This document shows, piece after piece, positions 1 through 64,000 of a DNA stretch of 64,000 bases (its first letter is position 1; each line of letters starts with the position of its first letter). The notes under the pieces are model-generated. The model did not search any database, was not told the origin of the DNA, and saw only the letters and a list, made by a program, of their open reading frames with translations. The stretch is taken from assembly GCF_000024185.1 (NCBI RefSeq), contig NC_013790.1, forward strand, positions 372,001-436,000, read 5' to 3'. The stretch comes from Methanobrevibacter ruminantium M1 (GTDB lineage Archaea; Methanobacteriota; Methanobacteria; Methanobacteriales; Methanobacteriaceae). Both the position numbers and the translations under genes were made by a program.

Positions 1-2
1 TA

Positions 3-848
3 GATAAACTATCCATAATTAAGGTTCTATCCTTCTTTTTATTAGTTATTTTGGTCTTAACTCTAATTCCAATGATATTTGACTTTCATTTGGGAAGTCT
101 ATTTTTTAAATTTATCCTTTATCTTGTAATGCTTCTATTTTTTATTTATAAATTTAATTCTATCTCTAAAAAGAATTCTAGTTCAAATTTTAATTATAAT
201 TCAAGTTCGAATAGGGATTCTAATTCAGTAAATAACTCTTCTCTTTCAGATGCTTTTAGAAACGATTTAAACAGCATATTCAAGGTTTCTAAGATTTATC
301 ACATTCTATTTATTGTTTTAGCAAACATACTATTTGTATCTGCAATATACTTTGTATTAAGTTATTTGGGATCCATATCCATTATTCAGTTTAATGCCCC
401 TTTATTCGGTGATTTCACTGGTTTAGGCTTTGATGTAACGCTCCTTTACCTTATAACTGTAGTTATCCTATCTCCAATAATCGAAGAGTTTCTCTTTAGA
501 GGAATCTTCTTACGAAGATTCAATCTTGAGCTTGACAATTTGACACTTGCTATCTTGATTTCCTCAGTCTTATTTGGAATTTGTCATAACTTTGGAGGAA
601 TATTGGGAGCTATTCTCTTTGGAATCTGCGTTTCCATTCTTTATGTCAAGTCCAGGAATGTATTAGTCCCTATTTTGGCTCATTTCATTAACAATCTCAT
701 TTCCTTTTTGCTGGCCCTTATTGGAATAGAGAATTTCATTCATGGAAATAGCATTGTCATTGCTTTAATAATCATTTTGGCCATTATAAGTAATTTTGTG
801 CTCTTTAGAGCTATTGTATTAGAGTGGCCTAAATCTTTTAAAGAATAG
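3..848 (+). CDS. CPBP family intramembrane metalloprotease, 5' end outside window
   Basis: The reading frame is open to the left edge, so the true start is upstream; the TTG at 51 is only the first possible start inside the window. The product is a multi-pass membrane protein. The glutamate motif EEFLFRG (nt 483-503), a later FGICHNF segment with histidine, and a third LAHFINN segment match the three conserved motifs of the CPBP (CAAX protease and bacteriocin-processing, Abi) family. Members cut or process prenylated or secreted peptides in the membrane; the substrate here cannot be inferred. A low-complexity Ser/Asn linker precedes the membrane core. The family call is strong, the role open. 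Confidence 0.85.
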   Translation, partial: DKLSIIKVLSFFLLVILVLTLIPMIFDFHLGSLFFKFILYLVMLLFFIYKFNSISKKNSSSNFNYNSSSNRDSNSVNNSSLSDAFRNDLNSIFKVSKIYHILFIVLANILFVSAIYFVLSYLGSISIIQFNAPLFGDFTGLGFDVTLLYLITVVILSPIIEEFLFRGIFLRRFNLELDNLTLAILISSVLFGICHNFGGILGAILFGICVSILYVKSRNVLVPILAHFINNLISFLLALIGIENFIHGNSIVIALIIILAIISNFVLFRAIVLEWPKSFKE

Positions 849-891
849 CCTTCAGAGCTAGTATGGGAGTGCTAAATCTTTTAAAGAATAG
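829..891 (+). repeat. Duplicated 3' end of the CPBP gene
   Basis: The last 20 nt of the gene including its stop (CTAAATCTTTTAAAGAATAG, 829-848) are repeated exactly at 872-891, a 43-bp step. The copy lies after the stop codon and is untranslated. Similar 3'-end duplications occur near 25,757 and 26,658. Confidence 0.85.
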
Positions 892-1009
892 TTTCTAGGG
901 CTTTCTTCATTATGCTATTTTATTATCTTAAACTATTTTTCAAATCCCTATTTATTTTTAATATTTCAAGAATTAATCATAAAGTATATATAAAATATTA
1001 GTATAATCT

Positions 1010-1621
1010 ATGTTTATGTTAAAATTTACTGGAAAAGAAATAAGAGATTTAATAATATCATTCATTGTAATTGCTTTGGCATTCTCTATTCTTTATTCAA
1101 ATCGTGATTTTAATGGAATTCTATTCATATTTCCAATAGTTGCAATAGGAGTAGGTGCCGGATTCATCTTTCATGAATTAGGGCATAAGTTTGCAGCTAT
1201 GCACTATGGATATTGGGCAGAATATCAATTATGGCCAACTGGACTTGTCATTGCATTGGTAAGTTCCTTTTTCGGATTCATCTTTGCAGCTCCAGGAGCA
1301 GTTGTCATATACAGTCAAGGAATGGAAAAGTCTGAGAATGGTTTGGTTTCACTTGCAGGTCCTGCAGTCAATATAGTCCTTGGATTGATCTTTTTAGGTA
1401 TTTTAAATTCATTAGGTCAGGTCACTGATTATAATGGCTATATCATAGCTTTGATTTGCTTGCTTGGAACTAGAATTAATTTCTTCTTGGCAACATTTAA
1501 CTTATTGCCTATCCCACCATTGGATGGATCTAAAGTTTTATCTTGGAATGCTCTTGTTTGGATAGTTGCATTTGCCATATCTGTTATATTGCTTGTTGTC
1601 TATGGCGGTTACCTTGGATAG
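1010..1621 (+). CDS. Site-2 protease family (M50) membrane metallopeptidase
   Basis: The 203-residue protein has about five or six hydrophobic helices. HELGH at residues 55-59 supplies two zinc ligands and the catalytic glutamate. The NLLPIPPLDG segment, with Asp172, supplies the third ligand in the usual LDG motif. These define the M50/S2P fold, which cleaves transmembrane substrates in the membrane. There is no PDZ or CBS domain, so this is a short minimal archaeal form. ATG 1010 is preceded by AT-rich sequence without a clear Shine-Dalgarno, suggesting a nearly leaderless message. It stands alone, about 160 bp after the CPBP gene; substrate unknown. Confidence 0.88.
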   Translation: MFMLKFTGKEIRDLIISFIVIALAFSILYSNRDFNGILFIFPIVAIGVGAGFIFHELGHKFAAMHYGYWAEYQLWPTGLVIALVSSFFGFIFAAPGAVVIYSQGMEKSENGLVSLAGPAVNIVLGLIFLGILNSLGQVTDYNGYIIALICLLGTRINFFLATFNLLPIPPLDGSKVLSWNALVWIVAFAISVILLVVYGGYLG

Positions 1622-1876
1622 GGATTAAATAAAAGATATTTGAATTAAAGAAAAAAGGATCCTTTGCGATAGGAATCATTTTTTCAATATTTTTTCTTTT
1701 TAAATTTCAAAAAACTAAAAGTTTTAATATAAGAAATTATAAAAATATATAATACTTGAAAATATGATATGATTATTTTATAGATTTTTATTAAACTAAT
1801 TTCATATTGATTTAATTATAAAAATTATTGTATAAAATTATTATCTAAAGAATTAAATTATTTTTATTGTGATATT

Positions 1877-2038
1877 ATGGCAAAGAAAGATGATAAATAC
1901 AGTATGCCTATGAGTGGGGCAGGTTTAGTAAGATACTTTGATGACGAAAGTGTAGGTCCAAAGATAGCTCCAGAATACGTTATTGCTTTAACAGTTATTC
2001 TCGGTATCTTTTGTTTCATTTTAAGATACTCCATATAA
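1877..2038 (+). CDS. secG: Preprotein translocase subunit Sec61-beta (SecG-type)
   Basis: This is a 53-residue protein with a short charged N-terminus, the segment GAGLVRYFDDES, and one C-terminal transmembrane helix. That is the standard architecture of archaeal Sec61-beta, the small non-essential subunit of the SecYE-beta protein channel. The conserved GxGLxRYFxEE pattern before the helix is visible. The gene is monocistronic between AT-rich spacers. Confidence 0.88.
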   Translation: MAKKDDKYSMPMSGAGLVRYFDDESVGPKIAPEYVIALTVILGIFCFILRYSI

Positions 2039-2117
2039 ACAATCTGTTTATATACCTACTTTTTTTATTCTTTTTATCTTATTCTTACTATACTTTTTTT
2101 ATTTTATTTTTTACTAA

Positions 2118-2240
2118 TTAATAGTCTATTTTAGGTATCTTAATCACTTATTAGTCTATTTTAGGTCTTTTAACTATTTATTAGTCTATTTAGGTTTTTT
2201 AATCACTTATTGTCTATTTTAGGTCTTTTAACTATTAACC
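2118..2240. repeat. About 30-bp tandem repeat in the spacer before polC
   Basis: The 612-nt spacer 2039-2650 holds no credible gene. Four imperfect copies of a unit containing AGTCTATTTTAGGT start near 2122, 2153, 2183 and 2212. Further right are AT-rich sequence, one copy of TTTTCAAATGCTCT (2347-2360), and the polC leader with AAGGG about 6 nt before the ATG. Confidence 0.7.
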
Positions 2241-2650
2241 TTAACATTTTAAGTTTTATTTATTGAACTTCTATTATTTTATATTTATTTGCGCATATTG
2301 TTCAATTAAAAAATCTTAAAATTGTTCTGGCCTAAGAAATTATTAGTTTTCAAATGCTCTGGTAATCTTTTTTAAATAGAAATTTTATAATATAATATGC
2401 ATTTTCAAAAGGTTTTTAAGAGATGAATTTCATTAAAAATAGTATGCTTTTAATTGAAAAATTTCATCTATGAAAAATATTATAAGATTTCAATTCCAAT
2501 ATAATATTAGATGAAATAATAAAAAATTAATATTTTTTTATTAAGATTAAATTTTAAAAAACTGCTTGAAATAAGAATATTCAGCATATAAATGACTTTA
2601 TATTTATCAATAATTTATGTATACACGTTTATTTTACAAAAGGGATTATA

Positions 2651-5600
2651 ATGGATTCTGGAATGGATTATTTTGAAAGATTGGAAAGTGAAACACAACG
2701 TCTCTACGAGATAGCAAATGAAGCAAGATCTAAGGGTTTTGATGTAGAGCTTGAAACAGAGATTCCAGTGGCAAAGGATTTAGCAGAGCGTGTGGAAGGG
2801 CTTGTAGGTCCTAAAGGCATAGCTCGACGTATTAAAGAGCTAGAGGCTACTGGCATATCTCGTGAAGAGGTTGCATTTGAAATTGCAGCTGAGATTGCAT
2901 CTCAAGAGTCTAGCGAAACTGGAGCAAAGCTTGAAGCTGAGAAACAGGCTTTTGCAGATCAAGGCCTTCGTACAGCACTTGCTATCATCACTGAAGGGGT
3001 GGTTGCAGCGCCTTTGGAAGGTATTTCAGGTGTAAAGATTAAAAGTAATTCAGATGGCACAAAATATGTGGCAGTATACTTTGCAGGACCTATTCGTAGT
3101 GCAGGAGGTACTGCAGCAGCATTATCCGTTCTCCTTGGTGATAAAATACGTGTAGCTACTGGACTTGACAGATTCAAGCCTACCGATGATGAGATTGAAA
3201 GATATGTGGAAGAGGTAGAGCTTTACGAATCTGAAGTAACAAACCTTCAATACTCTCCGACTCCAGAGGAAGTAAGGTTTGCAGCAAGAAGCATTCCTGT
3301 TGAAGTCAGCGGAGAGCCTACCGACCAGATTGAAGTTTCCCACAGGGACCTTCCTCGTGTAGAGACCAATAACATTAGGGGAGGAGCCCTTCTTGCGATG
3401 GTTGAAGGGGTTATTCAAAAGTCCAAGAAAATTCTAAAAATCTCTAAAAAACTCAATTTGGATAGCTGGGAATTTTTAGCAGAGTATGCTAAAGGTATCG
3501 GCTCATCTCAAGAGGAAGAAAAGTCAGAAGAGGAAACTGAAGAAATCGTTGAGGAAATCGACGATAATATTATTGATAAGGATGAATTGTTTGCCCATTC
3601 AAAATACGCCCACGATATCATTGGAGGAAGGCCTGTTTTAGGATACCCTTCTGAAAAGGGCGGTTTCAGACTAAGATATGGAAGATCTAGAAACACTGGC
3701 CTTGCTACAATGGGGGTTCATCCGGCAACTATGGAACTATTGGAATTTTTAGCTGTCGGAACTCAACTTAAGATAGAAAGGCCTGGAAAGGGTAACTGTG
3801 TAGTTCCAGTTGATTCCATTGAAGGGCCTACAGTAAAATTAAAGTCTGGTGAGGTTCGCAGATTAGATTCCATAGCTGATGCAAGGGAAGTCAAGGGAAA
3901 AGTGGTTGAAATACTCTTTTTAGGAGACATGCTTGTTGCATTCGGCGAATTCTTAAGAAACAACCAGCCTATGTTAGGCTCTTGCTGGTGTGAGGAATGG
4001 TGGATTGAGTGCATAAGAAACAGCGACAAATACAAATCATTCTCCAATGACAGCGAGCTTTATGACTATCTTATAGAGAGAGGAATCGATTTAAGCATTG
4101 AACATTTCATCTCACATGAAGACTCTTCAAAGTATATGGACTTTGATAGGGAAAGCTTCAATCTTAATTTCCTTGAGAAAAAGCGTTATACTGCCGAAGA
4201 GGCCTTTAGAATCTCATATGACTTTAGTGTTCCACTTCACCCTGAATACACATATTATTATAATGACATATCCCGTGAGGACTTGGCTTATCTGAATGAA
4301 TGGCTAGACACTAAAAGGGATTATCTGTCAACTGACTACTTGAATGGAGAGGATTTAATTCTTGATTTGGCTCCTCAAAAGAGAATCCTTGAGATATTGG
4401 GATTGGTTCATAAGCTGATTGATAAAAAGGTAGTCATTGATAGGGATCATGCTTATGCCCTAATGAAAACCGTTGGAAACGGCTCTGCATTAGAAGATAA
4501 TGATGGGGACTTATCATCTGAAGTTAAAACAATAGATTATTCCAAATACCTTGATGATGACCATTATAAGTCAAAGGTTGTTGACATACTCAACGAAAAC
4601 ATCGACTTTGAGATTATGGATAAGGCTCCATGCTATATAGGCACAAGGGTAGGACGTCCTGAAAAGTCTAAGGAAAGGATGATGCGCCCTGCTCCTCATG
4701 TCCTTTTCCCAATTGGAAACAATGGAGGAAGCAGACGTCTAGTGGCTGAAGCTGCCAAAAAGAGAAAAATCAATGTTGAAATTGCAAGAAGACAATGCAC
4801 AAACCCTGATTGTGGATTAAGCTCATTCATGGCAATTTGCCCTCACTGCGGCGCTCCAACTGAAATCACCAAAGCAAGTCAAAAGGACATTAACCTGTCC
4901 ACCATGCTATCAAAGGCTTCAAATAACATTGGAGTTCGTAAGGTTGATGAGGTTAAAGGTGTAATTGGTCTTATTTCAGAGGATAAGCTCCCTGAACCTT
5001 TAGAAAAAGGTATTCTTCGTGCGAAAAATGGTGTCTTCACATTTAAGGAAGGAACCATTCGTCATGACTCTACAGACTTGCCTCTTACCCACTTCATTCC
5101 AAGGGAAATTGGCGTTACTGTTCCAAAATTAATCGAAATGGGATATACTCATGACTGCTATGGACAGGAAATAGTGAGCGATGACCAGATAATTGAACTG
5201 AAGGTTCAGGATATTGTAGTTTCAGACAATTGTGGCGATTACCTTGTAGGTGTAGCTAATTTCGTTGACGATCTATTGGAAAAGTATTATGGAATGGACC
5301 GGTTCTATAATGTTGAGGACAAATATGACCTTATCGGCCATCTCATTGCAGGTCTTGCACCTCACACATCAGCAGGGGTGTTGGGCCGTATTGTAGGATT
5401 CACTAAGGCATTGGGCTGTTATGCACACCCTTATTTCCATTCTGCAAAAAGGAGAAACTGTGACAGTGACGAAGATTCTGTCCTATTGCTTCTTGATGCT
5501 CTAATCAACTTCTCCAAATCATATCTTCCTAGTACCCGTGGTGGAAGTATGGATGCTCCTTTGGTTTTATCCACACGTATAGACCCAGAGGAAATCGACG

Positions 5601-6214
5601 ACGAATCACATAACCTGGACATATTTGAACGTTTCCCATTGGGATTCTACCAGAAAAGCCAAGAGCCTTTAAAGCCTGCAGATATGCTGGAATTTGTTGA
5701 TAATGTTGAAATGCATCTTGGAACTGACAGACAGTATCATGATTTGATGTTCTCACACCATACCTCAAACATTCATGCAGGGCCTAAGGTTTGCCTTTAC
5801 AAGCGTTTAGGCTCTATGAAAGAAAAGGTGGAGGCTCAAATTCATTTGGCAGAGCTCATCCGTGCAGTAGACCAAAGAGGAGTTGTAGAAGGTGTTCTTT
5901 CATCCCACTTCCTGCCGGATATCATGGGAAATTCAAGGGCTTTCTCCAAGCAGAAGGTCAGATGCCCTAAATGTGGCGCCAAGTATAGAAGAATGCCTCT
6001 TACAGGCAAGTGCAAATGTGGAGGGGACCTTATTCTAAGCGTTTCCAAGGGTTCTGTTGTGAAATATCTGGAAATTTCCCAGAATCTTGTAAACAGGTAT
6101 CCTGTTTCACATTATCTTGAGCAAAGATTGGAGATTCAAGAGTTTGGTATCAATTCACTCTTTGAAAGTGATAAATCCAAGCAAAGCTCTCTTGATGTGT
6201 TCTTCGGCAAATAA
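2651..6214 (+). CDS. polC: DNA polymerase D (PolD) large catalytic subunit DP2
   Basis: DP2 is the catalytic subunit of the archaeal replicative polymerase D and works with the exonuclease subunit DP1. At 1,187 residues it is intein-free length. The N-terminal GPIRSAGGTAAALSVLLGD segment and the IGTRVGRPEKS motif are typical of the family. The catalytic carboxylates lie in NCDSDEDS, with Asp938 and Asp940 corresponding to the double-psi-barrel aspartates. Two zinc sites are visible: CTNPDC...CPHCG near residue 715 and CPKCG...CKCGG near residue 1104. The last ten residues (QSSLDVFFGK) form a PCNA-interacting PIP box. ATG 2651 follows AAGGGATTATA; Met5 is a possible alternative. The gene stands alone between repeat-rich spacers. 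Confidence 0.97.
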   Translation: MDSGMDYFERLESETQRLYEIANEARSKGFDVELETEIPVAKDLAERVEGLVGPKGIARRIKELEATGISREEVAFEIAAEIASQESSETGAKLEAEKQAFADQGLRTALAIITEGVVAAPLEGISGVKIKSNSDGTKYVAVYFAGPIRSAGGTAAALSVLLGDKIRVATGLDRFKPTDDEIERYVEEVELYESEVTNLQYSPTPEEVRFAARSIPVEVSGEPTDQIEVSHRDLPRVETNNIRGGALLAMVEGVIQKSKKILKISKKLNLDSWEFLAEYAKGIGSSQEEEKSEEETEEIVEEIDDNIIDKDELFAHSKYAHDIIGGRPVLGYPSEKGGFRLRYGRSRNTGLATMGVHPATMELLEFLAVGTQLKIERPGKGNCVVPVDSIEGPTVKLKSGEVRRLDSIADAREVKGKVVEILFLGDMLVAFGEFLRNNQPMLGSCWCEEWWIECIRNSDKYKSFSNDSELYDYLIERGIDLSIEHFISHEDSSKYMDFDRESFNLNFLEKKRYTAEEAFRISYDFSVPLHPEYTYYYNDISREDLAYLNEWLDTKRDYLSTDYLNGEDLILDLAPQKRILEILGLVHKLIDKKVVIDRDHAYALMKTVGNGSALEDNDGDLSSEVKTIDYSKYLDDDHYKSKVVDILNENIDFEIMDKAPCYIGTRVGRPEKSKERMMRPAPHVLFPIGNNGGSRRLVAEAAKKRKINVEIARRQCTNPDCGLSSFMAICPHCGAPTEITKASQKDINLSTMLSKASNNIGVRKVDEVKGVIGLISEDKLPEPLEKGILRAKNGVFTFKEGTIRHDSTDLPLTHFIPREIGVTVPKLIEMGYTHDCYGQEIVSDDQIIELKVQDIVVSDNCGDYLVGVANFVDDLLEKYYGMDRFYNVEDKYDLIGHLIAGLAPHTSAGVLGRIVGFTKALGCYAHPYFHSAKRRNCDSDEDSVLLLLDALINFSKSYLPSTRGGSMDAPLVLSTRIDPEEIDDESHNLDIFERFPLGFYQKSQEPLKPADMLEFVDNVEMHLGTDRQYHDLMFSHHTSNIHAGPKVCLYKRLGSMKEKVEAQIHLAELIRAVDQRGVVEGVLSSHFLPDIMGNSRAFSKQKVRCPKCGAKYRRMPLTGKCKCGGDLILSVSKGSVVKYLEISQNLVNRYPVSHYLEQRLEIQEFGINSLFESDKSKQSSLDVFFGK

Positions 6215-6226
6215 ATGTTAGGTATT

Positions 6227-6380
6227 CTTTATTAGATCTTTTAATCTTTATTAGTTCTTTTAATCTTTATTGATCTTTTAATCTTTATTAGATCTTTTAA
6301 TCTCCTTTAACGAGGTTTTTAGATTTATTTTTTTATTAAATCTTTTAATCTCATTTAACGAGGTTTTTAGATTTATTTTT
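6227..6380. repeat. Tandem repeats downstream of polC
   Basis: About four 18-20 bp units containing ATCTTTTAATCTTTATT are followed by two 56-bp units containing TTTAACGAGGTTTTTAGATT. There is no coding potential. Their position right after the stop suggests a 3' UTR or termination zone. Confidence 0.7.
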
Positions 6381-6441
6381 CAGTAATTTTTTTACAAGTT
6401 ATTTAACTGAACTAGTGAAAACTATCAAAGATATAAATTTG

Positions 6442-6560
6442 TTCGTAACAAGTCGAATGATTTATATACATCTTATGATAAATATTATTTCGTGAAGTAA
6501 CTAACATTATGTTTGTATACAAACAGTTAATGTGTTTACTAACTTTCGTATGATATCGAA
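6442..6560. promoter_or_regulatory. Palindrome-rich control region upstream of nrdD
   Basis: Three dyads are visible. TTCG-N8-CGAA occurs at 6442-6457 and again at 6545-6560. Between them is a perfect 14-bp palindrome, GTTTGTATACAAAC (6511-6524), inside a longer imperfect dyad of roughly 45 bp. TATA-like AT stretches follow. The spacing suggests cooperative repressor sites for the ribonucleotide reductase gene. The regulator is unknown; the sites do not match the bacterial NrdR box closely. Confidence 0.55.
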
Positions 6561-6674
6561 CAGATATTATACATCTAATTACATAATTATATTTACTTAA
6601 ATTAATAATAAGCTCAATTTTATATATTATTTATATTTTAAGTATCATTTTTATAATTATAAAAGCAATTTAAT

Positions 6675-6800
6675 TCTTTAGATTGCATTTAATCTTATAA
6701 AAAAAGCAATTGGTGCTGGTTATTTATTTATTGGTCAGATTGCATTTAATTTTATAAAAAAAGCAATTAATGCTGGTCATTTCTTGATTGGTTAAATTGC
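6675..6800. repeat. 57-bp tandem repeat in the nrdD leader
   Basis: Two imperfect copies starting near 6681 and 6738 share GATTGCATTTAAT and AAAAAAGCAATT, with a third degenerate partial copy. Each copy can fold, because ATTGC and GCAAT pair, so a leader RNA structure is possible. Confidence 0.6.
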
Positions 6801-6860
6801 TTATATGTTTCGATTTAAATCTTATAGATAATGGGTTTAAAAATTAATGAAGGTGTTAAA

Positions 6861-9173
6861 GTGGAAAATGTGTATAATGTAGAAAATGATATTAGGAAAG
6901 CTAAAATCACTGTTAAGAAAAACAACGGTGTCTGTGAAGCTTTCAGTTATGAAAAATTGTTAAAGTCTTTAGTTATGGTTGAAGCCCCATATTTTGAGTC
7001 TGAAAAGATTGTTTCAACTGTTGTAGAAAACTTATACGACGGTATCACTACTAAAGAAATCAAGAAGATCGTTTACGAATGCTTAGAAGAGGTTGACTCT
7101 GAGGCAGCTAACAAATATCTCGCTAAGACTACCTTGAAGGTACGTTCCTCAAGAGATAAGATTGAACCATTCGACATGGCTAAGATTGCAAGCACCCTTG
7201 TAGAGGAAACCGGTGCTTCCCAAGAGACTGCTTTTGAAATCGCATCTGAAGTATGGAAAGAACTTAAAAAGCTCAATGTAGAATACCTCACTGCTCCTAT
7301 GATTAGGGAAATCGTAAACACAAAGCTTGTAGAGTATGGGCTTGAAGACTTAAGAAGCAGATACACCCGTTTAGGAATTCCTGTTTATAACATTACATCA
7401 TTGATTGAAAATGGTAACAGAGACAATGCAAACATGATGCATAACCCTGAATCCATTCACAAATATGTTGCTGATGAAGCATTGAAGCAATATGCTCTCT
7501 TGCATCTATTGCCATCACACTTGGCAGATGCACACATGTCCGGTGACATTCACATTCACGATTTGGAATTCTTCGCTGGAAGACCATTAAACTGTCTCCA
7601 ACATGATATAAGGGCATTCATCAAATACGGCCTTAAAGTGGACGGTACAGGTGACCACACTTCTGTAGCTGCACCTCCTTCCCATATGGAAACCTTGATG
7701 AACCATACTGGCGAAATCATGCTTGCAGCTCAACAGAACATGTCTGGTGGACAAGCTATGTCCCTTTGGAACGTATTTGTCGCTCCATTTGCAAGAGGAA
7801 GAACCTACGAAGAGGTAAAGCAATCCATTCAAATGCTTGTCTACAACTTGAACATGGCTTATGCAGCAAGAGGATCACAAGTTCCATTTACCAGCATGCA
7901 ATTGGAATTCGGCGTTCCAAACTTCTTAAAGGACGTAACTGCATACGGTCCTAAAGGACAAGTCGTAGGTACTTACGCTGACTTTGAAGATGAAACCAGA
8001 ATGATTCAAAGGGCATTCACTGAAATCTTGCTTGAAGGAGATTCAGAAGGCAAGCCTCACCTATTCCCAAATACTATCTACACATTACGTGAAGAGACCT
8101 TGAATGGTGACTATGATGATGACATGCTCCTTGTTCACGAGCTTTCAGCAAAATACGGATCTTCCTACTTTGTAAACATGTTGCCTGACTACAGAGGTCA
8201 AATGGCTAACTATATGGGTTGCAGAACCTGTCTCCAGGACACTTGGACCGGTGACTGGGAACAAGACTGTTTAAGAACTGGTAACCTCGCTTATGTAACC
8301 TTGAACATGCCTAGAATCGGTTACCAATCCAATGATGAAGATGATGTATTCGAATACTTAGACAATTATATGGACTTAGCTGTAGAAACCTTGATGATTA
8401 GAAGAAAGCAAGGTCTTAACTGCTTGAATAACTTTGACATCCTACCGTTCCTTGACCAAGAGGTTGACGGAGAAACCTATTACAGAATCCAAAACTCAAC
8501 CTTATCCTTTGGTTTCTGCGGATTGAACGAAATGTTACTTGCATTGTTCGATGAAGGCATAGAAAACCCTGATGCTAACAAGTTCGGTATCAAATGTTTA
8601 GAATACATCAATGCAAGAGCAAAAGCATTGCAAGAGGAAACCGGACTCAGATGGTCTGTACTCCAGACCCCTGCTGAATCTACCGCTTACAGATTTGCAA
8701 CCTTAGATAAGGAACAGTTCGGAGATAAGGCAATCTTGCAAGGTGACAATGGAGCTAACTACTACACTAACTCCTCACATGTCCCTGTAAACTCTGACAT
8801 TGCATTTGCTGACAAGATCAAAATCGAAGGCCAATACCATAAGCTAACTCCTGGAGGACACATCTTCCATGCATTCATGGGTGAATCCTACTCTGATCCT
8901 GAAGCATTGATGAGCCTTACCAATAAGATTGCAAGAAAATCAGACATTGGTTTCTGGGCTTACAGTTCAGCATTCAGTTTCTGCTTAAACTGTAAAACAT
9001 TGATGAAAGGATTAAGCAACAAATGTCCTTCCTGTGGTGAATCTGCAGATGTAGAATGGTATGACAGAATTACTGGTTACGTACAACAAGTAGGTCATGC
9101 TAAATCTGCTAACGGCGGATGGAATGCAGGTAAACGTCAAGAATTAATTGACAGACGTAGATTTGAACAATAA
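6861..9173 (+). CDS. nrdD: Anaerobic ribonucleoside-triphosphate reductase (class III)
   Basis: This glycyl-radical enzyme makes dNTPs from NTPs without oxygen. An ATP-cone regulatory domain occupies roughly the first 100 residues, followed by the ten-stranded barrel. The C-terminal four-cysteine zinc site is CLNCKTL...CPSC, and the radical loop is RITGYV, with the glycyl radical glycine at codon 9075-9077. I prefer the GTG at 6861 because AGGTG precedes it by 6 nt. The longer frame from ATG 6831 (780 residues) has no good ribosome site and adds ten residues. The activase NrdG is not in the window. The leader carries several dyads, so regulation is likely. Confidence 0.96.
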   Translation: MENVYNVENDIRKAKITVKKNNGVCEAFSYEKLLKSLVMVEAPYFESEKIVSTVVENLYDGITTKEIKKIVYECLEEVDSEAANKYLAKTTLKVRSSRDKIEPFDMAKIASTLVEETGASQETAFEIASEVWKELKKLNVEYLTAPMIREIVNTKLVEYGLEDLRSRYTRLGIPVYNITSLIENGNRDNANMMHNPESIHKYVADEALKQYALLHLLPSHLADAHMSGDIHIHDLEFFAGRPLNCLQHDIRAFIKYGLKVDGTGDHTSVAAPPSHMETLMNHTGEIMLAAQQNMSGGQAMSLWNVFVAPFARGRTYEEVKQSIQMLVYNLNMAYAARGSQVPFTSMQLEFGVPNFLKDVTAYGPKGQVVGTYADFEDETRMIQRAFTEILLEGDSEGKPHLFPNTIYTLREETLNGDYDDDMLLVHELSAKYGSSYFVNMLPDYRGQMANYMGCRTCLQDTWTGDWEQDCLRTGNLAYVTLNMPRIGYQSNDEDDVFEYLDNYMDLAVETLMIRRKQGLNCLNNFDILPFLDQEVDGETYYRIQNSTLSFGFCGLNEMLLALFDEGIENPDANKFGIKCLEYINARAKALQEETGLRWSVLQTPAESTAYRFATLDKEQFGDKAILQGDNGANYYTNSSHVPVNSDIAFADKIKIEGQYHKLTPGGHIFHAFMGESYSDPEALMSLTNKIARKSDIGFWAYSSAFSFCLNCKTLMKGLSNKCPSCGESADVEWYDRITGYVQQVGHAKSANGGWNAGKRQELIDRRRFEQ

Positions 9174-10019
9174 GTTCAATCTACTTAATTTTTAATTTTT
9201 ATTAAGAATTAATTTTAAGCATTTATATTTTATTTTAATTTTATTTTAATTTTATTTTAATTTTATTTTAATACTATTTTATAATTTTATTTTTTTAAAC
9301 CATTATGTTTATTTTTTCAAATATTTAATACTGGGATTAATCTTGTTTTAGCCTTAGGAGCAATATGGGATTAAGCTAGTGTTAATATTGAAAAATAATT
9401 TTATCATTTTAAAATTTAAGGGTTTTAGCTTTTTTAAGTTAAAACTCTATTTTCCACTTAATAGGGTTCTTTTAGAATCCTATTTAAACCTTTATGGTTT
9501 TTTTATTTTCTTATTTTTTTTGATTTATCTCTTATTAGTTCTGGATTGTTTTTATTACTATTTTTCATTACTCTTAGAATGTTTTTTATTATTTTTCATT
9601 ACTTTTTGAATGTTTTTTTTATTATTTTTCATTACTTTTTGAATGTTTTTTTATTATTTTTCATTATTTCTGGATTGTTTTTATTATTATTTTTCATTAT
9701 TTCTAGATGTTTTTATTATCATTTATATAATAAATTTTATAAGATCTTTTTCACTTAAGGTCTTAATTAATGAATTTTTGAGTTTTTGCAATTAATTTTT
9801 TATAAGATGATAATAAAAATATATAATATGATAAAATATTAACATATTTGCTTAATATTCTATTTTTATAATGATTAAAAATTTAAAAAATATTTTTAAT
9901 TTTACTTCTAAAAACTTTCAAATTTAATACAAATTAATTGATTGAATTTTAATAATTTGCAATAGAAAAAATAAATTAATTAAATTGAAAGTACACTTTA
10001 TAATTATTATGGTGAAACA
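9174..10019. other. 846-nt AT-rich spacer with T-rich tandem repeats
   Basis: No gene is credible here. Short TTTTAATTTTA repeats lie at 9225-9285, and imperfect copies of a T-rich unit containing TTATTTTTCATTA lie at 9550-9720. Open frames across it translate to Phe/Leu-only low-complexity sequence and are artefacts. GGTGAA just before 10020 is the lysS ribosome site. Confidence 0.7.
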
Positions 10020-11606
10020 ATGAAACATTGGATTGAAAGAATCGCTGATGAATTAAATGAAATGGATGTAGAAAAACATGTCATTGCAAGTGGTACATCT
10101 ATCTCAGGTTCTATACATATAGGAAACTCTTGCGATGTATTTATAGCAAATGCAATAGGAAAGGCTTTAAGAGAATTAGGCAATGATGCTGAAACCATTT
10201 GGATAGCAGACGATCATGACCCTCTTAGAAAGGTTCCTTATCCACTTCCAGAATCCTATGACCAATACCTTGGTATGCCTTATTCCATGATACCATGTCC
10301 TGAAGGATGCTGCAAGAACTTTGTAGAACACTTTGAAAAACCATTATTCAATGTTCTTGATGATTACGGCATAGAGATTATTCCTAAATCTGGTTTTGAG
10401 ATGTATAAAGATGGGTCTTATCTTGAATCAATCAGAATCTCCCTTGAAAAGCATAATGAAATCAAGGCTATCTTTGACCAATACAGAAGAGAGCCTTTGG
10501 CAGACCACTGGTTGCCTTATAACCCTATCTGTGACGAATGTGGAAGGGTAAACACCACTGAAGCATATGACTATGACGGAGACATTATTAAGTATAGGTG
10601 TGAATGTGGCCACGAAGGTGAGATGGATATAAAATCAGGCAATGGTAAGCTTACCTGGAGAGTTGAATGGGCAGCAAGATGGAAGATCTTTGGAACCACT
10701 TGCGAACCATTTGGAAAGGACCATGCAGCAGCTGGAGGATCCTACGATGTAAGTAGCGTTATATCAGAGGAAATCTTTGATTATCCTGCTCCTTATCCAG
10801 TTCCATATGAATGGATCACCCTTGACGGTGAAGCGATGAGTAAGTCTCATGGTGTATTCTTCACTCCAGAGCAATGGCTAGAGATTGGACCAGCTGAAAG
10901 TCTTAACTACTATCTATTCAGAAGCAAACCAATGAAATCTAAAGACTTTTCACCTAAAATGCCTTGGTTAGACTTTATGGACACTTTTGATAGGGTGGAA
11001 AAGGTATTCTACGGCGAAGAGGAAGCTCCATCAGAAAAAGAAGGCAGAAAATTCAAGAGCATTTATAAGATGGCTCAAATCAATCCAGATTCTCCATTAC
11101 CTTTCAGACCTCCATTTAGGTTCTTGGTAAATGCTTATCAGATTGTCGGTGAAAAGGACCTTGAGAAGATTTTTGCTATTGTTAAAAAGAATTCTCAACT
11201 CACTAAAAGCTTTGCAGATAAGGAGTTTGAAGACTTAAGCGAACTTGAAGTGTCTCAATTTAGTGAAAGGGTAGATAATGTAATCGCTTGGTTAGAGAAA
11301 TATGCTCCTAAATTTGTCAAGTTCCAAGTTCAATATGATTCCATTCCAAACTTGCCTCTTCCAGATGATCAGATTGCATTCCTAAAGGATCTTGCAGACT
11401 TAATGGAAGAGAAGGAGTTCTCATCTGCTGAAGAATTGCATGATAGCATGTATGAGATTTTGGAAAGCCATGGATTAAAACCTCAAAAGGCATTCCAAGC
11501 TATTTATAAAATGATTCTTGGTCAAAAGCAAGGTCCTAGAGCAGCTTCATTCTTGCTGTCTTTAGATAAGGACTTTGTTGTTAAGAGGTTAAGACAGGAA
11601 GCTTAA
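10020..11606 (+). CDS. lysS: Lysyl-tRNA synthetase, class I
   Basis: This enzyme charges tRNA-Lys using the class I Rossmann fold found in many archaea and a few bacteria. The HIGH signature appears as HIGN (residues 33-36) and the KMSKS loop as MSKS (273-276). A cysteine-rich insert, CDECG...CECGH, is typical of the class I enzyme and probably binds zinc. The helical anticodon-binding region fills the C-terminal half. At 528 residues the length is normal. The gene is followed within 10 nt by a strong hairpin. Confidence 0.96.
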
Positions 11607-11610
11607 CTCA

Positions 11611-11680
11611 AGCTTTTTTCGCCTTCGGCGAAAAAACCTTGACCAAAATTTTTTTATGGCTGGGGAGTACCTTGCTCCTA
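11611..11680 (+). terminator. Two-hairpin 3' element after lysS
   Basis: A perfect 10-bp stem (TTTTTTCGCC, 11614-11623; GGCGAAAAAA, 11627-11636) closes a TTC loop. CCTTGACCAAAATTTTT follows, then a second stem built on GGAG...CTCC (11663-11678). The same architecture follows thiC with compensatory changes in both stems. It probably acts in transcription termination or 3'-end stability. Confidence 0.75.
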
Positions 11681-11997
11681 CAGTTTTACTTCTTTTTATT
11701 CCTATTTTATTTTTTAACTATTCTTTTTATTCTTATTTTCTTATATAACTGTTTTTTTATTCCTATTTTTGTTTAATTGTTATTTTTTCCTTATTTCTCT
11801 TTTTAATTTATAAGCTATTTTATAGAAGTTATTTTTGTTCGTTATTATGGGAACTATTTATACGTTTAAAAAGAGTTTTATTAGTTGGATAAAAGTTTTA
11901 ATGGTTTATTGGTGTAAAAAAAACTTTTATGGAGTTTGGTGTGTAAAAAAAAGAAAAAATGATTAATTAATTGAATAATTAATTAATCTTTAAAGAA

Positions 11998-12858
11998 TTA
12001 TCTACCAGTAAGCTTGCTAAAGAAACCTTTGCTAGATTCTTCTTCGAGTTGCTCAGTTAATTGTTGGTTTTTGTTTTTAAGAGAGTTGATAGTTTTATCC
12101 TTAGCGTTTAATTCGGTGTATAATCTATCATAATCCCTTTTCTTTTTGTCTAAGCTTTCATTAAGATTTTTAATTTCAGCTTCTAATTTAGCAATTTTGC
12201 CTCCGACACCATCAATTTCTTTTTGAGCTTCTTCTTGAGTGGCTTTGACTTCTGCATTTTTGCTAGCTACTTCTGCCTTAAGAGAAGGAATGACATTGTC
12301 ATTTAAGTCTTTGATTTCATCATTTTTCTCTTTGATTTTAGAATCTTTGCTTTTGATTAAGCTTTCTTTTCTGTCAATTTCTGCGTCTTTTTCTTTGATT
12401 TCATTTTCCAATTTATCAATTTCAGAATGCAATTGTTCAATTGCTTCCTCTTTTTCTTGATAAATCTTGGTTACTTCATCTTCGTCAGTCTCTTCAGTTG
12501 GAATAGCTGCTTTTTTCTCTTCCTCTTCAAGTCTTGCAGTCTCAAGTTCAACAACTAATTTTTCGATTTCGTTTAATCTTACTTTAGCTAATTGAAGACC
12601 AGCTCCTTTTTTTGCAACGCTTTCACTTAAGTCTGCATTGATTTCCAATTGATCGAAGTATTTTTTGGTACTTGTTTCCAATGCATCTGTAAGCTCTTCC
12701 TTAAGCGCTTTTAACTTTTTGTTGTCTTTTTTTAACTCAGGAATTACCTCATTGGTTAAATGATTTAATTCGCTTGCTTGGTTTTTGAGTTTTGTGTCTT
12801 TATCAGCTAATTGCTTTTTTAAAGTTTCAATTTCTTCTTCTGAAATAAAAATCACCAT
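11998..12858 (-). CDS. Coiled-coil protein of unknown function
   Basis: This is a 286-residue, highly charged Glu/Lys/Asp-rich protein made almost wholly of heptad-like helix, with no membrane segment and a short C-terminal GFFSKLTGR tail. It resembles the coiled-coil arms of SMC or chromosome-partition proteins but has no ATPase motif, so similarity to those is probably compositional. The start is unclear. ATG at 12858 has only a weak ribosome site. A strong GGTGAT just inside the frame sits 4-5 nt before an in-frame ATT (about 12846), which would remove four residues. It is convergent with lysS. Confidence 0.75.
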   Translation of the reverse strand: MVIFISEEEIETLKKQLADKDTKLKNQASELNHLTNEVIPELKKDNKKLKALKEELTDALETSTKKYFDQLEINADLSESVAKKGAGLQLAKVRLNEIEKLVVELETARLEEEEKKAAIPTEETDEDEVTKIYQEKEEAIEQLHSEIDKLENEIKEKDAEIDRKESLIKSKDSKIKEKNDEIKDLNDNVIPSLKAEVASKNAEVKATQEEAQKEIDGVGGKIAKLEAEIKNLNESLDKKKRDYDRLYTELNAKDKTINSLKNKNQQLTEQLEEESSKGFFSKLTGR

Positions 12859-13179
12859 CTCGTTTACATTTCTAATTATCCAATTTATTCAAAAGCCTTA
12901 TCAGATAATTAGGAGTTTTTCCAATCTTTTTACTACTTATTTAACCATCTAATTAATATTCATTAGCCTTTCATCGATAATTTCATTATTCCTTCAATAA
13001 TTAAGGTAATTATATTGGGTTTTGAAAATTGAAAAAATTTTAACAAAAATTAATTTTTCCAGACAGCTAAACTATTTATAAATTAGAATTTCTAATAATC
13101 TATAGATAAATATAAGTCAGTTACCATTTATAAATTTTAATATTTTTTTATAAACAATTATTAATTTAAATAATTATTT

Positions 13180-13477
13180 TTATTTGTTTTGTAATGAGTT
13201 TTGGTATGGTTTTTTTTAGTTGTTTGGGGATTTGTTTGTTTTGTAATGAGTTTTGGTATGGTTTTTTTTAGTTGTTTGGGGATTTGTTTGTTTTGTAATG
13301 AGTTTTGGTATGGTTTTTTTTTAGTTGTTTGGGGATTTGTTTGTTTTGTAATGAGTTTTGGTATGGTTTTTTTTAGTTGTTTGGGGATTTGTTTGTTTTG
13401 TAATGAGTTTTGGTATGGTTTTTTTTTAGTTGTTTGGGGATTTGTTTGTTTTGTAATGAGTTTTGGTATGGTTTTAG
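13180..13477. repeat. 52-53 bp minisatellite, about six copies
   Basis: Six near-identical copies of a unit containing GTAATGAGTTTTGGTATGG and TAGTTGTTTGGGGATTTG are spaced 52, 52, 53, 52 and 53 bp apart. There are no variable spacers, so it is not CRISPR. The changing unit length breaks any frame, so the open frame across it is an artefact. It lies between the coiled-coil gene and the 3' end of the adhesin gene. Confidence 0.9.
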
Positions 13478-13558
13478 TTAATTAAATCATAATTTAATGG
13501 ATTTTGAAAAAATAGATTAAAAAAAAAATAAATAATAAATGAATAAGAGTTTATTCAT

Positions 13559-16015
13559 TTATTTTACAACTTTAATTTTTGTATTAAAGACAGTGGCCCC
13601 ATAGGTCTTAGTGGATGCGTACTGACTTTTAATTGTATAGCTGCCTAATTTTACACTTACCTTTAATGTAGCCTGTCCTTTGCTATTGGTTGTTTTTGTA
13701 TAGGTCTTTTTATTTAAAGTGAATTTCACTTTAGTGTTCTTTATGACCTTTCCATTAGCGTCCTTAAATGTTGCTACGAAATTAGAGTTTTTGCGTATCT
13801 TAGTAGACTTTGCCTGCATCTTTGTTGTCTTTACAGTTACCTTGACTGTCTTTGAAGATCCTTTGTAGTAGTCATCTCCTCCAAATGAAACCTTTACATT
13901 ATATGTGCCGACCTTTAGATTGATGTTGAATGTAGCGGCTCCATTTGCATTTGTTGTCCTTGTGTAAGTGTTTTTTCCAATGGTGAATTTGACTTTTTTG
14001 GACTTCATTGCTTTCTTATTATTGTCAAGCAATTTGACAGTTAATTGGCTGCTGTTCTTATAGTATTTTACAAGGTTTTTAGCGCTTATTGAAGTGCTGT
14101 TCTTTAAGACAGTGATTTGCACTGTAATGTTTTTGTTTTTGTATTCTGGGTCCTTGAAAATAATGTTTGCAGTGTATTGGCCTGGCTTTAATCCGATATT
14201 CTGTTTAACGATTCCGTTTTCGTTTGTTGTCTTATTGTATGTTTTTCCTAAAAGTTCTATGCTTATAGTTTTATTGGAAAGAGGATTATTGTCGCCATCT
14301 GTCAGTTTTGCTTCCAATTGGCTTTCATTTTTGTAGTATTTGGTCAGATTGCTTGTGCTAAGATTTGATTCCTTTTTCTGGACAACTGGAATTTCAATGA
14401 TTTCATTGGTGATTTGTGCATAGACAGCATTGACACCTTTCACTGGGATGTAATTGTAGCTTGCTGTACCATTCTTTAAAGTTTTTGTTGCAATGGTCTT
14501 TTTATTGTCGTCGAAGAATTTAACGGTTAATGGTAGGTTTATATCCTCATTATATTCGTATATTTCTTTTGTATCGTTGTCAAAGTATTGCTTAATGCTT
14601 ACAGTCAATGTGTTCACTTCATCTGCTGAGATGTTTCCATTGCTTGATGTGAAAGTCATCATAAGCCATCTTGAAGCGTTTATTTGACCTGGATCCTCAT
14701 TATTGCTGTGAGGGGAATAGTAGTAAGAGCTTATGTTGTTTTGGCCCCACCAGCAGTATTGGACTGTAGCGTTGTCATCCAATGCAATATCTCCATAGAA
14801 AACGTTCTTTTGGATGTAGTTATTGGTTATTGCACAGTTTATCATTGTAATCTCTGCATCTTGGAAGTTGTTTGTGACTGCTCCGTGGTTTCCTGCATTG
14901 TTATAGTCAAAGATTGTATTGTAGACCTCTGTTACGACATGGTGTCCGCTTGGAGGTGCAAGTATTGCTCCTGCATAGAATCTTACTCTGCAATTGAAGA
15001 AAAGGCTGTTGTTTATAAACATGTTTCCGTGATTGCTTATTGCCCCTGCTGTATAGTTTGTGGTCTGGTTTATGAAACTGCAGTTGTTGATTGTTGCGTT
15101 TCCTAAGCTGAGAAGCGCTGCTGCTGAATATATCGCATGATTATTGAGGAAATCTGTATTGTTGAGGGTTATTGTTCCTCCTGCTGCTATGCTTGCTCCC
15201 ACACCTTTTTCAGCTGTTAGGGTGTTTTTCTCGAAAACTGAGTTCTGGATGTTTGTCACTCCAAGTGTATAGATGGCTCCTCCATATTGTATTGCGCTAT
15301 TGTTTAAAATGCTTGAGTTTATGATGGTCAATCTTCCTAAATTGTTGTAGATGGCTCCTCCATAGTAGTTTCCATAAGAGTTTTTGATTGTAGAGTTGAT
15401 TATGGTCAATTGTCCGCCTTCATTTATGATGGCTCCTCCATAGTCGCTTAGGTTGCCGTCCTTATATGCATTTGTTAAAATAAGTCCGTTTAAGCTTAAT
15501 TTTGCGCTGGAATTCATGATGAATAGCTGTGCCTTGTCTTCACCGTCGATTATAGTGGAATCTTCTCCATAGATGCTTAAGCTTTTTCCTATGCTTATGT
15601 TTTGGTTATTCTCTCCATTGTAAGTTCCGCTGGATAGGTATATGATTGAATCATCATCTGCCTTGGATACTGCATGTTTTATGCTTTGGTATGGGCTTTT
15701 TTCACTTCCGTCTCCTGAATCGTCACTGCCGTTTGTGGATACGTATATTGATTTGGATTCAGATAATTGGCTTTTGTCGCCTTTGCTTAAGCCATCATTA
15801 ATTGCTATATTGTCGTTGATTTGATTTGATGCTGTGAATTCATTAATTAATGAATTATCATTAATATCGCTTGATATTGAATTTTCACTAATAAATGAAT
15901 CATCAGTTTCAATATTTGACAATTCGCTAGCATTAATGGTGCCTATTAAGCTAAATGCTATTAAAATACTTATTAATATAATTAAAAATTGATATATTTG
16001 ATTTTTAGTCTTAAT
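13559..16015 (-). CDS. Secreted adhesin-like beta-helix/Ig protein, apparent ATT start
   Basis: This is a secreted surface protein. The region up to about residue 400 carries repeated YGGAI and INSS motifs typical of a right-handed parallel beta-helix (pectate-lyase/PMP-like). Three C-terminal Ig-like repeats follow, each with a KYYKN...TYTRTTNANG pattern. The first conventional start, TTG at 15922, would leave it without a signal peptide. Extending 31 codons upstream in frame to ATT 16015 gives a lysine-containing N-terminus, a long hydrophobic core (QFLIILISILIAFSLIG) and a TINA-S cleavage site. A perfect AGGAGGT lies 6 nt before that ATT. No C-terminal anchor is visible. Adhesin-like proteins of this type are abundant in Methanobrevibacter. 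Confidence 0.85.
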   Translation of the reverse strand: MKTKNQIYQFLIILISILIAFSLIGTINASELSNIETDDSFISENSISSDINDNSLINEFTASNQINDNIAINDGLSKGDKSQLSESKSIYVSTNGSDDSGDGSEKSPYQSIKHAVSKADDDSIIYLSSGTYNGENNQNISIGKSLSIYGEDSTIIDGEDKAQLFIMNSSAKLSLNGLILTNAYKDGNLSDYGGAIINEGGQLTIINSTIKNSYGNYYGGAIYNNLGRLTIINSSILNNSAIQYGGAIYTLGVTNIQNSVFEKNTLTAEKGVGASIAAGGTITLNNTDFLNNHAIYSAAALLSLGNATINNCSFINQTTNYTAGAISNHGNMFINNSLFFNCRVRFYAGAILAPPSGHHVVTEVYNTIFDYNNAGNHGAVTNNFQDAEITMINCAITNNYIQKNVFYGDIALDDNATVQYCWWGQNNISSYYYSPHSNNEDPGQINASRWLMMTFTSSNGNISADEVNTLTVSIKQYFDNDTKEIYEYNEDINLPLTVKFFDDNKKTIATKTLKNGTASYNYIPVKGVNAVYAQITNEIIEIPVVQKKESNLSTSNLTKYYKNESQLEAKLTDGDNNPLSNKTISIELLGKTYNKTTNENGIVKQNIGLKPGQYTANIIFKDPEYKNKNITVQITVLKNSTSISAKNLVKYYKNSSQLTVKLLDNNKKAMKSKKVKFTIGKNTYTRTTNANGAATFNINLKVGTYNVKVSFGGDDYYKGSSKTVKVTVKTTKMQAKSTKIRKNSNFVATFKDANGKVIKNTKVKFTLNKKTYTKTTNSKGQATLKVSVKLGSYTIKSQYASTKTYGATVFNTKIKVVK

Positions 16016-16762
16016 AGTTTGACCTCCTATATGGAATGTTTTTATATTCGAAATTTATACAATAACTCTTTTTATTATTTTTACTATATATGTTTTATTT
16101 ATATTCTTATGAGTTAAAACAAATGTTTTTAGTTATGATTTGTTTAATTAAGTTAATTTGATTAATTTTTTTATAGTTTTAGGACGATTTTTTGATGATA
16201 TCTTATTGCATATGGTTTTATGAGGTGGCTTATTTTTTATAGCTTTATTTTTTGCATATGGTTTTTATCATATAGCTTATTTTTTATAGTTTTTATAAAT
16301 TTTTAGAGATCTTTTATTAATTGAACATTTTTCAATTGTTTTTCCAAATATTAGTTTTCAAATGCTAGCACAAGTTTAAATTATTATATTGTATATATAG
16401 AATATTGAAATTAGATTGGAATAATTTTTTAAAAATTTTTTCATATGAGAATCCTAATTTTTATTAATATTTTCCATATAACAAATGTTAATAAAAATCA
16501 TTAAATATTGGATTGTTCTAAAATAATAATGTTGTAATTTTTCTAAAAAAAATTTTATAAACAGCTTTAAAACATATTTTATTTATAATTTAAAAAAGAG
16601 TTTTAAATGGTTTAATTTATCATTTTATTAAATTTTACTATTTAAATCATTATTTGAAGAATTTTAATATTTAATTTTTAAAAATAATTATTAATCGATT
16701 GCTGTTTATTTATTTTAAAGATTATTTCAATTAACAGTTAAAAACTAGAAAGGATGATTTGA
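16016..16762. other. 747-nt divergent spacer between adhesin and PfkB genes
   Basis: A roughly 50-bp imperfect duplication sharing TTGCATATGGTTTT and GCTTATTTTTTATAG spans about 16205-16305. TTTTCAAATGCT occurs at 16355-16366, upstream of the TATA-like TATATTGTATATATAG. Both flanking promoters must lie here. No gene is seen. Confidence 0.6.
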
Positions 16763-17680
16763 TTGACTATTAAAAAAGACTTATTAGCGATAGGACATAC
16801 TGCATTGGATTATATAATCACAGTAGATGAATTTCCAAAGGCTAACAATTCAGCTCCTATGAAGACCATGCTAAACTTGAATGGGGGAGCTGCAGCTAAT
16901 GTGGCTATGATTGGCGCAAGCCTTGGATTGAAATCTGGATTGGTATCCGCTGTAGGTAAGGAATTTATTGACTCTCATTATCATAAGGAAATGACCAGAT
17001 TAGGTGTTGACACTGAAGCGATGATTATTTCAGAGACTGAAAACACACCTACTGCTTTTGTTATGACAAATAAAAATCAGGACCAGATTAGCTATTTCTA
17101 CTGGGGAGCAGGTAAGGATTTCCATGATAGTGAAGTTCCAAGGGAAAAGATAAAGGAATTTAAGGCAGTTCATTTGGCAACTGGAGATCCTCATTTCAAT
17201 TGCAAATCTGGAATCGTTGCAAAGGAAGAGGAAAGATTGGTTTCATTCGATCCAGGTCAAGACCTTGGAATGTATAGTCCTAAAAAGCTTAAGGAAGTCA
17301 TTAGCAATTCAAACATTCTTTTTGGAAACCATCATGAAATCAAAAGGATTCAAGAGTCATTGGCTGTTGACATTAACGGTTTGATGGAATTAGGTCCGGA
17401 AATTGTTCTTACAACTTGCGGTAAGGAAGGAAGCATAATCTATAGCCTTGATGAGGGCAAGTTTGAGATTGATTCCATCTATAGGCCTGCAGTTGATCCT
17501 ACAGGTGCTGGAGACTCCTATAAGGCAGGATTCCTATCCCAATTTATTAATGGAAAGACATTAGAGGAATCTGCTAAGTTTGCATCTTCTGTTTCATCCT
17601 TTGTTGTGGAAAAGCAAGGATGTCAAACAAACATGCCTAGCTATGAAGATGCTTATAATAGAATGATGGACTTTTATTAG
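16763..17680 (+). CDS. PfkB-family carbohydrate/nucleoside kinase
   Basis: This 305-residue ribokinase-fold kinase has the N-terminal sugar-binding NGGAAANVA motif and the C-terminal DPTGAGDSYKAGF signature, with the anion hole and catalytic Asp in GAGD (residues 248-251). Archaeal relatives include nucleoside and ribose kinases. Substrate cannot be set from sequence, and the annotation should stay at family level. The start is TTG 16763 with AAAGGATGA a few nt upstream. It is monocistronic. Confidence 0.88.
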   Translation: MTIKKDLLAIGHTALDYIITVDEFPKANNSAPMKTMLNLNGGAAANVAMIGASLGLKSGLVSAVGKEFIDSHYHKEMTRLGVDTEAMIISETENTPTAFVMTNKNQDQISYFYWGAGKDFHDSEVPREKIKEFKAVHLATGDPHFNCKSGIVAKEEERLVSFDPGQDLGMYSPKKLKEVISNSNILFGNHHEIKRIQESLAVDINGLMELGPEIVLTTCGKEGSIIYSLDEGKFEIDSIYRPAVDPTGAGDSYKAGFLSQFINGKTLEESAKFASSVSSFVVEKQGCQTNMPSYEDAYNRMMDFY

Positions 17681-18265
17681 GTATAATTGATTGTTATTAA
17701 TTAATTTGCCCTAAACTTCTTGATTTTTATAATAATGCTTAAATGATTGATTTTCAATCATTTCTTTTTTTTCTTTGTTTTTATCAAGCAATTTTTCATT
17801 TTAATTTTTTTTCTATTTTTCTGTTTTTTATTTTTATTGAATCATTTTTTGCTTAGTTTTTGGTTTTGTGTTTTTTTTATTTTTATTGAAAATTTTTTGC
17901 AAAAATTAAAAAAGGCTTCTTTTAAAAAAATTGTTATAATAAAATATATTTGAGAAGTGTCAAAACTATTTGATAAAAACCGATTTTTATGTCTTTATTT
18001 GAAAAAATAAGCATAAATAAATCGATAAGTTTATAATATAAAAAAATATAATATTTAAATATAAAATCAAGGCCGATAGAATTAAATTAATATTTATTTA
18101 ACTAAAATATATTTTAGTTTTTCATATAAAGCATTTTTTAAGAAATAAATTAATATTTTAGTTTTTTTTAAACATACTCAATTAAATAACTTATAATTAA
18201 TTTCTATTGATTTTATAATCATTTGGCTATAATTTTATAATTTATAATTTTTATGGAGAGGGAAA
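17681..18265. other. 585-nt spacer upstream of thiC
   Basis: The spacer is very AT-rich, with a T-run segment at 17747-17950 that only translates to Phe/Leu low complexity. I see no recognisable TPP riboswitch core (CTGAGA plus partner) ahead of thiC. TATA-like stretches lie near 18180-18245, and GGAGAGGGAAA is the thiC ribosome site. Confidence 0.55.
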
Positions 18266-19564
18266 ATGACACAGATAAGCGATGCAAAAAAAGGCATATT
18301 AACTGAAGAAATGAAACATGTTGCAAAAATCGAAAATGTTTCAGAAGACTTTATTTTAAGATCCGTTGCAAACGGTACTATCGTAATTCCAAGCAATGTA
18401 CACAGAGACATTGAAGCATCAGGTATTGGTGCAGGACTTAGAACAAAGGTCAACGCAACTGTTGGAACTTCAACAGACATTGTAAACTTTGATGAGGAAG
18501 TATTGAAGGCACAGATTGCAATTGACCATGGTGCAGACTGTCTTATGGAATTAAGTATCGGCGGAGACTTGGATGTAATAAGAAGAAGAGTTCTTGACAT
18601 GTCCCCATTGCCTGTAGGATCTGTACCTGTCTATCAGGCTGCTATTGAAAGCATTAGAGAACATGGCTCTGTAATTTATATGGATGAAGATGATTTATTC
18701 GGCGCCATTGAAAAGCAAGCTAAAGACGGTATTGACTTTATGGCTGTTCACAGCAGTATCAACATTGAAACCTTGACCCGTCTTAAACGGCAAGGACGTG
18801 TAACTGGTCTTGTATCCCGTGGAGGATCCTTCATGTCTGGTTGGATTGTAGAGAATGAAAAGGAAAATCCATTATATGCTAACTTTGATTATGTATTGGA
18901 AATTGCAAAGGAACATGATGTTGTACTTTCCCTTGCAAACGGTATGAGAGCTGGTTCCATTGCTGACTCTACTGACCGTGCTCAAATCCAAGAATTGATT
19001 ATCTTAGGAGAATTGATTGACAGGTCCCGTGAAGCTGGAGTCCAATGTATGATTGAAGGACCAGGTCACATTCCTATCAATGAGATACCAACCAATGTTA
19101 TGATTCAAAAGAAAATGTGTTCAAACGCTCCTTTCTATATGTTAGGACCTATTGTATGTGATGTGGCACCTGGATATGACCACATTGTATCTGCAATCGG
19201 TGCAGCATCTTCAGCCAAAGCCGGAGCCGACTTCATCTGTTATGTAACCCCTGCTGAACACTTGGCGCTACCTTCCCCTGAAGATGTGAAAGAGGGAGTT
19301 ATTGCAACTAGAATAGGAGCATATGCAGGTGACTTAGCTAGCGGTCAAATAGATGGTTCCCAAGACCTTGCAATGGCTGAAGCAAGGAAAAAACTAGATT
19401 GGGAAGCTCAATATGAGTGTGCAATGTTCCCTGGCGCTGCACGTGCAAAAAGAGACCAAAGACCTCCTGAAGAGGAAGACACTTGTACAATGTGCGGTAA
19501 CTACTGTGCTGTAAAGATTGTAAATCAATGGTTGGATCAGTCTGATTCTGATCTTATTAAATAG
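18266..19564 (+). CDS. thiC: Phosphomethylpyrimidine synthase ThiC
   Basis: ThiC is a radical-SAM enzyme that converts aminoimidazole ribotide to HMP phosphate in thiamine synthesis. The 432-residue protein is the compact archaeal form without the bacterial N-terminal domain. The C-terminal cluster motif is CTMCGNYC (Cys407, Cys410, Cys414), one residue tighter than the bacterial CX2CX4C. Other hallmarks are [18 protein letters not shown] and the YVTPAEHL segment. The start has a strong GGAGAGG ribosome site. A structured 3' element follows within a few nt. Confidence 0.96.
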
Positions 19565-19567
19565 ACA

Positions 19568-19645
19568 AGCTTTTTGAGCCTTCGGCTCAAAAACCTTGAC
19601 CAAAATTTTTATTTAACTTGGGAGTGTCTTGCTCCAAAGTTATTT
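19568..19645 (+). terminator. Two-hairpin 3' element after thiC
   Basis: A perfect stem (TTTTTGAGCC, 19571-19580; GGCTCAAAAA, 19584-19593) closes a TTC loop, followed by the same CCTTGACCAAAATTTTT as after lysS. A second stem follows: AACTT plus GGGAG pairing with CTCC plus AAGTT. Both stems differ from the lysS copy while keeping pairing. Confidence 0.75.
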
Positions 19646-19654
19646 CTTTTTTTA

Positions 19655-19893
19655 CTACACTTTTTCTATTTTTGTTAATATTTAATTTTCATTCTTAATT
19701 CTTTTATTCTATTTCTCATTTAATAGTTAATTCTATTTTTTCTATTTTTGTTAATCTTAAATTTTATTCTTAATTCTTTTATTCTATTTCTCATTTAATA
19801 GTTAATTCTATTTTTTCTATTTTTGTTAATCTTAAATTTTATTCTTAATTCTTTTATTCTATTTCTCATTTAATAGTTAATTCTATTTTTTCA
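19655..19893. repeat. 75-bp tandem repeat, three copies
   Basis: Three copies with exactly 75-bp spacing (marker CTTAATTCTTTTATTC at 19694, 19769 and 19844) share TTTCTCATTTAATAGTTAA. The last two copies appear nearly identical. Non-coding. Confidence 0.85.
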
Positions 19894-19990
19894 TTCTTTT
19901 TGATTAATTTTACCAAAAATTACTTATGTTTATATTTTTAGATATAAAATTAATAAATTAATTTCTTATTTTTTTATTGGAGGTCTTTTT

Positions 19991-21115
19991 CTGTATAATT
20001 TTAATGAAAACACTAATTCTAATCCTAATCCCCCTGCTAAACGCATATTTTATTTGGATGCATTAAGGGCATTAGCAATTATCTGCGTAATTGCCATACA
20101 TGCTTACGCATGCTCAAGGAATTTTGTTATTAGCGAATTGGTGGGAAACTTACCTTCATTGAATTGGATTATTATTCAATTTTCAGGCAATACATTTAGA
20201 ATAGGAGTAGATTTGTTTTTAATGTTGTCTGGTGCTTTATCTTTAGGTAGGGATTGGAAGATGAAGGACTTCTTTGCTCATAGATTCCCTAGAATAGTAT
20301 ATCCATTTTTATTTTGGAGCATCCTCTTAGGAACCATATTTCTTCTATTGTCATATTATGATTCATTTAATGTGATAAGCTCATTTGATTTGGTTTCAAT
20401 AGCCAATTACTTCTATGGAGTATTTATGGGAATTATTGATTTCGCTAAGCCTTATTGGTACTTTTGGATGATTTTAGGGATTTATCTGATAATGCCTGTA
20501 TTTAACAAATGGATTTTGCATTCTGATTTGGATGATCTTCTTTATTTCTTATTCTTCTGGCTTATAACATGCTTGTTTGACTATACATTAGGAGTTGAAT
20601 TTCCAATCAGATTGTCATACTTTACAAGTCCGATAGGTTTGGTGGTTTTAGGCTATTATTTAAGATATACAAGGAGAATAATTCTAAATAACCAATATTT
20701 TGCATTATTTTTGATTATTTTCTCAAGCCTATTGATGCTTGTCCTTTCGGCCATTTATTCAACAGACACTCATTTCTATAATTTTAATATATATTCCATT
20801 TTAGTCAGCATGGAAGTTATAGGAGTGTTCTTATTGTTTAAGAATTTCTATAAGTTTAATTTAAATATAGGGTTCTTCTCAAGGCCTGATGGATTCTTTA
20901 ATAAATCAGTTTATGCTTTGGCCAGGTATAGTTATGGCATATTTCTGATTCATAATGCATTTATATGTGTGTTGGTGCACTACTTGGGCAATACAGGCAT
21001 TCCGCCAGTCTTATATATGATTATATTGTTTGTTGTTTCTTTACTCTGTTCGGTGATTGTAATGGCTGTATTAAGTAGGATTCCTTATTTGAATAGGGTG
21101 ATTGGTGTTAAATAG
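19991..21115 (+). CDS. Membrane acyltransferase, type 3 family, apparent CTG start
   Basis: This is a multi-pass acyltransferase_3 (OafA/WecH-like) protein that transfers acyl groups to surface sugars or lipids. The family's N-terminal YLDALRALAIICVIAIHA motif with its histidine is present, followed by about ten hydrophobic helices. The first conventional start (TTG 20054) falls inside this conserved motif and is therefore too late. The frame continues upstream to CTG 19991, preceded by GGAGGT with 6-nt spacing, giving 374 residues with an Asn/Pro-rich N-terminus. The nearby ATG at 20004 is out of frame. Acceptor unknown; a role in envelope or pseudomurein decoration is inference. Confidence 0.85.
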   Translation: MYNFNENTNSNPNPPAKRIFYLDALRALAIICVIAIHAYACSRNFVISELVGNLPSLNWIIIQFSGNTFRIGVDLFLMLSGALSLGRDWKMKDFFAHRFPRIVYPFLFWSILLGTIFLLLSYYDSFNVISSFDLVSIANYFYGVFMGIIDFAKPYWYFWMILGIYLIMPVFNKWILHSDLDDLLYFLFFWLITCLFDYTLGVEFPIRLSYFTSPIGLVVLGYYLRYTRRIILNNQYFALFLIIFSSLLMLVLSAIYSTDTHFYNFNIYSILVSMEVIGVFLLFKNFYKFNLNIGFFSRPDGFFNKSVYALARYSYGIFLIHNAFICVLVHYLGNTGIPPVLYMIILFVVSLLCSVIVMAVLSRIPYLNRVIGVK

Positions 21116-21248
21116 CAATTTTTTGCTATTTTAACTCAATGATGTATGGATAGCAAGTCATTTTTGATGATTTGCTCATATATTTCTTATTTTATCAATT
21201 ATTTATCTATTTTTTTTATGCTATCTTTTTTTAGGCTATCTTTTTTCA

Positions 21249-22166
21249 TTATCTTGTTTTCCAAGGTTTCATAGGAACAAATCCTTGTTCTCCTATTTGA
21301 CTTTGCCCGTCCATAAGTAAATATTCCATTAAATTATAAATGTCTTCCTTTTCATCATTGCATTGAACTAAGCTAATTACGTGACGGGTTTCATTTTTCA
21401 ATATTTCATTTCCATTGAAATAGCTTGCATTTAAAAATGTATAATACTCGTCTGAGTTTTTAACTATCTTAAATGCATCAAATTGGGATTTTACTTCTTT
21501 TACTATATTGAATGGAATGTTTTCCTGTTTTAGAGTACTCCAAGCTAGCCTTTGGGCACTTCCCTTAACTCCAATGAATTCCAAATCGCTAAGGTCTCTT
21601 ATTTTTTCTATAGGCTTTTCCTTTTTTGGGGAGATTAAGACAAGATGGTCATAGGCTATTGCTGTAAAGTTCAAGTCATTTTCAAATGCAAGCAATGGAT
21701 CGTCTAATGCTAAAATGTCAATCTGATTGCTTTTTGCAAGTTCATAAGCGCTTTCATCGTCACTGCTGTAGATTAATGTCTTAAAGGGCAAGTCGTAGCT
21801 GATTGCTTGAAGCAGGCCTGTTATGATGTGGCCTCCTGCAATGACAATCTCTTCTCTGTCTTCAAGGCGATTCTTATATTTGTGGTATGCATTAAGCAAT
21901 TCATAGCCTTTTGGACTTAATTCAGAGCCTGAACCTATTGTAACAACTAATTTTTCACCAAGTTTGTCTTCAGCATTTTTTATTCTTCTATTTAAAACAG
22001 AATGGGCTATTTTCAATTCTTTTGCTGTTTTTCTTTGAGAATATGTTCGAGATAATGATTCTAAGGTTTCAAATAGTTTATGATTAAAGGATATTCCATT
22101 GATTGTGATTCCAATTTCCGGTTCAATGATGGCTTTGCCCTTTTCATTATCAGTATTCTCTAGCAT
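21249..22166 (-). CDS. ModE/LysR-like transcriptional regulator with ligand domain
   Basis: The N-terminal third holds a winged-helix DNA-binding domain (SRTYSQRKTAKELKIAHSVL, then RRIKNAEDKLG) of the ModE/LysR type. The C-terminal two thirds look like a periplasmic-binding-protein-type effector domain. No TOBE/Mop domain is visible, so this is not a classical ModE. I choose ATG 22166 because GAGG lies 6 nt before it; ATG 22178 has no site. It ends opposite the acyltransferase gene, and its 5' end faces hxlB. Ligand and targets are unknown. Confidence 0.75.
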   Translation of the reverse strand: MLENTDNEKGKAIIEPEIGITINGISFNHKLFETLESLSRTYSQRKTAKELKIAHSVLNRRIKNAEDKLGEKLVVTIGSGSELSPKGYELLNAYHKYKNRLEDREEIVIAGGHIITGLLQAISYDLPFKTLIYSSDDESAYELAKSNQIDILALDDPLLAFENDLNFTAIAYDHLVLISPKKEKPIEKIRDLSDLEFIGVKGSAQRLAWSTLKQENIPFNIVKEVKSQFDAFKIVKNSDEYYTFLNASYFNGNEILKNETRHVISLVQCNDEKEDIYNLMEYLLMDGQSQIGEQGFVPMKPWKTR

Positions 22167-22406
22167 AATATCCCTCATTAAATAATTTTATATATTCAAA
22201 ATAATATAATATTATTATCGAAATATAATTAATTTTTTTAAAAGTTTTTTAGAAAATTTTTGTTTTTTCTTATTATTTCTTTGAATTTAAATTTGTTCTA
22301 ATATGAATTTATTTATATTTTGTGTTTATTATAATTTTTTAATCGATTATTGTTAAAGAATTATTTTTTCATTTTTAAGGTATAATTAATTTAGGTAGAG
22401 ATTAAA

Positions 22407-22997
22407 ATGGAATATATGAAAGACGCTATAGAAGCAATTTTAGATAATATACGTGATGCTGAAGACTATTTAGTTGAAGAGGATGTTGCTACATTTATTG
22501 ATATTATAACCTCTTGTGAGAATATTTTTGTAACTGGTGCTGGAAGATCCGGTCTTGCAGCTAAAGCATTTGCTATGAGATTGATGCATTTAGGATTAAG
22601 TTCCTATGTTGTAGGGGAAACCATTTCTCCAGCTATCAATGCTGATGACTGTATTTTAGCTATCTCTGGTTCTGGAGAGACCAATACCATTGTAACTGCA
22701 GCGAAAATCTCCAAAAACAGAGGGGCTAAGGTTTTAGCTTTAACAAGTTATCCTGAAAGCACTTTAGGTCAATTGGCAGATTGTGTTATTCTTGTAAAAG
22801 GTAGGACAAAAGTTGAAGCGGATGATGAAAACTATCTTAAAAGACAAATCAAGGGAAATTATACTTCCTTAACTCCACTTGGAACTGCATTTGAATTGAC
22901 TTCATTGGTTTTCCTCGATGGTATGGTTTCTGAATTGATGAATGCTATGGGAAAAACTGAAGCTGATTTGAAATTAAGGCACACTGTCTTAGAATAG
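22407..22997 (+). CDS. hxlB: 6-phospho-3-hexuloisomerase
   Basis: This SIS-fold isomerase (196 residues) interconverts D-arabino-hex-3-ulose 6-phosphate and fructose 6-phosphate. In methanogens lacking the oxidative pentose pathway it supplies ribose 5-phosphate through the reverse ribulose monophosphate route. The VTGAGRSGLAAKAFAMRL motif binds the sugar phosphate, and AISGSGET and the TSYPESTLGQLAD segment are standard. The partner synthase (Hps or Fae-Hps) is not in the window. Confidence 0.92.
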   Translation: MEYMKDAIEAILDNIRDAEDYLVEEDVATFIDIITSCENIFVTGAGRSGLAAKAFAMRLMHLGLSSYVVGETISPAINADDCILAISGSGETNTIVTAAKISKNRGAKVLALTSYPESTLGQLADCVILVKGRTKVEADDENYLKRQIKGNYTSLTPLGTAFELTSLVFLDGMVSELMNAMGKTEADLKLRHTVLE

Positions 22998-23009
22998 TTG
23001 TTCTTCTTA

Positions 23010-23215
23010 TTTCTTTCATTTTTTCTATTTTTATTTATTTAACTTATTTTAGTCTTTTTTTTATTTATTTAACTTTTTTTAGTCTTTTTTTATTTATTTT
23101 ACTTTTTTTAGTCTTTTTTCTATTTTTTTCTGGTTTATTTGGTCTTTTTTTTATTTTAGTTTATTTTAGTCTTTTTTCTATTTTTTATCTGGTTTATTTT
23201 GGTTTTTTTATTTGC
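23010..23215. repeat. T-rich tandem repeats downstream of hxlB
   Basis: Degenerate 30-40 bp units containing TTATTTATTTAACTT and TTTTAGTCTTTTTT repeat four or five times. The rest of 22998-23448 is AT-rich spacer without a gene. Confidence 0.65.
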
Positions 23216-23398
23216 CTTCTTTTATAAGTTTCAGTATTCTTATTCTATTTATTGCATCGATTTGTCCTATTTTATTATCTTTTTTTAGATATTATATCAA
23301 TATGAATAAGTTTTCTTAATCGTAAAAGCTCTAATTGGCCCTTTTTATTAATTTATTTCTTATTCTTCGAATTTTAGAAAATTATTTATATTATTGAA

Positions 23399-23414
23399 AT
23401 GAAAAATATTTCAT
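23399..23414. promoter_or_regulatory. Candidate operator ahead of the metal-chelate importer
   Basis: ATGAAA-N4-TTTCAT is an inverted repeat 35 bp upstream of the binding-protein start and just after a TATA-like stretch. It could be a metal-responsive repressor site; no regulator is linked to it. Confidence 0.3.
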
Positions 23415-23448
23415 GTTATACATATAATTTAAGAATTTAGGTAATATT

Positions 23449-24555
23449 ATGGAAAAGAAAACTACAATTATATTGGTTATTTTAATTGCTCTTATTGCAT
23501 GCGGTGTTGGAATAACTTTATTCGCTTCACCATCATCTATTTCTACAGATGGGAATACCACAATAACTGATATGGCAAATAGGACTGTAAATATTTCAAG
23601 TAGTGTTGATAGGGTGGTTGCTACAAGTCCACCTATGACCACTATCGTTTATATGCTGGCACCTGAAAAATTGGTTGGTGTAAACTTCCAATGGACTGAT
23701 GAGGAACTAAAATATGTTCCGGATCAGTATAAGGATAAATTCCCAGTTATCGGTGGATGGTTTGGAAGTCAAGACGGTAATTATGAAGAGTTTATTGCTT
23801 CTGAGCCTAATTTGGTTATTGAAGGTATTGATGAAGGAATGGGTGTTGACCTATCAACTGTTGAAGAAAGACAGGAGAAGTTTGGTTCACTTCCTGTAGT
23901 GGCTGTAACTGACAATACAAATGTTACAAAGATAGACAATACGATAGAGTTCTTAGGCAAGCTTTTAGGTGCTGAAGATAAGGCAAATGAGTTAATTGCT
24001 TTTAATGATAAGTATTTGTCTCAAGTTCAATCCACTGCAAGCAGCATTCCAGATTCTGAGAAAAAATCTGTTTATTATGCTTCTGGTGAGGATGGATTAT
24101 CCACTTATGCAAGTGGCGCTTCACATGGTCAATTGATTTCTCTTGTTGGAGGCAAAAACGTAGCAGACACTGAAGTTAAGGATAGCGGAAGTGAATTGAC
24201 TGTTTCCATTGAACAGGTAATGTCTTGGAATCCTGATGTTATTATAGCCACAGATGAGGACTTTTATAATAAGGTTTATAATGATTCCAAATGGGCTAGC
24301 GTAAAGGCAGTTAAGGACCATAGAGTATATCTTTCTCCACAGTCTCCATTTAAGTGGTTTGATAGGCCACCAGGTGCTAATATAATTATAGGAGTTCCTT
24401 GGACTGCTAAGGTTATTTATCCAGATAAATATTCCAATATAGATATGGTTGGAGCTACTAAAGAGTTTTATAGCAATTTCTATCATTATGGCTTAAGTGA
24501 TGAACAGGCTAAAGAGATTCTAACTTCTTCTGGTCTAAAGGGGTCTGATTTGTAG
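23449..24555 (+). CDS. ABC importer binding protein, iron-chelate/cobalamin type
   Basis: The N-terminal hydrophobic helix (TIILVILIALIACGVG) acts as signal or anchor, followed by a Ser/Thr-rich linker and a class III periplasmic-binding domain (PF01497). The fold signatures TDMANRTVNI, DRVVATSPP, then EPNLVIEG, are visible. It delivers a metal chelate (Fe-siderophore, cobalamin or a related ligand) to the downstream FecCD permease and ATPase. Ligand choice cannot be made from sequence. ATG 23449 follows GGTAAT. It heads a three-gene cluster. Confidence 0.88.
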   Translation: MEKKTTIILVILIALIACGVGITLFASPSSISTDGNTTITDMANRTVNISSSVDRVVATSPPMTTIVYMLAPEKLVGVNFQWTDEELKYVPDQYKDKFPVIGGWFGSQDGNYEEFIASEPNLVIEGIDEGMGVDLSTVEERQEKFGSLPVVAVTDNTNVTKIDNTIEFLGKLLGAEDKANELIAFNDKYLSQVQSTASSIPDSEKKSVYYASGEDGLSTYASGASHGQLISLVGGKNVADTEVKDSGSELTVSIEQVMSWNPDVIIATDEDFYNKVYNDSKWASVKAVKDHRVYLSPQSPFKWFDRPPGANIIIGVPWTAKVIYPDKYSNIDMVGATKEFYSNFYHYGLSDEQAKEILTSSGLKGSDL

Positions 24556-24732
24556 TTATTAACTTAATTGTTTGAGTTTGATTTAAGTTATTAGATCTCA
24601 AACTATAAGTTTTTAATTTTTATTAATTTTTTATAATTAATAAGTATCATTCTAAATGTTTCGATAGGAGTTTATTTGCTTTCTTATCGATTCTTTTTTT
24701 ATTATGTCGAATTATTTTAAGGATTTGTATAT

Positions 24733-25758
24733 ATGAGTGAAAATTCTTCCTTTTCTGTGGATAATCTGGTTATTTATCTGCTGCTAATAGCATTGCCAAT
24801 CTTTTTGTTCTTTGTATCATTTATGTTAGGTAGATATCCTGTGGCACCTATAGATGTTATAAAGACCATTCTAAGTCCTATATTTCCATCTTTGGCTGTG
24901 TCTCCTGAATTGAATTCCATCGTCTTTACAATAAGGCTGCCTAGGATTATAGCGGCTTTGCTTGTTGGTGCTGCCTTATCTATAGCTGGAGCTTCATTTC
25001 AGGGAATATTTAAAAACCCTCTTGTCTCTCCTGATCTTTTAGGAGTATCTATGGGAGCAGGTTTTGGAGCGGCCATTGCTATTTTAGCAAATGCTGGAAA
25101 TGCTTTGATTCAACTTTCTGCCTTTGTCTTTGGTCTTATTGCAGTATTCATTACATTTTCAATATCAAAGACATATAAGGCCGGAGGAATTTTACTCCTT
25201 GTGCTCTCTGGTACTGCAGTCTCTGCATTCTTCAATGCATTGATTTCAGGAGCCAAATTTATGGCAGATCCTTATGATAAATTGCCTCAGATTACCTATT
25301 GGCTTATGGGCAGTCTCTCTGCAGTTAATTTTGATAAGCTGGCAATGATAATCATTCCATTGGTGCTGGGAATAATTGTCGTCATGATTTTAAGATGGCA
25401 TTTGAATGTCCTCTCTATGGGTGATGAGGAAGCCCAATCATTGGGATTGAACCCATCAAGACTTAGATTGATTGTTATTATTGCCTGTACTTTAGTAACA
25501 TCTGCTGCAGTTTCAATCAGTGGAATTATAGGGTGGATAGGTCTTGTTGTTCCTCATATGACTCGTATAATTGTAGGTCCAGACCATAAGATACTTATTC
25601 CAGCTTCATTAAGCATAGGGGCAAGTTTCCTATTGCTCATTGACAATATTTCAAGAACTTTCATATCAATTGAAATTCCTATTGGTATTTTAACTGCAAT
25701 TATTGGTGTTCCTTTATTCCTTTACTTGCTTAGAAAAGGCTATTCTGAGTGGAATTAG
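24733..25758 (+). CDS. ABC importer permease, FecCD/BtuC family
   Basis: The 341-residue integral membrane protein has about nine or ten helices. The conserved LRLPRIIAALLVGAALSIAG-type opening, the QGIFKNPLVSPDLLG loop and the coupling segment GWIGLVVPHMTR are all present. It forms the homodimeric channel for the binding protein upstream. The 177-nt gap before it may hold a secondary promoter. Its 3' end is partly duplicated into the spacer before the ATPase gene. Confidence 0.92.
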   Translation: MSENSSFSVDNLVIYLLLIALPIFLFFVSFMLGRYPVAPIDVIKTILSPIFPSLAVSPELNSIVFTIRLPRIIAALLVGAALSIAGASFQGIFKNPLVSPDLLGVSMGAGFGAAIAILANAGNALIQLSAFVFGLIAVFITFSISKTYKAGGILLLVLSGTAVSAFFNALISGAKFMADPYDKLPQITYWLMGSLSAVNFDKLAMIIIPLVLGIIVVMILRWHLNVLSMGDEEAQSLGLNPSRLRLIVIIACTLVTSAAVSISGIIGWIGLVVPHMTRIIVGPDHKILIPASLSIGASFLLLIDNISRTFISIEIPIGILTAIIGVPLFLYLLRKGYSEWN

Positions 25759-25809
25759 TATGGAGAGTGGATTTATTTGCTTAAGAATTGGCTATTCTGA
25801 GTGGAATTA
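25721..25809 (+). repeat. Duplicated 3' end of the permease gene
   Basis: GGCTATTCTGAGTGGAATTA occurs at 25738-25757 (coding) and again at 25790-25809, with similarity extending left through TTTA.TTGCTTA. The step is 52 bp. Both copies are followed by GGAGAG, so the duplication carried the ribosome site that now serves the ATPase. Confidence 0.85.
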
Positions 25810-25827
25810 ATTTTTTGGAGAGTTTCT

Positions 25828-26658
25828 ATGACAAAATTAGTAGAAGTTAAAGATGTTTCATTTTCCTATGACAAGGATTCTCCGATTGTCTTTGAGAATA
25901 TTAATTTCTCAATTGAAAAGGGGGATGTATTATGTATTCTCGGTCCAAATGGAACAGGCAAAACAACTTTGATAAAGACATTGAACGGTCTTCATAAGGT
26001 TAATTCCGGTGAGATACTCTTAAATGGAACTAATATCAAGGAGCTTTCATTCAATGACATTGCAAAGCTTGTTGGATATATTCCTCAGGGACATATTCCT
26101 TCTTTTCCTTTTAAGGTATTCGATGTTGTATTGATGGGCAGGTCTCCTTATATCAATCTTACAGCTTCTCCAAGGGAGGAAGATAAGGAAATTGCTCTTA
26201 ACGCTCTTAAGACTCTTGGAATAGAAGACTTGAAGGACAAAAGCTATACCAATCTAAGTGGAGGAGAAAGACAATTGGTCTTTTTGGCAAGGGTATTGGC
26301 TCAAGAGCCAGACCTTTTAATTCTTGATGAGCCTACAAATCATTTGGACTTTGGAAATCAGATAAAACTTCTTGAAATGATTGAACAACTGTCCGAGCTT
26401 GGCCTTGCAGTCATCATGTCTTCACATTATCCAGATCATGCATTTTTAGCAGCTTCTAAGGTAGCAATCATGAAAGACAAGAGCTTTATTGATTTTGGAA
26501 CTCCAGAAGATGTTTTAACTGAAGAGAACTTGAATAAGGCATATGGCATAGATGTTAAGCTTGTTGAATTGGAAGACGATAGAAAAATATGTGTTCCTTT
26601 AAGGACTAATTTGGAGTTGGTTATGTCTAATTATTCTAAGAAGTACTCTAAGGATTGA
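25828..26658 (+). CDS. ABC importer ATPase, FecE/BtuD type
   Basis: The 276-residue nucleotide-binding subunit has Walker A GPNGTGKT (residues 39-46), a Q-loop at GYIPQGH, signature LSGGERQ, Walker B LLILDEP and an H-loop at SSHYPDH. It energises the adjacent permease. ATG 25828 is chosen because GGAGAG lies 5 nt upstream; the longer frame from GTG 25801 starts inside duplicated permease sequence. The 3' end is triplicated downstream. Confidence 0.94.
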   Translation: MTKLVEVKDVSFSYDKDSPIVFENINFSIEKGDVLCILGPNGTGKTTLIKTLNGLHKVNSGEILLNGTNIKELSFNDIAKLVGYIPQGHIPSFPFKVFDVVLMGRSPYINLTASPREEDKEIALNALKTLGIEDLKDKSYTNLSGGERQLVFLARVLAQEPDLLILDEPTNHLDFGNQIKLLEMIEQLSELGLAVIMSSHYPDHAFLAASKVAIMKDKSFIDFGTPEDVLTEENLNKAYGIDVKLVELEDDRKICVPLRTNLELVMSNYSKKYSKD

Positions 26659-26757
26659 TTTGCGGTTGCTTATGACTGATTATTCTAAGAAGTACTCTAA
26701 GGATTGATTTGGGGTTGCTTATGACTGATTATTCTAAGAAGTACTCTAAGGATTGAT
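26642..26757 (+). repeat. Triplicated 3' end of the ATPase gene
   Basis: A 49-bp unit carrying the last codons of the ATPase (AGTACTCTAAGGATTGATT) occurs at 26642, 26691 and 26740. Only the first copy is coding. The copies are nearly identical. Confidence 0.9.
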
Positions 26758-26917
26758 TATTTAAAAGTAATTATATAGTATAAAAATTATAATTTAATTA
26801 ATTAGAAAAAATTCTTTAAAGAAAATTTATTTAGTTTATTTTAACAAAGTTTTGATTATTTTATTTAAAACTTTATAAAAAACTTAAAAAGTATTTATTA
26901 TTAAGTATGGTGTTAAT

Positions 26918-27490
26918 ATGGTAAGTGTAGAAGACTATGAAGAACAATTAGCTAAAGCTGGTGAATTCCACGGAGAAATCTGTGGTGGAATAGCTATCGG
27001 CACTAAACTTGCAATGTATGGTATGGAATTAATGGGCTTTGAATTAAACAAACGTCATAAAAACCTTATTGTATTTTTAGAAATCGACAGATGCATGTCT
27101 GATGCAGTTCAATCAGTCACTAAATGTTCTATGGGTAAAAGATCTCTTAAGCAAATGTATTATGGTAAATTTGCAGTGACTTTCTATAATATGGACACAG
27201 GGGAAGCCATTAGGGTTTCCGATGCAGATGCCAATAAGCAAGAAAAGAAAAGAGAAACCAGAGATGAAATGATTGAAAGATTTAAAAGAACTCCTGCTGA
27301 AGAGCTATTCAATGTGGAAAAGGTTCATGTTGAATTGCAACCTTCTCAAATGCCTGGAAAACCTCATACCAGTGTATTCTGTTCAGTATGTGGTGAAAAG
27401 GTTACTGACGGTCGCCATGTAAACCGTGGCGGTAAGCCTGTATGTATTCCATGTGCAGAAGGCGCTTATTATGAGTTAATAGATGAATAA
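26918..27490 (+). CDS. FmdE-domain zinc protein
   Basis: The first 130 residues match the formylmethanofuran dehydrogenase subunit E domain: FHGEICGGIAIGTKLA, then DRCMSDAVQSVTKCSMGKRS. The C-terminus adds a zinc finger, CSVCGEK...CIPCAEG. FmdE-family proteins were found with molybdenum formylmethanofuran dehydrogenase, but free-standing copies are common and their role is unsettled, possibly metal or cofactor handling. The nearby metal-chelate importer is suggestive but not proof. ATG 26918 follows GGTGTTAAT. Confidence 0.85.
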   Translation: MVSVEDYEEQLAKAGEFHGEICGGIAIGTKLAMYGMELMGFELNKRHKNLIVFLEIDRCMSDAVQSVTKCSMGKRSLKQMYYGKFAVTFYNMDTGEAIRVSDADANKQEKKRETRDEMIERFKRTPAEELFNVEKVHVELQPSQMPGKPHTSVFCSVCGEKVTDGRHVNRGGKPVCIPCAEGAYYELIDE

Positions 27491-27996
27491 TTTCATCTTT
27501 ATTTCTTTTTTTTATAATTCTATTTTTTCTTAATTTTTCTAATTCTCTTTTTTCAGTATCTGTTATTTTATCATATTTTAAATTTTTTTAATTTTTGGCT
27601 TTTTTATTTATTTTCTCTATGTTTATATGTAGATAGCATTTCTTATTTTTTTATAATTTTTATATAATTTTCATTATTTTAAATATTCGATTAATTAAAT
27701 TGACTAAATAATATTTGATTTATAAATTTAGTATGGCTATTTTTATTTTAATTGCATCTAAAATGAATCATAAAATTTATATGTATTTTCCGACAATATT
27801 TTTTTAGAATTGATGGTGATTGATAAGGCATTCTTTTAGAATATCTTTACAAAGTTTTAAAATTTAGTCATCAAAAAATAGTTTAAAAAGAAAAAGGAGT
27901 AAAATAGATTAAATAAAAAAAGAAAGTAATATGTTTCAAATAAAGAAAAATAAAGAAAAAAATAAAAAATAAAAAATAAAATTAATTATTTTTTAT
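27491..27996. other. 506-nt convergent spacer
   Basis: AT-rich sequence between the FmdE-like gene and the 3' end of the large adhesin gene. The A-rich AAATAAAGAAAAA runs at 27900-27985 read as T-runs on the minus strand, which fits termination of the adhesin transcript. No gene seen. Confidence 0.55.
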
Positions 27997-30900
27997 TTAA
28001 TTTGGAATCTCTGAATCTGGAACGTCATAAGCATAAACAACACTATAAATTCTATCCACCACATTTATCAAAGATCCTACAGATATTTCAATTGTGTTAT
28101 TGCTGTCTAGGTAGTTTGACTTATCAAAGCTGAATGTACCTGTACCGTTTTCCACATAGAAATGAACTTCGGCCTTTTTGTCTGTATTTCTATTTATTGT
28201 GGCATAGATGTCGAATTTAGCGAGATTGATTGCAAAAGTGCCGTTTTTATAGAAATTGATTTTATAAGTTCCATTTTCATATTCAAGGGTGTTGAACTTG
28301 ATTGTAGTGGACTTGATTCTAGGACACATTGTTCCAACCCCTACAATGCCGGTTTCATAGTCCCAGGTTCTAAGATTGTTTACGCCGTACCAGTTTGGAT
28401 CTATCTTTAGCTTCATGCTGTCGTCCCATTGGCCGGCTCCATAGATTCCATTTGGATTTGCGCTCATTTCACCAAGAATCATTAGGCTAGGGCCTTCTGC
28501 ATTTCTATAGATTGCATTGTCAGTTACCACTGGTTCAATTGCATTTTCTGCCAGGTCATAGCCTTCGTTGAATCTGATTCCTTCAAGTGAGTTGTCTGCA
28601 ATCAGATTTCTTGTGATGACGATTCCTGTGCTCTTGTTTGCATCAACGGAAATTCCCATATAATTATTGCTGATATTGTTATCTGTGATTGTTATATTGG
28701 TTGCTGAATTATTAAGGAATGCTCCATAGCCTCTAGGGCCTTCTGGAACCTCTTCTGTGTACCATCCGATATTGTCAATTATTGTATTGTTGTAAATTTG
28801 GGTGTTGGAGTTTCCAAATCCGTATTTGATACCATAATTGTTTTCAGTAATGGTATTTTCTCTTATCACTGCATCATCGCTGTATTCCATATAGATTCCG
28901 CTTTCAAAGTGGTCTATATTGTTTTGTTCAATCAATGTTGCTTTGCTGTTTAATATTTCAATTCCATGCCCTGGAAGTATTGTGCTTCCATTATTGTAAT
29001 CAGTCATTTTAGATGAATCCAATATGTTGCTTATTGTGTTTCCATCTATCACTGCTTCTTTTGTATTGTTAAGGATTATTCCATATCCTTCCCCATCTGT
29101 GGAGTTTACATTTATATTAAAGAAGCTTACTCCAATATTACCCCCTCTTAAATTGAAAACAGGGCTTGCTGATTTTCCATTTAATGTGGTATTTACGTCT
29201 GTGTAGATTAATAAGGTTTTGTTAATGTTTAGATTGACATCGTCGTAACTGTCACCTAAGAATTTTACATCATAATTTGGCTTAATTTCATCTATGATTC
29301 TTTGAATCTCGTCGTTTTTAAGGCCTTTATCGATATAAGCGGTTTCTATCTCATCTGTTATTGTGATTGAATTTGTGTTTGTTTTTGCATTGTACTGATC
29401 GTTTCCTAAGAATTTTGTGCTGATATTTTTATCATAGGCAAGATTTATTGTAAGATATGCTAAGCCATCTGCATCTGTGGTTCTGTTATATGTCTTCTTG
29501 CCGATAGTGAAGCTTATCTTTTCATTTTCCAATGGAATATTGTTTTTATCAGTAAGCTTTGCGCTGAACATTTGTCCTGATTTGTTGATATATGTTCTGT
29601 TGTAAGTTGTAAGTTCTGCAGCTGCTTTTGCTATTGTTATTGTATTTTCGGCACTTGCTGATGAATATGTGTCATCTCCGGCATACTTTGTTGTAATTGG
29701 GTATTTCTTAGTGTTTGCAAGGTTTATCTTTAAGCTTGCTTGACCATTTTCATTTGTAGTTCTTGTGTATGTTTTTTTGCCTAATGTGAAGCTTATTTCC
29801 TTGCTTGCTATTGGATTGCTGTTTGCATCCTTTAGGGTGACTGTGAAATTTTCACCGGATTTAGGAATGTAGGTCTTATCTGAGCTTTCGATATTTACTT
29901 TGTTTGCACCAGTTTTGATTGTTATTGTATTGGACTTTGAAACCTCGTTGTATTGGCTTGTCTTTTCGGATTTTGTAGTTATTGTGTATTTTCCAGTGTT
30001 TGCAAGGTTTATCTTTAAGCTTGCTTGACCATTTTCATCTGTAGTTCTTGTGTATGTTTTTTTGCCTAATGTGAAGCTTATTTCTTTATTTGCTATTGCC
30101 TTGTTGTTTGCATCCTTTAGGGTGACTGTGAAATTCTCTCCGGATTTTGGCAATAGATCTATGTTTGAGCTTTCTATTTTAGGGGTTTGTTTTTTAACGG
30201 TTAATTTAATTGTTTTTGAGCTTTTATTATAGTTTTCACTGCCTTTAAAGTTGATGTTGACAGTGTATGTCTTTGGATTTGATAGGCTTACCTTAAGATT
30301 TGCCTCACCGTTTTCGTCTGTAGTTCTTGTATATGTTGTTGAAATTCCAGAGATCTTGAATTGAAGGCTTTCTCCAGCTACAGGATTTCCGTTTTCATCA
30401 GTTAATCTTGCAGTAATCTTGTTTCCAGAGTTTGGAACAAGACTCATATCTGTTGCATTGATTGTGGTGTTTCTATAGCTTCCAGGGATATCTGAGTCAT
30501 TTACATCAAAGGTCGCATATGGGTTGATGGTATATACATTATAAAGCCCTGGGAAACATGCGGTTATCTTATTTCCACTTTCTTTAAACTCTTTGTCTGT
30601 AAGATTTACAGTTGCAGTTCCGTTTTCCATTAGGACAGTTTTATAGATGTCTCCGCTTTGAGGCTCTGCATCGGTATTGTTTTTATTTAAATAGAAAGTC
30701 ACATATATTGAGCTTATGTCGCTTGCAACGATGCCGTTGACATCTACAATCGAAACAGAGTATACTCCTTTTTTGACTTGGCTGATTGGACTGATCTCTA
30801 ACTTATAGACCTCAGTTCCCCAAGTGGTGCTTGGAGCTTTAAAGAGAGTGGATCCGCAAACGGTTTCGTCTCTGTAGAATGCATATCCAAGGTAGACTAC

Positions 30901-32184
30901 AGTCTTTCCAATGTCCCAGTCTCCATTTCCGTCCCCCACATAGACGTATAGATCATTTTCGCTGTCGTAAGTGAATGGGCCTCCGGCATATTTGCTGTAT
31001 TCGATATGGTATGTGATTCTTTCGGTATGTCCTAAATAGTAATTGTTATTGTTTATCTCTAGGGTTTCAGCTCCTCTGGATGCATCCATATTTCTTACAC
31101 GATAGTCGTTTAGGACTCCGTATTGTCCGTTTTGCTTGAGGAAGTTTCCTTTGATTTCAACTTTGGTGATATTTGAGTTAACATATATTCCAGCTCCGCT
31201 TGAGCTTTTAGAATTTTGATTGTGACCAATGAAGTTGTTTAGGATGTATACATAATCTCCAGAGTAGAGGTCTATTCCGCTATGCTGGTTATATGTGATA
31301 TTGTTAGTGTGAATAGTTGTATCGTTGTTATTTATTCCTACATTGACACCTGTGACCTTGTTGTTTGTTATGTTATTGTTTGTTACGGTTGTTTTGCTTG
31401 AACCTGTAATGTTTATTCCAATGTTTGAATCCTTAATTAGGCAGTCAGCTATTTTTGTGTTTGTGGCATTTTCTATTCTTATTCCGTCACCGTCGCTGAC
31501 TGTATTGATTGTACAGTTGATTATTTCTACATTCTCTGCTCCTCTTATGAGTATTCCATAGTCGTCATAGTCACCATATGTGTTTGTTAGATTGAATCCC
31601 TTTAGGACTGTTCCGCTAGCTTCAGGGCTTATGTAGAATATTCCATGTGCACCAGAGCCTTTTGTATTTGAAGGGCATGGGCTCATTGATGTTCCAATCT
31701 CGCTTATTATTGTCAGTGGCTTGTTAACTATGAAATGGCAGTGAACATATGACTTTCCGGTTATTATGATTGTATCTCCAGCATTTGCACTGTCTATAGC
31801 GCTTTGAATGGTTGGATTAGACATTTGGTTTTCATCTGAGCCGTCTACAGTGATTGTGGAGGATAGCTTGCTTGATTTTAGATTGGATTTTGCATTGCTT
31901 TGTTCTAATTCGTCTTCCCTAATCTGATTAGATTTATTTAAATTTGAATCTAGTTCTGTTTCTCTATTTAGGTTTGAATTGTCTATTCTTATGTCAGTTG
32001 GATTGTTTATATTGGAGTTATCGACATTATCGACATTATCAATATTAGCGATATCCTCATTATTATCAATATTATTTATATTATCCATATTAATTTCTTC
32101 ATTATCCGTTGCAACAACAGATCCTATGCTTATTATTGTAATCAGTAATAATAAAGAAATTAATATTAAACTCTTATTCTTCAT
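27997..32184 (-). CDS. Large secreted adhesin-like protein
   Basis: The 1,395-residue protein begins with a clear signal peptide (MKNKSLILISLLLLITIISIG, then SVVA) and an Asn/Asp-rich linker. A first right-handed beta-helix with NITGSSKTTVTNNNIT-type repeats (NosD/PbH1-like) lies up to about residue 400. Four Big/Ig-like repeats follow, each with KxTYTRTTDENGQASLKINL. A second beta-helix occupies about residues 960-1,270. No C-terminal membrane anchor is visible. ATG 32184 is preferred over GTG 32193 because AGTGAG precedes it. These adhesin-like proteins are thought to mediate attachment to bacteria, protozoa or host surfaces. Confidence 0.9.
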   Translation of the reverse strand: MKNKSLILISLLLLITIISIGSVVATDNEEINMDNINNIDNNEDIANIDNVDNVDNSNINNPTDIRIDNSNLNRETELDSNLNKSNQIREDELEQSNAKSNLKSSKLSSTITVDGSDENQMSNPTIQSAIDSANAGDTIIITGKSYVHCHFIVNKPLTIISEIGTSMSPCPSNTKGSGAHGIFYISPEASGTVLKGFNLTNTYGDYDDYGILIRGAENVEIINCTINTVSDGDGIRIENATNTKIADCLIKDSNIGINITGSSKTTVTNNNITNNKVTGVNVGINNNDTTIHTNNITYNQHSGIDLYSGDYVYILNNFIGHNQNSKSSSGAGIYVNSNITKVEIKGNFLKQNGQYGVLNDYRVRNMDASRGAETLEINNNNYYLGHTERITYHIEYSKYAGGPFTYDSENDLYVYVGDGNGDWDIGKTVVYLGYAFYRDETVCGSTLFKAPSTTWGTEVYKLEISPISQVKKGVYSVSIVDVNGIVASDISSIYVTFYLNKNNTDAEPQSGDIYKTVLMENGTATVNLTDKEFKESGNKITACFPGLYNVYTINPYATFDVNDSDIPGSYRNTTINATDMSLVPNSGNKITARLTDENGNPVAGESLQFKISGISTTYTRTTDENGEANLKVSLSNPKTYTVNINFKGSENYNKSSKTIKLTVKKQTPKIESSNIDLLPKSGENFTVTLKDANNKAIANKEISFTLGKKTYTRTTDENGQASLKINLANTGKYTITTKSEKTSQYNEVSKSNTITIKTGANKVNIESSDKTYIPKSGENFTVTLKDANSNPIASKEISFTLGKKTYTRTTNENGQASLKINLANTKKYPITTKYAGDDTYSSASAENTITIAKAAAELTTYNRTYINKSGQMFSAKLTDKNNIPLENEKISFTIGKKTYNRTTDADGLAYLTINLAYDKNISTKFLGNDQYNAKTNTNSITITDEIETAYIDKGLKNDEIQRIIDEIKPNYDVKFLGDSYDDVNLNINKTLLIYTDVNTTLNGKSASPVFNLRGGNIGVSFFNINVNSTDGEGYGIILNNTKEAVIDGNTISNILDSSKMTDYNNGSTILPGHGIEILNSKATLIEQNNIDHFESGIYMEYSDDAVIRENTITENNYGIKYGFGNSNTQIYNNTIIDNIGWYTEEVPEGPRGYGAFLNNSATNITITDNNISNNYMGISVDANKSTGIVITRNLIADNSLEGIRFNEGYDLAENAIEPVVTDNAIYRNAEGPSLMILGEMSANPNGIYGAGQWDDSMKLKIDPNWYGVNNLRTWDYETGIVGVGTMCPRIKSTTIKFNTLEYENGTYKINFYKNGTFAINLAKFDIYATINRNTDKKAEVHFYVENGTGTFSFDKSNYLDSNNTIEISVGSLINVVDRIYSVVYAYDVPDSEIPN

Positions 32185-32673
32185 ATTTCTCACTTTCTAA
32201 TTATATCAGATTTAATATTTAATATTTATTTTTTTTTAAATTATACAATTATTAAATACTTAATGATTATCTTTGCAGTTTGATAAAAATCTTAATTTTT
32301 GTATATATTAACTATTGTTATATTTATTTCTCATATTATATAAACTAATATTCATATCTTTATATTTTTATTTATTAATCTTTTTCTATAATATAATTAA
32401 TTATTTTTACTTATTTAAGTTAATTCTAATATTATTTTTCTGAAATAATGTCTTATTTAGCTTAAATTTGTAAAATTTCTTTCTTATTGGCTATAAAAAA
32501 AATGTATTTTTAATTGATTGTAATAATTAATTATTCTGGGTCTGACCTCAATATAACCCTAATTTTACTGTCTATTTTTGTACATTTGTCTTAAAAGTTA
32601 CGAATTAAAAAAACATTTCTTTTCAAATGCTCTTAGATAATAGAGATTTCATATGGGAGGGATATATATCATC

Positions 32674-33993
32674 ATGAAGACTTTTAGACAACAGCTATTG
32701 GAAGACCCTGAATTCCAGAACTACCTGTTGCAGAGACCGAACCTGACGGAGAGCAGCCTGCAGTCATACCTCAATGCCGCCACCAACTTCGTGAGGTTCA
32801 CAGGGGAGCCGTTCTACAAGACCGTGCATGAGCTCAGAAGCCAGCAGAACGATAGGATTGAGAACAACATCATCATAAGGTTCAACCCGAACCAGTCAAG
32901 GATAAACATCATGCAGTTTGAGTTCATAGAATACCTCAAGGGAAGGGGCTGCACCGAGGTGAGCATAGACTCCTATGTCAGGTACATGAGGACCATACTG
33001 AGCACCTTGGGAATCATACTGCCCAAGTCTCCGAAGCTGGACGACACTCCACAGGACTGGTATCTCCTGACAAAGGACGACATAAAGTATGTCCTCGACA
33101 CAGCAAATCTGCAGTACAAGGCGGTCATCAATTTCGCTGCCGTTACAGGACTGAGAGTGAGGGACATGAGGTCATTGACCATCAAGGACTTCATGACTGC
33201 GACCGAGGAGTACCATGGCTGCACGGAGGTCGAGGACTTCCTGGATTCAGCACCTGACGGGATGATAGGCTTCTGGGAGCTTTTCCCTCAAAAGACCAGA
33301 AAGTTCAGGCTTCCCTGCAAGGTGTGCAACACCCCTGAAAGCAGCGACCTTTTGCTTTTCTCATTGAATGAGCGTGTGAAGTACTTTGAATGGAAGAACG
33401 AGAAGGACGGCACTGACCTGAAGATCACCAAGAATGACCCTCTCTTTGCAAGCCGCCAAAGGAAGTACAAGAACTTCATAGCGCCCAACAGCATAAGCTG
33501 GACCCTGTCCCAATACAGCGAGAAGCTGAGCGCCGAGAGGGAAAGGGTCTTCAAGTACAAGCTGGAGCATGGCGAGATCAGTCAGGAGACCTATGACGAA
33601 AGCGTTGCGACAATCCCCAAGTTCCATGCGCATGGGCTCAGGAAGTTCTTCATCTCAACATTGGCTAAGAACCGTGTGGATGCAAGGATAAGCGCACTTA
33701 TGGAAGGGCACAAGGCTCCGCTGGTAACGGATAGCCACTACATCAACAACGATTACCTGAAGGAGACAATCAAGGAGGAGTACATGAGGTGCATTCCTGA
33801 CTTGAGCTTCGAGAATGTTGAGGTCCGTTTCCTTACAAGCGAGGAAAGGAAATCCTTGCAGCAGAAGATAGATGAGCTTCAGGAAGAGAACGAGAACATG
33901 AAGAAGGACATGGAGAAGTACATTGACGATGCCGTCCATGAGAAGATGAAGGACGCCTTCGAGAACTGGCTGAACATTCAGGACTCAAAATGA
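32674..33993 (+). CDS. int: Tyrosine recombinase (provirus integrase)
   Basis: This integrase catalyses insertion and excision of the provirus. It has an N-terminal SAM-like core-binding domain and a catalytic domain with Arg161 (TGLRVRD), His320 and Arg323 (HGLR), a GHK histidine and the nucleophile Tyr356 (DSHYIN). The last 50 residues form a charged coiled coil. I use ATG 32674; ATG 32653 is in frame but lacks a ribosome site, while GGAGGG at 32656 lies 12 nt before 32674. It marks the left end of the provirus and is the first gene with clearly foreign codon use. Confidence 0.93.
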   Translation: MKTFRQQLLEDPEFQNYLLQRPNLTESSLQSYLNAATNFVRFTGEPFYKTVHELRSQQNDRIENNIIIRFNPNQSRINIMQFEFIEYLKGRGCTEVSIDSYVRYMRTILSTLGIILPKSPKLDDTPQDWYLLTKDDIKYVLDTANLQYKAVINFAAVTGLRVRDMRSLTIKDFMTATEEYHGCTEVEDFLDSAPDGMIGFWELFPQKTRKFRLPCKVCNTPESSDLLLFSLNERVKYFEWKNEKDGTDLKITKNDPLFASRQRKYKNFIAPNSISWTLSQYSEKLSAERERVFKYKLEHGEISQETYDESVATIPKFHAHGLRKFFISTLAKNRVDARISALMEGHKAPLVTDSHYINNDYLKETIKEEYMRCIPDLSFENVEVRFLTSEERKSLQQKIDELQEENENMKKDMEKYIDDAVHEKMKDAFENWLNIQDSK

Positions 33994-34363
33994 ATTTTCG
34001 ATTTTGGAGAATAATGAAATTATTCTTCTTTTTTTACTTTTTTTAATAAAAACCACAAGCATATCTACATACATCAATTCCTTTTCACTGATTCCAACAC
34101 TACTTTTAATTAAATTAAATATCACTGTCATAATTATGGCTACTGTTCATATAACTTATATTTTGATAAAATATGTAATTAATTAAATTTGCTTCAACTT
34201 GTTTTCCTGAAACTGTGCCGAAAAACTTATAAGTGAAACTGCAATTTTTAACAATATGACATCAATATTATAATCATCTCGTAATCACAAACACGGAAAT
34301 TCATTAAGTTTATATATGTGAGTCAAAAGACCGAAAATTAGGAAACACTTATGGAGGTTGAAA

Positions 34364-34660
34364 ATGAATACATTAAAAATAGAATGTTCAAAAGATGATT
34401 ATATCATAAAGACTGCAAAGGCAAATTCTGAAAATGAGTTGAAAGTTGAAGTTCCTGAGAACTGGAACTGCGACTATGTGAATGCTGTCCTGTGGGAAGA
34501 GGACATCTGCGAAGTGCTTGAAAAGGGTGATGAAAGAATGCTTTTGATTCCTATGTGCGGTGAACTGCTTCTTGAAGGAGTGCAGGAAGATGAATACATA
34601 AAGTACATTTGCCTTCCTGTAAAATATCAAGATCAGATGGTTTTGATTGCAAAAATTTAA
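34364..34660 (+). CDS. Small acidic provirus protein, unknown
   Basis: This 98-residue protein of unknown function has no membrane segment and a balanced alpha/beta look. GGAGGT lies 5 nt before ATG 34364, an excellent ribosome site, and supports a real gene despite the lack of recognisable family. It lies alone between the integrase and a minus-strand cargo gene, after a roughly 370-nt AT-rich spacer (33994-34363) that probably holds its promoter. Confidence 0.7.
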   Translation: MNTLKIECSKDDYIIKTAKANSENELKVEVPENWNCDYVNAVLWEEDICEVLEKGDERMLLIPMCGELLLEGVQEDEYIKYICLPVKYQDQMVLIAKI

Positions 34661-34680
34661 TTTTTATTTTATGGAAAGTG

Positions 34681-35565
34681 TTATAGAGGCAGATTTTTCC
34701 CTTGTTCAATAAAGGTTTTTACGAAAGCGTCAAATCTTGCCTTTTTTTCATTATCAGAAGCAAACCATCCATTTTTTATTTTAAAAGTAAGTACTGTGCC
34801 ATTGTGCAATGTTAAAGTAACTAGTTCATTCACTTCCTGTTCAGGATATTCCAATTCACAAACTTCATCATAATAAAGTTTAGTTGCGGTTCCATCAATA
34901 TTTAATATCATCTTCTCTTTGTCAAAAAGAACTCTACACTCTTTATACTTTGCACGAGTCACTTTTTGTCTTGTATAGGTTTCACTTGGATAATGCTGGC
35001 TAATTGAATTGAACTTGCCTCTTGATGTTACTGTTTGAGCAGGTATGCGCACTATCTCAGTTTCAGTCTTAGGCTTTCGAGTTCGTATTTTAATAGTATA
35101 TGACCCTTGAATCATATTGTGATAAGAGTTTTGTAAATAAATATTATACTCTTTTTCTAGATATTCTTCATATGCTTTATCTTTTGCTTGAAGCTCTTGA
35201 ATTTTCTTTTCATCTTCTATTAATATTGTACCGCAATCTGGGCAGATTTTCCCATAACTGTCCATTACTTTTTTACATTTTGGACAATACTTTTTAGGTA
35301 TGAATGTTTTAATATCAATGCCTTCTGACTGAATTTCATCAATTTTTTTCATTGCTTCAATAATTTCATTTTCAGAGTAGTTCATTAAAACATAATGGAT
35401 TATATCTTTTTTAAAAATAAATTTATCATATATGTTAAAATATGTGGAGAATAAAATTAATCTATCTTCATTATATAAATCGTCATATAATTTATAGAAG
35501 AGTTTTTCGTTTCTTGTCATATTATTTTTTGCTTTACTTTCGATCTTAACTTTTTTCATTCCCAT
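34681..35565 (-). CDS. Zinc-ribbon cargo protein, unknown
   Basis: The 294-residue protein has a central zinc ribbon (CPKCKKVMDSYGKICPDCG, near residue 95), a charged helix, a basic segment, and a C-terminal PH-like beta region ending in an amphipathic helix. The base composition is AT-rich like the host, unlike neighbouring provirus genes, and it runs against them. ATG 35565 follows GGGGATGAC. It shares a divergent spacer with the Cdc6-like gene. Function unknown; a cargo (moron) gene is likely. Confidence 0.75.
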   Translation of the reverse strand: MGMKKVKIESKAKNNMTRNEKLFYKLYDDLYNEDRLILFSTYFNIYDKFIFKKDIIHYVLMNYSENEIIEAMKKIDEIQSEGIDIKTFIPKKYCPKCKKVMDSYGKICPDCGTILIEDEKKIQELQAKDKAYEEYLEKEYNIYLQNSYHNMIQGSYTIKIRTRKPKTETEIVRIPAQTVTSRGKFNSISQHYPSETYTRQKVTRAKYKECRVLFDKEKMILNIDGTATKLYYDEVCELEYPEQEVNELVTLTLHNGTVLTFKIKNGWFASDNEKKARFDAFVKTFIEQGKNLPL

Positions 35566-35639
35566 ATTGTCATCCCCTTTTTAAAAATTAAAACATAATA
35601 ATATTTTGTTTTTCTATATTTAATTATTTTGTTAATTTT

Positions 35640-35651
35640 TTTACACTTGAA
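35640..35651 (+). other. Mini-ORB element
   Basis: TTTACACTTGAA matches the minimal origin-recognition repeat described for Methanothermobacter Orc1/Cdc6. It lies about 140 bp upstream of the provirus Cdc6-like gene, next to a TTTTCAAATGCTCT copy (35668-35681). Confidence 0.6.
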
Positions 35652-35787
35652 GATTGAGCTCGATTACTTTTCAAATGCTCTACTCTGAATTTTATATGTA
35701 GCACTTAACCAATATTATATCATCTCTTGGTGAGAAATTTTTAAAAAAGACAGTCGAAATTCTTTTTTTTATGAAGGGGAAATTTCA

Positions 35788-36615
35788 ATGAAAACACAAG
35801 ATCTAATTAATATAATAAATGATGAGGAATCTCCTGTATTCCTCAACAGGGAAGTCTTTGAGATGGACTATGTGCCGGACATCTACAAATACAGGGACGA
35901 GCAGCTGGCGAAAATGGCGATGTACTGCAATTCAATACCTGACAACATAGCTCCCAAGAACCTGCAATTGTGCGGAGGCAATGCGACAGGAAAGACCACA
36001 ACATTAAAGCAGTTCTTCAAGATGTTGAACGAGGCTTTTCCAAACATAGTAACAGTCTACATCAACTGTCAGCTGTTCAACACAGAAAACACAGTCTACG
36101 GAAAAATATACAACAAGCTGTACGGAGTAAAGGGCTCGATAAACGGCAAGTCAAACACCATGCTCTTCGACAAGATTGTCGCAAGGCTTAAGAAGGAAAA
36201 TAAGATATTGATTATAGGCTTGGACGATTTTGACAGCTTCAAGTCTCGCGATGGGCTCAACAAGATGCTTTACAACTTCCTGAGAATCCATGAGGCTGAG
36301 GAAGGCATACAGATCTGCATCTTCACCGTCAGCAACAAGGAGAATCTGAAGCTTGCTCCTTCCGTCGAGACAATCTTCAACAGGGTTCCGATATTCTTTG
36401 ACCAGTACTCCTTGGAGCAGATGTACCACATACTGGACGACAGGTGCGCCTTCGGTTTCTATCCTGGCGTGATAAGCGATGAGCTGGTGAGGGTTGTTGC
36501 CGGCAAGTCCTATGACCTGGGCAATCTGAGGTATGGCATTAAGCTTCTGAGCGCTGCCGGTCAGAAGGCTGAAGTCTTTGGTGATGGAAAGATAATAAGG
36601 AATTTTCTTGATTGA
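35788..36615 (+). CDS. Orc1/Cdc6-type AAA+ ATPase lacking the winged helix
   Basis: The N-terminal segment FLNREVFEMDYVPDIYKYRDEQL is typical of archaeal Orc1/Cdc6. Walker A is GGNATGKT (residues 63-70), Walker B is LIIGLDDFDS (Asp146-147), and the lid has a sensor-2-like YDLGNLRYGIKLLSAAG. The protein stops at residue 275, just after the lid, so the C-terminal winged-helix DNA-binding domain of normal (about 380-residue) proteins is absent. Viral Cdc6 normally recognises origins and helps load MCM. A reduced form may bind through its AAA+ initiator-specific motif or through host Cdc6. GAAGGGGAAA precedes the ATG. Confidence 0.85.
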   Translation: MKTQDLINIINDEESPVFLNREVFEMDYVPDIYKYRDEQLAKMAMYCNSIPDNIAPKNLQLCGGNATGKTTTLKQFFKMLNEAFPNIVTVYINCQLFNTENTVYGKIYNKLYGVKGSINGKSNTMLFDKIVARLKKENKILIIGLDDFDSFKSRDGLNKMLYNFLRIHEAEEGIQICIFTVSNKENLKLAPSVETIFNRVPIFFDQYSLEQMYHILDDRCAFGFYPGVISDELVRVVAGKSYDLGNLRYGIKLLSAAGQKAEVFGDGKIIRNFLD

Positions 36616-36643
36616 AATTCCTTTTTCCTCCTCTTTCATATAT

Positions 36644-37501
36644 TTAAAAAGTTATGAATCTAAAAGCGTATTTTTCAATTTCATTTTCTATAATTCTTAC
36701 TGGGTCTCCATATGTCATGCCGTTTCCTGGAGTGTGATATAAGAATTGGCCTTCAAAAAATCCTTCTTCAATTATTCTTTTTTGTTTCAATATTTTAGCC
36801 AAGCCATCCAATTCATCAACAGGAATATTAAAATAGTATGAAGAACGAATGAATATTTTATCGTATTTTTCATCGTCAATTTCAACATCAAATACATAAC
36901 TTTCTTTTGCAGAACCAAAAACATCAAATTCAAATTGGAAGTGTCCTAATGTCATTACAAACGCTCTATTATCGTTTAATATGTAAATTGAACAATCCTC
37001 TTCTAAATAATTTTTAAAAATTTCGTTTAATTCTTTAAGAGTAAAATCATACTTTATTTCATGTTTTAGTTTTGATTTAGAATCCATTGATATAAAAATT
37101 TCATTTGTTGAATGGGATTTAAAAATATTAGTTATTTCGTATAATTTTCTTTCTCGTCTAAGGAATAGTGGTGTCTTTTCATTTTGGGTTCTGTTCATTG
37201 GATAAGTAGAGGCTATTTGATTTATGCTCTGAGTATGTAATGTAGGATATTCTGATTTTTTATAAATTTCAAACCCAAAACTTTCTTCAATCAAGTTTAC
37301 ATCATCATAGAAATTTATAAAGTCCTGATCTCCTATTTCTCCATTTTTGTACCATTCTTCTGCTTCATTTATAGGTATGTTACAATGAATACAGGATATG
37401 AAGGGGCTTCCTTTGCTTTCCATAGTTTCCAATATAAGATTCATCTTTTCTTGAAGAGACATGCTGATTGTATCTTTTCCATCGCATTTTTCCAAAAACA
37501 T
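36644..37501 (-). CDS. AT-rich cargo protein, unknown
   Basis: This 285-residue soluble protein has no recognised family and no zinc motif or membrane segment. Alternating acidic and aromatic residues suggest an alpha/beta fold. GGTGAT lies 5 nt before ATG 37501, so the start is well supported. AT-rich composition and orientation contrast with the flanking provirus genes. It separates the Cdc6-like gene from the candidate origin. Confidence 0.65.
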   Translation of the reverse strand: MFLEKCDGKDTISMSLQEKMNLILETMESKGSPFISCIHCNIPINEAEEWYKNGEIGDQDFINFYDDVNLIEESFGFEIYKKSEYPTLHTQSINQIASTYPMNRTQNEKTPLFLRRERKLYEITNIFKSHSTNEIFISMDSKSKLKHEIKYDFTLKELNEIFKNYLEEDCSIYILNDNRAFVMTLGHFQFEFDVFGSAKESYVFDVEIDDEKYDKIFIRSSYYFNIPVDELDGLAKILKQKRIIEEGFFEGQFLYHTPGNGMTYGDPVRIIENEIEKYAFRFITF

Positions 37502-37579
37502 TTTATCACCAAAATTTGAATAATGTTATATTTAAATATGTTAAACTATTTTTTTAAACTTTACTTTTTAAATGAAATT

Positions 37580-37625
37580 TTTACACTTGAAATGCAACTA
37601 CCCCTCGGGTCGGGTCGGGTCACGT
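37580..37625 (+). other. Candidate provirus replication origin: mini-ORB plus G-string
   Basis: TTTACACTTGAA (37580-37591) is followed 15 nt later by three GGG tracts in TCGGGTCGGGTCGGGT (37605-37620). Archaeal ORBs combine a mini-ORB with a G-rich string, so this arrangement is origin-like. It lies in a 640-nt non-coding stretch (37502-38141) about 1 kb from the Cdc6-like gene. TTGGACGTGTAATCAT occurs twice in the same stretch, at 37823-37838 and 38128-38143, the second reaching the next start codon. Confidence 0.6.
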
Positions 37626-38141
37626 TGACTGCTTATATACAACCTAAAACATAGAATAAAGTAGTTATTGTTAGTGAAATAATTTGTAAAAAATAGCGGT
37701 TTTTTATGAAATTTATTTTAAGAAAATCAGTCAAAATCAGTACTAGCTTCGCAGAGTAAAATGCAATATTGGCGTATTGTAAATTACTCTCCACTAGCTG
37801 TTGCATGTAAAAAAAGAAAACATTGGACGTGTAATCATTCTTTTTATGCAACATTTTATATATTGAACTTTCAAATATTTAAAATCTTGCTTTTTATGGC
37901 TAAACAGCAGCTATTAAGCCGTATTGATTTGAATCTACTTTTTTTAATATATTTCCAAAACTTTTTGCTTATTATCTAAAAATCTCATAAAGAGATTATT
38001 TTTAGAAAATAAGAACAATTTAATCTCTATTTTTTATTTAAAAAGTTTTAAATACCAAGAATAACATATAACTAAATAAGGAAGATTATTTTAAGTTGGC
38101 GCTTGATAATTTTCCTTAAACTAAAATTTGGACGTGTAATC

Positions 38142-38309
38142 ATGGAAAAATTAATCGAAATTGACGGAGTTCAATACACAGAAGCCCAAATCAGAAGGGC
38201 TTTAGCCATTGAACGAGACGTGCGCTCTCCTAATTTCGTTGATATGTTATTGGGAAAGATCAAACCTAGCGAACTTGCAAGCAGAGTTTCTGAAAAAGGT
38301 GATGCCTAA
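38142..38309 (+). CDS. Small early protein, unknown
   Basis: This 55-residue protein (MEKLIEIDGVQYTEAQIRRA...) heads a tightly packed operon. The ATG at 38142 coincides with the second TTGGACGTGTAATCAT repeat; the in-frame upstream codons lack a ribosome site. A mixed helical C-terminus is likely. Its stop overlaps the next start (TAATG). Confidence 0.6.
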   Translation: MEKLIEIDGVQYTEAQIRRALAIERDVRSPNFVDMLLGKIKPSELASRVSEKGDA

Positions 38310-38464
38310 TGTGCTATGTGGGAAACACCAGGACATTGGTCTATCACACAGAGGACTGCTTCTGCAACCACTGGCTGTTGAACGAGAACAAGACCATTCT
38401 AGAGGAAAAGCCTGTAGACATGAAACCTTGCAGCTTCTGCAAACCACAGTTTGACACTGAATAG
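38309..38464 (+). CDS. 51-residue cysteine-rich protein
   Basis: The TAATG overlap with the upstream stop couples translation. CFCNHW and CSFC cysteine pairs about 30 residues apart suggest a small zinc finger. Composition matches the surrounding provirus genes, which supports a real gene. Function unknown. Confidence 0.6.
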   Translation: MCYVGNTRTLVYHTEDCFCNHWLLNENKTILEEKPVDMKPCSFCKPQFDTE

Positions 38465-38473
38465 GTGTTGGAT

Positions 38474-38698
38474 ATGGTTGCAGAGATGGTTGAAAACATC
38501 AGGAAAGGAGAAGGAGATGGATATTCCATCTACCCTCCTTTTTCCTGCATTGTTTTCCTACAAGGCAAAAAGTATTCCGAATGCTGCTGCAAGGCTGAGG
38601 CAAGGGATCAGAAGTTTGCACTTGTGAACCTTGTAGGCTTCAGAAGAGAGGATGTCAAGGTCATAGACCCAAGGACCAACGAGGAGCTGTTCGTATGA
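38474..38698 (+). CDS. Small provirus protein, unknown
   Basis: The 74-residue protein has an unusual CCCK cluster and a C-terminal VDLREDVKV-like charged region. ATG 38474 has GGTG about 6 nt upstream; GTG 38465, directly after the previous stop, is an alternative. It overlaps the next gene by ATGA. No family recognised. Confidence 0.6.
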   Translation: MVAEMVENIRKGEGDGYSIYPPFSCIVFLQGKKYSECCCKAEARDQKFALVNLVGFRREDVKVIDPRTNEELFV

Positions 38699-38856
38699 GC
38701 ATGCTTGCAGACTTCGAGCCTGCAAGGCTCCACAAGAGGACATGGGCTGAAAGGCATGATGTCGAAATCCTTGCTGTCATATGCCTTGCCATAAGCATTG
38801 CAATGCTACTTCTTTTCTTTGCGCTTGCAGAGCCGACTGTTGCAGGAGTGATTTAG
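38695..38856 (+). CDS. 53-residue single-pass membrane protein
   Basis: The start overlaps the previous stop (ATGA) and its TAG abuts the next ATG. A basic N-terminal half (RLHKRTWAERH) is followed by one long hydrophobic helix (ILAVICLAISIAMLLLFFAL). The polarity predicts a cytosolic N-terminus. Function unknown. Confidence 0.65.
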   Translation: MSMLADFEPARLHKRTWAERHDVEILAVICLAISIAMLLLFFALAEPTVAGVI

Positions 38857-39309
38857 ATGACTAAGGAATTTGAGGACTTCATGAGAAGGAACACAGGACT
38901 GCTTGTTTTCTTGAGATGGGACACAGTGGCATATCTGAAATACCTTGAGTCCCATTATGACGAAAGGAAGTACGAATGCGCTTACAGATTGTTGGAGGCA
39001 ATCGACAATCTCTTTGACTTCTACCAGATAACCTTCAGCAAAAAGACTGAAAGGGAAATTCCTGACCAGCTTTTTGAAAAGGACAAGATAAACAAAGGCT
39101 TCCTTTCACACATAGGAAAGGCTTGCAAAAAGCAGTCTGATTTTTACGGTCAGAGATGGAAGTCCACAAGAGGAATCAGAGATGCCTACGGACACTATTC
39201 CGCAGGAAACTTCCTGTTTGCAGACATCTACGGTTGCCTGCACAGGATAAGCGACGATTGCTACAGGATTTTGAACTTTAGCGAATATGAAATTGAGGAG
39301 AAAGCATGA
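38857..39309 (+). CDS. Conserved-looking helical protein, unknown
   Basis: This 150-residue, mostly alpha-helical protein is rich in Tyr, Phe and charged residues, with no catalytic signature I can name. It starts directly after the membrane-protein stop and overlaps the next gene by ATGA, so it is co-translated within the early operon. Confidence 0.65.
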   Translation: MTKEFEDFMRRNTGLLVFLRWDTVAYLKYLESHYDERKYECAYRLLEAIDNLFDFYQITFSKKTEREIPDQLFEKDKINKGFLSHIGKACKKQSDFYGQRWKSTRGIRDAYGHYSAGNFLFADIYGCLHRISDDCYRILNFSEYEIEEKA

Positions 39310-40061
39310 ATGAGATAGTTACTACAACTAACGAGAATAATGTACCTGTCGACGTTGACTATGCCATCGAGGAATGGAAGGCATACCAGCGATTGACCAG
39401 AGAGCTATTGGACGAAACAGATTATCAGACACACAGAGGCAGGAAGTACAAGACCAAGAGCGCTTGGCAGAAGTACGCACGTGCCTTCAACATAAACACA
39501 CAGATAATCGACAAGGAAATCGTCAAGAATGACAAGGGAATCGTCATTGAGGCTGAGTATACTGTCAGAGCCACCTTGCCTAACGGACGCTTTGTCGAGT
39601 CAGACGGAAGCTGCGACAGAAGAGAGTCCGGAAAGAGGGAAATGAGCAACCACAGCATAAAGGCGACAGCCAAGACCCGTGCAACCAACAGAGCCATAAG
39701 CGAGCTCATCGGTGCAGGGGACGTCAGCGCTGACGAATTGGATCCTGCATTCGACAAGGTGCAGCACAGCAAGACCAATCATGTCATTGAGGCGGAAGTT
39801 GCAGAGATAATTGAATCTCCGTATGACAAAAATGCGGGTTTTGAGACTGCCGACAAGATTGAGCCTGTGGATGAGGACCCTGTCTGCAAGAATTGGGTGA
39901 AGACCATCTGCAAGACAATCAAGGCAGAGGGAAAGCCTTGCCTTAAAGGTGTCCTCATCCAGAAGGCTAGGACCATAGGCACCATGACCGACGAGGAAAG
40001 GAACAGGCTCATCGAGTACATAAAGACACTTCCGAAGGGAGAGGTGAACCTCGATGATTGA
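39306..40061 (+). CDS. Candidate Rad52-like single-strand annealing protein
   Basis: The 251-residue protein contains a beta-rich core (EAEYTVRATLPNGRFVESDG) followed by a helix, SIKATAKTRATNRAISELIG. That pattern, a substituted beta-sheet then K/R-A-T helix, recalls phage Rad52/Sak-type annealing proteins, and its position in a replication operon fits. The identification rests on pattern only. The last 90 residues are acidic, then helical. It overlaps the neighbours at both ends. Confidence 0.4.
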   Translation: MNEIVTTTNENNVPVDVDYAIEEWKAYQRLTRELLDETDYQTHRGRKYKTKSAWQKYARAFNINTQIIDKEIVKNDKGIVIEAEYTVRATLPNGRFVESDGSCDRRESGKREMSNHSIKATAKTRATNRAISELIGAGDVSADELDPAFDKVQHSKTNHVIEAEVAEIIESPYDKNAGFETADKIEPVDEDPVCKNWVKTICKTIKAEGKPCLKGVLIQKARTIGTMTDEERNRLIEYIKTLPKGEVNLDD

Positions 40062-40284
40062 GTGCATACAGGAAGAGGGAGACTTCACGGATTGGGAGGT
40101 TCCTTCCTCCTCTTCCGACATCAAGTACATAGTTTCAGTGGATGATGAGGGAAACCTGTTCTGCAGCTGTCCTGACTTCTATTACAGGAAGTCCAGGATG
40201 AACCCTCACATCTCAAACCCTGAATCCTATTGCAAACACATCAGACAAGTCTTGGAGGAGGACAATAGATTGCAAATGCTCTAG
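40054..40284 (+). CDS. SWIM zinc-finger protein
   Basis: The 76-residue protein has the SWIM pattern CxCxn CxH: CSCPDFYYRKS, then YCKHI. SWIM fingers bind DNA or proteins and often accompany recombination factors, for example Rad51 paralogue partners. Overlap with the preceding Rad52-like candidate suggests a joint recombination role, which is inference. It ends the operon that begins at 38142. Confidence 0.75.
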   Translation: MIECIQEEGDFTDWEVPSSSSDIKYIVSVDDEGNLFCSCPDFYYRKSRMNPHISNPESYCKHIRQVLEEDNRLQML

Positions 40285-40342
40285 CAAAATTTGAATTTTA
40301 TTTATCGAACAAAGATTTTACCATATTAAAAGAGGTGAAATA

Positions 40343-41347
40343 ATGGATAATATAAATAAGACAAAAACAAGTTTAGCTAAGTTTGAAGAGTTTTTCAGCA
40401 CTGTATACAAGGACGAAGTCATGGAAGTTTTGGAAAAGTATCCTGAGGAAAGGACATTGGTTGTGGACTATGAGAATTTGGAAATGTTTGATCCTGATTT
40501 GGCAGACTTGTTGATTGAAAAGCCTGACGAAGTAATCGCAGCTTCACAGAAAGCAATCAAGAACATTGACCCATTGATGAAAGATCCAAAGTTGGACATC
40601 AAATTCAAAAATGTGTCAAACTGCATTGATTTTGTGAATGCAGACAGCAAATACATTGGAAAGTTAATATCTTTTGAAGCCAAAGTCATGGAAGCTAAGG
40701 AACCTAAACCAATACTTGACATTGCAGTCTATGAATGTAGGGGTTGCATGAGTTTGCGTGAAATACCTCAAACCATCAATTCAAGTTTAGAACCATCACT
40801 ATGTCCAGAATGTGGAGGGAGGTCTTTTAGACTGCTACAAGATGAATCAGAGTTCTTGGAATCACAGCTATTGATTGTCTCTTCTGATGACACTTCTAAA
40901 AGTTTAAAGGTTCTTCTGCTAAGGGATGAATGCTCTTTTGACTTGTATTCCATGGGTCAGGAAGTAAGAATAACTGGCATATTGAAATCTTTTTCTTCTA
41001 ATTATGGATATGAATATTTTTTAGAATGCAATTTAATTGAAATATTAAATGATTCTGAAGATTCTGAATATGATGAATATGGCAACAGAAACAGTCCAGA
41101 GTATCGAACCTGGCAAAAAGTAGTCATAGATTCAGACAGAGTATGCCAATGCTGTGGAGGATCTAAGCATTTGGAGGCTCACCATATCTTCAGCTATCAA
41201 AATAATCCAAGTTACAGGGTTAATTTGGAGAACGGCATTGCTTTATGTAAATGGTGCCATAGCAAATACCATAGTTATTATGGCAAGGACGCCTCTCCAA
41301 AAAGCCTAATTAGATTCTTAAAAAGATTTGGGAGGTATGATGGCTAA
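40343..41347 (+). CDS. MCM N-terminal domain fused to HNH endonuclease
   Basis: Residues 1 to about 245 look like the MCM helicase N-terminal region. The helical A domain (FEEFFSTVYKDEVMEVL, then DPDLADLLIEKPDEVI) is present, as are a zinc finger with Cys132, Cys135, Cys154 and Cys157, and an OB fold ending MGQEVRITGIL. The AAA+ motor is missing. In its place residues 265-310 form an HNH nuclease: Cys268/Cys271, AHH (280-281), Asn297, Cys302/Cys305, His306. The protein should bind or ring around DNA and nick or cut it. GAGGTG is the ribosome site. The downstream RHH gene overlaps its end. I know of no described protein with this fusion. Confidence 0.85.
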   Translation: MDNINKTKTSLAKFEEFFSTVYKDEVMEVLEKYPEERTLVVDYENLEMFDPDLADLLIEKPDEVIAASQKAIKNIDPLMKDPKLDIKFKNVSNCIDFVNADSKYIGKLISFEAKVMEAKEPKPILDIAVYECRGCMSLREIPQTINSSLEPSLCPECGGRSFRLLQDESEFLESQLLIVSSDDTSKSLKVLLLRDECSFDLYSMGQEVRITGILKSFSSNYGYEYFLECNLIEILNDSEDSEYDEYGNRNSPEYRTWQKVVIDSDRVCQCCGGSKHLEAHHIFSYQNNPSYRVNLENGIALCKWCHSKYHSYYGKDASPKSLIRFLKRFGRYDG

Positions 41348-41771
41348 CAAGATTAGAGTTAATCTCACGGTTGACCCTAATTTGTGGCAATTAGCAAAAG
41401 ACAAGTTACCTTGCAGCAGAAGCGAATTCTTTGAGAATCAGTTGAAGATGTTCTTAGGGATTGAAGATGACGAGTCGGAAATCATTAAGGACATCCAAAC
41501 CAAAGAAAATGAGATTAACGCACTAAGAGACAAGTTATGTCATGTTCGCAAATCAAAGCAGTTGAAATTGGAATCAAACAAATCTATGGAGAAGGCTATG
41601 GCAAGCTTAAACAGAATGCACAAGAAATATGGGAAAATCGGAGAGAACCAGATTAGGAACCTCGCCCATGTTCACAAGGTTGACTTTGATGACTTGAAGA
41701 AGGAATGTCAGGACAACTGCATGAACATATTTGAATTTGCAGAAGTTCCTAAGCATGATAGCGTAATGTGA
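41340..41771 (+). CDS. Ribbon-helix-helix DNA-binding protein
   Basis: The first 45 residues (KIRVNLTVDPNLWQLAKDKL, then PCSRSEFFENQLKMFLG) form a ribbon-helix-helix domain. A coiled coil follows, then a C-terminal region with NMGxN-like helices. GGAGGT lies inside the 3' end of the MCM-HNH gene, and ATG 41337 or 41340 is the start, so the two are translationally coupled. It probably binds the direct repeats just downstream (41794-41911) and controls or assists the nuclease fusion. RHH proteins commonly autoregulate. Confidence 0.75.
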   Translation: MANKIRVNLTVDPNLWQLAKDKLPCSRSEFFENQLKMFLGIEDDESEIIKDIQTKENEINALRDKLCHVRKSKQLKLESNKSMEKAMASLNRMHKKYGKIGENQIRNLAHVHKVDFDDLKKECQDNCMNIFEFAEVPKHDSVM

Positions 41772-41793
41772 AAAAAGGTTTATGAGACCCGAA

Positions 41794-41911
41794 TAAGTAT
41801 TAATACGTATTATAAGTATAAATACGTATTCCATAATTATTTGTTTTTTCAAAAAACCTTTATGGAAGTCGAGTAAGTATTGGTACGTATTATAAGTATA
41901 AATACGTATCC
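41794..41911. repeat. Iteron-like palindromic direct repeats
   Basis: Two copies, 80 bp apart, contain TACGTATTATAAGTATAAAT then ACGTAT (41804-41829 and 41884-41909). Each copy therefore has two TACGTA palindromes about 20 bp apart. Flanking sequence is also related between copies. It could be the operator for the RHH protein or an iteron-type origin. Confidence 0.75.
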
Positions 41912-42015
41912 TATACTTACTTTATTTTTTTTAAAATTTTTTATTTATTATATTATATTATTATAAATAATTTTTTTTTATTTATTTATTTATTTAATTG
42001 ATGGAGTTGTTTTTG

Positions 42016-42420
42016 ATGACAATTGGAAGTTTGGACAATTTTGGAAAGTCAGATGGAGAAAACATGAACCCTGAAGATTTCGACTGTTCTGTTTTCTTTG
42101 AAATGTACAAGGCACTTTTTGAGATATTGGATGTTGAAGTTGGCAGCTTCGCTGAACTCTTGGATGTGTACAAGAATGTCGAGATGGATTACACCTTGAA
42201 GAGACATGCCCTCAAGCAGAAGGAAATCCTTTACTGGTTCAATACCGACTGGAAGGAGGAACTTGGAAAGGAAAAGCCGACCGAAAAGGACAAGGAGAAA
42301 TGGATCAGGCAGAAGATTGGTTATGACTCCTTCGTGGTCGAGCAGCTAGAAGTCAAGCTCAAGCACATCAGAAGAATGTATGAAACCGCTTTGAAGCATT
42401 CCTTTGAGGCAATAAAATGA
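42016..42420 (+). CDS. Helical provirus protein, unknown
   Basis: This helical protein of about 134 residues has a charged central coiled-coil region. GGAG is 9 nt before ATG 42016; ATG 42001 is in frame but lacks a site. It starts a four-gene chain with ATGA overlaps. No family recognised. Confidence 0.6.
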   Translation: MTIGSLDNFGKSDGENMNPEDFDCSVFFEMYKALFEILDVEVGSFAELLDVYKNVEMDYTLKRHALKQKEILYWFNTDWKEELGKEKPTEKDKEKWIRQKIGYDSFVVEQLEVKLKHIRRMYETALKHSFEAIK

Positions 42421-42692
42421 ATGTGAAAACAGTCATGAATGACCTTATAGGATTGTCAAAGGAGTTCGAGGGAGTGGAATATGAGATTGAATCCAAAAAT
42501 TCAATCTACTTCTATTCCTTTCCAAAGTACATGAAGGAAGGCATTGTGATTCTGAAATATTCCGCAATCTATGACCTGCACACCATATTGAAAGGCATGG
42601 ATGGAATCATAGTGGACATTCTGGAGGTTGAGGACAATCCTGGTGATGAGAAGAAGGATTTGCTATATGTGCAGATTGAGGTGAAGGAATGA
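42417..42692 (+). CDS. Small provirus protein, unknown
   Basis: A 91-residue alpha/beta protein with no named motif, coupled by ATGA overlap to the gene before and the gene after. Real coding is supported by codon use and the overlap chain. Confidence 0.6.
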   Translation: MNVKTVMNDLIGLSKEFEGVEYEIESKNSIYFYSFPKYMKEGIVILKYSAIYDLHTILKGMDGIIVDILEVEDNPGDEKKDLLYVQIEVKE

Positions 42693-42922
42693 TTAGCGAC
42701 GAATGGGAAGAGGAATACTATGTCAAGGTCAACGAGGAACTGGAGCAGGTGGAAGTCAGGTTTTTCAGCAAGGTCGACAGGCTCGTCTTTGCTCAATCCT
42801 ACTCTTCTTCATCTTCCTTTTCCTTTGAGGAGGCTGAAATCCTGTGCGACAGGATATGCGACATACTGACAAACGATTTGGGAAATGCCAAGTATTATCT
42901 AGGAGGAAAAGATGAATTATAG
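42689..42922 (+). CDS. Small acidic provirus protein, unknown
   Basis: A 77-residue acidic protein with a serine run (SYSSSSSFSFEEAE) followed by a helix. ATGA overlap links it to the previous gene, and its end overlaps the next start. Function unknown. Confidence 0.55.
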   Translation: MISDEWEEEYYVKVNEELEQVEVRFFSKVDRLVFAQSYSSSSSFSFEEAEILCDRICDILTNDLGNAKYYLGGKDEL

Positions 42923-43061
42923 GGAATGGGTTGCAAGCCAGTTCGAGCTGAGGATGACTGAGGACGGAAGGGTTTGCTTCAAGACACCATGCAGCTACTA
43001 CACATTTTCAAAGGAGGACTTTGAGATAATAAGGGAGATGTTCCTTAATTTCGAGTCCTGA
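42912..43061 (+). CDS. 49-residue provirus protein, unknown
   Basis: GGAGG precedes ATG 42912 by 6 nt, a strong site. The product is MNYREWVASQFEL... with two central cysteines. It is the last gene of its chain and ends before a hairpin. Confidence 0.5.
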   Translation: MNYREWVASQFELRMTEDGRVCFKTPCSYYTFSKEDFEIIREMFLNFES

Positions 43062-43080
43062 ATACACACCACAAAATCAC

Positions 43081-43129
43081 CATGGAGCTATTTTTTATGT
43101 TTTTATTCGTTTTGATCACCAGCTCCATG
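43081..43129 (+). terminator. Perfect 9-bp stem-loop between small operons
   Basis: CATGGAGCT (43081-43089) pairs with AGCTCCATG (43121-43129) across a T-rich 31-nt loop. It sits in the only real gap of this gene chain, so it may terminate the upstream message or mark a processing site. Confidence 0.5.
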
Positions 43130-43159
43130 AATCATTTTCACACATAAGGAGCATTGCTT

Positions 43160-43333
43160 ATGGATAGAATAAAGGAATTGAATGTATGCGGAACCTGCAA
43201 GCACAGCCATTTGATTCCAGACATCAACGGAGAGATAGCAGTGAACATTTGCAGGATAGGTTCAGAGGCTGTCAACAAGGACGGAGGACTTACATATTGC
43301 GTAGACTGGACACCAAGGAGGAAGCTGTCATGA
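43160..43333 (+). CDS. 57-residue zinc-finger-like protein
   Basis: MDRIKELNVCGTCKHSH...ICRIG...YCVDW has four cysteines and a histidine pair in a small metal-binding pattern. AAGGAG lies upstream. A longer overlapping frame from 43186 is a shadow of this gene. Its TGA overlaps the next ATG. Confidence 0.65.
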   Translation: MDRIKELNVCGTCKHSHLIPDINGEIAVNICRIGSEAVNKDGGLTYCVDWTPRRKLS

Positions 43334-43527
43334 GGTTCAAGTGTCCGTACTGCGGAAAGGTGAAGGAAGTCAGTGCCTTTAAAATCTTATTTAAATGGAT
43401 TTTGCACCATGAGCTTAGGGTTTGGTGCGAAAAGTGCTTCTACAGCACCCATTGGCACTTGAAGCTATGGAGGAGAAACTATATCCGGAAGGAAGTCAAG
43501 CAAGCCAGACTCGAAAAGAAGCAATGA
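43330..43527 (+). CDS. Small zinc-ribbon protein
   Basis: The 65-residue protein begins at ATG 43330 overlapping the previous stop (ATGA). CPYCGK at the N-terminus and CEKC about 30 residues later form a zinc ribbon, followed by a basic helix that could bind nucleic acid. Function unknown. Confidence 0.65.
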   Translation: MRFKCPYCGKVKEVSAFKILFKWILHHELRVWCEKCFYSTHWHLKLWRRNYIRKEVKQARLEKKQ

Positions 43528-43531
43528 TAAT

Positions 43532-43867
43532 ATGTTAAGTAAAAAAGAAGCCATACAGATGACGCTGGACAATGAGAAGCACTATCCTGTTAAGTGCAAG
43601 TACTGCGGAAAGCCGTTCACCAAGTCTCACAACAGGCAGATGTACTGTTCAGACAGTTGCAGACGGAATGCCTTGAGGGAACAGAAGGCAAGATACCAGG
43701 CTAAAAGGAGGCTAAAAATAAAGCAGAAAGTGCTGATTGTAGATGAATACAAGAAATACGGTTTGGGTAGCTATGGAACAAGTGCGAACGGACACAGAAA
43801 GAACAATTTTTCACATGAGTACATGGCTATTCAAAAGGAGATGAAAAGAATAGGATTGAAGAGATAA
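43532..43867 (+). CDS. Basic zinc-finger protein
   Basis: The 111-residue protein has CKYCGKPF, then a YCSDSCRRNA motif, a treble-clef pattern seen in many phage-encoded small DNA-binding proteins. A strongly basic helix (KARYQAKRRLKIKQK) follows. It closes the zinc-finger cluster and ends tail to tail, without a gap, with the next minus-strand gene. Confidence 0.7.
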   Translation: MLSKKEAIQMTLDNEKHYPVKCKYCGKPFTKSHNRQMYCSDSCRRNALREQKARYQAKRRLKIKQKVLIVDEYKKYGLGSYGTSANGHRKNNFSHEYMAIQKEMKRIGLKR

Positions 43868-44419
43868 TCATAATCTTGTTTTCCTTATATTTTCTTCAAA
43901 ATGTTTATTTGCCAATATAAATGTTTTTTCTTGGTTAAAATTAAATATTTTAGTTAATGAAGGTCTATGTACCCTAGCATATGAAGAAATATGTATTATT
44001 TCTTTATTGTCTTTCCTCATCTCCTCATTGAATCTATCATTATGAAATTTAAAAAACATGTTCGGATTTTTTGGGCTACGGAAATATAATTTTTTGTTTT
44101 GTAGGAAGTAATGGATATTTATTTTATAATTATAATTCCCATTTTCTAATATATTTTTTATTTCATCAGATGTTGTTCCATAATTCACTTTATAAATAAT
44201 ATATTTCACAGGTAAACTTGATGGAAAAACTTTATATCTCATTAGCCCATCAATGACTTCAACATATTTGCTAGTTTTTTCATCATTAATACTATTTGAG
44301 CTTCTTTTCACTTTTTTTTCAGGAATTATAACTCTTAGTTTATTTCCACAATAAATGCAGAATTTATCATTTTCTTCTACTTTATTTCCACAGTTAGGAC
44401 AAAATTTAGCCAAATACAT
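43868..44419 (-). CDS. Zinc-ribbon cargo protein, unknown
   Basis: The 183-residue protein starts with a double zinc ribbon (CPNCGNKVEENDKFCIYCG), then a basic linker and an uncharacterised alpha/beta region. It is AT-rich and antisense to its neighbours, abutting the previous gene without a gap. The 29-bp element at 44474-44502 lies 55 nt upstream of its start and recurs before 63655. Cargo gene is likely; function unknown. Confidence 0.7.
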   Translation of the reverse strand: MYLAKFCPNCGNKVEENDKFCIYCGNKLRVIIPEKKVKRSSNSINDEKTSKYVEVIDGLMRYKVFPSSLPVKYIIYKVNYGTTSDEIKNILENGNYNYKINIHYFLQNKKLYFRSPKNPNMFFKFHNDRFNEEMRKDNKEIIHISSYARVHRPSLTKIFNFNQEKTFILANKHFEENIRKTRL

Positions 44420-44904
44420 TCACCTTCTTAAATTATAATTAATTTTATCTTTAATTGTTATAAATAAAATACATTTCTAATTTTCCACTATGTTTGTTGA
44501 AGAGGAACGAAGGAAAGACTGGAAAGCAATTCTCCCAAACAAACATAGCGGAAAATGATTCCATTTTTTGCTATTTTTACAAATTGTTTTACATCATTTT
44601 TTCTGGTTTTTTCGTTTAGGTTGTTTCTTTTTTCCGGATTTCAAAGGTAAAATCAAATCCATCATCTCGTTCGGTTATGGTTATGGAACGTTTTCTTTGC
44701 CAATTTAGGAGATTGCTTTGCATATTCCTTCCTTCTCTTCAAGGGTTCGTGTTTGTCTGGGGACACGGCAGTTTTCATCACCCCTTTTTCCTGCCGTGCC
44801 CTTGGAAAACTCTGTTTGTTTAATATATTTCCTAGTTTGAAAAAATGTAGAAGGTACATGACGTATCTTCTACTTTTTTTTTAGAAGATTTTCGAGAAGT
44901 GATT
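44420..44904. other. Structured non-coding region
   Basis: The region has an 18-bp inverted repeat with one mismatch (TTTTCCACTATGTTTGTT at 44481-44498; its partner at 44538-44555), spaced by 39 nt. It also has a hairpin with perfect CACGGCAG/CTGCCGTG core (44759-44771 with 44791-44801). A short frame on the minus strand (44662-44859) shows no ribosome site or protein character. It may encode an RNA or hold divergent promoters. Confidence 0.55.
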
Positions 44905-45141
44905 ATGATGATTTATGATAAAGCGACAGTTACAAGCCTCATAGTGGCTATCCTATTGCCATTGATGAGCATGTTAGGAATCGGAGAATTGACTCAGAAC
45001 TACATATTGGCAATAGTGAGCGGTATGATAGCCCTTGTGGTTTGGTACTACAACGAGAAGCACAACAGCGATTTGGTGAGCGGAACCACCAAGTGCGACT
45101 GCGAGCTTTGCTATGGGGGAGACGATGAAGCACTTATATGA
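44905..45141 (+). CDS. Holin-like small membrane protein
   Basis: The 78-residue protein has two predicted membrane helices (VTSLIVAILLPLMSMLGIG and LAIVSGMIALVVWYY) and a charged C-terminus with a CDCELC motif. Size and topology recall class II holins, but no lysis enzyme is adjacent, so the role is a guess. ATG 44905 or 44908 is possible. Confidence 0.5.
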   Translation: MMIYDKATVTSLIVAILLPLMSMLGIGELTQNYILAIVSGMIALVVWYYNEKHNSDLVSGTTKCDCELCYGGDDEALI

Positions 45142-45463
45142 GATAATCCCTTACAGGAGGACTGTTTGGATTACAGGGTTCCTGAAGACAACAGTCTCCT
45201 CGGCAATGATAACCACTGGCGTAGTGATATTGTTCAACAGCATAACCGAGCACCCTTACTTCATGGAGTGGGACGAGATAGGAATCGTTCTTGGAATCGT
45301 TTCCATCACCATCGCCTGCATTTACATAGCGATGATAGACAGATGGAAGGAACGCAGGAAGAAGGAGGAGCTTGACACGATAGAGGACTACATAAACAGG
45401 AAGGCTGAGGAGATAGCGAACATGAAGGTATTGAGGAAACTTGAGGAATTGGAAGAGGAATGA
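45125..45463 (+). CDS. Two-helix membrane protein with charged tail
   Basis: The 112-residue protein starts at ATG 45125 with GGGGGAGA before it and overlaps the preceding gene. Two hydrophobic helices are followed by a long charged coiled coil. It might pair with the upstream holin-like protein. Its end overlaps the ParB-like start. Confidence 0.55.
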   Translation: MKHLYEIIPYRRTVWITGFLKTTVSSAMITTGVVILFNSITEHPYFMEWDEIGIVLGIVSITIACIYIAMIDRWKERRKKEELDTIEDYINRKAEEIANMKVLRKLEELEEE

Positions 45464-46080
45464 CTATGATAGAAATCAGCACCATAAAGATCACCGACAT
45501 AAAGCCTGCCGAATACAATCCGAGGATAATGAGCCAGCTTGAACACACAAAGCTCAGGAACTCCATGGAGACATTCGGAGTGGTTGACCCAATAATAATC
45601 AACCTGAAGAACAACCACATCATAGGAGGGCACCAAAGGTACGAGGTCCTTCTGGACAAGTCCATGGAGGACAACGAGTTCATAAAGGAGCTCCACCTCA
45701 TCAGGCTTGGAGATGTAGGCTGGGCATTCCCTGAGTCAGACCTCGAGGTCGAGGACGATGACCATGAGAAAGCCTTGAACCTGGCTCTCAACAACATCGA
45801 GGGTGAGTGGGACCTGCCAAAGCTGGAACCCATATTGACAGATTTAAAGGATGTAGGATTCGACATTGAACTTACAGGATTCAGCGACATCGAGCTTACC
45901 GAGCTCAATCTGGAGAACAACCTTGTCTTTGCGGAGGAGTTCGAGCCTGACGAGAGCGAGGAGGATGTCGACTTGGAGGACATTTACGATGAGCCTGTAA
46001 AGGAAATGCTCCAATGCCCTGCATGCGACCATGTTGATGTTGTGAAAAGGTTCAAGAGAGTCGATTCACAAGGAGATTAG
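45460..46080 (+). CDS. ParB/Srx-like nuclease-fold protein
   Basis: The N-terminal IKPAEYNPRIMSQLEHTKLR, then VVDPIIINLKNNHIIGGHQR motif is the ParB/sulfiredoxin-like fold (GGHQR is the nucleotide-binding turn). The middle is acidic and the C-terminus has CPACDH. Phage ParB-like proteins often sit with terminases or methylases. In the bacterial dpd pathway a ParB-like protein (DpdB) partners DpdA for 7-deazaguanine insertion in DNA, and the DpdA-like gene lies just 3 nt downstream here. That role is inferred from context. Confidence 0.75.
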   Translation: MTMIEISTIKITDIKPAEYNPRIMSQLEHTKLRNSMETFGVVDPIIINLKNNHIIGGHQRYEVLLDKSMEDNEFIKELHLIRLGDVGWAFPESDLEVEDDDHEKALNLALNNIEGEWDLPKLEPILTDLKDVGFDIELTGFSDIELTELNLENNLVFAEEFEPDESEEDVDLEDIYDEPVKEMLQCPACDHVDVVKRFKRVDSQGD

Positions 46081-46082
46081 GA

Positions 46083-46827
46083 ATGAAGATCTACTTGGCG
46101 GCAGCGGACACCATGAGCGAGGACATCATAAGGCTCCTGCCGGTTGCCAAAAGGCTTCACTGGAACCTGTTCAGCTACTACTATCTCCTGACCCTTAAGA
46201 AGATGGAGGACTATGACATCATAAGGAAGGCTTCAAAAAAGCGTCCTTATAGACAGCGGAGCGCACAGCTTCCAGAAGGGTAAGAAGGTTGACTGGGACA
46301 GGTTCACCAAGCAGTACGCCGACTTCATACAGGACACGGACAACGAGAAGGTCCATGGATACTTCGAGATGGACGTCGACAACCTGCTGGGATATGACAA
46401 GGTACTGGAATTGAGGTCTTTATTGGAGGAGGTCACGGACAAGGTGATACCCGTATGGCACAAGAACCGCGGAATCAAGGACTTCAAGCAGATGTGCCAG
46501 GACTACAATTTCGTCAGCATAAGCGGCTGGAGAAACGAGGACGTCAAGGATGACCAGTTCATCCATTTCGTCAGGCATGCACACAGGAACGGCTGCAGGA
46601 TTCACGGATTGGGATTGACACGGAGAAAGGTTCTCGACAGGGTTCCCTTCGACAGCGTCGACAGCAGCAGCTGGCTCCAGACCATATTGTATGCAAGGCT
46701 TGGGCAGAAGCAGTTGGATTCCAAGTTCGCAACCGAAAGGAGAGGCGATCTGGCGGTGCTGTCCTACATCAAGTGGATGAAGACACAAGAAGAGTACTAC
46801 AAGAAATGGAGACATTATCATGATTAA
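46083..46827 (+). pseudogene. DpdA-like DNA 7-deazaguanine transglycosylase, frameshifted
   Basis: Two consecutive frames make one protein if one A is removed from the run AAAAAA at 46235-46240, giving about 247 residues. The join restores VLIDSGAHSFQKG, the DSG motif with the catalytic aspartate of the tRNA-guanine transglycosylase fold, followed by GYFEMDVDN, VIPVWHKN and FVSISGW. Phage DpdA proteins of this type exchange guanine in DNA for a 7-deazaguanine such as preQ0. As written the upstream frame ends at 46283. The shift may be a sequencing error in a homopolymer, a phase-variable run or decay. A canonical -1 slip would meet TAG. The transporter gene overlaps the end. Confidence 0.7.
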
Positions 46828-47476
46828 TGAAAGGATAAGACCTTATTTGAATTTTAGCTTCAATGACAAGAAAGTCATTTTCGTCACATTGTTCGTTGTG
46901 AGCAATCTGATAAGCAACCTGTTAGCCATCAAGGTTTTCAACTTGGGATTTTGGGGATTGACAACCGATTGCGGAAATCTCCTGTTCCCGTTAGGATACC
47001 TTATGGCAGACGTGATTACAGAAGTCTATGGAGAGAGGACAGCTCGAAGGGTCATATTGCTTGGGCTCTTTGCAAACATATTGCTGATTGTGGCTACCAC
47101 ATTGACTGTCTACATGCCGTATCCAAGCTATTGGACAGGACAGGGAGCGTATGCCTACATGTTCGGATTCACTCCTAGAATCGTGCTTGCAGGGTTCATA
47201 GCATACTTGGTGGGACAGTTCGTGAATGCGAGACTTATGGTGCTCATCAAGAAATGGACCAACAGCAAGTACCTGTTCATGAGGACAATCGGATCTACAC
47301 TTGGAGGGGAGCTTTGTGATAGTTGCATATGCAGCAGCATTGCTTATTACGGTATTGTGCCTAACTCTGGCATATTGCTATTTATTCTTATGCAGTATGT
47401 TGTTAAGGTTACTTGGGAAGTGGTGATGCAGCCTCTGACATACAAGTCAATCGCTTGGGCTAGAAAAGACGGATAG
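46820..47476 (+). CDS. YhhQ-type queuosine-precursor transporter (VUT family)
   Basis: The 218-residue membrane protein has about six helices and the family signature LMADVITEVYG, with the later IGSTLGGELCDSC variant of the usual GQxxDT segment. YhhQ imports 7-deazaguanine precursors such as preQ0/preQ1. Located immediately after the DpdA-like gene with an 8-nt overlap, it probably supplies precursor for DNA modification. The host could also make preQ0 for archaeosine, so the transporter may act as a booster. Confidence 0.85.
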   Translation: MINERIRPYLNFSFNDKKVIFVTLFVVSNLISNLLAIKVFNLGFWGLTTDCGNLLFPLGYLMADVITEVYGERTARRVILLGLFANILLIVATTLTVYMPYPSYWTGQGAYAYMFGFTPRIVLAGFIAYLVGQFVNARLMVLIKKWTNSKYLFMRTIGSTLGGELCDSCICSSIAYYGIVPNSGILLFILMQYVVKVTWEVVMQPLTYKSIAWARKDG

Positions 47477-47485
47477 GTGATGGCA

Positions 47486-48070
47486 ATGCCCGAACCTTGG
47501 GAAAGGCAAAGGGACGAGAACGGAAAGCTTGAGCCAATAAAGGCATTCGAGTACTTCACCGAGTACCTGACAATGGACAAGCCACGAAGCATGAGGGTTC
47601 TGTGCGAGAGGCTCGGCAAGAAAGATGGGTATATTAGGCAACTTCATGCCTACTCATCCACATGGAACTGGGTCGAAAGGGCAGAGGCATACGATGAACA
47701 CATAATATTGAAGAAACGGTTAAGGAAAGAGAAGTTTTACGATGAACTTGTCGAATCCGAGCTTCCCAATTTAAGGAAACGGCTCGAATACTACAACAAG
47801 AATATGAATGACATCGAAACCGACATGACAACCAAGCCCACAAGCAAGGCTCATGCCTATGACAAGAACAGCAAGGCGCACAGCACAACCCTGAATGAAA
47901 TATTGCTGATGATCGGCAAGCCTACCGAAATCAAGGAAACCAGCCTTGAAGCAGACATTGAAAGCGACAACAAGATTGATTTGGAGAACAGGGTCGAGGT
48001 AGACATTACAAGCGACGAGTTCATGGAAAGCGAATTGGAATACATGAGAAAGATGATTGAAGAAAAGTGA
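47486..48070 (+). CDS. Terminase small subunit candidate
   Basis: The N-terminal helix-turn-helix segment (MDKPRSMRVLCERLGKKDGY, then SSTWNWVERAEAYDEH) is the pattern of phage small-terminase-like DNA-binding proteins. The rest is charged helix. Position directly before the large subunit supports the call. GGTGATG precedes ATG 47486. Confidence 0.7.
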   Translation: MPEPWERQRDENGKLEPIKAFEYFTEYLTMDKPRSMRVLCERLGKKDGYIRQLHAYSSTWNWVERAEAYDEHIILKKRLRKEKFYDELVESELPNLRKRLEYYNKNMNDIETDMTTKPTSKAHAYDKNSKAHSTTLNEILLMIGKPTEIKETSLEADIESDNKIDLENRVEVDITSDEFMESELEYMRKMIEEK

Positions 48071-48080
48071 AGTATGATGT

Positions 48081-49556
48081 ATGACAGCTGCAAGCAGGGT
48101 GAATGCTCACGGAACAATGGGTCTTGGAAGATGGAGCATTTACATAAACAACGGATTCTGGAAGCCTAGGGACTTTGATGTCCTGATAATAGAGCTTCTG
48201 CAATATGCAATTCAGGGACGGGTGAGCGGCATATTGCTGGGAGTTCCCTCAAGGCACGGAAAGTCCACACTTATCAGTAAGAACTTTTGCAGCTATTTTT
48301 TATCATATTTCCCTAATGAGCAGGTCATCCTTTCAAGCTATTCGCAAGGATTGGCAAGTGAGTTCGGAGGACAGGTGAAGGACATTGTCAATCATTACGG
48401 CTACCTTTCACCGTACAAGCCGACCATCAGGTCTGATAGTAAGGCTAAAAACAAGTTCAAGCTCAATGAGCCTTATCGTGGACAGATGTTGAGTGCAGGT
48501 GCTGGCGGTTCAATCATGGGATACGGTGCAGGTCTCCTTATTGTCGATGACCCTATCAAGAACGTCGCTGAAGCCGAATCCAAGGTACGTCAGGCAAAGC
48601 TCAAGGACTGGTGGGGAGGAACCATCAAGTCAAGGGTCCAGAGGAGAAGCAACGGACTTCCTCCTATCAAGATTGTCATTGCACAAAGACTTCATTTAAA
48701 GGATTTGCATGGAATCATAAAGGAGACAGAGCCGACAATACCTGCAAATGACGCATTCAGGATTTTAAGGAACGGAGGCTCAATCGACCCTAACACATGG
48801 GTTGACTTCAACCTTCCTGCAATCTGCGACAGCGAGGACGATATTCTTGGAAGAAAGATAGGTGAAGTGCTTTGGGAAGAGCAGAGAGACTATGAATGGC
48901 TCATGGCTGAAAAGAGAAGCATGGGCTCATATCTCTTTAATAGTATCTATCAAGGACAGCCTGTAGAGCGTGATGGTGAGATATTTAAAAGAGAATGGTT
49001 TCAGGATGAGGTCAATCACAAGCTCACATGCCTCATTGACCCTAAGGACATTCCGAAGGACTTGCCTCAGCTCAGATATTGGGATTTCGGTGCAAGCGGA
49101 GACGCTGGTGACGGAACCTCTGCAATCTTGACTAGCTATGATGGAGAATATCTGTATGTTCTGGATCTTGTTGCAGGAAAGTTTTCAAGTCTTAAAGTAT
49201 TGAAAACATTTAAGAGACTTTGTAAAAAGGACGGAAAACAAACTCGTGTAATGGTCGAGCAGGAGCCTGGAAGTGGCTCAAAACTATTGATTAAGAAGTT
49301 TAGGAGAGAAGAGGATTTAAGAGGATACAATATTCGTGCAGATAAGGTTCAGGTCAGTAAAAAAGTCAGGGCTTTTGACCTTGAAGGTCTTGCAGAGGAC
49401 AGGAGAATCAAGATGGTTCCAGCCCATTGGAACAATAAGTTGATTGACCAGTTGGTGGCATTTACAGGTGAAGATGGTGGAGAGGATGATATAGTGGATA
49501 CTATTACTGGCTCTTGCAGGTTCTGGACAAGACCTAGAAGAAGAGTTAAAGCGTGA
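48081..49556 (+). CDS. terL: Terminase large subunit
   Basis: The packaging motor has an N-terminal ATPase with Walker A GVPSRHGKS (residues 54-62) and Walker B LLIVDDP (Asp156-157). The C-terminal RNase H-like nuclease begins at YWDFGASGDAGDGT, whose aspartates coordinate metal, with later MVEQEPGSGS. At 491 residues it is a full-length head-tail virus terminase. It ends just before a minus-strand repeat gene. Confidence 0.94.
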   Translation: MTAASRVNAHGTMGLGRWSIYINNGFWKPRDFDVLIIELLQYAIQGRVSGILLGVPSRHGKSTLISKNFCSYFLSYFPNEQVILSSYSQGLASEFGGQVKDIVNHYGYLSPYKPTIRSDSKAKNKFKLNEPYRGQMLSAGAGGSIMGYGAGLLIVDDPIKNVAEAESKVRQAKLKDWWGGTIKSRVQRRSNGLPPIKIVIAQRLHLKDLHGIIKETEPTIPANDAFRILRNGGSIDPNTWVDFNLPAICDSEDDILGRKIGEVLWEEQRDYEWLMAEKRSMGSYLFNSIYQGQPVERDGEIFKREWFQDEVNHKLTCLIDPKDIPKDLPQLRYWDFGASGDAGDGTSAILTSYDGEYLYVLDLVAGKFSSLKVLKTFKRLCKKDGKQTRVMVEQEPGSGSKLLIKKFRREEDLRGYNIRADKVQVSKKVRAFDLEGLAEDRRIKMVPAHWNNKLIDQLVAFTGEDGGEDDIVDTITGSCRFWTRPRRRVKA

Positions 49557-49558
49557 TA

Positions 49559-50884
49559 TTAAAATTTCCATGGTTTATTAGCATTTGGATGATATGAGTC
49601 GCTCCGCTCTTTTTTTCTTCTTATTATTTCTTCTGATTTTCTTCTCAATTCAGTTTTCTTTTTTTCACTTTCTATTTCATTCATTAATTCTTCTTTGTTT
49701 CTTATTTCATCATTATTGATTTTTAATTCTAATTTCCATTGTGATGTATTATCTAAGGCATGCGCTTCATTAACAATTTTCTTATATTCTATTATTCTTT
49801 CTTCTTTTTGTATTTCTTTTTTTAATTTTTCTTTAGTTATTACTTCAATATCCTCATCTATTTTCGATAATAATTTTCTTTGTGAGGTATCATTTAAGTC
49901 ACTATCATTAACAATTCTCCTCAATTCAGTTTTCTTTTTTTCACTTTCTATTTCATTCATTAATTCTTCTTTGTTTCTTATTTCATCATTATTGATTTTT
50001 AATTCTAATTTCCATTGTGATGTATTATCTAAGGCATGCGCTTCATTAACAATTTTCTTATATTCCGTTCTTCTTTCTATGCCTTTCTTTTTTTCTTCAG
50101 TCATTTCTTTTATTAATTCCTCTTTAGTTGTTATTTCGTTACTTCCTATTTTTGATACTAATTTTTGTATTGTGACATAGTCTAATTTAAAATCTCTGTT
50201 ATTATCATAAATAATATTTATAAATTCTATTCTTCTTATTTCTTTTATTAATTCTTCTTTAGTTGTTATTTCGTTATGTCTTATTTTGGATTCTAATTCC
50301 CATTTTAAGTCCCAATTTAAGTCACTATCATAAACAATTCTCCTCAATTCAGTTTTCTTTTTTTCTTCAATTATTTCTTCATTTAATTCTTCTTTGCTTC
50401 TTATTTTATTATTATCGATTTTTAATTTTAATTTCTTTACTGATGTAAAATCTAAGCCATATTCTCTCCTAACAATTCTCACATATTCTTTTAGCCTTCC
50501 TTTATTTTCATTTTCTTTTATTAATTCTTTTTCTTCTATGTTCTTTCTAAAACCATTTTTCTTTTTTTCACTTTCTATTTCATTCATTAATTCTTCTAGG
50601 CTCTTTATTTCAAAATTATTTACTTTGGATATTAATTTATAACATATGCTGTCGTATTTAAAATATTTGCAATTATCATAAATAATACTTATAAATTCTC
50701 TTCTTCTTTTTATCTGCTTTTCATTTTCCTCAATATATATCTTTATTTCGTCAGTATTAGTTATTTTTCCATTTTCTATTTTTTTAATTAAATCATGATT
50801 TTTAAAAATAGGGATTATTAGTCCTGTTTGATATGCATAGTGTTTTAACCTTTCAATTCTCATCATTTCTTGTTTCTTACTCAT
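49559..50884 (-). CDS. Repeat-rich charged cargo protein
   Basis: The 441-residue protein is built of about eight imperfect 45-70-residue repeats. Each has a DxxxLxxKIxxxEIxxKEELxxEI-type helical core, ending in Lys/Arg-rich stretches. Two repeats are 145-bp exact DNA copies (see the repeat entry). There is no recognised family. It lies antisense between terminase and portal, is AT-rich, and has inverted GCGTGAT copies at its borders (49551-49557 and 50888-50894). This looks like an inserted cargo gene. Confidence 0.65.
   Translation of the reverse strand: MSKKQEMMRIERLKHYAYQTGLIIPIFKNHDLIKKIENGKITNTDEIKIYIEENEKQIKRRREFISIIYDNCKYFKYDSICYKLISKVNNFEIKSLEELMNEIESEKKKNGFRKNIEEKELIKENENKGRLKEYVRIVRREYGLDFTSVKKLKLKIDNNKIRSKEELNEEIIEEKKKTELRRIVYDSDLNWDLKWELESKIRHNEITTKEELIKEIRRIEFINIIYDNNRDFKLDYVTIQKLVSKIGSNEITTKEELIKEMTEEKKKGIERRTEYKKIVNEAHALDNTSQWKLELKINNDEIRNKEELMNEIESEKKKTELRRIVNDSDLNDTSQRKLLSKIDEDIEVITKEKLKKEIQKEERIIEYKKIVNEAHALDNTSQWKLELKINNDEIRNKEELMNEIESEKKKTELRRKSEEIIRRKKERSDSYHPNANKPWKF
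49645..50065. repeat. Exact 145-bp internal duplication
   Basis: 49645-49789 and 49921-50065 are the same sequence as read, 276 bp apart, in phase within the cargo gene. The lack of divergence implies recent duplication or gene conversion. Confidence 0.85.
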
Positions 50885-50995
50885 ACAATCACGCTCTTTA
50901 CCAATTAATCTTTAATCTATTTTTAGTTTGCTATAAATCTTGCCCTATTTTTCCACCATGAATATTGAATATACTTTTTTTAGGAGGAATAATTA

Positions 50996-52654
50996 TTGAG
51001 TAAGAATGCTAAAGCAGACGCCTTTGTTGTGACCACTGAAGACGGATCCTATGACATTGTCGATGCAGATGTCTTGGAGAGGTATGCAATAAAGAGCGAA
51101 TCTGACGAGACAGGAAGCAAGCAGTTGAAGACTGATGGTTGGGAATATGATGATACATTGCTTGAGCCGTTGTATGACCCATTGCAGTTGTGTGAGCTAT
51201 TGGAGATAAACACATATCATGAGAACTGTGTCGATGTTGTTGCAAGGGACAGTGCAGGAATAGGATATGACATAGTTCCAGTTACTGGAGAGAAAGAAAA
51301 GGAACTTAACAAGCCAAAATTGACCAATTTTCTAGAAAACATCGAGCCTAATATCAATGAATTGCTGTACCAAATGAACTATGACAGAAGGGCTACTGGC
51401 TACGGAGCCTTGGAATTAATCAGAAAAGATAAATCGAAATCAGAGCCTGTTAACCTATCCCATATATCTTCTTACACTTTAAGAAGGACAAGTGATGGGA
51501 AAAGAGTAAAGCAGAGAGTGGGAACAAAGACAGTATGGTTTGTAATCTATGGAAAGAACTATGACAAGGAAGGCAATCTGTGCGATGTACACTCTGAGAC
51601 AGGAGAGTTCCACCCTTACAATTCCTTAAGCAAGGAAGAAAGGGCAAACGAGCTGTTGTGGACTATGGAATACACCACAAAAAGCAAGTACTACGGATTG
51701 CCTAAGATAGTGGGTGCAATTCCAGCCATTTATAGCGACATAAGCCGTTCCAAGTACAATACCAGCTTCTTCAAGAACTACGGAATGCCATCATTCGCAG
51801 TCTTGGTAAGTGGAGACTTCGTGGACTATGGCCAGGAGGAGTTCCTTGAGGACGGAACAAAGAATCCTGAATATGACGTTACAAAGACTCTGAAGTGGAA
51901 GATTTCACAGCAATTGAAGCAGGCAATAAAGAACCCTCACAGTGCAGTAACAATCCTTGTCCCATCTGAGGGAGAGGAAGGTAATGTGGAGATTGAACTG
52001 AAGCCGCTGAGTGTCGAGACCAAGGAGGCGAGCTTCAGACTCTTCAGGCAGGATAACAGGGATGAAGTAATCCATGCACACAGGGTTCCTCCATACAAGG
52101 TCGGAATAAACGAGACAGGCAGTTTGGGTGGAAGCAATATAGAGGGAGCCACCATAAACTACAAGAACGATGTGGTGCTACCAATCAGATTCAACGATGA
52201 GTTTCTAATTAACCAAGTGATAAAGAATGACTTTAAGATAAAGGACTGGAGATTCAAGATAACGGAACATGACACAAGGGACTACACCACAGACATTGCA
52301 ATAATCAAGGAACTGTTCCTTATGGCTTCAATCACTCCAAGGCAGATCATCGAGAACATTGGCGAAAGGTTCGGTCTGACAGCTTCAGACAATCCTTTTT
52401 TAGATGAATACTACTTGAACAATGTTCCTTTGGAGAATGTATGGAATGGCGGTGATGTGCCGATGGAAGCGGAGACAGTTCTTGACAGCTTGGAGAATGA
52501 CTTGATGAAGGACGCAGGTGTTATGGATGAACAGCTTAGAGAGAAGAGACAGACTCGTGATGATGGCGCTCAAGGTGCGTCATTCAAAGAGGCAGATTCA
52601 GAATATCAAGAGAGAATACAGAAGGCGTTTGATACTCGAAGAGCAGTGCAGTAG
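50996..52654 (+). CDS. Portal protein, PBSX/XkdE-like
   Basis: The 552-residue portal forms the dodecameric DNA gate. HENCVDVVARDSAGIGYDI, the MNYDRRATGYGALEL region and VPPYKVGINETGSLGGSNIEGAT are typical of the PBSX-type family. The start is TTG 50996, 8 nt after AGGAGG. It overlaps the MuF fusion slightly. TTTTTCCACCATG at 50949-50961 resembles the element before 44419 and 63655. Confidence 0.9.
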   Translation: MSKNAKADAFVVTTEDGSYDIVDADVLERYAIKSESDETGSKQLKTDGWEYDDTLLEPLYDPLQLCELLEINTYHENCVDVVARDSAGIGYDIVPVTGEKEKELNKPKLTNFLENIEPNINELLYQMNYDRRATGYGALELIRKDKSKSEPVNLSHISSYTLRRTSDGKRVKQRVGTKTVWFVIYGKNYDKEGNLCDVHSETGEFHPYNSLSKEERANELLWTMEYTTKSKYYGLPKIVGAIPAIYSDISRSKYNTSFFKNYGMPSFAVLVSGDFVDYGQEEFLEDGTKNPEYDVTKTLKWKISQQLKQAIKNPHSAVTILVPSEGEEGNVEIELKPLSVETKEASFRLFRQDNRDEVIHAHRVPPYKVGINETGSLGGSNIEGATINYKNDVVLPIRFNDEFLINQVIKNDFKIKDWRFKITEHDTRDYTTDIAIIKELFLMASITPRQIIENIGERFGLTASDNPFLDEYYLNNVPLENVWNGGDVPMEAETVLDSLENDLMKDAGVMDEQLREKRQTRDDGAQGASFKEADSEYQERIQKAFDTRRAVQ

Positions 52655-54887
52655 GGAGATTGCGGACTTCTTCAGAAGGCTTGAGAGGAAAATCCACAAG
52701 GTCATGGATGAGCACTGGGAAAGCGAATTGGGTCTTTTCCATCTGAACAAGGTTTCAGACATCATACAGGACAGCAGGCAGGAGTACTATGACATCCTGT
52801 TCAAGTACTGCAAGGACTCCTACATGAAGGGAAGGGAAGCTACCGAAAGGAGATTCAACAGAAAACTGGAAAACATTAGCATGAAGGCAGATGTCAACAT
52901 CACAAGACTTGAGGACCTGTTCAAGCCCGACCCTACTATAAGGTACAATCTCAACAATAAGGTCTTTCAGGCTTCAGCCCATACAATGGACAGGGTCGAC
53001 AATAGGATAATGGAGAACATAACCCAAAGCTATGATGACGGATTAGGCATTGATGAGGCTAAGGACAGGCTGACCGTCGAGTACAATGGATTGAAGTCTT
53101 GGGAGGCACAGAGGATTGCAAGGACCGAAATCAATTCAGCCCAGAATGACGGTGCCTTTGACGTCTATGGAGAGCTTGGAGTTGAGTACCATCAGTGGTG
53201 GACTGCCCAGGACGAAAGAGTCAGGGAGACACCGCAGGCAGACCACAGGGAACTTCACGGCAAGATAGTGAAGGTGGGCAACTCGTTCAGCAACGGGCTT
53301 CAGTATCCTGGAGACAGGACAGGCAGGATAGTTCACTGGATAAACTGCCGTTGCACAACCCTTCCGTTCCTCATGCCTCTCGGAAAGATGGCTCCTCCAG
53401 GAATGATTGAGTTCACCGAAGAGGACCTGATTGACATTCCTAACTTCGAGATGCCTACAATAGATGACCTGATGAGGAGATACGAAGCTGTTGAACCCAA
53501 ATCCCAGTGGATACTTGATGACTTTGAGGATTTGATCAACCTCAATGAAGATGAGGAAAGAAGGCTTGCTGAAATACAGGAAATCTTTAAGAGGAATGCT
53601 AGAGACAATGTTCCTCCATCATATATTGTCCAAAGGCAGTATGACGAATTCATGCTTAGAAAGAACTTTGCAGAGAATCTTAGAATGCTTAAAAGAGGAC
53701 AGAATCCGTTCCTCAACGAGTCTGAAAAGCAGATGTTCATAAAGGATTACAGCAGGTTCCTAAAGCAGTACGAAAACGAGATAAGAATGAACAAGGAACT
53801 TCAGAAAATGTATCCGAAGGAGTTTTCAAAGGTTGCAAAGGATGTCGACCTGCAATTCTACAGGGAGAACTACAACAATCAGTTCAGCATTTACCATCCT
53901 GATGACATCAGGTCATTTGAAGTAACCTCCAAAACCTTGACTTCTGAGGAGAGGGCTAGGCTGAAGGAAATCGAGAAGCTCTATCCTAAGGAATCCAAGA
54001 GAATCGCAAAGGAAATGGACTTGAAGTATTATGAGAAAAGACATCCTGAAAGATTTGGCAGGTTCATGGAGGAAGAGGAAAGGAAGAGGCTGGCAAAAAT
54101 TGAGAGGATGTATCCTAAGGAAACCTCCAAGATGGCAAATGAATTTGCTCCTAGAGATGTCAGCAGGCTGAGAACCAAGGAGGACATTGACCTGTACGAG
54201 AAAAACTTCATCATGAACAAGTCATACAGGAAGAAAGCCGATGAGATTGTGAACGGCAATGGCATGACAATAACAAGAAATGTGAAGTATGACCTGAAGG
54301 GAAGATACGAGGACTACATCAACATAACTGACGATACGTTCGATGTTTTGAGGTTCAAGGACTACAATTGCGAAATCTGGATCAGCAGCAAAAGCGAAGT
54401 GTCCACAGTCGAAATCATGCAAACTCTTGACAAGATTCCTAGAAAGCTCATGAACCAAAACCACAACAGAATAATATTCTCTGCTGACAGGGATGTCTAT
54501 AATCTCAAGAAGAACCATTTCGTCGGAGGAGTTACAAAGAGAAAGGACAATGAAATTGTGATCTTCAAATGCAAGGAAGGAATCCTTTCACAAACCAAAA
54601 CCCTTGCTCATGAACTTGGACATGCTTGGGACAACAATCTGAGCAAGATTGCCAATAGAGGAGGAGCCTACTATAAGGTTGCCGAAGAGGAAGGAGGATT
54701 TGTAACCTCATATGCAAGAAAGGGCTTTGAAGTCTTCAAGACCCATTACAGCGAAGACTTTGCGGAAGCAATGGAACTGTATGTAACAAGCCCTGAAAAA
54801 CTGAGGAGAAAATTCCCAAAAAGATATGAGTTCATAAAGAACATGATGGAAGACGATTTGTTCGTTTTGGGGCTCATCCCTTATTGA
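52629..54887 (+). CDS. MuF head-morphogenesis domain fused to HELGH metalloprotease
   Basis: The N-terminal third is MuF/SPP1 gp7-like: EAQRIARTEINSAQNDGAFDVY, then TAQDERVRETPQADHRELHG and WINCRCT. A long charged helical middle has three repeats of ERxRLxxIExxYPKExxxxAxE. The C-terminal 200 residues hold a zincin active site, LAHELGHAWD (HELGH at 661-665), with a later EDFAEAMELY glutamate. Start is approximate: TTG 52629 near the portal end, with ATG 52560 also possible. MuF proteins are ejected into the host or help scaffold the head, and C-terminal toxin or enzyme domains are known on MuF. The protease could act on entry or in head maturation. Confidence 0.85.
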   Translation: MILEEQCSREIADFFRRLERKIHKVMDEHWESELGLFHLNKVSDIIQDSRQEYYDILFKYCKDSYMKGREATERRFNRKLENISMKADVNITRLEDLFKPDPTIRYNLNNKVFQASAHTMDRVDNRIMENITQSYDDGLGIDEAKDRLTVEYNGLKSWEAQRIARTEINSAQNDGAFDVYGELGVEYHQWWTAQDERVRETPQADHRELHGKIVKVGNSFSNGLQYPGDRTGRIVHWINCRCTTLPFLMPLGKMAPPGMIEFTEEDLIDIPNFEMPTIDDLMRRYEAVEPKSQWILDDFEDLINLNEDEERRLAEIQEIFKRNARDNVPPSYIVQRQYDEFMLRKNFAENLRMLKRGQNPFLNESEKQMFIKDYSRFLKQYENEIRMNKELQKMYPKEFSKVAKDVDLQFYRENYNNQFSIYHPDDIRSFEVTSKTLTSEERARLKEIEKLYPKESKRIAKEMDLKYYEKRHPERFGRFMEEEERKRLAKIERMYPKETSKMANEFAPRDVSRLRTKEDIDLYEKNFIMNKSYRKKADEIVNGNGMTITRNVKYDLKGRYEDYINITDDTFDVLRFKDYNCEIWISSKSEVSTVEIMQTLDKIPRKLMNQNHNRIIFSADRDVYNLKKNHFVGGVTKRKDNEIVIFKCKEGILSQTKTLAHELGHAWDNNLSKIANRGGAYYKVAEEEGGFVTSYARKGFEVFKTHYSEDFAEAMELYVTSPEKLRRKFPKRYEFIKNMMEDDLFVLGLIPY

Positions 54888-54954
54888 AAATGGATTTATA
54901 TCCTATGAAAAACAAAAACATGATTAATTGCTTTAAGATATTGGAGGTGCCGAT

Positions 54955-55218
54955 ATGATAATTGAAATTCCTGGAAATGACAGGACAGAAGAAATAAATT
55001 TGCCGAACGGACAGTTTGTACTGATAACCTACTTGCAGGAAAATGACATGATGTCATTGCCTGACGGGAAGTATGTCTGCCCATTCAGAATGATTCAGCT
55101 TTTCACTGAAGAGGGCGGTGAACTGATTGGAGAGTGCATTGAGGAAAATCCTCACTACAACACTCGCTTCTACAATACTGTCTTTGAGCATTTGGATGAA
55201 GGAATTGAGTACAGATAA
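54955..55218 (+). CDS. Small acidic provirus protein, unknown
   Basis: The 87-residue beta-rich protein has GGAGGT 7 nt before ATG 54955. It is the first gene after MuF and may belong to the head module. No family recognised. Confidence 0.6.
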   Translation: MIIEIPGNDRTEEINLPNGQFVLITYLQENDMMSLPDGKYVCPFRMIQLFTEEGGELIGECIEENPHYNTRFYNTVFEHLDEGIEYR

Positions 55219-55919
55219 TCTCACAATTCCTTTCCCTTTTCTATTTTTTTTAAAATATTCTCTTTTTTTACAACATTTTTCCCTGCTTTTTTTTCAAATT
55301 TCAAAACCATTTAAAAATTCAGCCTTTTTTTCCAAAATTCCTCACTTTTTCATGATTTCATGCTTTTTTTCCACCATGTCTAGTGAAAATAAGGAATTTT
55401 AAAAACCGTTCAAAAACCCCTTCAGAGACCAATGAGAAGCCCTTGATTCCTCTTCAATCGGTTGAATTGTCGAGAGCTGAGTAATACTTTTTAATTACGG
55501 TTTCCCAAAAAAGTATTACTGTTTTTCACATTCTCCGTCGGTTAAATCCGTTGTTCTTTATTCAGACTTGGGCTATATCAGGTTTTTTCATATAGCTTAA
55601 TGATCCAACCATCTTTCCATACCAAGACCACTGACGAACCGGTCAGATTGTATTATTTTGACCACCAAAAATAATACTTTTTTCACCAAAAAAGACCGGA
55701 ATCTCATTGGTTAGAACAGAATTGAGTTACCTTACAAGTGTAAAACTGAGCGTGGTTGCTCCAACCTTCCTCAAACCTGTATATTTGAATTTATTCTCTT
55801 AACAGAGCGTTAATCTTTCTTATTTTCTCCAAAACATTTATATCTAAACGAATAATATAGTTTTTATTGTGTTTCCGTCCGTTTAGGAGAGAAAGAAGGA
55901 AGCACAGAGAGGCGATTTC
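55219..55919. other. Left non-coding border of the accessory island
   Basis: T-rich start, then AGTAATACTTTTT (55480-55492) facing an inverted copy (55508-55520), TTGTCGAGAG (55467-55476) and TTTCCCAAAAAAG (55501-55513). A reverse-strand mini-ORB variant, TTTACACTTGTA, lies at 55733-55744. The same four motifs recur at 61.0-61.2 kb. A TATA-like AATAATATAG sits near 55850 before the accessory operon. Confidence 0.6.
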
Positions 55920-56459
55920 ATGTTAAGAGTCGTAGAGAGAACCTATTATCAACAAGAAGAAATCAAGACACTAGACTGTCGAATTAGAGAGGCAGGAGTC
56001 AACACTTACTCCCTTGCTCGTCAAGGAGCAGTTGACTATCCTACCTACGAATCCTACAACGAGGTGAGAGAGGAAAGGATAAAAGAGGCTAAGGAAAAAT
56101 ACGGTGAATCCTACTACTATCACTGGAGAGACGTTGAGACCTACTTCTATTACTTAGGAAGATTCTTTAGTGATTTGGAGGAAATCGAGAAGTACTTAGA
56201 AAGGACTGTTACCTATAAGCCTCACAGAGAAGAACTTAAAGAAGCAATGGAAAGGTTAGACAAAAGATTCGAGGAAGTCATCAACGAGTTCTGGTATTCT
56301 CTTGAGGAATACGAGGATATAACCGAGGATGTACTTGAGCAGTTGAAAGAAGGTGATTGCACCGTTCATTGCGAATTCCTTATAAAAGAGTTTAAGAAAT
56401 TCGTCAATGTCATATGCAGAATCATAAAACAAAACGAGATTAACCATAAGGAGTTTTAA
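55920..56459 (+). CDS. Accessory protein, charged helical, unknown
   Basis: This 179-residue, very Glu/Lys/Tyr-rich, helical protein is the first gene of a dense accessory operon. The ribosome site GAGAGGCGAT precedes ATG 55920. It has no metal or catalytic motif. Confidence 0.65.
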   Translation: MLRVVERTYYQQEEIKTLDCRIREAGVNTYSLARQGAVDYPTYESYNEVREERIKEAKEKYGESYYYHWRDVETYFYYLGRFFSDLEEIEKYLERTVTYKPHREELKEAMERLDKRFEEVINEFWYSLEEYEDITEDVLEQLKEGDCTVHCEFLIKEFKKFVNVICRIIKQNEINHKEF

Positions 56460-56490
56460 TCTCCTTTCTCGTTACTTTTGAGGTGAGAAT

Positions 56491-56781
56491 ATGGACGCGA
56501 TAAACGTTATCAACCAAAACAAGATATTAGTAGATGTTTTGTACCGTGGGACTGTAAACCTGATTGACATCGTCATCGGTGATGCATTGGTCTATGACAA
56601 TCCGACAGTTGTAGTCAAGTGCTACACCACAGATTTGGCTTTTGCAACCACAGAGATTGATGAGATTGTATTAGAGAACGAAGAATTTGAGTTATTAATA
56701 ACTTACGAGGACGGAGAGTTCTCAATTTTGTTGAAGTCCCACAATCTTGGGGAATTAGGATACATTGAATGGGTAATTTAG
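56491..56781 (+). CDS. Accessory protein, unknown
   Basis: A 96-residue beta-rich acidic protein preceded by GAGGTGAGA. No family recognised. Confidence 0.6.
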   Translation: MDAINVINQNKILVDVLYRGTVNLIDIVIGDALVYDNPTVVVKCYTTDLAFATTEIDEIVLENEEFELLITYEDGEFSILLKSHNLGELGYIEWVI

Positions 56782-56792
56782 GTGGTTTTCGT

Positions 56793-57098
56793 ATGGTTTT
56801 TGTCGATTTGTGCGAGAACGAAATAGCAGACATGGTCGAGAGCTTCTATCGCAATGGAGACGGTAGCAGCAGGATATTGACCAACAGAGCAGTTGGAGAG
56901 ATAGTGGAGCACTACTGTTCCTTTGAAGTAGACGGTAGAATCACCACTAATCTCCGAGATTTCCTATTATATAGTGTTGTCTTATATGACACCATTGGAG
57001 AGGCTGTCGATGACGGAGTCAACCTTGAGGAAGTGTTCATCATAGAAGACAGGAACTGCTACACAGGGAAGTCTCAAGTCATATTGATTGGAGGGTGA
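56793..57098 (+). CDS. Accessory protein, unknown
   Basis: A protein of about 101 residues starting at ATG 56793, chosen because GGTGG lies upstream and the previous gene ends at 56781. It is acidic and helical, and overlaps the next gene's ribosome site. Confidence 0.6.
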   Translation: MVFVDLCENEIADMVESFYRNGDGSSRILTNRAVGEIVEHYCSFEVDGRITTNLRDFLLYSVVLYDTIGEAVDDGVNLEEVFIIEDRNCYTGKSQVILIGG

Positions 57099-57103
57099 GA
57101 AAA

Positions 57104-57661
57104 GTGGTGAATTGGTTGAAGGCTATTGGAGATAACTTCTCAGTGGATTATCTCCTTTTAGCATTATTCTCTAGTGGAGATTTGATATTGGTTGCCATCG
57201 TTCTCAATTCTTATGGTGTCATCTCACCTGAGAATGTAAGGGAACTGGTGATTGACTATATAAGTTACAGGAAAGTTGATATTTTTTGGAGACATCTAAG
57301 GAGACCTAGAATGAGTTTTGAAGATTATGTCTTAGACAATTTTGAAGAGATGGAAACTGGTGAACTCACCAGAGAGCAGGTTGTTGAATTTGTCTCTCGA
57401 CAAGAGAGGAAAGGACTCACCTTCTGCAATGAGATCTTCATTGCTGTGCCTTTGAAGAAGGGGAGCAAGGACGATATCGTTGAGATATTGTGGAATGAGT
57501 ATTTTGTGGAGGACTATAAGGAGAACTGGTTAGAGCAACACGAGAATCTTGGTTGGAATGACTGGAAGAAACTTTTGAAGAAAGAGATAGTTGAGAATGG
57601 TGGCGATGACTTCCAAATCTTTAGGAATCACCTGATTGACTGTGTCTTAATGGAGTATTGA
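57104..57661 (+). CDS. Accessory protein, unknown
   Basis: A protein of about 185 residues with a GTG start near 57104 after GGAGGGTGA; GTG 57095 and 57107 are alternatives. It has a hydrophobic stretch near the N-terminus, then charged helix. No family recognised. Confidence 0.6.
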   Translation: MVNWLKAIGDNFSVDYLLLALFSSGDLILVAIVLNSYGVISPENVRELVIDYISYRKVDIFWRHLRRPRMSFEDYVLDNFEEMETGELTREQVVEFVSRQERKGLTFCNEIFIAVPLKKGSKDDIVEILWNEYFVEDYKENWLEQHENLGWNDWKKLLKKEIVENGGDDFQIFRNHLIDCVLMEY

Positions 57662-57688
57662 ACGAGATTTTAAAGGAGACGTGATAGA

Positions 57689-57880
57689 ATGACAATGAAA
57701 GTTACTTTTGAAGATGAGAACGGTGAGAGAACAGTCGAGTTCGGCGATGACGTCGATTTCGTTTTAATCGAAAGCGATGATGACGGAAACATTGAGATTC
57801 GCGAAGGAGACTGGGAATTGGACGGAGATTCCGACGATGATTGGGAAGAGTACGATGACTGGGACGAGGAGGAGTTCTGA
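57689..57880 (+). CDS. Extremely acidic 63-residue protein
   Basis: Roughly half of the residues are Asp or Glu and only three are Lys or Arg. An N-terminal beta-like segment (MKVTFEDENGERTVEFG) precedes an acidic tail. Such small polyanionic phage proteins often mimic DNA and block restriction or CRISPR enzymes. That is an analogy, not a match. It lies mid-operon. Confidence 0.65.
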   Translation: MTMKVTFEDENGERTVEFGDDVDFVLIESDDDGNIEIREGDWELDGDSDDDWEEYDDWDEEEF

Positions 57881-58162
57881 GTGGACGAATTCGTTGAGAC
57901 CCTGTTCGACACCTACTGGAAGGTGAATGAGAACGGAGAGTACATGAGCCTTACCGATTGCGGTGATTTCTACATCGCAAAGGTTGCTCCCTGTGTTCGC
58001 AACTGGAGCATAGTGATAGAATGCAATTGCTTCTGTTTTCATTGCAAGGAATTTGTCTACCATGAGAACGGAGCAATACTTGAGATAGGTATGGAGATTA
58101 GCTCTCTTTACCTAAGCCAAATGGAGATAAAAGATTTGAAGATATACATGATAGATTGTTAG
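57881..58162 (+). CDS. Cysteine-containing accessory protein
   Basis: A 93-residue protein with GTG directly after the previous stop and GGAGGAG upstream. A CNCFCFHC cluster may bind metal. Function unknown. Confidence 0.55.
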   Translation: MDEFVETLFDTYWKVNENGEYMSLTDCGDFYIAKVAPCVRNWSIVIECNCFCFHCKEFVYHENGAILEIGMEISSLYLSQMEIKDLKIYMIDC

Positions 58163-58174
58163 AACGGTGATGAT

Positions 58175-58546
58175 ATGGGATTAGACATGTTTTTGGAAGG
58201 AATATTTGAACAAGACGGAGAGAATGTAAGAGAACAGGTGATTTACTGGAGAAAGTCCAATCAGGTACACAACTGGTTCGTAGTCAACGCTCAGGACGGA
58301 GAGGACAACTGCCAACCACACTCAGTAAGCAGAGAACAGTTAGAGGAACTAAGAGACCTATGCAGAGCAGTGCTCGCAGACAATGACAAGGCAGAGGAAC
58401 TTCTCCCAACAAGACCTGGTTTCTTCTTTGGTGCGATAGACTATGACGAATGGTACTACTACGATTTGCAGTACACCGTCGAGAAAATAGACGAAGTGCT
58501 TAAAGACGACAGATACCTGTACTTTGAGTATTGCAGTTGGTGGTAG
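58175..58546 (+). CDS. MGLDM-family phage accessory protein
   Basis: The 123-residue protein begins MGLDMFLEG and has YWRKSNQVHNWFV, then DGEDNCQPHSVSREQLEELR and GFFFGAIDYDEWYY. This is a widespread family of short phage and bacterial proteins of unknown function. Recognition is by pattern memory, without a named role. Confidence 0.7.
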   Translation: MGLDMFLEGIFEQDGENVREQVIYWRKSNQVHNWFVVNAQDGEDNCQPHSVSREQLEELRDLCRAVLADNDKAEELLPTRPGFFFGAIDYDEWYYYDLQYTVEKIDEVLKDDRYLYFEYCSWW

Positions 58547-58557
58547 AAGGTGAGAAT

Positions 58558-58755
58558 ATGGAATGCCCTTGCGATAATTGTGAGATGTTAAGAGAGAACG
58601 AACCAATCAAGGTGATTGACTGGAAGTCCAATTCTCCATTTGGAATGGATTTGTATCACTTTGAGGACGGCTTCAGATGTTGCTATAATGGTGAGGAAAG
58701 CTTGAGAAAAGAGGATCTAAGCAATCATGGTTGCAGATTAAGAGGAGGAATTTAG
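58558..58755 (+). CDS. Small cysteine-rich accessory protein
   Basis: A 65-residue protein from ATG 58558 after AAGGTGAG. CPCDNC and later CC and C residues suggest metal binding. It abuts the next gene. Confidence 0.6.
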   Translation: MECPCDNCEMLRENEPIKVIDWKSNSPFGMDLYHFEDGFRCCYNGEESLRKEDLSNHGCRLRGGI

Positions 58756-59106
58756 ATGGAACTGATGACTAGGGAAATGGAAGGGAAACTCAAATCCTTC
58801 CCTTTCTATTCCCAAGACGGAAAAGGAGATGACGCGATAGTGGTGATGAAGTTCTTCAACCCTTACGGATTGGGAACTTGGTATGTATTGGAGGCAGAGA
58901 AACAGGAGAATGGTGATTACCTTTTCTTCGGATATGTTGAATCACCGATAACACCTGAATTCAACGAGTACGGTTACTTCTCATTGTCTGAGTTGGAGAA
59001 CCTTAAGATACCAATAAAAATCAATGGAATAACCGTGTCCTACGGTAGGATTGAAAGGGATTTGTACTTTGAAAGGGTGAGAATTGGAGACATAATAGGA
59101 AATTAG
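58756..59106 (+). CDS. Accessory protein, unknown
   Basis: A 116-residue, beta-rich protein starting directly after the previous stop, with GAGGAA upstream. No family recognised. Confidence 0.6.
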   Translation: MELMTREMEGKLKSFPFYSQDGKGDDAIVVMKFFNPYGLGTWYVLEAEKQENGDYLFFGYVESPITPEFNEYGYFSLSELENLKIPIKINGITVSYGRIERDLYFERVRIGDIIGN

Positions 59107-59122
59107 AGAGGAAGTGTTGAGA

Positions 59123-59347
59123 ATGTTCGGACAGAAGAAAGAATTTGTCAAAAAGATGTATCATGTCGGAGACGTTGTCGAACTGGTTCATATGGACGAT
59201 GCACAGGCTCCACCTAGTGGAACCAGAGGAGAAATACTCTTCGTAGACGATATTGGTCAAATCCATGTGAGATGGGAGAACGGCTCAGGTCTGGCACTAA
59301 TATATGGTGAGGACAGGTTCAAAGTTGTAGAGAGGAAAGGAGAATAG
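59123..59347 (+). CDS. DUF4314-like protein
   Basis: The 74-residue protein holds the pattern VGDVVELVHMDD...GTRGEILFVDDIGQIHVRW, then GSGLALIYGEDRFK, which matches DUF4314, a small beta-barrel domain common in phages. Its function is unknown. ATG 59123 is chosen; in-frame GTG and TTG codons lie just upstream. Confidence 0.8.
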   Translation: MFGQKKEFVKKMYHVGDVVELVHMDDAQAPPSGTRGEILFVDDIGQIHVRWENGSGLALIYGEDRFKVVERKGE

Positions 59348-59357
59348 GAGAGATTTG

Positions 59358-59510
59358 ATGGATTTGTTGTATCTTTATGATGACCTGACTGCAAGGAGAG
59401 AAGTCTACGATTCAGTCGGATTGAGTTTTGTGGTCAAGTATAAATTCTCATCTCGTAAGGAAGCACAGGATTTCGCATTGAAGTACGGTGCAGAACTGAT
59501 TGAGGAATGA
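59358..59510 (+). CDS. 50-residue accessory protein
   Basis: GGAGAG precedes ATG 59358. A short helix-rich product ending in KYGAELIEE. No family recognised. Confidence 0.55.
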   Translation: MDLLYLYDDLTARREVYDSVGLSFVVKYKFSSRKEAQDFALKYGAELIEE

Positions 59511-59530
59511 TTGAACGGAGGAGATTAGGA

Positions 59531-59695
59531 ATGAAGTACGATATTTTTACTATCTTGGATGAAATTTCAAGGAAGTTAGATGACGGTGAATTATCCGATG
59601 AGCAGGTTGATTTCCTGTTGCAGATGGAGATTCTAGTAGAGGAAGGCACTATCACAGACGAGCAGGCACAAGATGTCATGAATGGAGATTATTAA
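59531..59695 (+). CDS. 54-residue paralogue A
   Basis: GGAGGAG precedes ATG 59531. Helical; LSDEQVDFLLQMEILVEEGT and ITDEQAQDVMNGDY align with the following gene, so these are tandem paralogues. Function unknown. Confidence 0.6.
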   Translation: MKYDIFTILDEISRKLDDGELSDEQVDFLLQMEILVEEGTITDEQAQDVMNGDY

Positions 59696-59738
59696 CTATC
59701 TCCATTTTCATTCCGGTGAGATATTAGGAGAGATTTAG

Positions 59739-59906
59739 ATGATGAAATTAAGTTTGAAGGAACTCGGTGAGGAAATTGAGATGATACTTGCAGAAGGTGG
59801 ATTAACCTTTGATCAAGTCGATTATCTGTTGTACTTGGAGACCTGCATTGCAGACGGAAGCATAACAGAGGAGCAGAAGAGAGAAATTATCTGTAGGGAC
59901 TTCTAA
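59739..59906 (+). CDS. 55-residue paralogue B
   Basis: ATG 59739 follows GGAGAG. LTFDQVDYLLYLETCIADGS and ITEEQKREIICRDF align with paralogue A along the whole C-terminal half, pointing to duplication with divergence. Confidence 0.6.
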   Translation: MMKLSLKELGEEIEMILAEGGLTFDQVDYLLYLETCIADGSITEEQKREIICRDF

Positions 59907-59960
59907 CAGTCTCTACCATTTTATCTTATTGTTTTGGTGAGAGAACAGGAGAGATTGATT

Positions 59961-60167
59961 ATGTATTTGGAAATTGACGAGGTCAAGTGCGAAAACATTG
60001 ACAGAATTGAGTTTGACGATGTCGCAATGGAAATCGTCCTGACAGACGAAAAGGTGTACGAGAGAATAAAGAGATGGCTCAAGTCCAATGAGATTGACTA
60101 CGATTGCAGGGAAGACCGGTATTTCGCCAATCTCATAGAATATGTCATTAGGATAACTTGGTGGTAA
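59961..60167 (+). CDS. Accessory protein, unknown
   Basis: A 68-residue protein starting at ATG 59961 after GGAGAG; in-frame GTG 59934 is less likely. Acidic, with no motif recognised. Confidence 0.55.
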   Translation: MYLEIDEVKCENIDRIEFDDVAMEIVLTDEKVYERIKRWLKSNEIDYDCREDRYFANLIEYVIRITWW

Positions 60168-60169
60168 CC

Positions 60170-60376
60170 GTGAGAGATGTCGGATTCACCATTGAGGAAC
60201 GGTTCTTCCTTACTGCTCAGGAATTGGAGTATTCCGAAGTGGGAGAGGAACACGAGAGCGTCATTGACAGAGCCATCGCATTGCTGTACACGAAGCTCAG
60301 AACCAGAGACTTCGAGTTCACCGACGAAGAACGGGAACTCTTGGAGGATGCTTTTGTCATTGTCAGCGACCAATAG
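60170..60376 (+). CDS. Accessory protein, last gene of operon
   Basis: A 68-residue helical acidic protein. GTG 60170 follows GGTGG by 5 nt and overlaps nothing. A strong terminator lies 15 nt beyond the stop. Confidence 0.55.
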   Translation: MRDVGFTIEERFFLTAQELEYSEVGEEHESVIDRAIALLYTKLRTRDFEFTDEERELLEDAFVIVSDQ

Positions 60377-60391
60377 AGCACAGGTGTTTTT

Positions 60392-60420
60392 AGAGGGACT
60401 TTACGAAGTTCCTCTTTTTT
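60392..60420 (+). terminator. Intrinsic terminator of the accessory operon
   Basis: AGAGGGACTT and AAGTTCCTCT form a 10-bp stem with one G-U pair and a TACG loop, followed by a T-run. It closes the plus-strand accessory operon. Confidence 0.85.
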
Positions 60421-61390
60421 TATGAATCACTATCTATGTATTTGGGTATAAATCGGAAATTCGTAAGGTCGACATGAGATATAAGACACCTGTTGTGAGA
60501 TTCAACAGGTTATAATCATAACCATATGAATCTCATGGCATTCCTTTAAGGATTCACCCACGAAATCAGGGTTCCGTCTCGTGTGAGAACACAGGTTTAT
60601 GAAGAATATTGAGATGCCATTCATTCAGGGAGTCAAGGGGTGAGATAGTGGACTCTCTGAAAAAGTCATGTCTCGTGTGACGTTTGAAATAAAAATTAAC
60701 GGAAATGGTCTAAATTGGTAAATTATCGGTAGTAAATGGGTAATTTAGACCAAAGGAGTTAAAAAACCTTCAGAAGACCTGTGCTCAATGGAGCGATTGG
60801 GTATCTGAAAAAGGAGTTGGTAAGAAAAGGTCATAGATGGGTGGAACGACGGTCGATGAGGAATCGTGTCATAGGGTACTGCAACCGTAGACTGCTCCAT
60901 GAAAAATTTCTGAAATTTTGACGGTGAAAATTGGGTAGGTGGCATTACAAGTGAAAAAGTCTGTGCAGTCGCTTTCATTGAACGATGGCAAAAATCACTC
61001 ACCGACTCTCTGAATGTGATTTTACACTTGTAATGGTGGTATTTCAAAAAGTATTACTCAGTAATACTTTTTTCCCAAAAAAGAACCAAAAATACCAATA
61101 AAATAAGGTAAAGAAGGGTTCTGCATTAAGCTATCTGAAGGAAACCGTTCAGAGAAAAGTGAGATTTCGTTCTCTCCTGTTCTCGCTGGTGATCTGTTGT
61201 CGAGAGAAAAACGGTTGTCCTTTTGTTTAGGGTGTAATCAAGGCACCATAGAGCGTTGAAAAAATTTTCAGTTTTTGAGATTTTGAACTGAAATTTTTCC
61301 CAAATCACTCAGTAGGAACTCAGTAAGCACTCAGTAGTTAGAGTGAATTTTTAAAAAATTTGATTTCTCAAAACTTCAAGTAATAAATTA
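60421..61390. other. 1-kb structured non-coding region
   Basis: There is no convincing gene, but there are many hairpins: ACCTGTTG/CAACAGGT near 60500, ATGGCAT/ATGCCAT, CACGA/TCGTG, AGGGAGTC/GACTCTCT, and GGTCTAAATT (60707-60716) with AATTTAGACC (60742-60751). Mini-ORB variants CACTTGTAAT lie in opposite orientation at 60944-60953 and 61025-61034. A 27-nt dyad lies at 61046-61072 and three ACTCAGTA copies at 61308-61340. This is a replication-origin or RNA candidate. Confidence 0.6.
61046..61072. promoter_or_regulatory. Perfect 13-bp-arm palindrome
   Basis: AAAAAGTATTACT and AGTAATACTTTTT flank a single C. The same arms occur, in opposite arrangement, at 55480-55520. A protein-binding dyad is likely. 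Confidence 0.7.
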
Positions 61391-62826
61391 TTAATCATCT
61401 AATCCGTAATGCCACCGAGGAGTTATCCAATGTTTTGGCACCTTCTTATCATAGTAATATTCTTCCCATTCTTCCAAAGTCCTAAATTTATGTATTCTTC
61501 TATTTTTCTTCTTTAGAGAGTCACGAACTAATCTCAAATTTGGATCAATTTTATCAAGATTAACTAAAACAGTCTCATCAGTAATCTCATTAATAGACAT
61601 AATACGTACATCAGAATCAAAAGCATTTTTAACAATATCCTTTAGAATATACGCGTCGCTAATTTTCTTTACAGCTTCAAGACGAACAAAATAATCAGAA
61701 TCATTTTTAGCAACACTTATTAAAACAGATTCATCAGTAATCTTCTTAATAGTTTCACGTCGAATAGTGGAATTAATATCATTCTTAGCAATATCCTCTA
61801 AAACAGACTTATCATTAATCTTCTTTACAGCTTCAAGACGAACAAAATAATCAGAATCATTTTTAGCAACACTTATTAAAACAGATTCATCGCTAATTTT
61901 CCTTACAGCTTCAAGACGGACAGACGGATTATTATCCTTTTTAGCAATATTAGCTAAAACAGACTTATCATTTATCTTCCTTACAGCTTCAATACGAACT
62001 ATCCAACTAGGGTCATTTTTAAGAACATAAGCTAAAACAGATGAGTCATTTATCTTCCTTACAGCTTCACGACGAACTTTAGAATCGGAAGCATTTTTAG
62101 CAAAATCGATTATAACAGTCTTATCATTTATCTTCCTTACAGCTTCAATACGCACATCCTCATCATTATTATTTTTTGCAAGTTTGATTATAATAGTCTC
62201 ATCATTAATCTTCTTAATAGCTTCAATACGAACTTTAGAATCGGAAGCATTTTTAGATATATTCTCTAAAACAGATTCATCATTAATATTCCTTACAGCT
62301 TCAAGACGGACATTCTCATCATTATTATTTTTAGCAATATCTTCTAAAACAGATGAGTCATTTATCTTCCTTACAGCTTCACGACGAACATCATAATCAG
62401 AAGCATTTTTAACAATATCAATTAAAACGTAATTATCACTAATCTTCCTAACTGCTTCAAGGCGAACATTAGAATCAGAACTCTTTTTAGCGACATCAGC
62501 CAAAACAGATTCATCATCAATATTCTTTACAGATTCGCGACGAACATTAGAATCAGAACTCTTTTTAGTGAATAGGTTAGATATATCATTCCAAGGCAAA
62601 CCTCTTTTTAAAACTTTCTGCCTCAATTCTCCAAAAGATGAAGCAATGATATTTCCTCTCCCTCTTTCAGTTACATATAAATAACTCCAAGTGTTATCAT
62701 TTTGTCGCTCAATCTTATAATCTATAACATTTTCTTTAGCCATAACTTCTCCTTCTTTGTTTTTTCACTTAATTGAAATTTTAACAAAATTTCTATAATA
62801 AATAAGATGGAGTTCAGTAGTTAGAG
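61331..62826. repeat. 13-bp direct repeats around the HEAT-like cargo gene
   Basis: TCAGTAGTTAGAG occurs at 61331-61343 and 62814-62826, on either side of the minus-strand gene. Both are followed by A/T-rich sequence. This is consistent with a target duplication or recombination crossover. Confidence 0.6.
61391..62743 (-). CDS. HEAT-like repeat cargo protein
   Basis: The 450-residue protein has about fifteen roughly 23-residue units of the pattern SDSxVRxEAVRKINDxSVLxxIAKN, resembling short HEAT or adaptin-like alpha solenoids. They come after a 60-residue unique N-terminal domain and before a WxTPRWHYGLDD C-terminus. Such solenoids bind proteins. The gene is AT-rich and antisense. GGAGAAG precedes its ATG 62743. 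Confidence 0.75.
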   Translation of the reverse strand: MAKENVIDYKIERQNDNTWSYLYVTERGRGNIIASSFGELRQKVLKRGLPWNDISNLFTKKSSDSNVRRESVKNIDDESVLADVAKKSSDSNVRLEAVRKISDNYVLIDIVKNASDYDVRREAVRKINDSSVLEDIAKNNNDENVRLEAVRNINDESVLENISKNASDSKVRIEAIKKINDETIIIKLAKNNNDEDVRIEAVRKINDKTVIIDFAKNASDSKVRREAVRKINDSSVLAYVLKNDPSWIVRIEAVRKINDKSVLANIAKKDNNPSVRLEAVRKISDESVLISVAKNDSDYFVRLEAVKKINDKSVLEDIAKNDINSTIRRETIKKITDESVLISVAKNDSDYFVRLEAVKKISDAYILKDIVKNAFDSDVRIMSINEITDETVLVNLDKIDPNLRLVRDSLKKKNRRIHKFRTLEEWEEYYYDKKVPKHWITPRWHYGLDD

Positions 62827-62959
62827 AAAAATAAAAAAATTTTAGTTTTCTTAAATTTACTATTACAGAACTAAATTAAATGCAAAAATTTAATCCATCT
62901 TGGTTTCCTTTTGGCAATTGTTGCATTTTTTGCCATGACTTCGCAGTTTAATTAATAAA

Positions 62960-63655
62960 TCACATTCCTCCTCCATAAAACATTAAAATCAATATAATAC
63001 ATATAACCAATAATATTGGAATAATAATTGCTGACCATACCTTACTTTTTCCTGTTGACCCGTATCCTATTGACCTGTAATATTCATCAATAGTCATCAC
63101 GTTTCTTTCTCTTTCTCTTTCTCTCTTTTCTCTTTTAATACTATTTCTTTCATTTGCTTTCCTAATTCTTTCATTCCTTTTTATTCTTTTTTCTTCACTC
63201 TTTTCTCTTTCTCTCTTATCACTTTTAATCCTATTTCTTTCATTCTCTCTTCTAATTCTTTCATTTCTTTTTATTCTTTCTCTTTCTCTTTCTTCTATTT
63301 TAATCCTATTTCTTTCTAGTCTTTCCTTTCTTTCTCTTTCTTTTTCTATCTTTTCTCTTTCTTTTTCTCTCTTTTCTCTTTCTAGTCTTTCCTTTCTTTC
63401 TCTTTCAAATTGTTCAGTTCTTTCTCTTTCAAATTGTTCCTTTGCTTCTTTAATAGCTCTTTCAAATTGTTCAGTTCTTTCTCGTTCTCTTTCAATTTTT
63501 TCTATTGTTAATTGTTCTACTTTCTCCATTTCAGCATTAATATCGAAAGCACCATGGTTAAATTTGCATTTGCATTTATCACATTGCCATTTAATATTAG
63601 TATCTTCACATTTTGAAACACGTGGACTAAAACAATTAGGACATTTGACTACCAT
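62960..63655 (-). CDS. Zinc-ribbon, ER/K helix, tail-anchored cargo protein
   Basis: The 231-residue protein begins with a zinc ribbon (CPNC...CDKCKC). About 130 residues of nearly pure Glu/Arg/Lys follow, which should form a rigid single alpha helix. It ends with one hydrophobic C-terminal helix (VWSAIIIPILLVICIILILM), giving a tail-anchored membrane protein with a long stalk. AT-rich; function unknown. Confidence 0.75.
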   Translation of the reverse strand: MVVKCPNCFSPRVSKCEDTNIKWQCDKCKCKFNHGAFDINAEMEKVEQLTIEKIERERERTEQFERAIKEAKEQFERERTEQFERERKERLEREKREKEREKIEKERERKERLERNRIKIEERERERIKRNERIRRENERNRIKSDKREREKSEEKRIKRNERIRKANERNSIKREKRERERERNVMTIDEYYRSIGYGSTGKSKVWSAIIIPILLVICIILILMFYGGGM

Positions 63656-63811
63656 TATTAACCCTCTACATACAAAACAATTAAAAAGTAAATCGCTATG
63701 TTACGCTTCGGTTTAAAGAAGTTATTAAACACTTAACATTAATCCTTATTTTTCTTATTTAAATGATTTATTGTAAACATTATAAAAGTTTTGTTAAATA
63801 TTTTTTCATTT

Positions 63812-63840
63812 TTTCTAATTTTCCACTATGTTGGTTGAAG
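63812..63840. repeat. Element shared with 44474-44502
   Basis: 28 of 29 bases match the element upstream of the 43868-44419 cargo gene; the core is TTTTCCACTATGTT. Here it lies 157 nt upstream of the zinc-ribbon cargo gene and about 40 nt before the next plus-strand gene. Confidence 0.7.
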
Positions 63841-63878
63841 GCTATAAGCCTGTTCACCGAATTTAGCTATTTTTTGGA

Positions 63879-64000
63879 GTGATTAATATTTTAGAGGTTG
63901 TTACCAAATCAAGAGATTCCTTGCTTATTACTGCTCCAGTACTGATTCCAGGTGAAAGGGATTGTGAGTTTGACTACGGAGAGGAGCCGTTGACCGAGGG
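63879..64000 (+). CDS. Probable prohead protease (XkdF-like), 3' end outside window
   Basis: About 41 codons are visible before the edge. They include SLLITAPVLIPGERDCEFD and EEPLTEG, resembling the N-terminal strand and loop of XkdF/prohead-protease proteins, which follow the portal in PBSX-type order. The identification is tentative. GTG 63879 overlaps GGAG, and the in-frame ATT at 63888 sits 8 nt after GGAG and is an alternative start. Confidence 0.45.
   Translation, partial: MINILEVVTKSRDSLLITAPVLIPGERDCEFDYGEEPLTE

Follow-up and report, generated by a model that had tools for sequence, protein, structure and literature searches.

A tailed provirus family of the Methanobacteriaceae carries the motorless N-terminal half of a host-type MCM joined through a linker to a phage HNH nuclease. 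The member described here is a protein of 334 amino acids, read from a stop-free translation, and belongs to the provirus phi-mru of Methanobrevibacter ruminantium M1; its gene lies in the 64-kb stretch of DNA that we analysed (the window). An MCM divides its work: its N-terminal tier holds on to DNA, which the motor tier moves. Evolution has here separated the tiers: the N-tier has been maintained without a motor and without its known grip on single-stranded DNA (ssDNA), and a nuclease has been attached to it. Conservation of the fusion suggests that the virus uses the docking surfaces of a helicase to aim a nuclease at replicating DNA.

MCM and HNH domains are each already known, as are viral MCMs and HNH nucleases. 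In the open-access literature on MCM-HNH fusions, phi-mru and methanogen viruses we found no description of the fusion, nor did that literature yield an MCM N-tier kept after losing both its motor and its hold on ssDNA, or MCM motors that stand alone without Walker B. There is a real chance that the mechanism itself is new. This small protein, from a rumen methanogen that is sequenced and in culture, also makes other binding partners of the MCM N-tier directly testable.

Domains and fold of the fusion protein

A preliminary description of the gene had read it as MCM N-terminal, zinc and OB regions followed by a complete HNH site, with no Walker motif. Both points were confirmed. Pfam matched MCM_N (1.9e-10), MCM_OB (5.6e-9) and HNH_2 (1.2e-7, residues 268-313), all above the curated cut-offs, and the expected residues were found at their positions, C268, C271, H280, H281, N297, C302, C305 and H306 forming the HNH site. 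In an alignment of relatives these residues, like the four zinc cysteines, vary little or not at all. The MCM P-loop domain had no Pfam match in the 334 residues; an AAA+ motor (Walker A/B, arginine finger) is absent from the fusion ORF and from the rest of the window, and the sole MCM motor found genome-wide is that of the chromosomal MCM.

The best sequence match in the PDB is 1ltl, the N-domain of Methanothermobacter MthMCM (E 2e-59, residues 2-237), which shares domain A, the zinc domain and the OB fold at 47% identity in the structural alignment. The MCM-N fold, for which structure prediction had been proposed as a check, is present in the AlphaFold (AF2) model (pLDDT 84.6): Foldseek aligned the MCM part to 1ltl with E 2e-28 and a TM-score of 0.87 by target length, and the HNH part to phage HNH and NinG proteins. 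The sole internal stretch of very low confidence lies between the two parts (linker in Table 1), and looks in the model like a flexible tether. By MCM_N, MCM_OB and the zinc cysteines the protein classes as an MCM, but one without the motor, the ssDNA-binding (MSSB) residues and the allosteric communication loop, and it differs from archaeal MCM in these losses and in the added HNH. By its catalytic motif and paired CxxC zinc site it classes equally as a putative HNH (beta-beta-alpha metal) endonuclease. Phage HNH endonucleases (HNH_2, phrog_119) share this motif with two CxxC zinc pairs and, locally, a NinG-like fold; the fusion differs from them by the attached replicative-helicase domain. 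Likeness to NinG/Rap (phrog_5034, E 0.28) covers the HNH core only and is one of local fold, full-length similarity being absent. Two further assignments found little support: an NCBIfam match to IscB (E 2e-5) falls far below its cut-off and reflects the HNH only, and for an anti-phage defence family PADLOC gave only a weak HNH match (E 0.0015).

Table 1. Features of the window and stand-alone motor genes of related loci (positions in the window unless a locus is named)
Feature	Position	Strand	Basis or remark
Tyrosine integrase	32653..33993	+	left end of provirus
Cdc6/Orc1-like AAA+ ATPase	35788..36615	+	Pfam Cdc6_lid 1e-9; AAA+ and lid
RAD52-fold protein	39306..40061	+	predicted structure, Foldseek
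SWIM zinc-finger protein	40054..40284	+	Pfam SWIM E 0.001, marginal, just under curated cut-off
MCM-N-OB-HNH fusion gene, 334 aa	40343..41347	+	translation, Pfam, PDB sequence search, AlphaFold, Foldseek
MCM domain A (MCM_N, residues 13-75), helical	40379..40567	+	Pfam; family conservation
MCM OB domain (MCM_OB, residues 101-216)	40643..40990	+	Pfam; alignment
Zinc domain, Cys132/135/154/157	40736..40813	+	alignment
Linker, residues 237-248, low confidence	41051..41086	+	pLDDT below 50, between OB and HNH
HNH nuclease domain: helix 252-265, site 268-306, C-terminal helices to 329	41096..41329	+	Pfam, alignment, model
RHH-like/coiled-coil protein, phrog_12892	41340..41771	+	RHH assigned by eye
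Terminase large subunit	48081..49556	+	shows tailed-virus nature
Stand-alone MCM motor ORF	L037:1922-3061	-	directly upstream of nuclease gene, Methanobrevibacter proviral locus
Stand-alone MCM motor ORF	L041:12502-13581	-	directly upstream of OB-like-HNH protein gene (L041/G054), Methanobrevibacter proviral locus

Recurrence, descent and detached motors

The search for the same fusion in other archaeal viruses and proviruses, suggested earlier, was positive. The same MCM-N-HNH junction occurs in six other viral or proviral loci: two IMG/VR viral contigs (L004/G151 and L050/G152) and four Methanobacteriaceae genomes (L036/G066, L037/G050, L038/G048 and L039/G024), G066, G050 and G024 being Methanobrevibacter MAGs. 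Identity to the window protein (P0001) is 47-57% in these six full relatives. Together with the open reading frame, the repeated junction rules out a sequencing or assembly error, which had been named as a possible source of the join, as well as a chance fusion. A more distant MCM-N-HNH variant (L040/G108, L040:1112-2110) has lost the whole zinc domain. When a profile of the HNH part was run over 152 genomes of the phylum, the full fusions ranked top, and HNH searches across the order and phylum place the MCM-N fusion in the Methanobacteriaceae alone. Among 50,697 records of a phage collection, none covers 80% of the fusion protein. An HNH relative with 39% identity was also found in a Clostridia MAG from a gut sample (L086:5600-6010), suggesting that this type of HNH is passed between viruses of bacteria and of archaea.

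L036 and L050, the closest pair in the family, have an overall dN/dS of 0.22, which drops to 0.045 in the HNH part, as expected under purifying selection; the latter value indicates that the nuclease part is under strong constraint, and this together with the invariant site argues for nuclease activity. We built a maximum-likelihood tree from 50 MCM N-domains. A branch with ultrafast bootstrap 92 and SH-aLRT 99 separates the MCM parts of all seven fusions from the rest; they sit among chromosomal MCMs of the Methanobrevibacter type, and the full-length viral MCMs (L043, L051) fall elsewhere in the tree. A single capture of MCM-N from a host is likely from this grouping, but it stays short of proof because deep support in the tree is weak and several rows are long.

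Separate motor genes lie beside two of the nuclease genes. In L037, an MCM motor on its own, cut at the N/C linker (Pfam MCM 4e-34, plus lid and winged helix), is encoded immediately upstream of the fusion, and a similar motor lies in L041. Both lack Walker B, the helix-2 insert and the PS1 hairpin stretch, and in both the arginine finger is gone (SRF replaced by SHF or SKF); the L041 motor also lacks Walker A. By known MCM chemistry, proteins with these predicted sequences cannot be working ATPases. Separate dead motors were not found in the other fusion loci; viral contigs searched with each dead motor as a single query gave no match, and the viral contigs G151 and G152 contain no helicase motor. 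Another split or duplicated MCM was seen in L134 (G140), where a 273-aa motor fragment (3801-4622, minus strand) lies beside a 633-aa viral-type MCM (5437-7338, minus strand), with an RHH-like gene between them.

Losses in the MCM part and the viral setting

The seven fusions were compared in one alignment with 39 chromosomal MCMs from the order and the Pyrococcus (Pfu) MCM, of which the ssDNA contacts, R124 and R186, are known (PMC3970758). The R124 site is K in all 39 host proteins and E, G, D, K, E, S and D across the fusions; the R186 site is R or K in every host and basic in none of the fusions. In the window protein the two basic residues are replaced by E and I, and the allosteric communication loop, which faces the motor, is deleted. 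This loop has 13 residues in each of the 39 hosts and 6 in five fusions; the fusion family keeps 4% of its conserved positions. Domain C has likewise lost P210 and D212, two conserved residues on its surface, the former facing the motor (PMC2997501). Fusions keep 89% of host-conserved positions in domain A and 91% in the zinc domain, with all four zinc cysteines in 7/7, and the residue equivalent to Pfu F179, which is required for hexamers (PMC4627082), is aromatic in all seven. Four full-length viral MCMs, examined as controls, keep a loop of 12-13 residues, and one of their two sites is still basic.

Since these controls keep the loop, and domain A and the zinc domain are well kept in the fusions, the alignment points to uneven change rather than even decay: the parts that touch ssDNA and the motor are gone, and domain A and the zinc domain stayed. 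Judged by its residues, the MCM part no longer resembles an ssDNA-gripping helicase ring, although the lost DNA-binding residues could be drift after motor loss. Host-conserved OB positions outside the loop are kept only at 29-55%, and three fusions (P0001, L036 and L050) have a shortened form of the beta-turn that Pfu hexamers require; ring formation by the fusion is therefore uncertain. The proposal that the protein joins or mimics host MCM gains some support, because its MCM-N is closest to host MCMs and the parts likely to make contact (domain A, the zinc domain and the F179 equivalent) are kept.

The provirus phi-mru makes up the right part of the window and has a G+C content of 0.39, against 0.33 to its left. 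Four of its genes are tightly packed and overlapping, in the order annealing-like, SWIM, fusion and RHH-like; the start of the SWIM gene overlaps the stop of the annealing-like gene, and the ribosome-binding site of the RHH-like gene sits within the end of the fusion gene. All 14 PDB matches of the annealing-like protein in Foldseek at E<=0.001 are RAD52, from a modest model (pLDDT 60, core about 80), making it a probable single-strand annealing protein. It has no Pfam match and has homologues in L042, L043 and L051, possibly as an unrecognised annealing protein family of archaeal viruses. A SWIM homologue adjoins five of the seven fusions (window, L004, L036, L039 and L050), and the annealing proteins near other fusions are Sak4-like (L004 and L039) or Erf-like (L036). 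In L038 (G048) the fusion is an exception, standing alone beside a DNA methyltransferase and tail genes, outside a recombination module. The provirus region also holds a transporter gene of the vitamin uptake type (Vut_1, 46820-47476), just before the terminase genes, and a HEAT-repeat protein with short, very similar repeats (61391-62743, minus strand).

The operons of L043 and L051, apparently a conserved replication module of Methanobrevibacter viruses, run annealing-like protein, full viral MCM, RHH-like protein, DinG-type helicase (assigned by eye) and OB-HNH protein. Their annealing-like and RHH-like genes are homologous to those that flank the fusion in phi-mru, so the fusion holds the MCM slot of related viruses. 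Full-length viral MCMs (L043, L051 and halovirus MCMs) keep the motor and communication loop, unlike the fusions, which group with chromosomal MCMs and not with L043/L051. The OB-HNH proteins of L043, L051 and L041, also from Methanobrevibacter viruses, have in common with the fusion the C-terminal helices of the HNH, a preceding OB-like region and the type of replication operon; their N-terminal part is not MCM-N, and the OB assignment is weak (Pfam tRNA_anti-codon E 0.02). In yeast, the SWIM-containing Shu complex (a SWIM protein with Rad51 paralogues), Rad51 and Rad52 contact MCM (PMC11876325). This coupling of recombination to replication at MCM/ORC is a functional parallel only, and we claim no homology.

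Possible uses of a nuclease carried by MCM-N

We tentatively favour a model in which the MCM part docks or assembles and brings the HNH nuclease to replication-recombination intermediates. MCM-N would act as a docking and oligomerisation module that attaches the nuclease to host replication proteins at work on viral DNA, namely MCM, Cdc6, GINS or a loaded host MCM ring at its zinc-domain face; alternatively, it may assemble the nuclease into a ring of its own. The HNH would cut branched or stalled replication intermediates, and the ends or gaps would pass to the adjacent RAD52-like annealing protein (Erf-like or Sak4-like in relatives), with the SWIM protein taking part. The outcome would be recombination-dependent replication by a virus without a helicase motor of its own. 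Counting for this model are the fold, its recurrence, the tree group, selection, the selective loss, the MCM slot, the nearby annealing proteins, the motorless contigs G151 and G152, and the yeast parallel. Counting against it are the partly kept OB positions, the shortened beta-turn, L040 without its zinc domain, L038 outside the module, the marginal SWIM match, the modest RAD52-fold model and the possible drift of DNA-binding residues.

Phage NinG/Rap are thought to process recombination intermediates, and the OB-like part of OB-HNH proteins may oligomerise or bind DNA weakly. The fusion might likewise be a self-contained nuclease for branched DNA, its MCM-N giving only oligomerisation and weak DNA binding without contact to host replication. 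Separate OB-HNH proteins in the sister operons with annealing protein, full MCM and DinG-type helicase speak for this, as do the superposition of the HNH part on a NinG protein (rmsd 1.2 over 68 columns, 41% identity) and the low dN/dS of the HNH, the most constrained part. We nevertheless consider it unlikely, since no MCM regions are better kept than the regulatory domain A and the zinc domain, where a mere platform would need no host-like surfaces, and since the MCM residues that bind ssDNA are lost. A further rival is sabotage of host replication: as a motorless subunit built into host MCM rings or capping them, the protein would poison the rings and nick host DNA at its forks or origins. 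The MCM-N is closest to Methanobrevibacter-type chromosomal MCMs, MCM-MCM contact parts (the zinc domain and the F179 aromatic) are kept to some extent, and a dead motor without Walker B, as in two loci, would fit a dominant-negative subunit. Yet phi-mru, G151 and G152, having no motor of their own, probably need host MCM; the gene sits in a replication-recombination module, and OB interface positions are kept in part only, all of which make sabotage distinctly unlikely.

The preliminary description had also supposed that the viral Cdc6-like ATPase may place the protein at an origin; in its full form the idea has Cdc6 load an MCM-N ring at the viral origin, with replication then started by an HNH nick. 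A Cdc6-like AAA+ protein is encoded 3.7 kb upstream of the fusion, and archaeal Cdc6 binds MCM (PMC2997501). However, placement by Cdc6 has no support as a general rule: no Cdc6 match was found in the fusion-carrying contigs G151 and G152, which weakens the idea, although both contigs may be fragments. In phi-mru itself, no C-terminal winged helix was detected in the Cdc6-like protein, which is most likely cdc6-3, the prophage gene of M. ruminantium M1 reported to be truncated (PMC2812497). Nicking at the origin is a reading to which we give little credence, and we know of no HNH enzyme that nicks origins in an MCM system. Small free-standing HNH relatives in many phages might further suggest that a selfish homing endonuclease invaded a viral MCM gene and left a relic fusion. 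This has very little chance of being right: the HNH site is invariant and strongly constrained, the same junction recurs across proteins only about 50% identical, and the dead motor of L037 lies upstream, not downstream, of the fusion. No homing-type DNA-binding module (NUMOD/AP2-type) occurs among Pfam or PHROGs matches of the fusion, and every locus carries the gene as a uniform in-frame fusion, not one located in an intron or intein. Constraint, the invariant site and the missing module rule out a homing relic as the main reading.

A wider claim, possible though somewhat doubtful, is that the docking model describes a new kind of viral nuclease docked to the replisome. In viruses of the Methanobacteriaceae, captured pieces of host MCM would form a non-helicase complex (MCM-N-HNH, in some viruses with a dead motor as second subunit). 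By binding host MCM or becoming part of it, and by cutting DNA at the fork, this complex would couple host replication to viral recombination or divert it there. If docking is true, the virus ties its replication to recombination, or hijacks replication, through a fragment of a helicase, and the fragment offers a route to tether enzymes to archaeal replication complexes. The role of the zinc domain could be probed with the L040 variant, a natural deletion.
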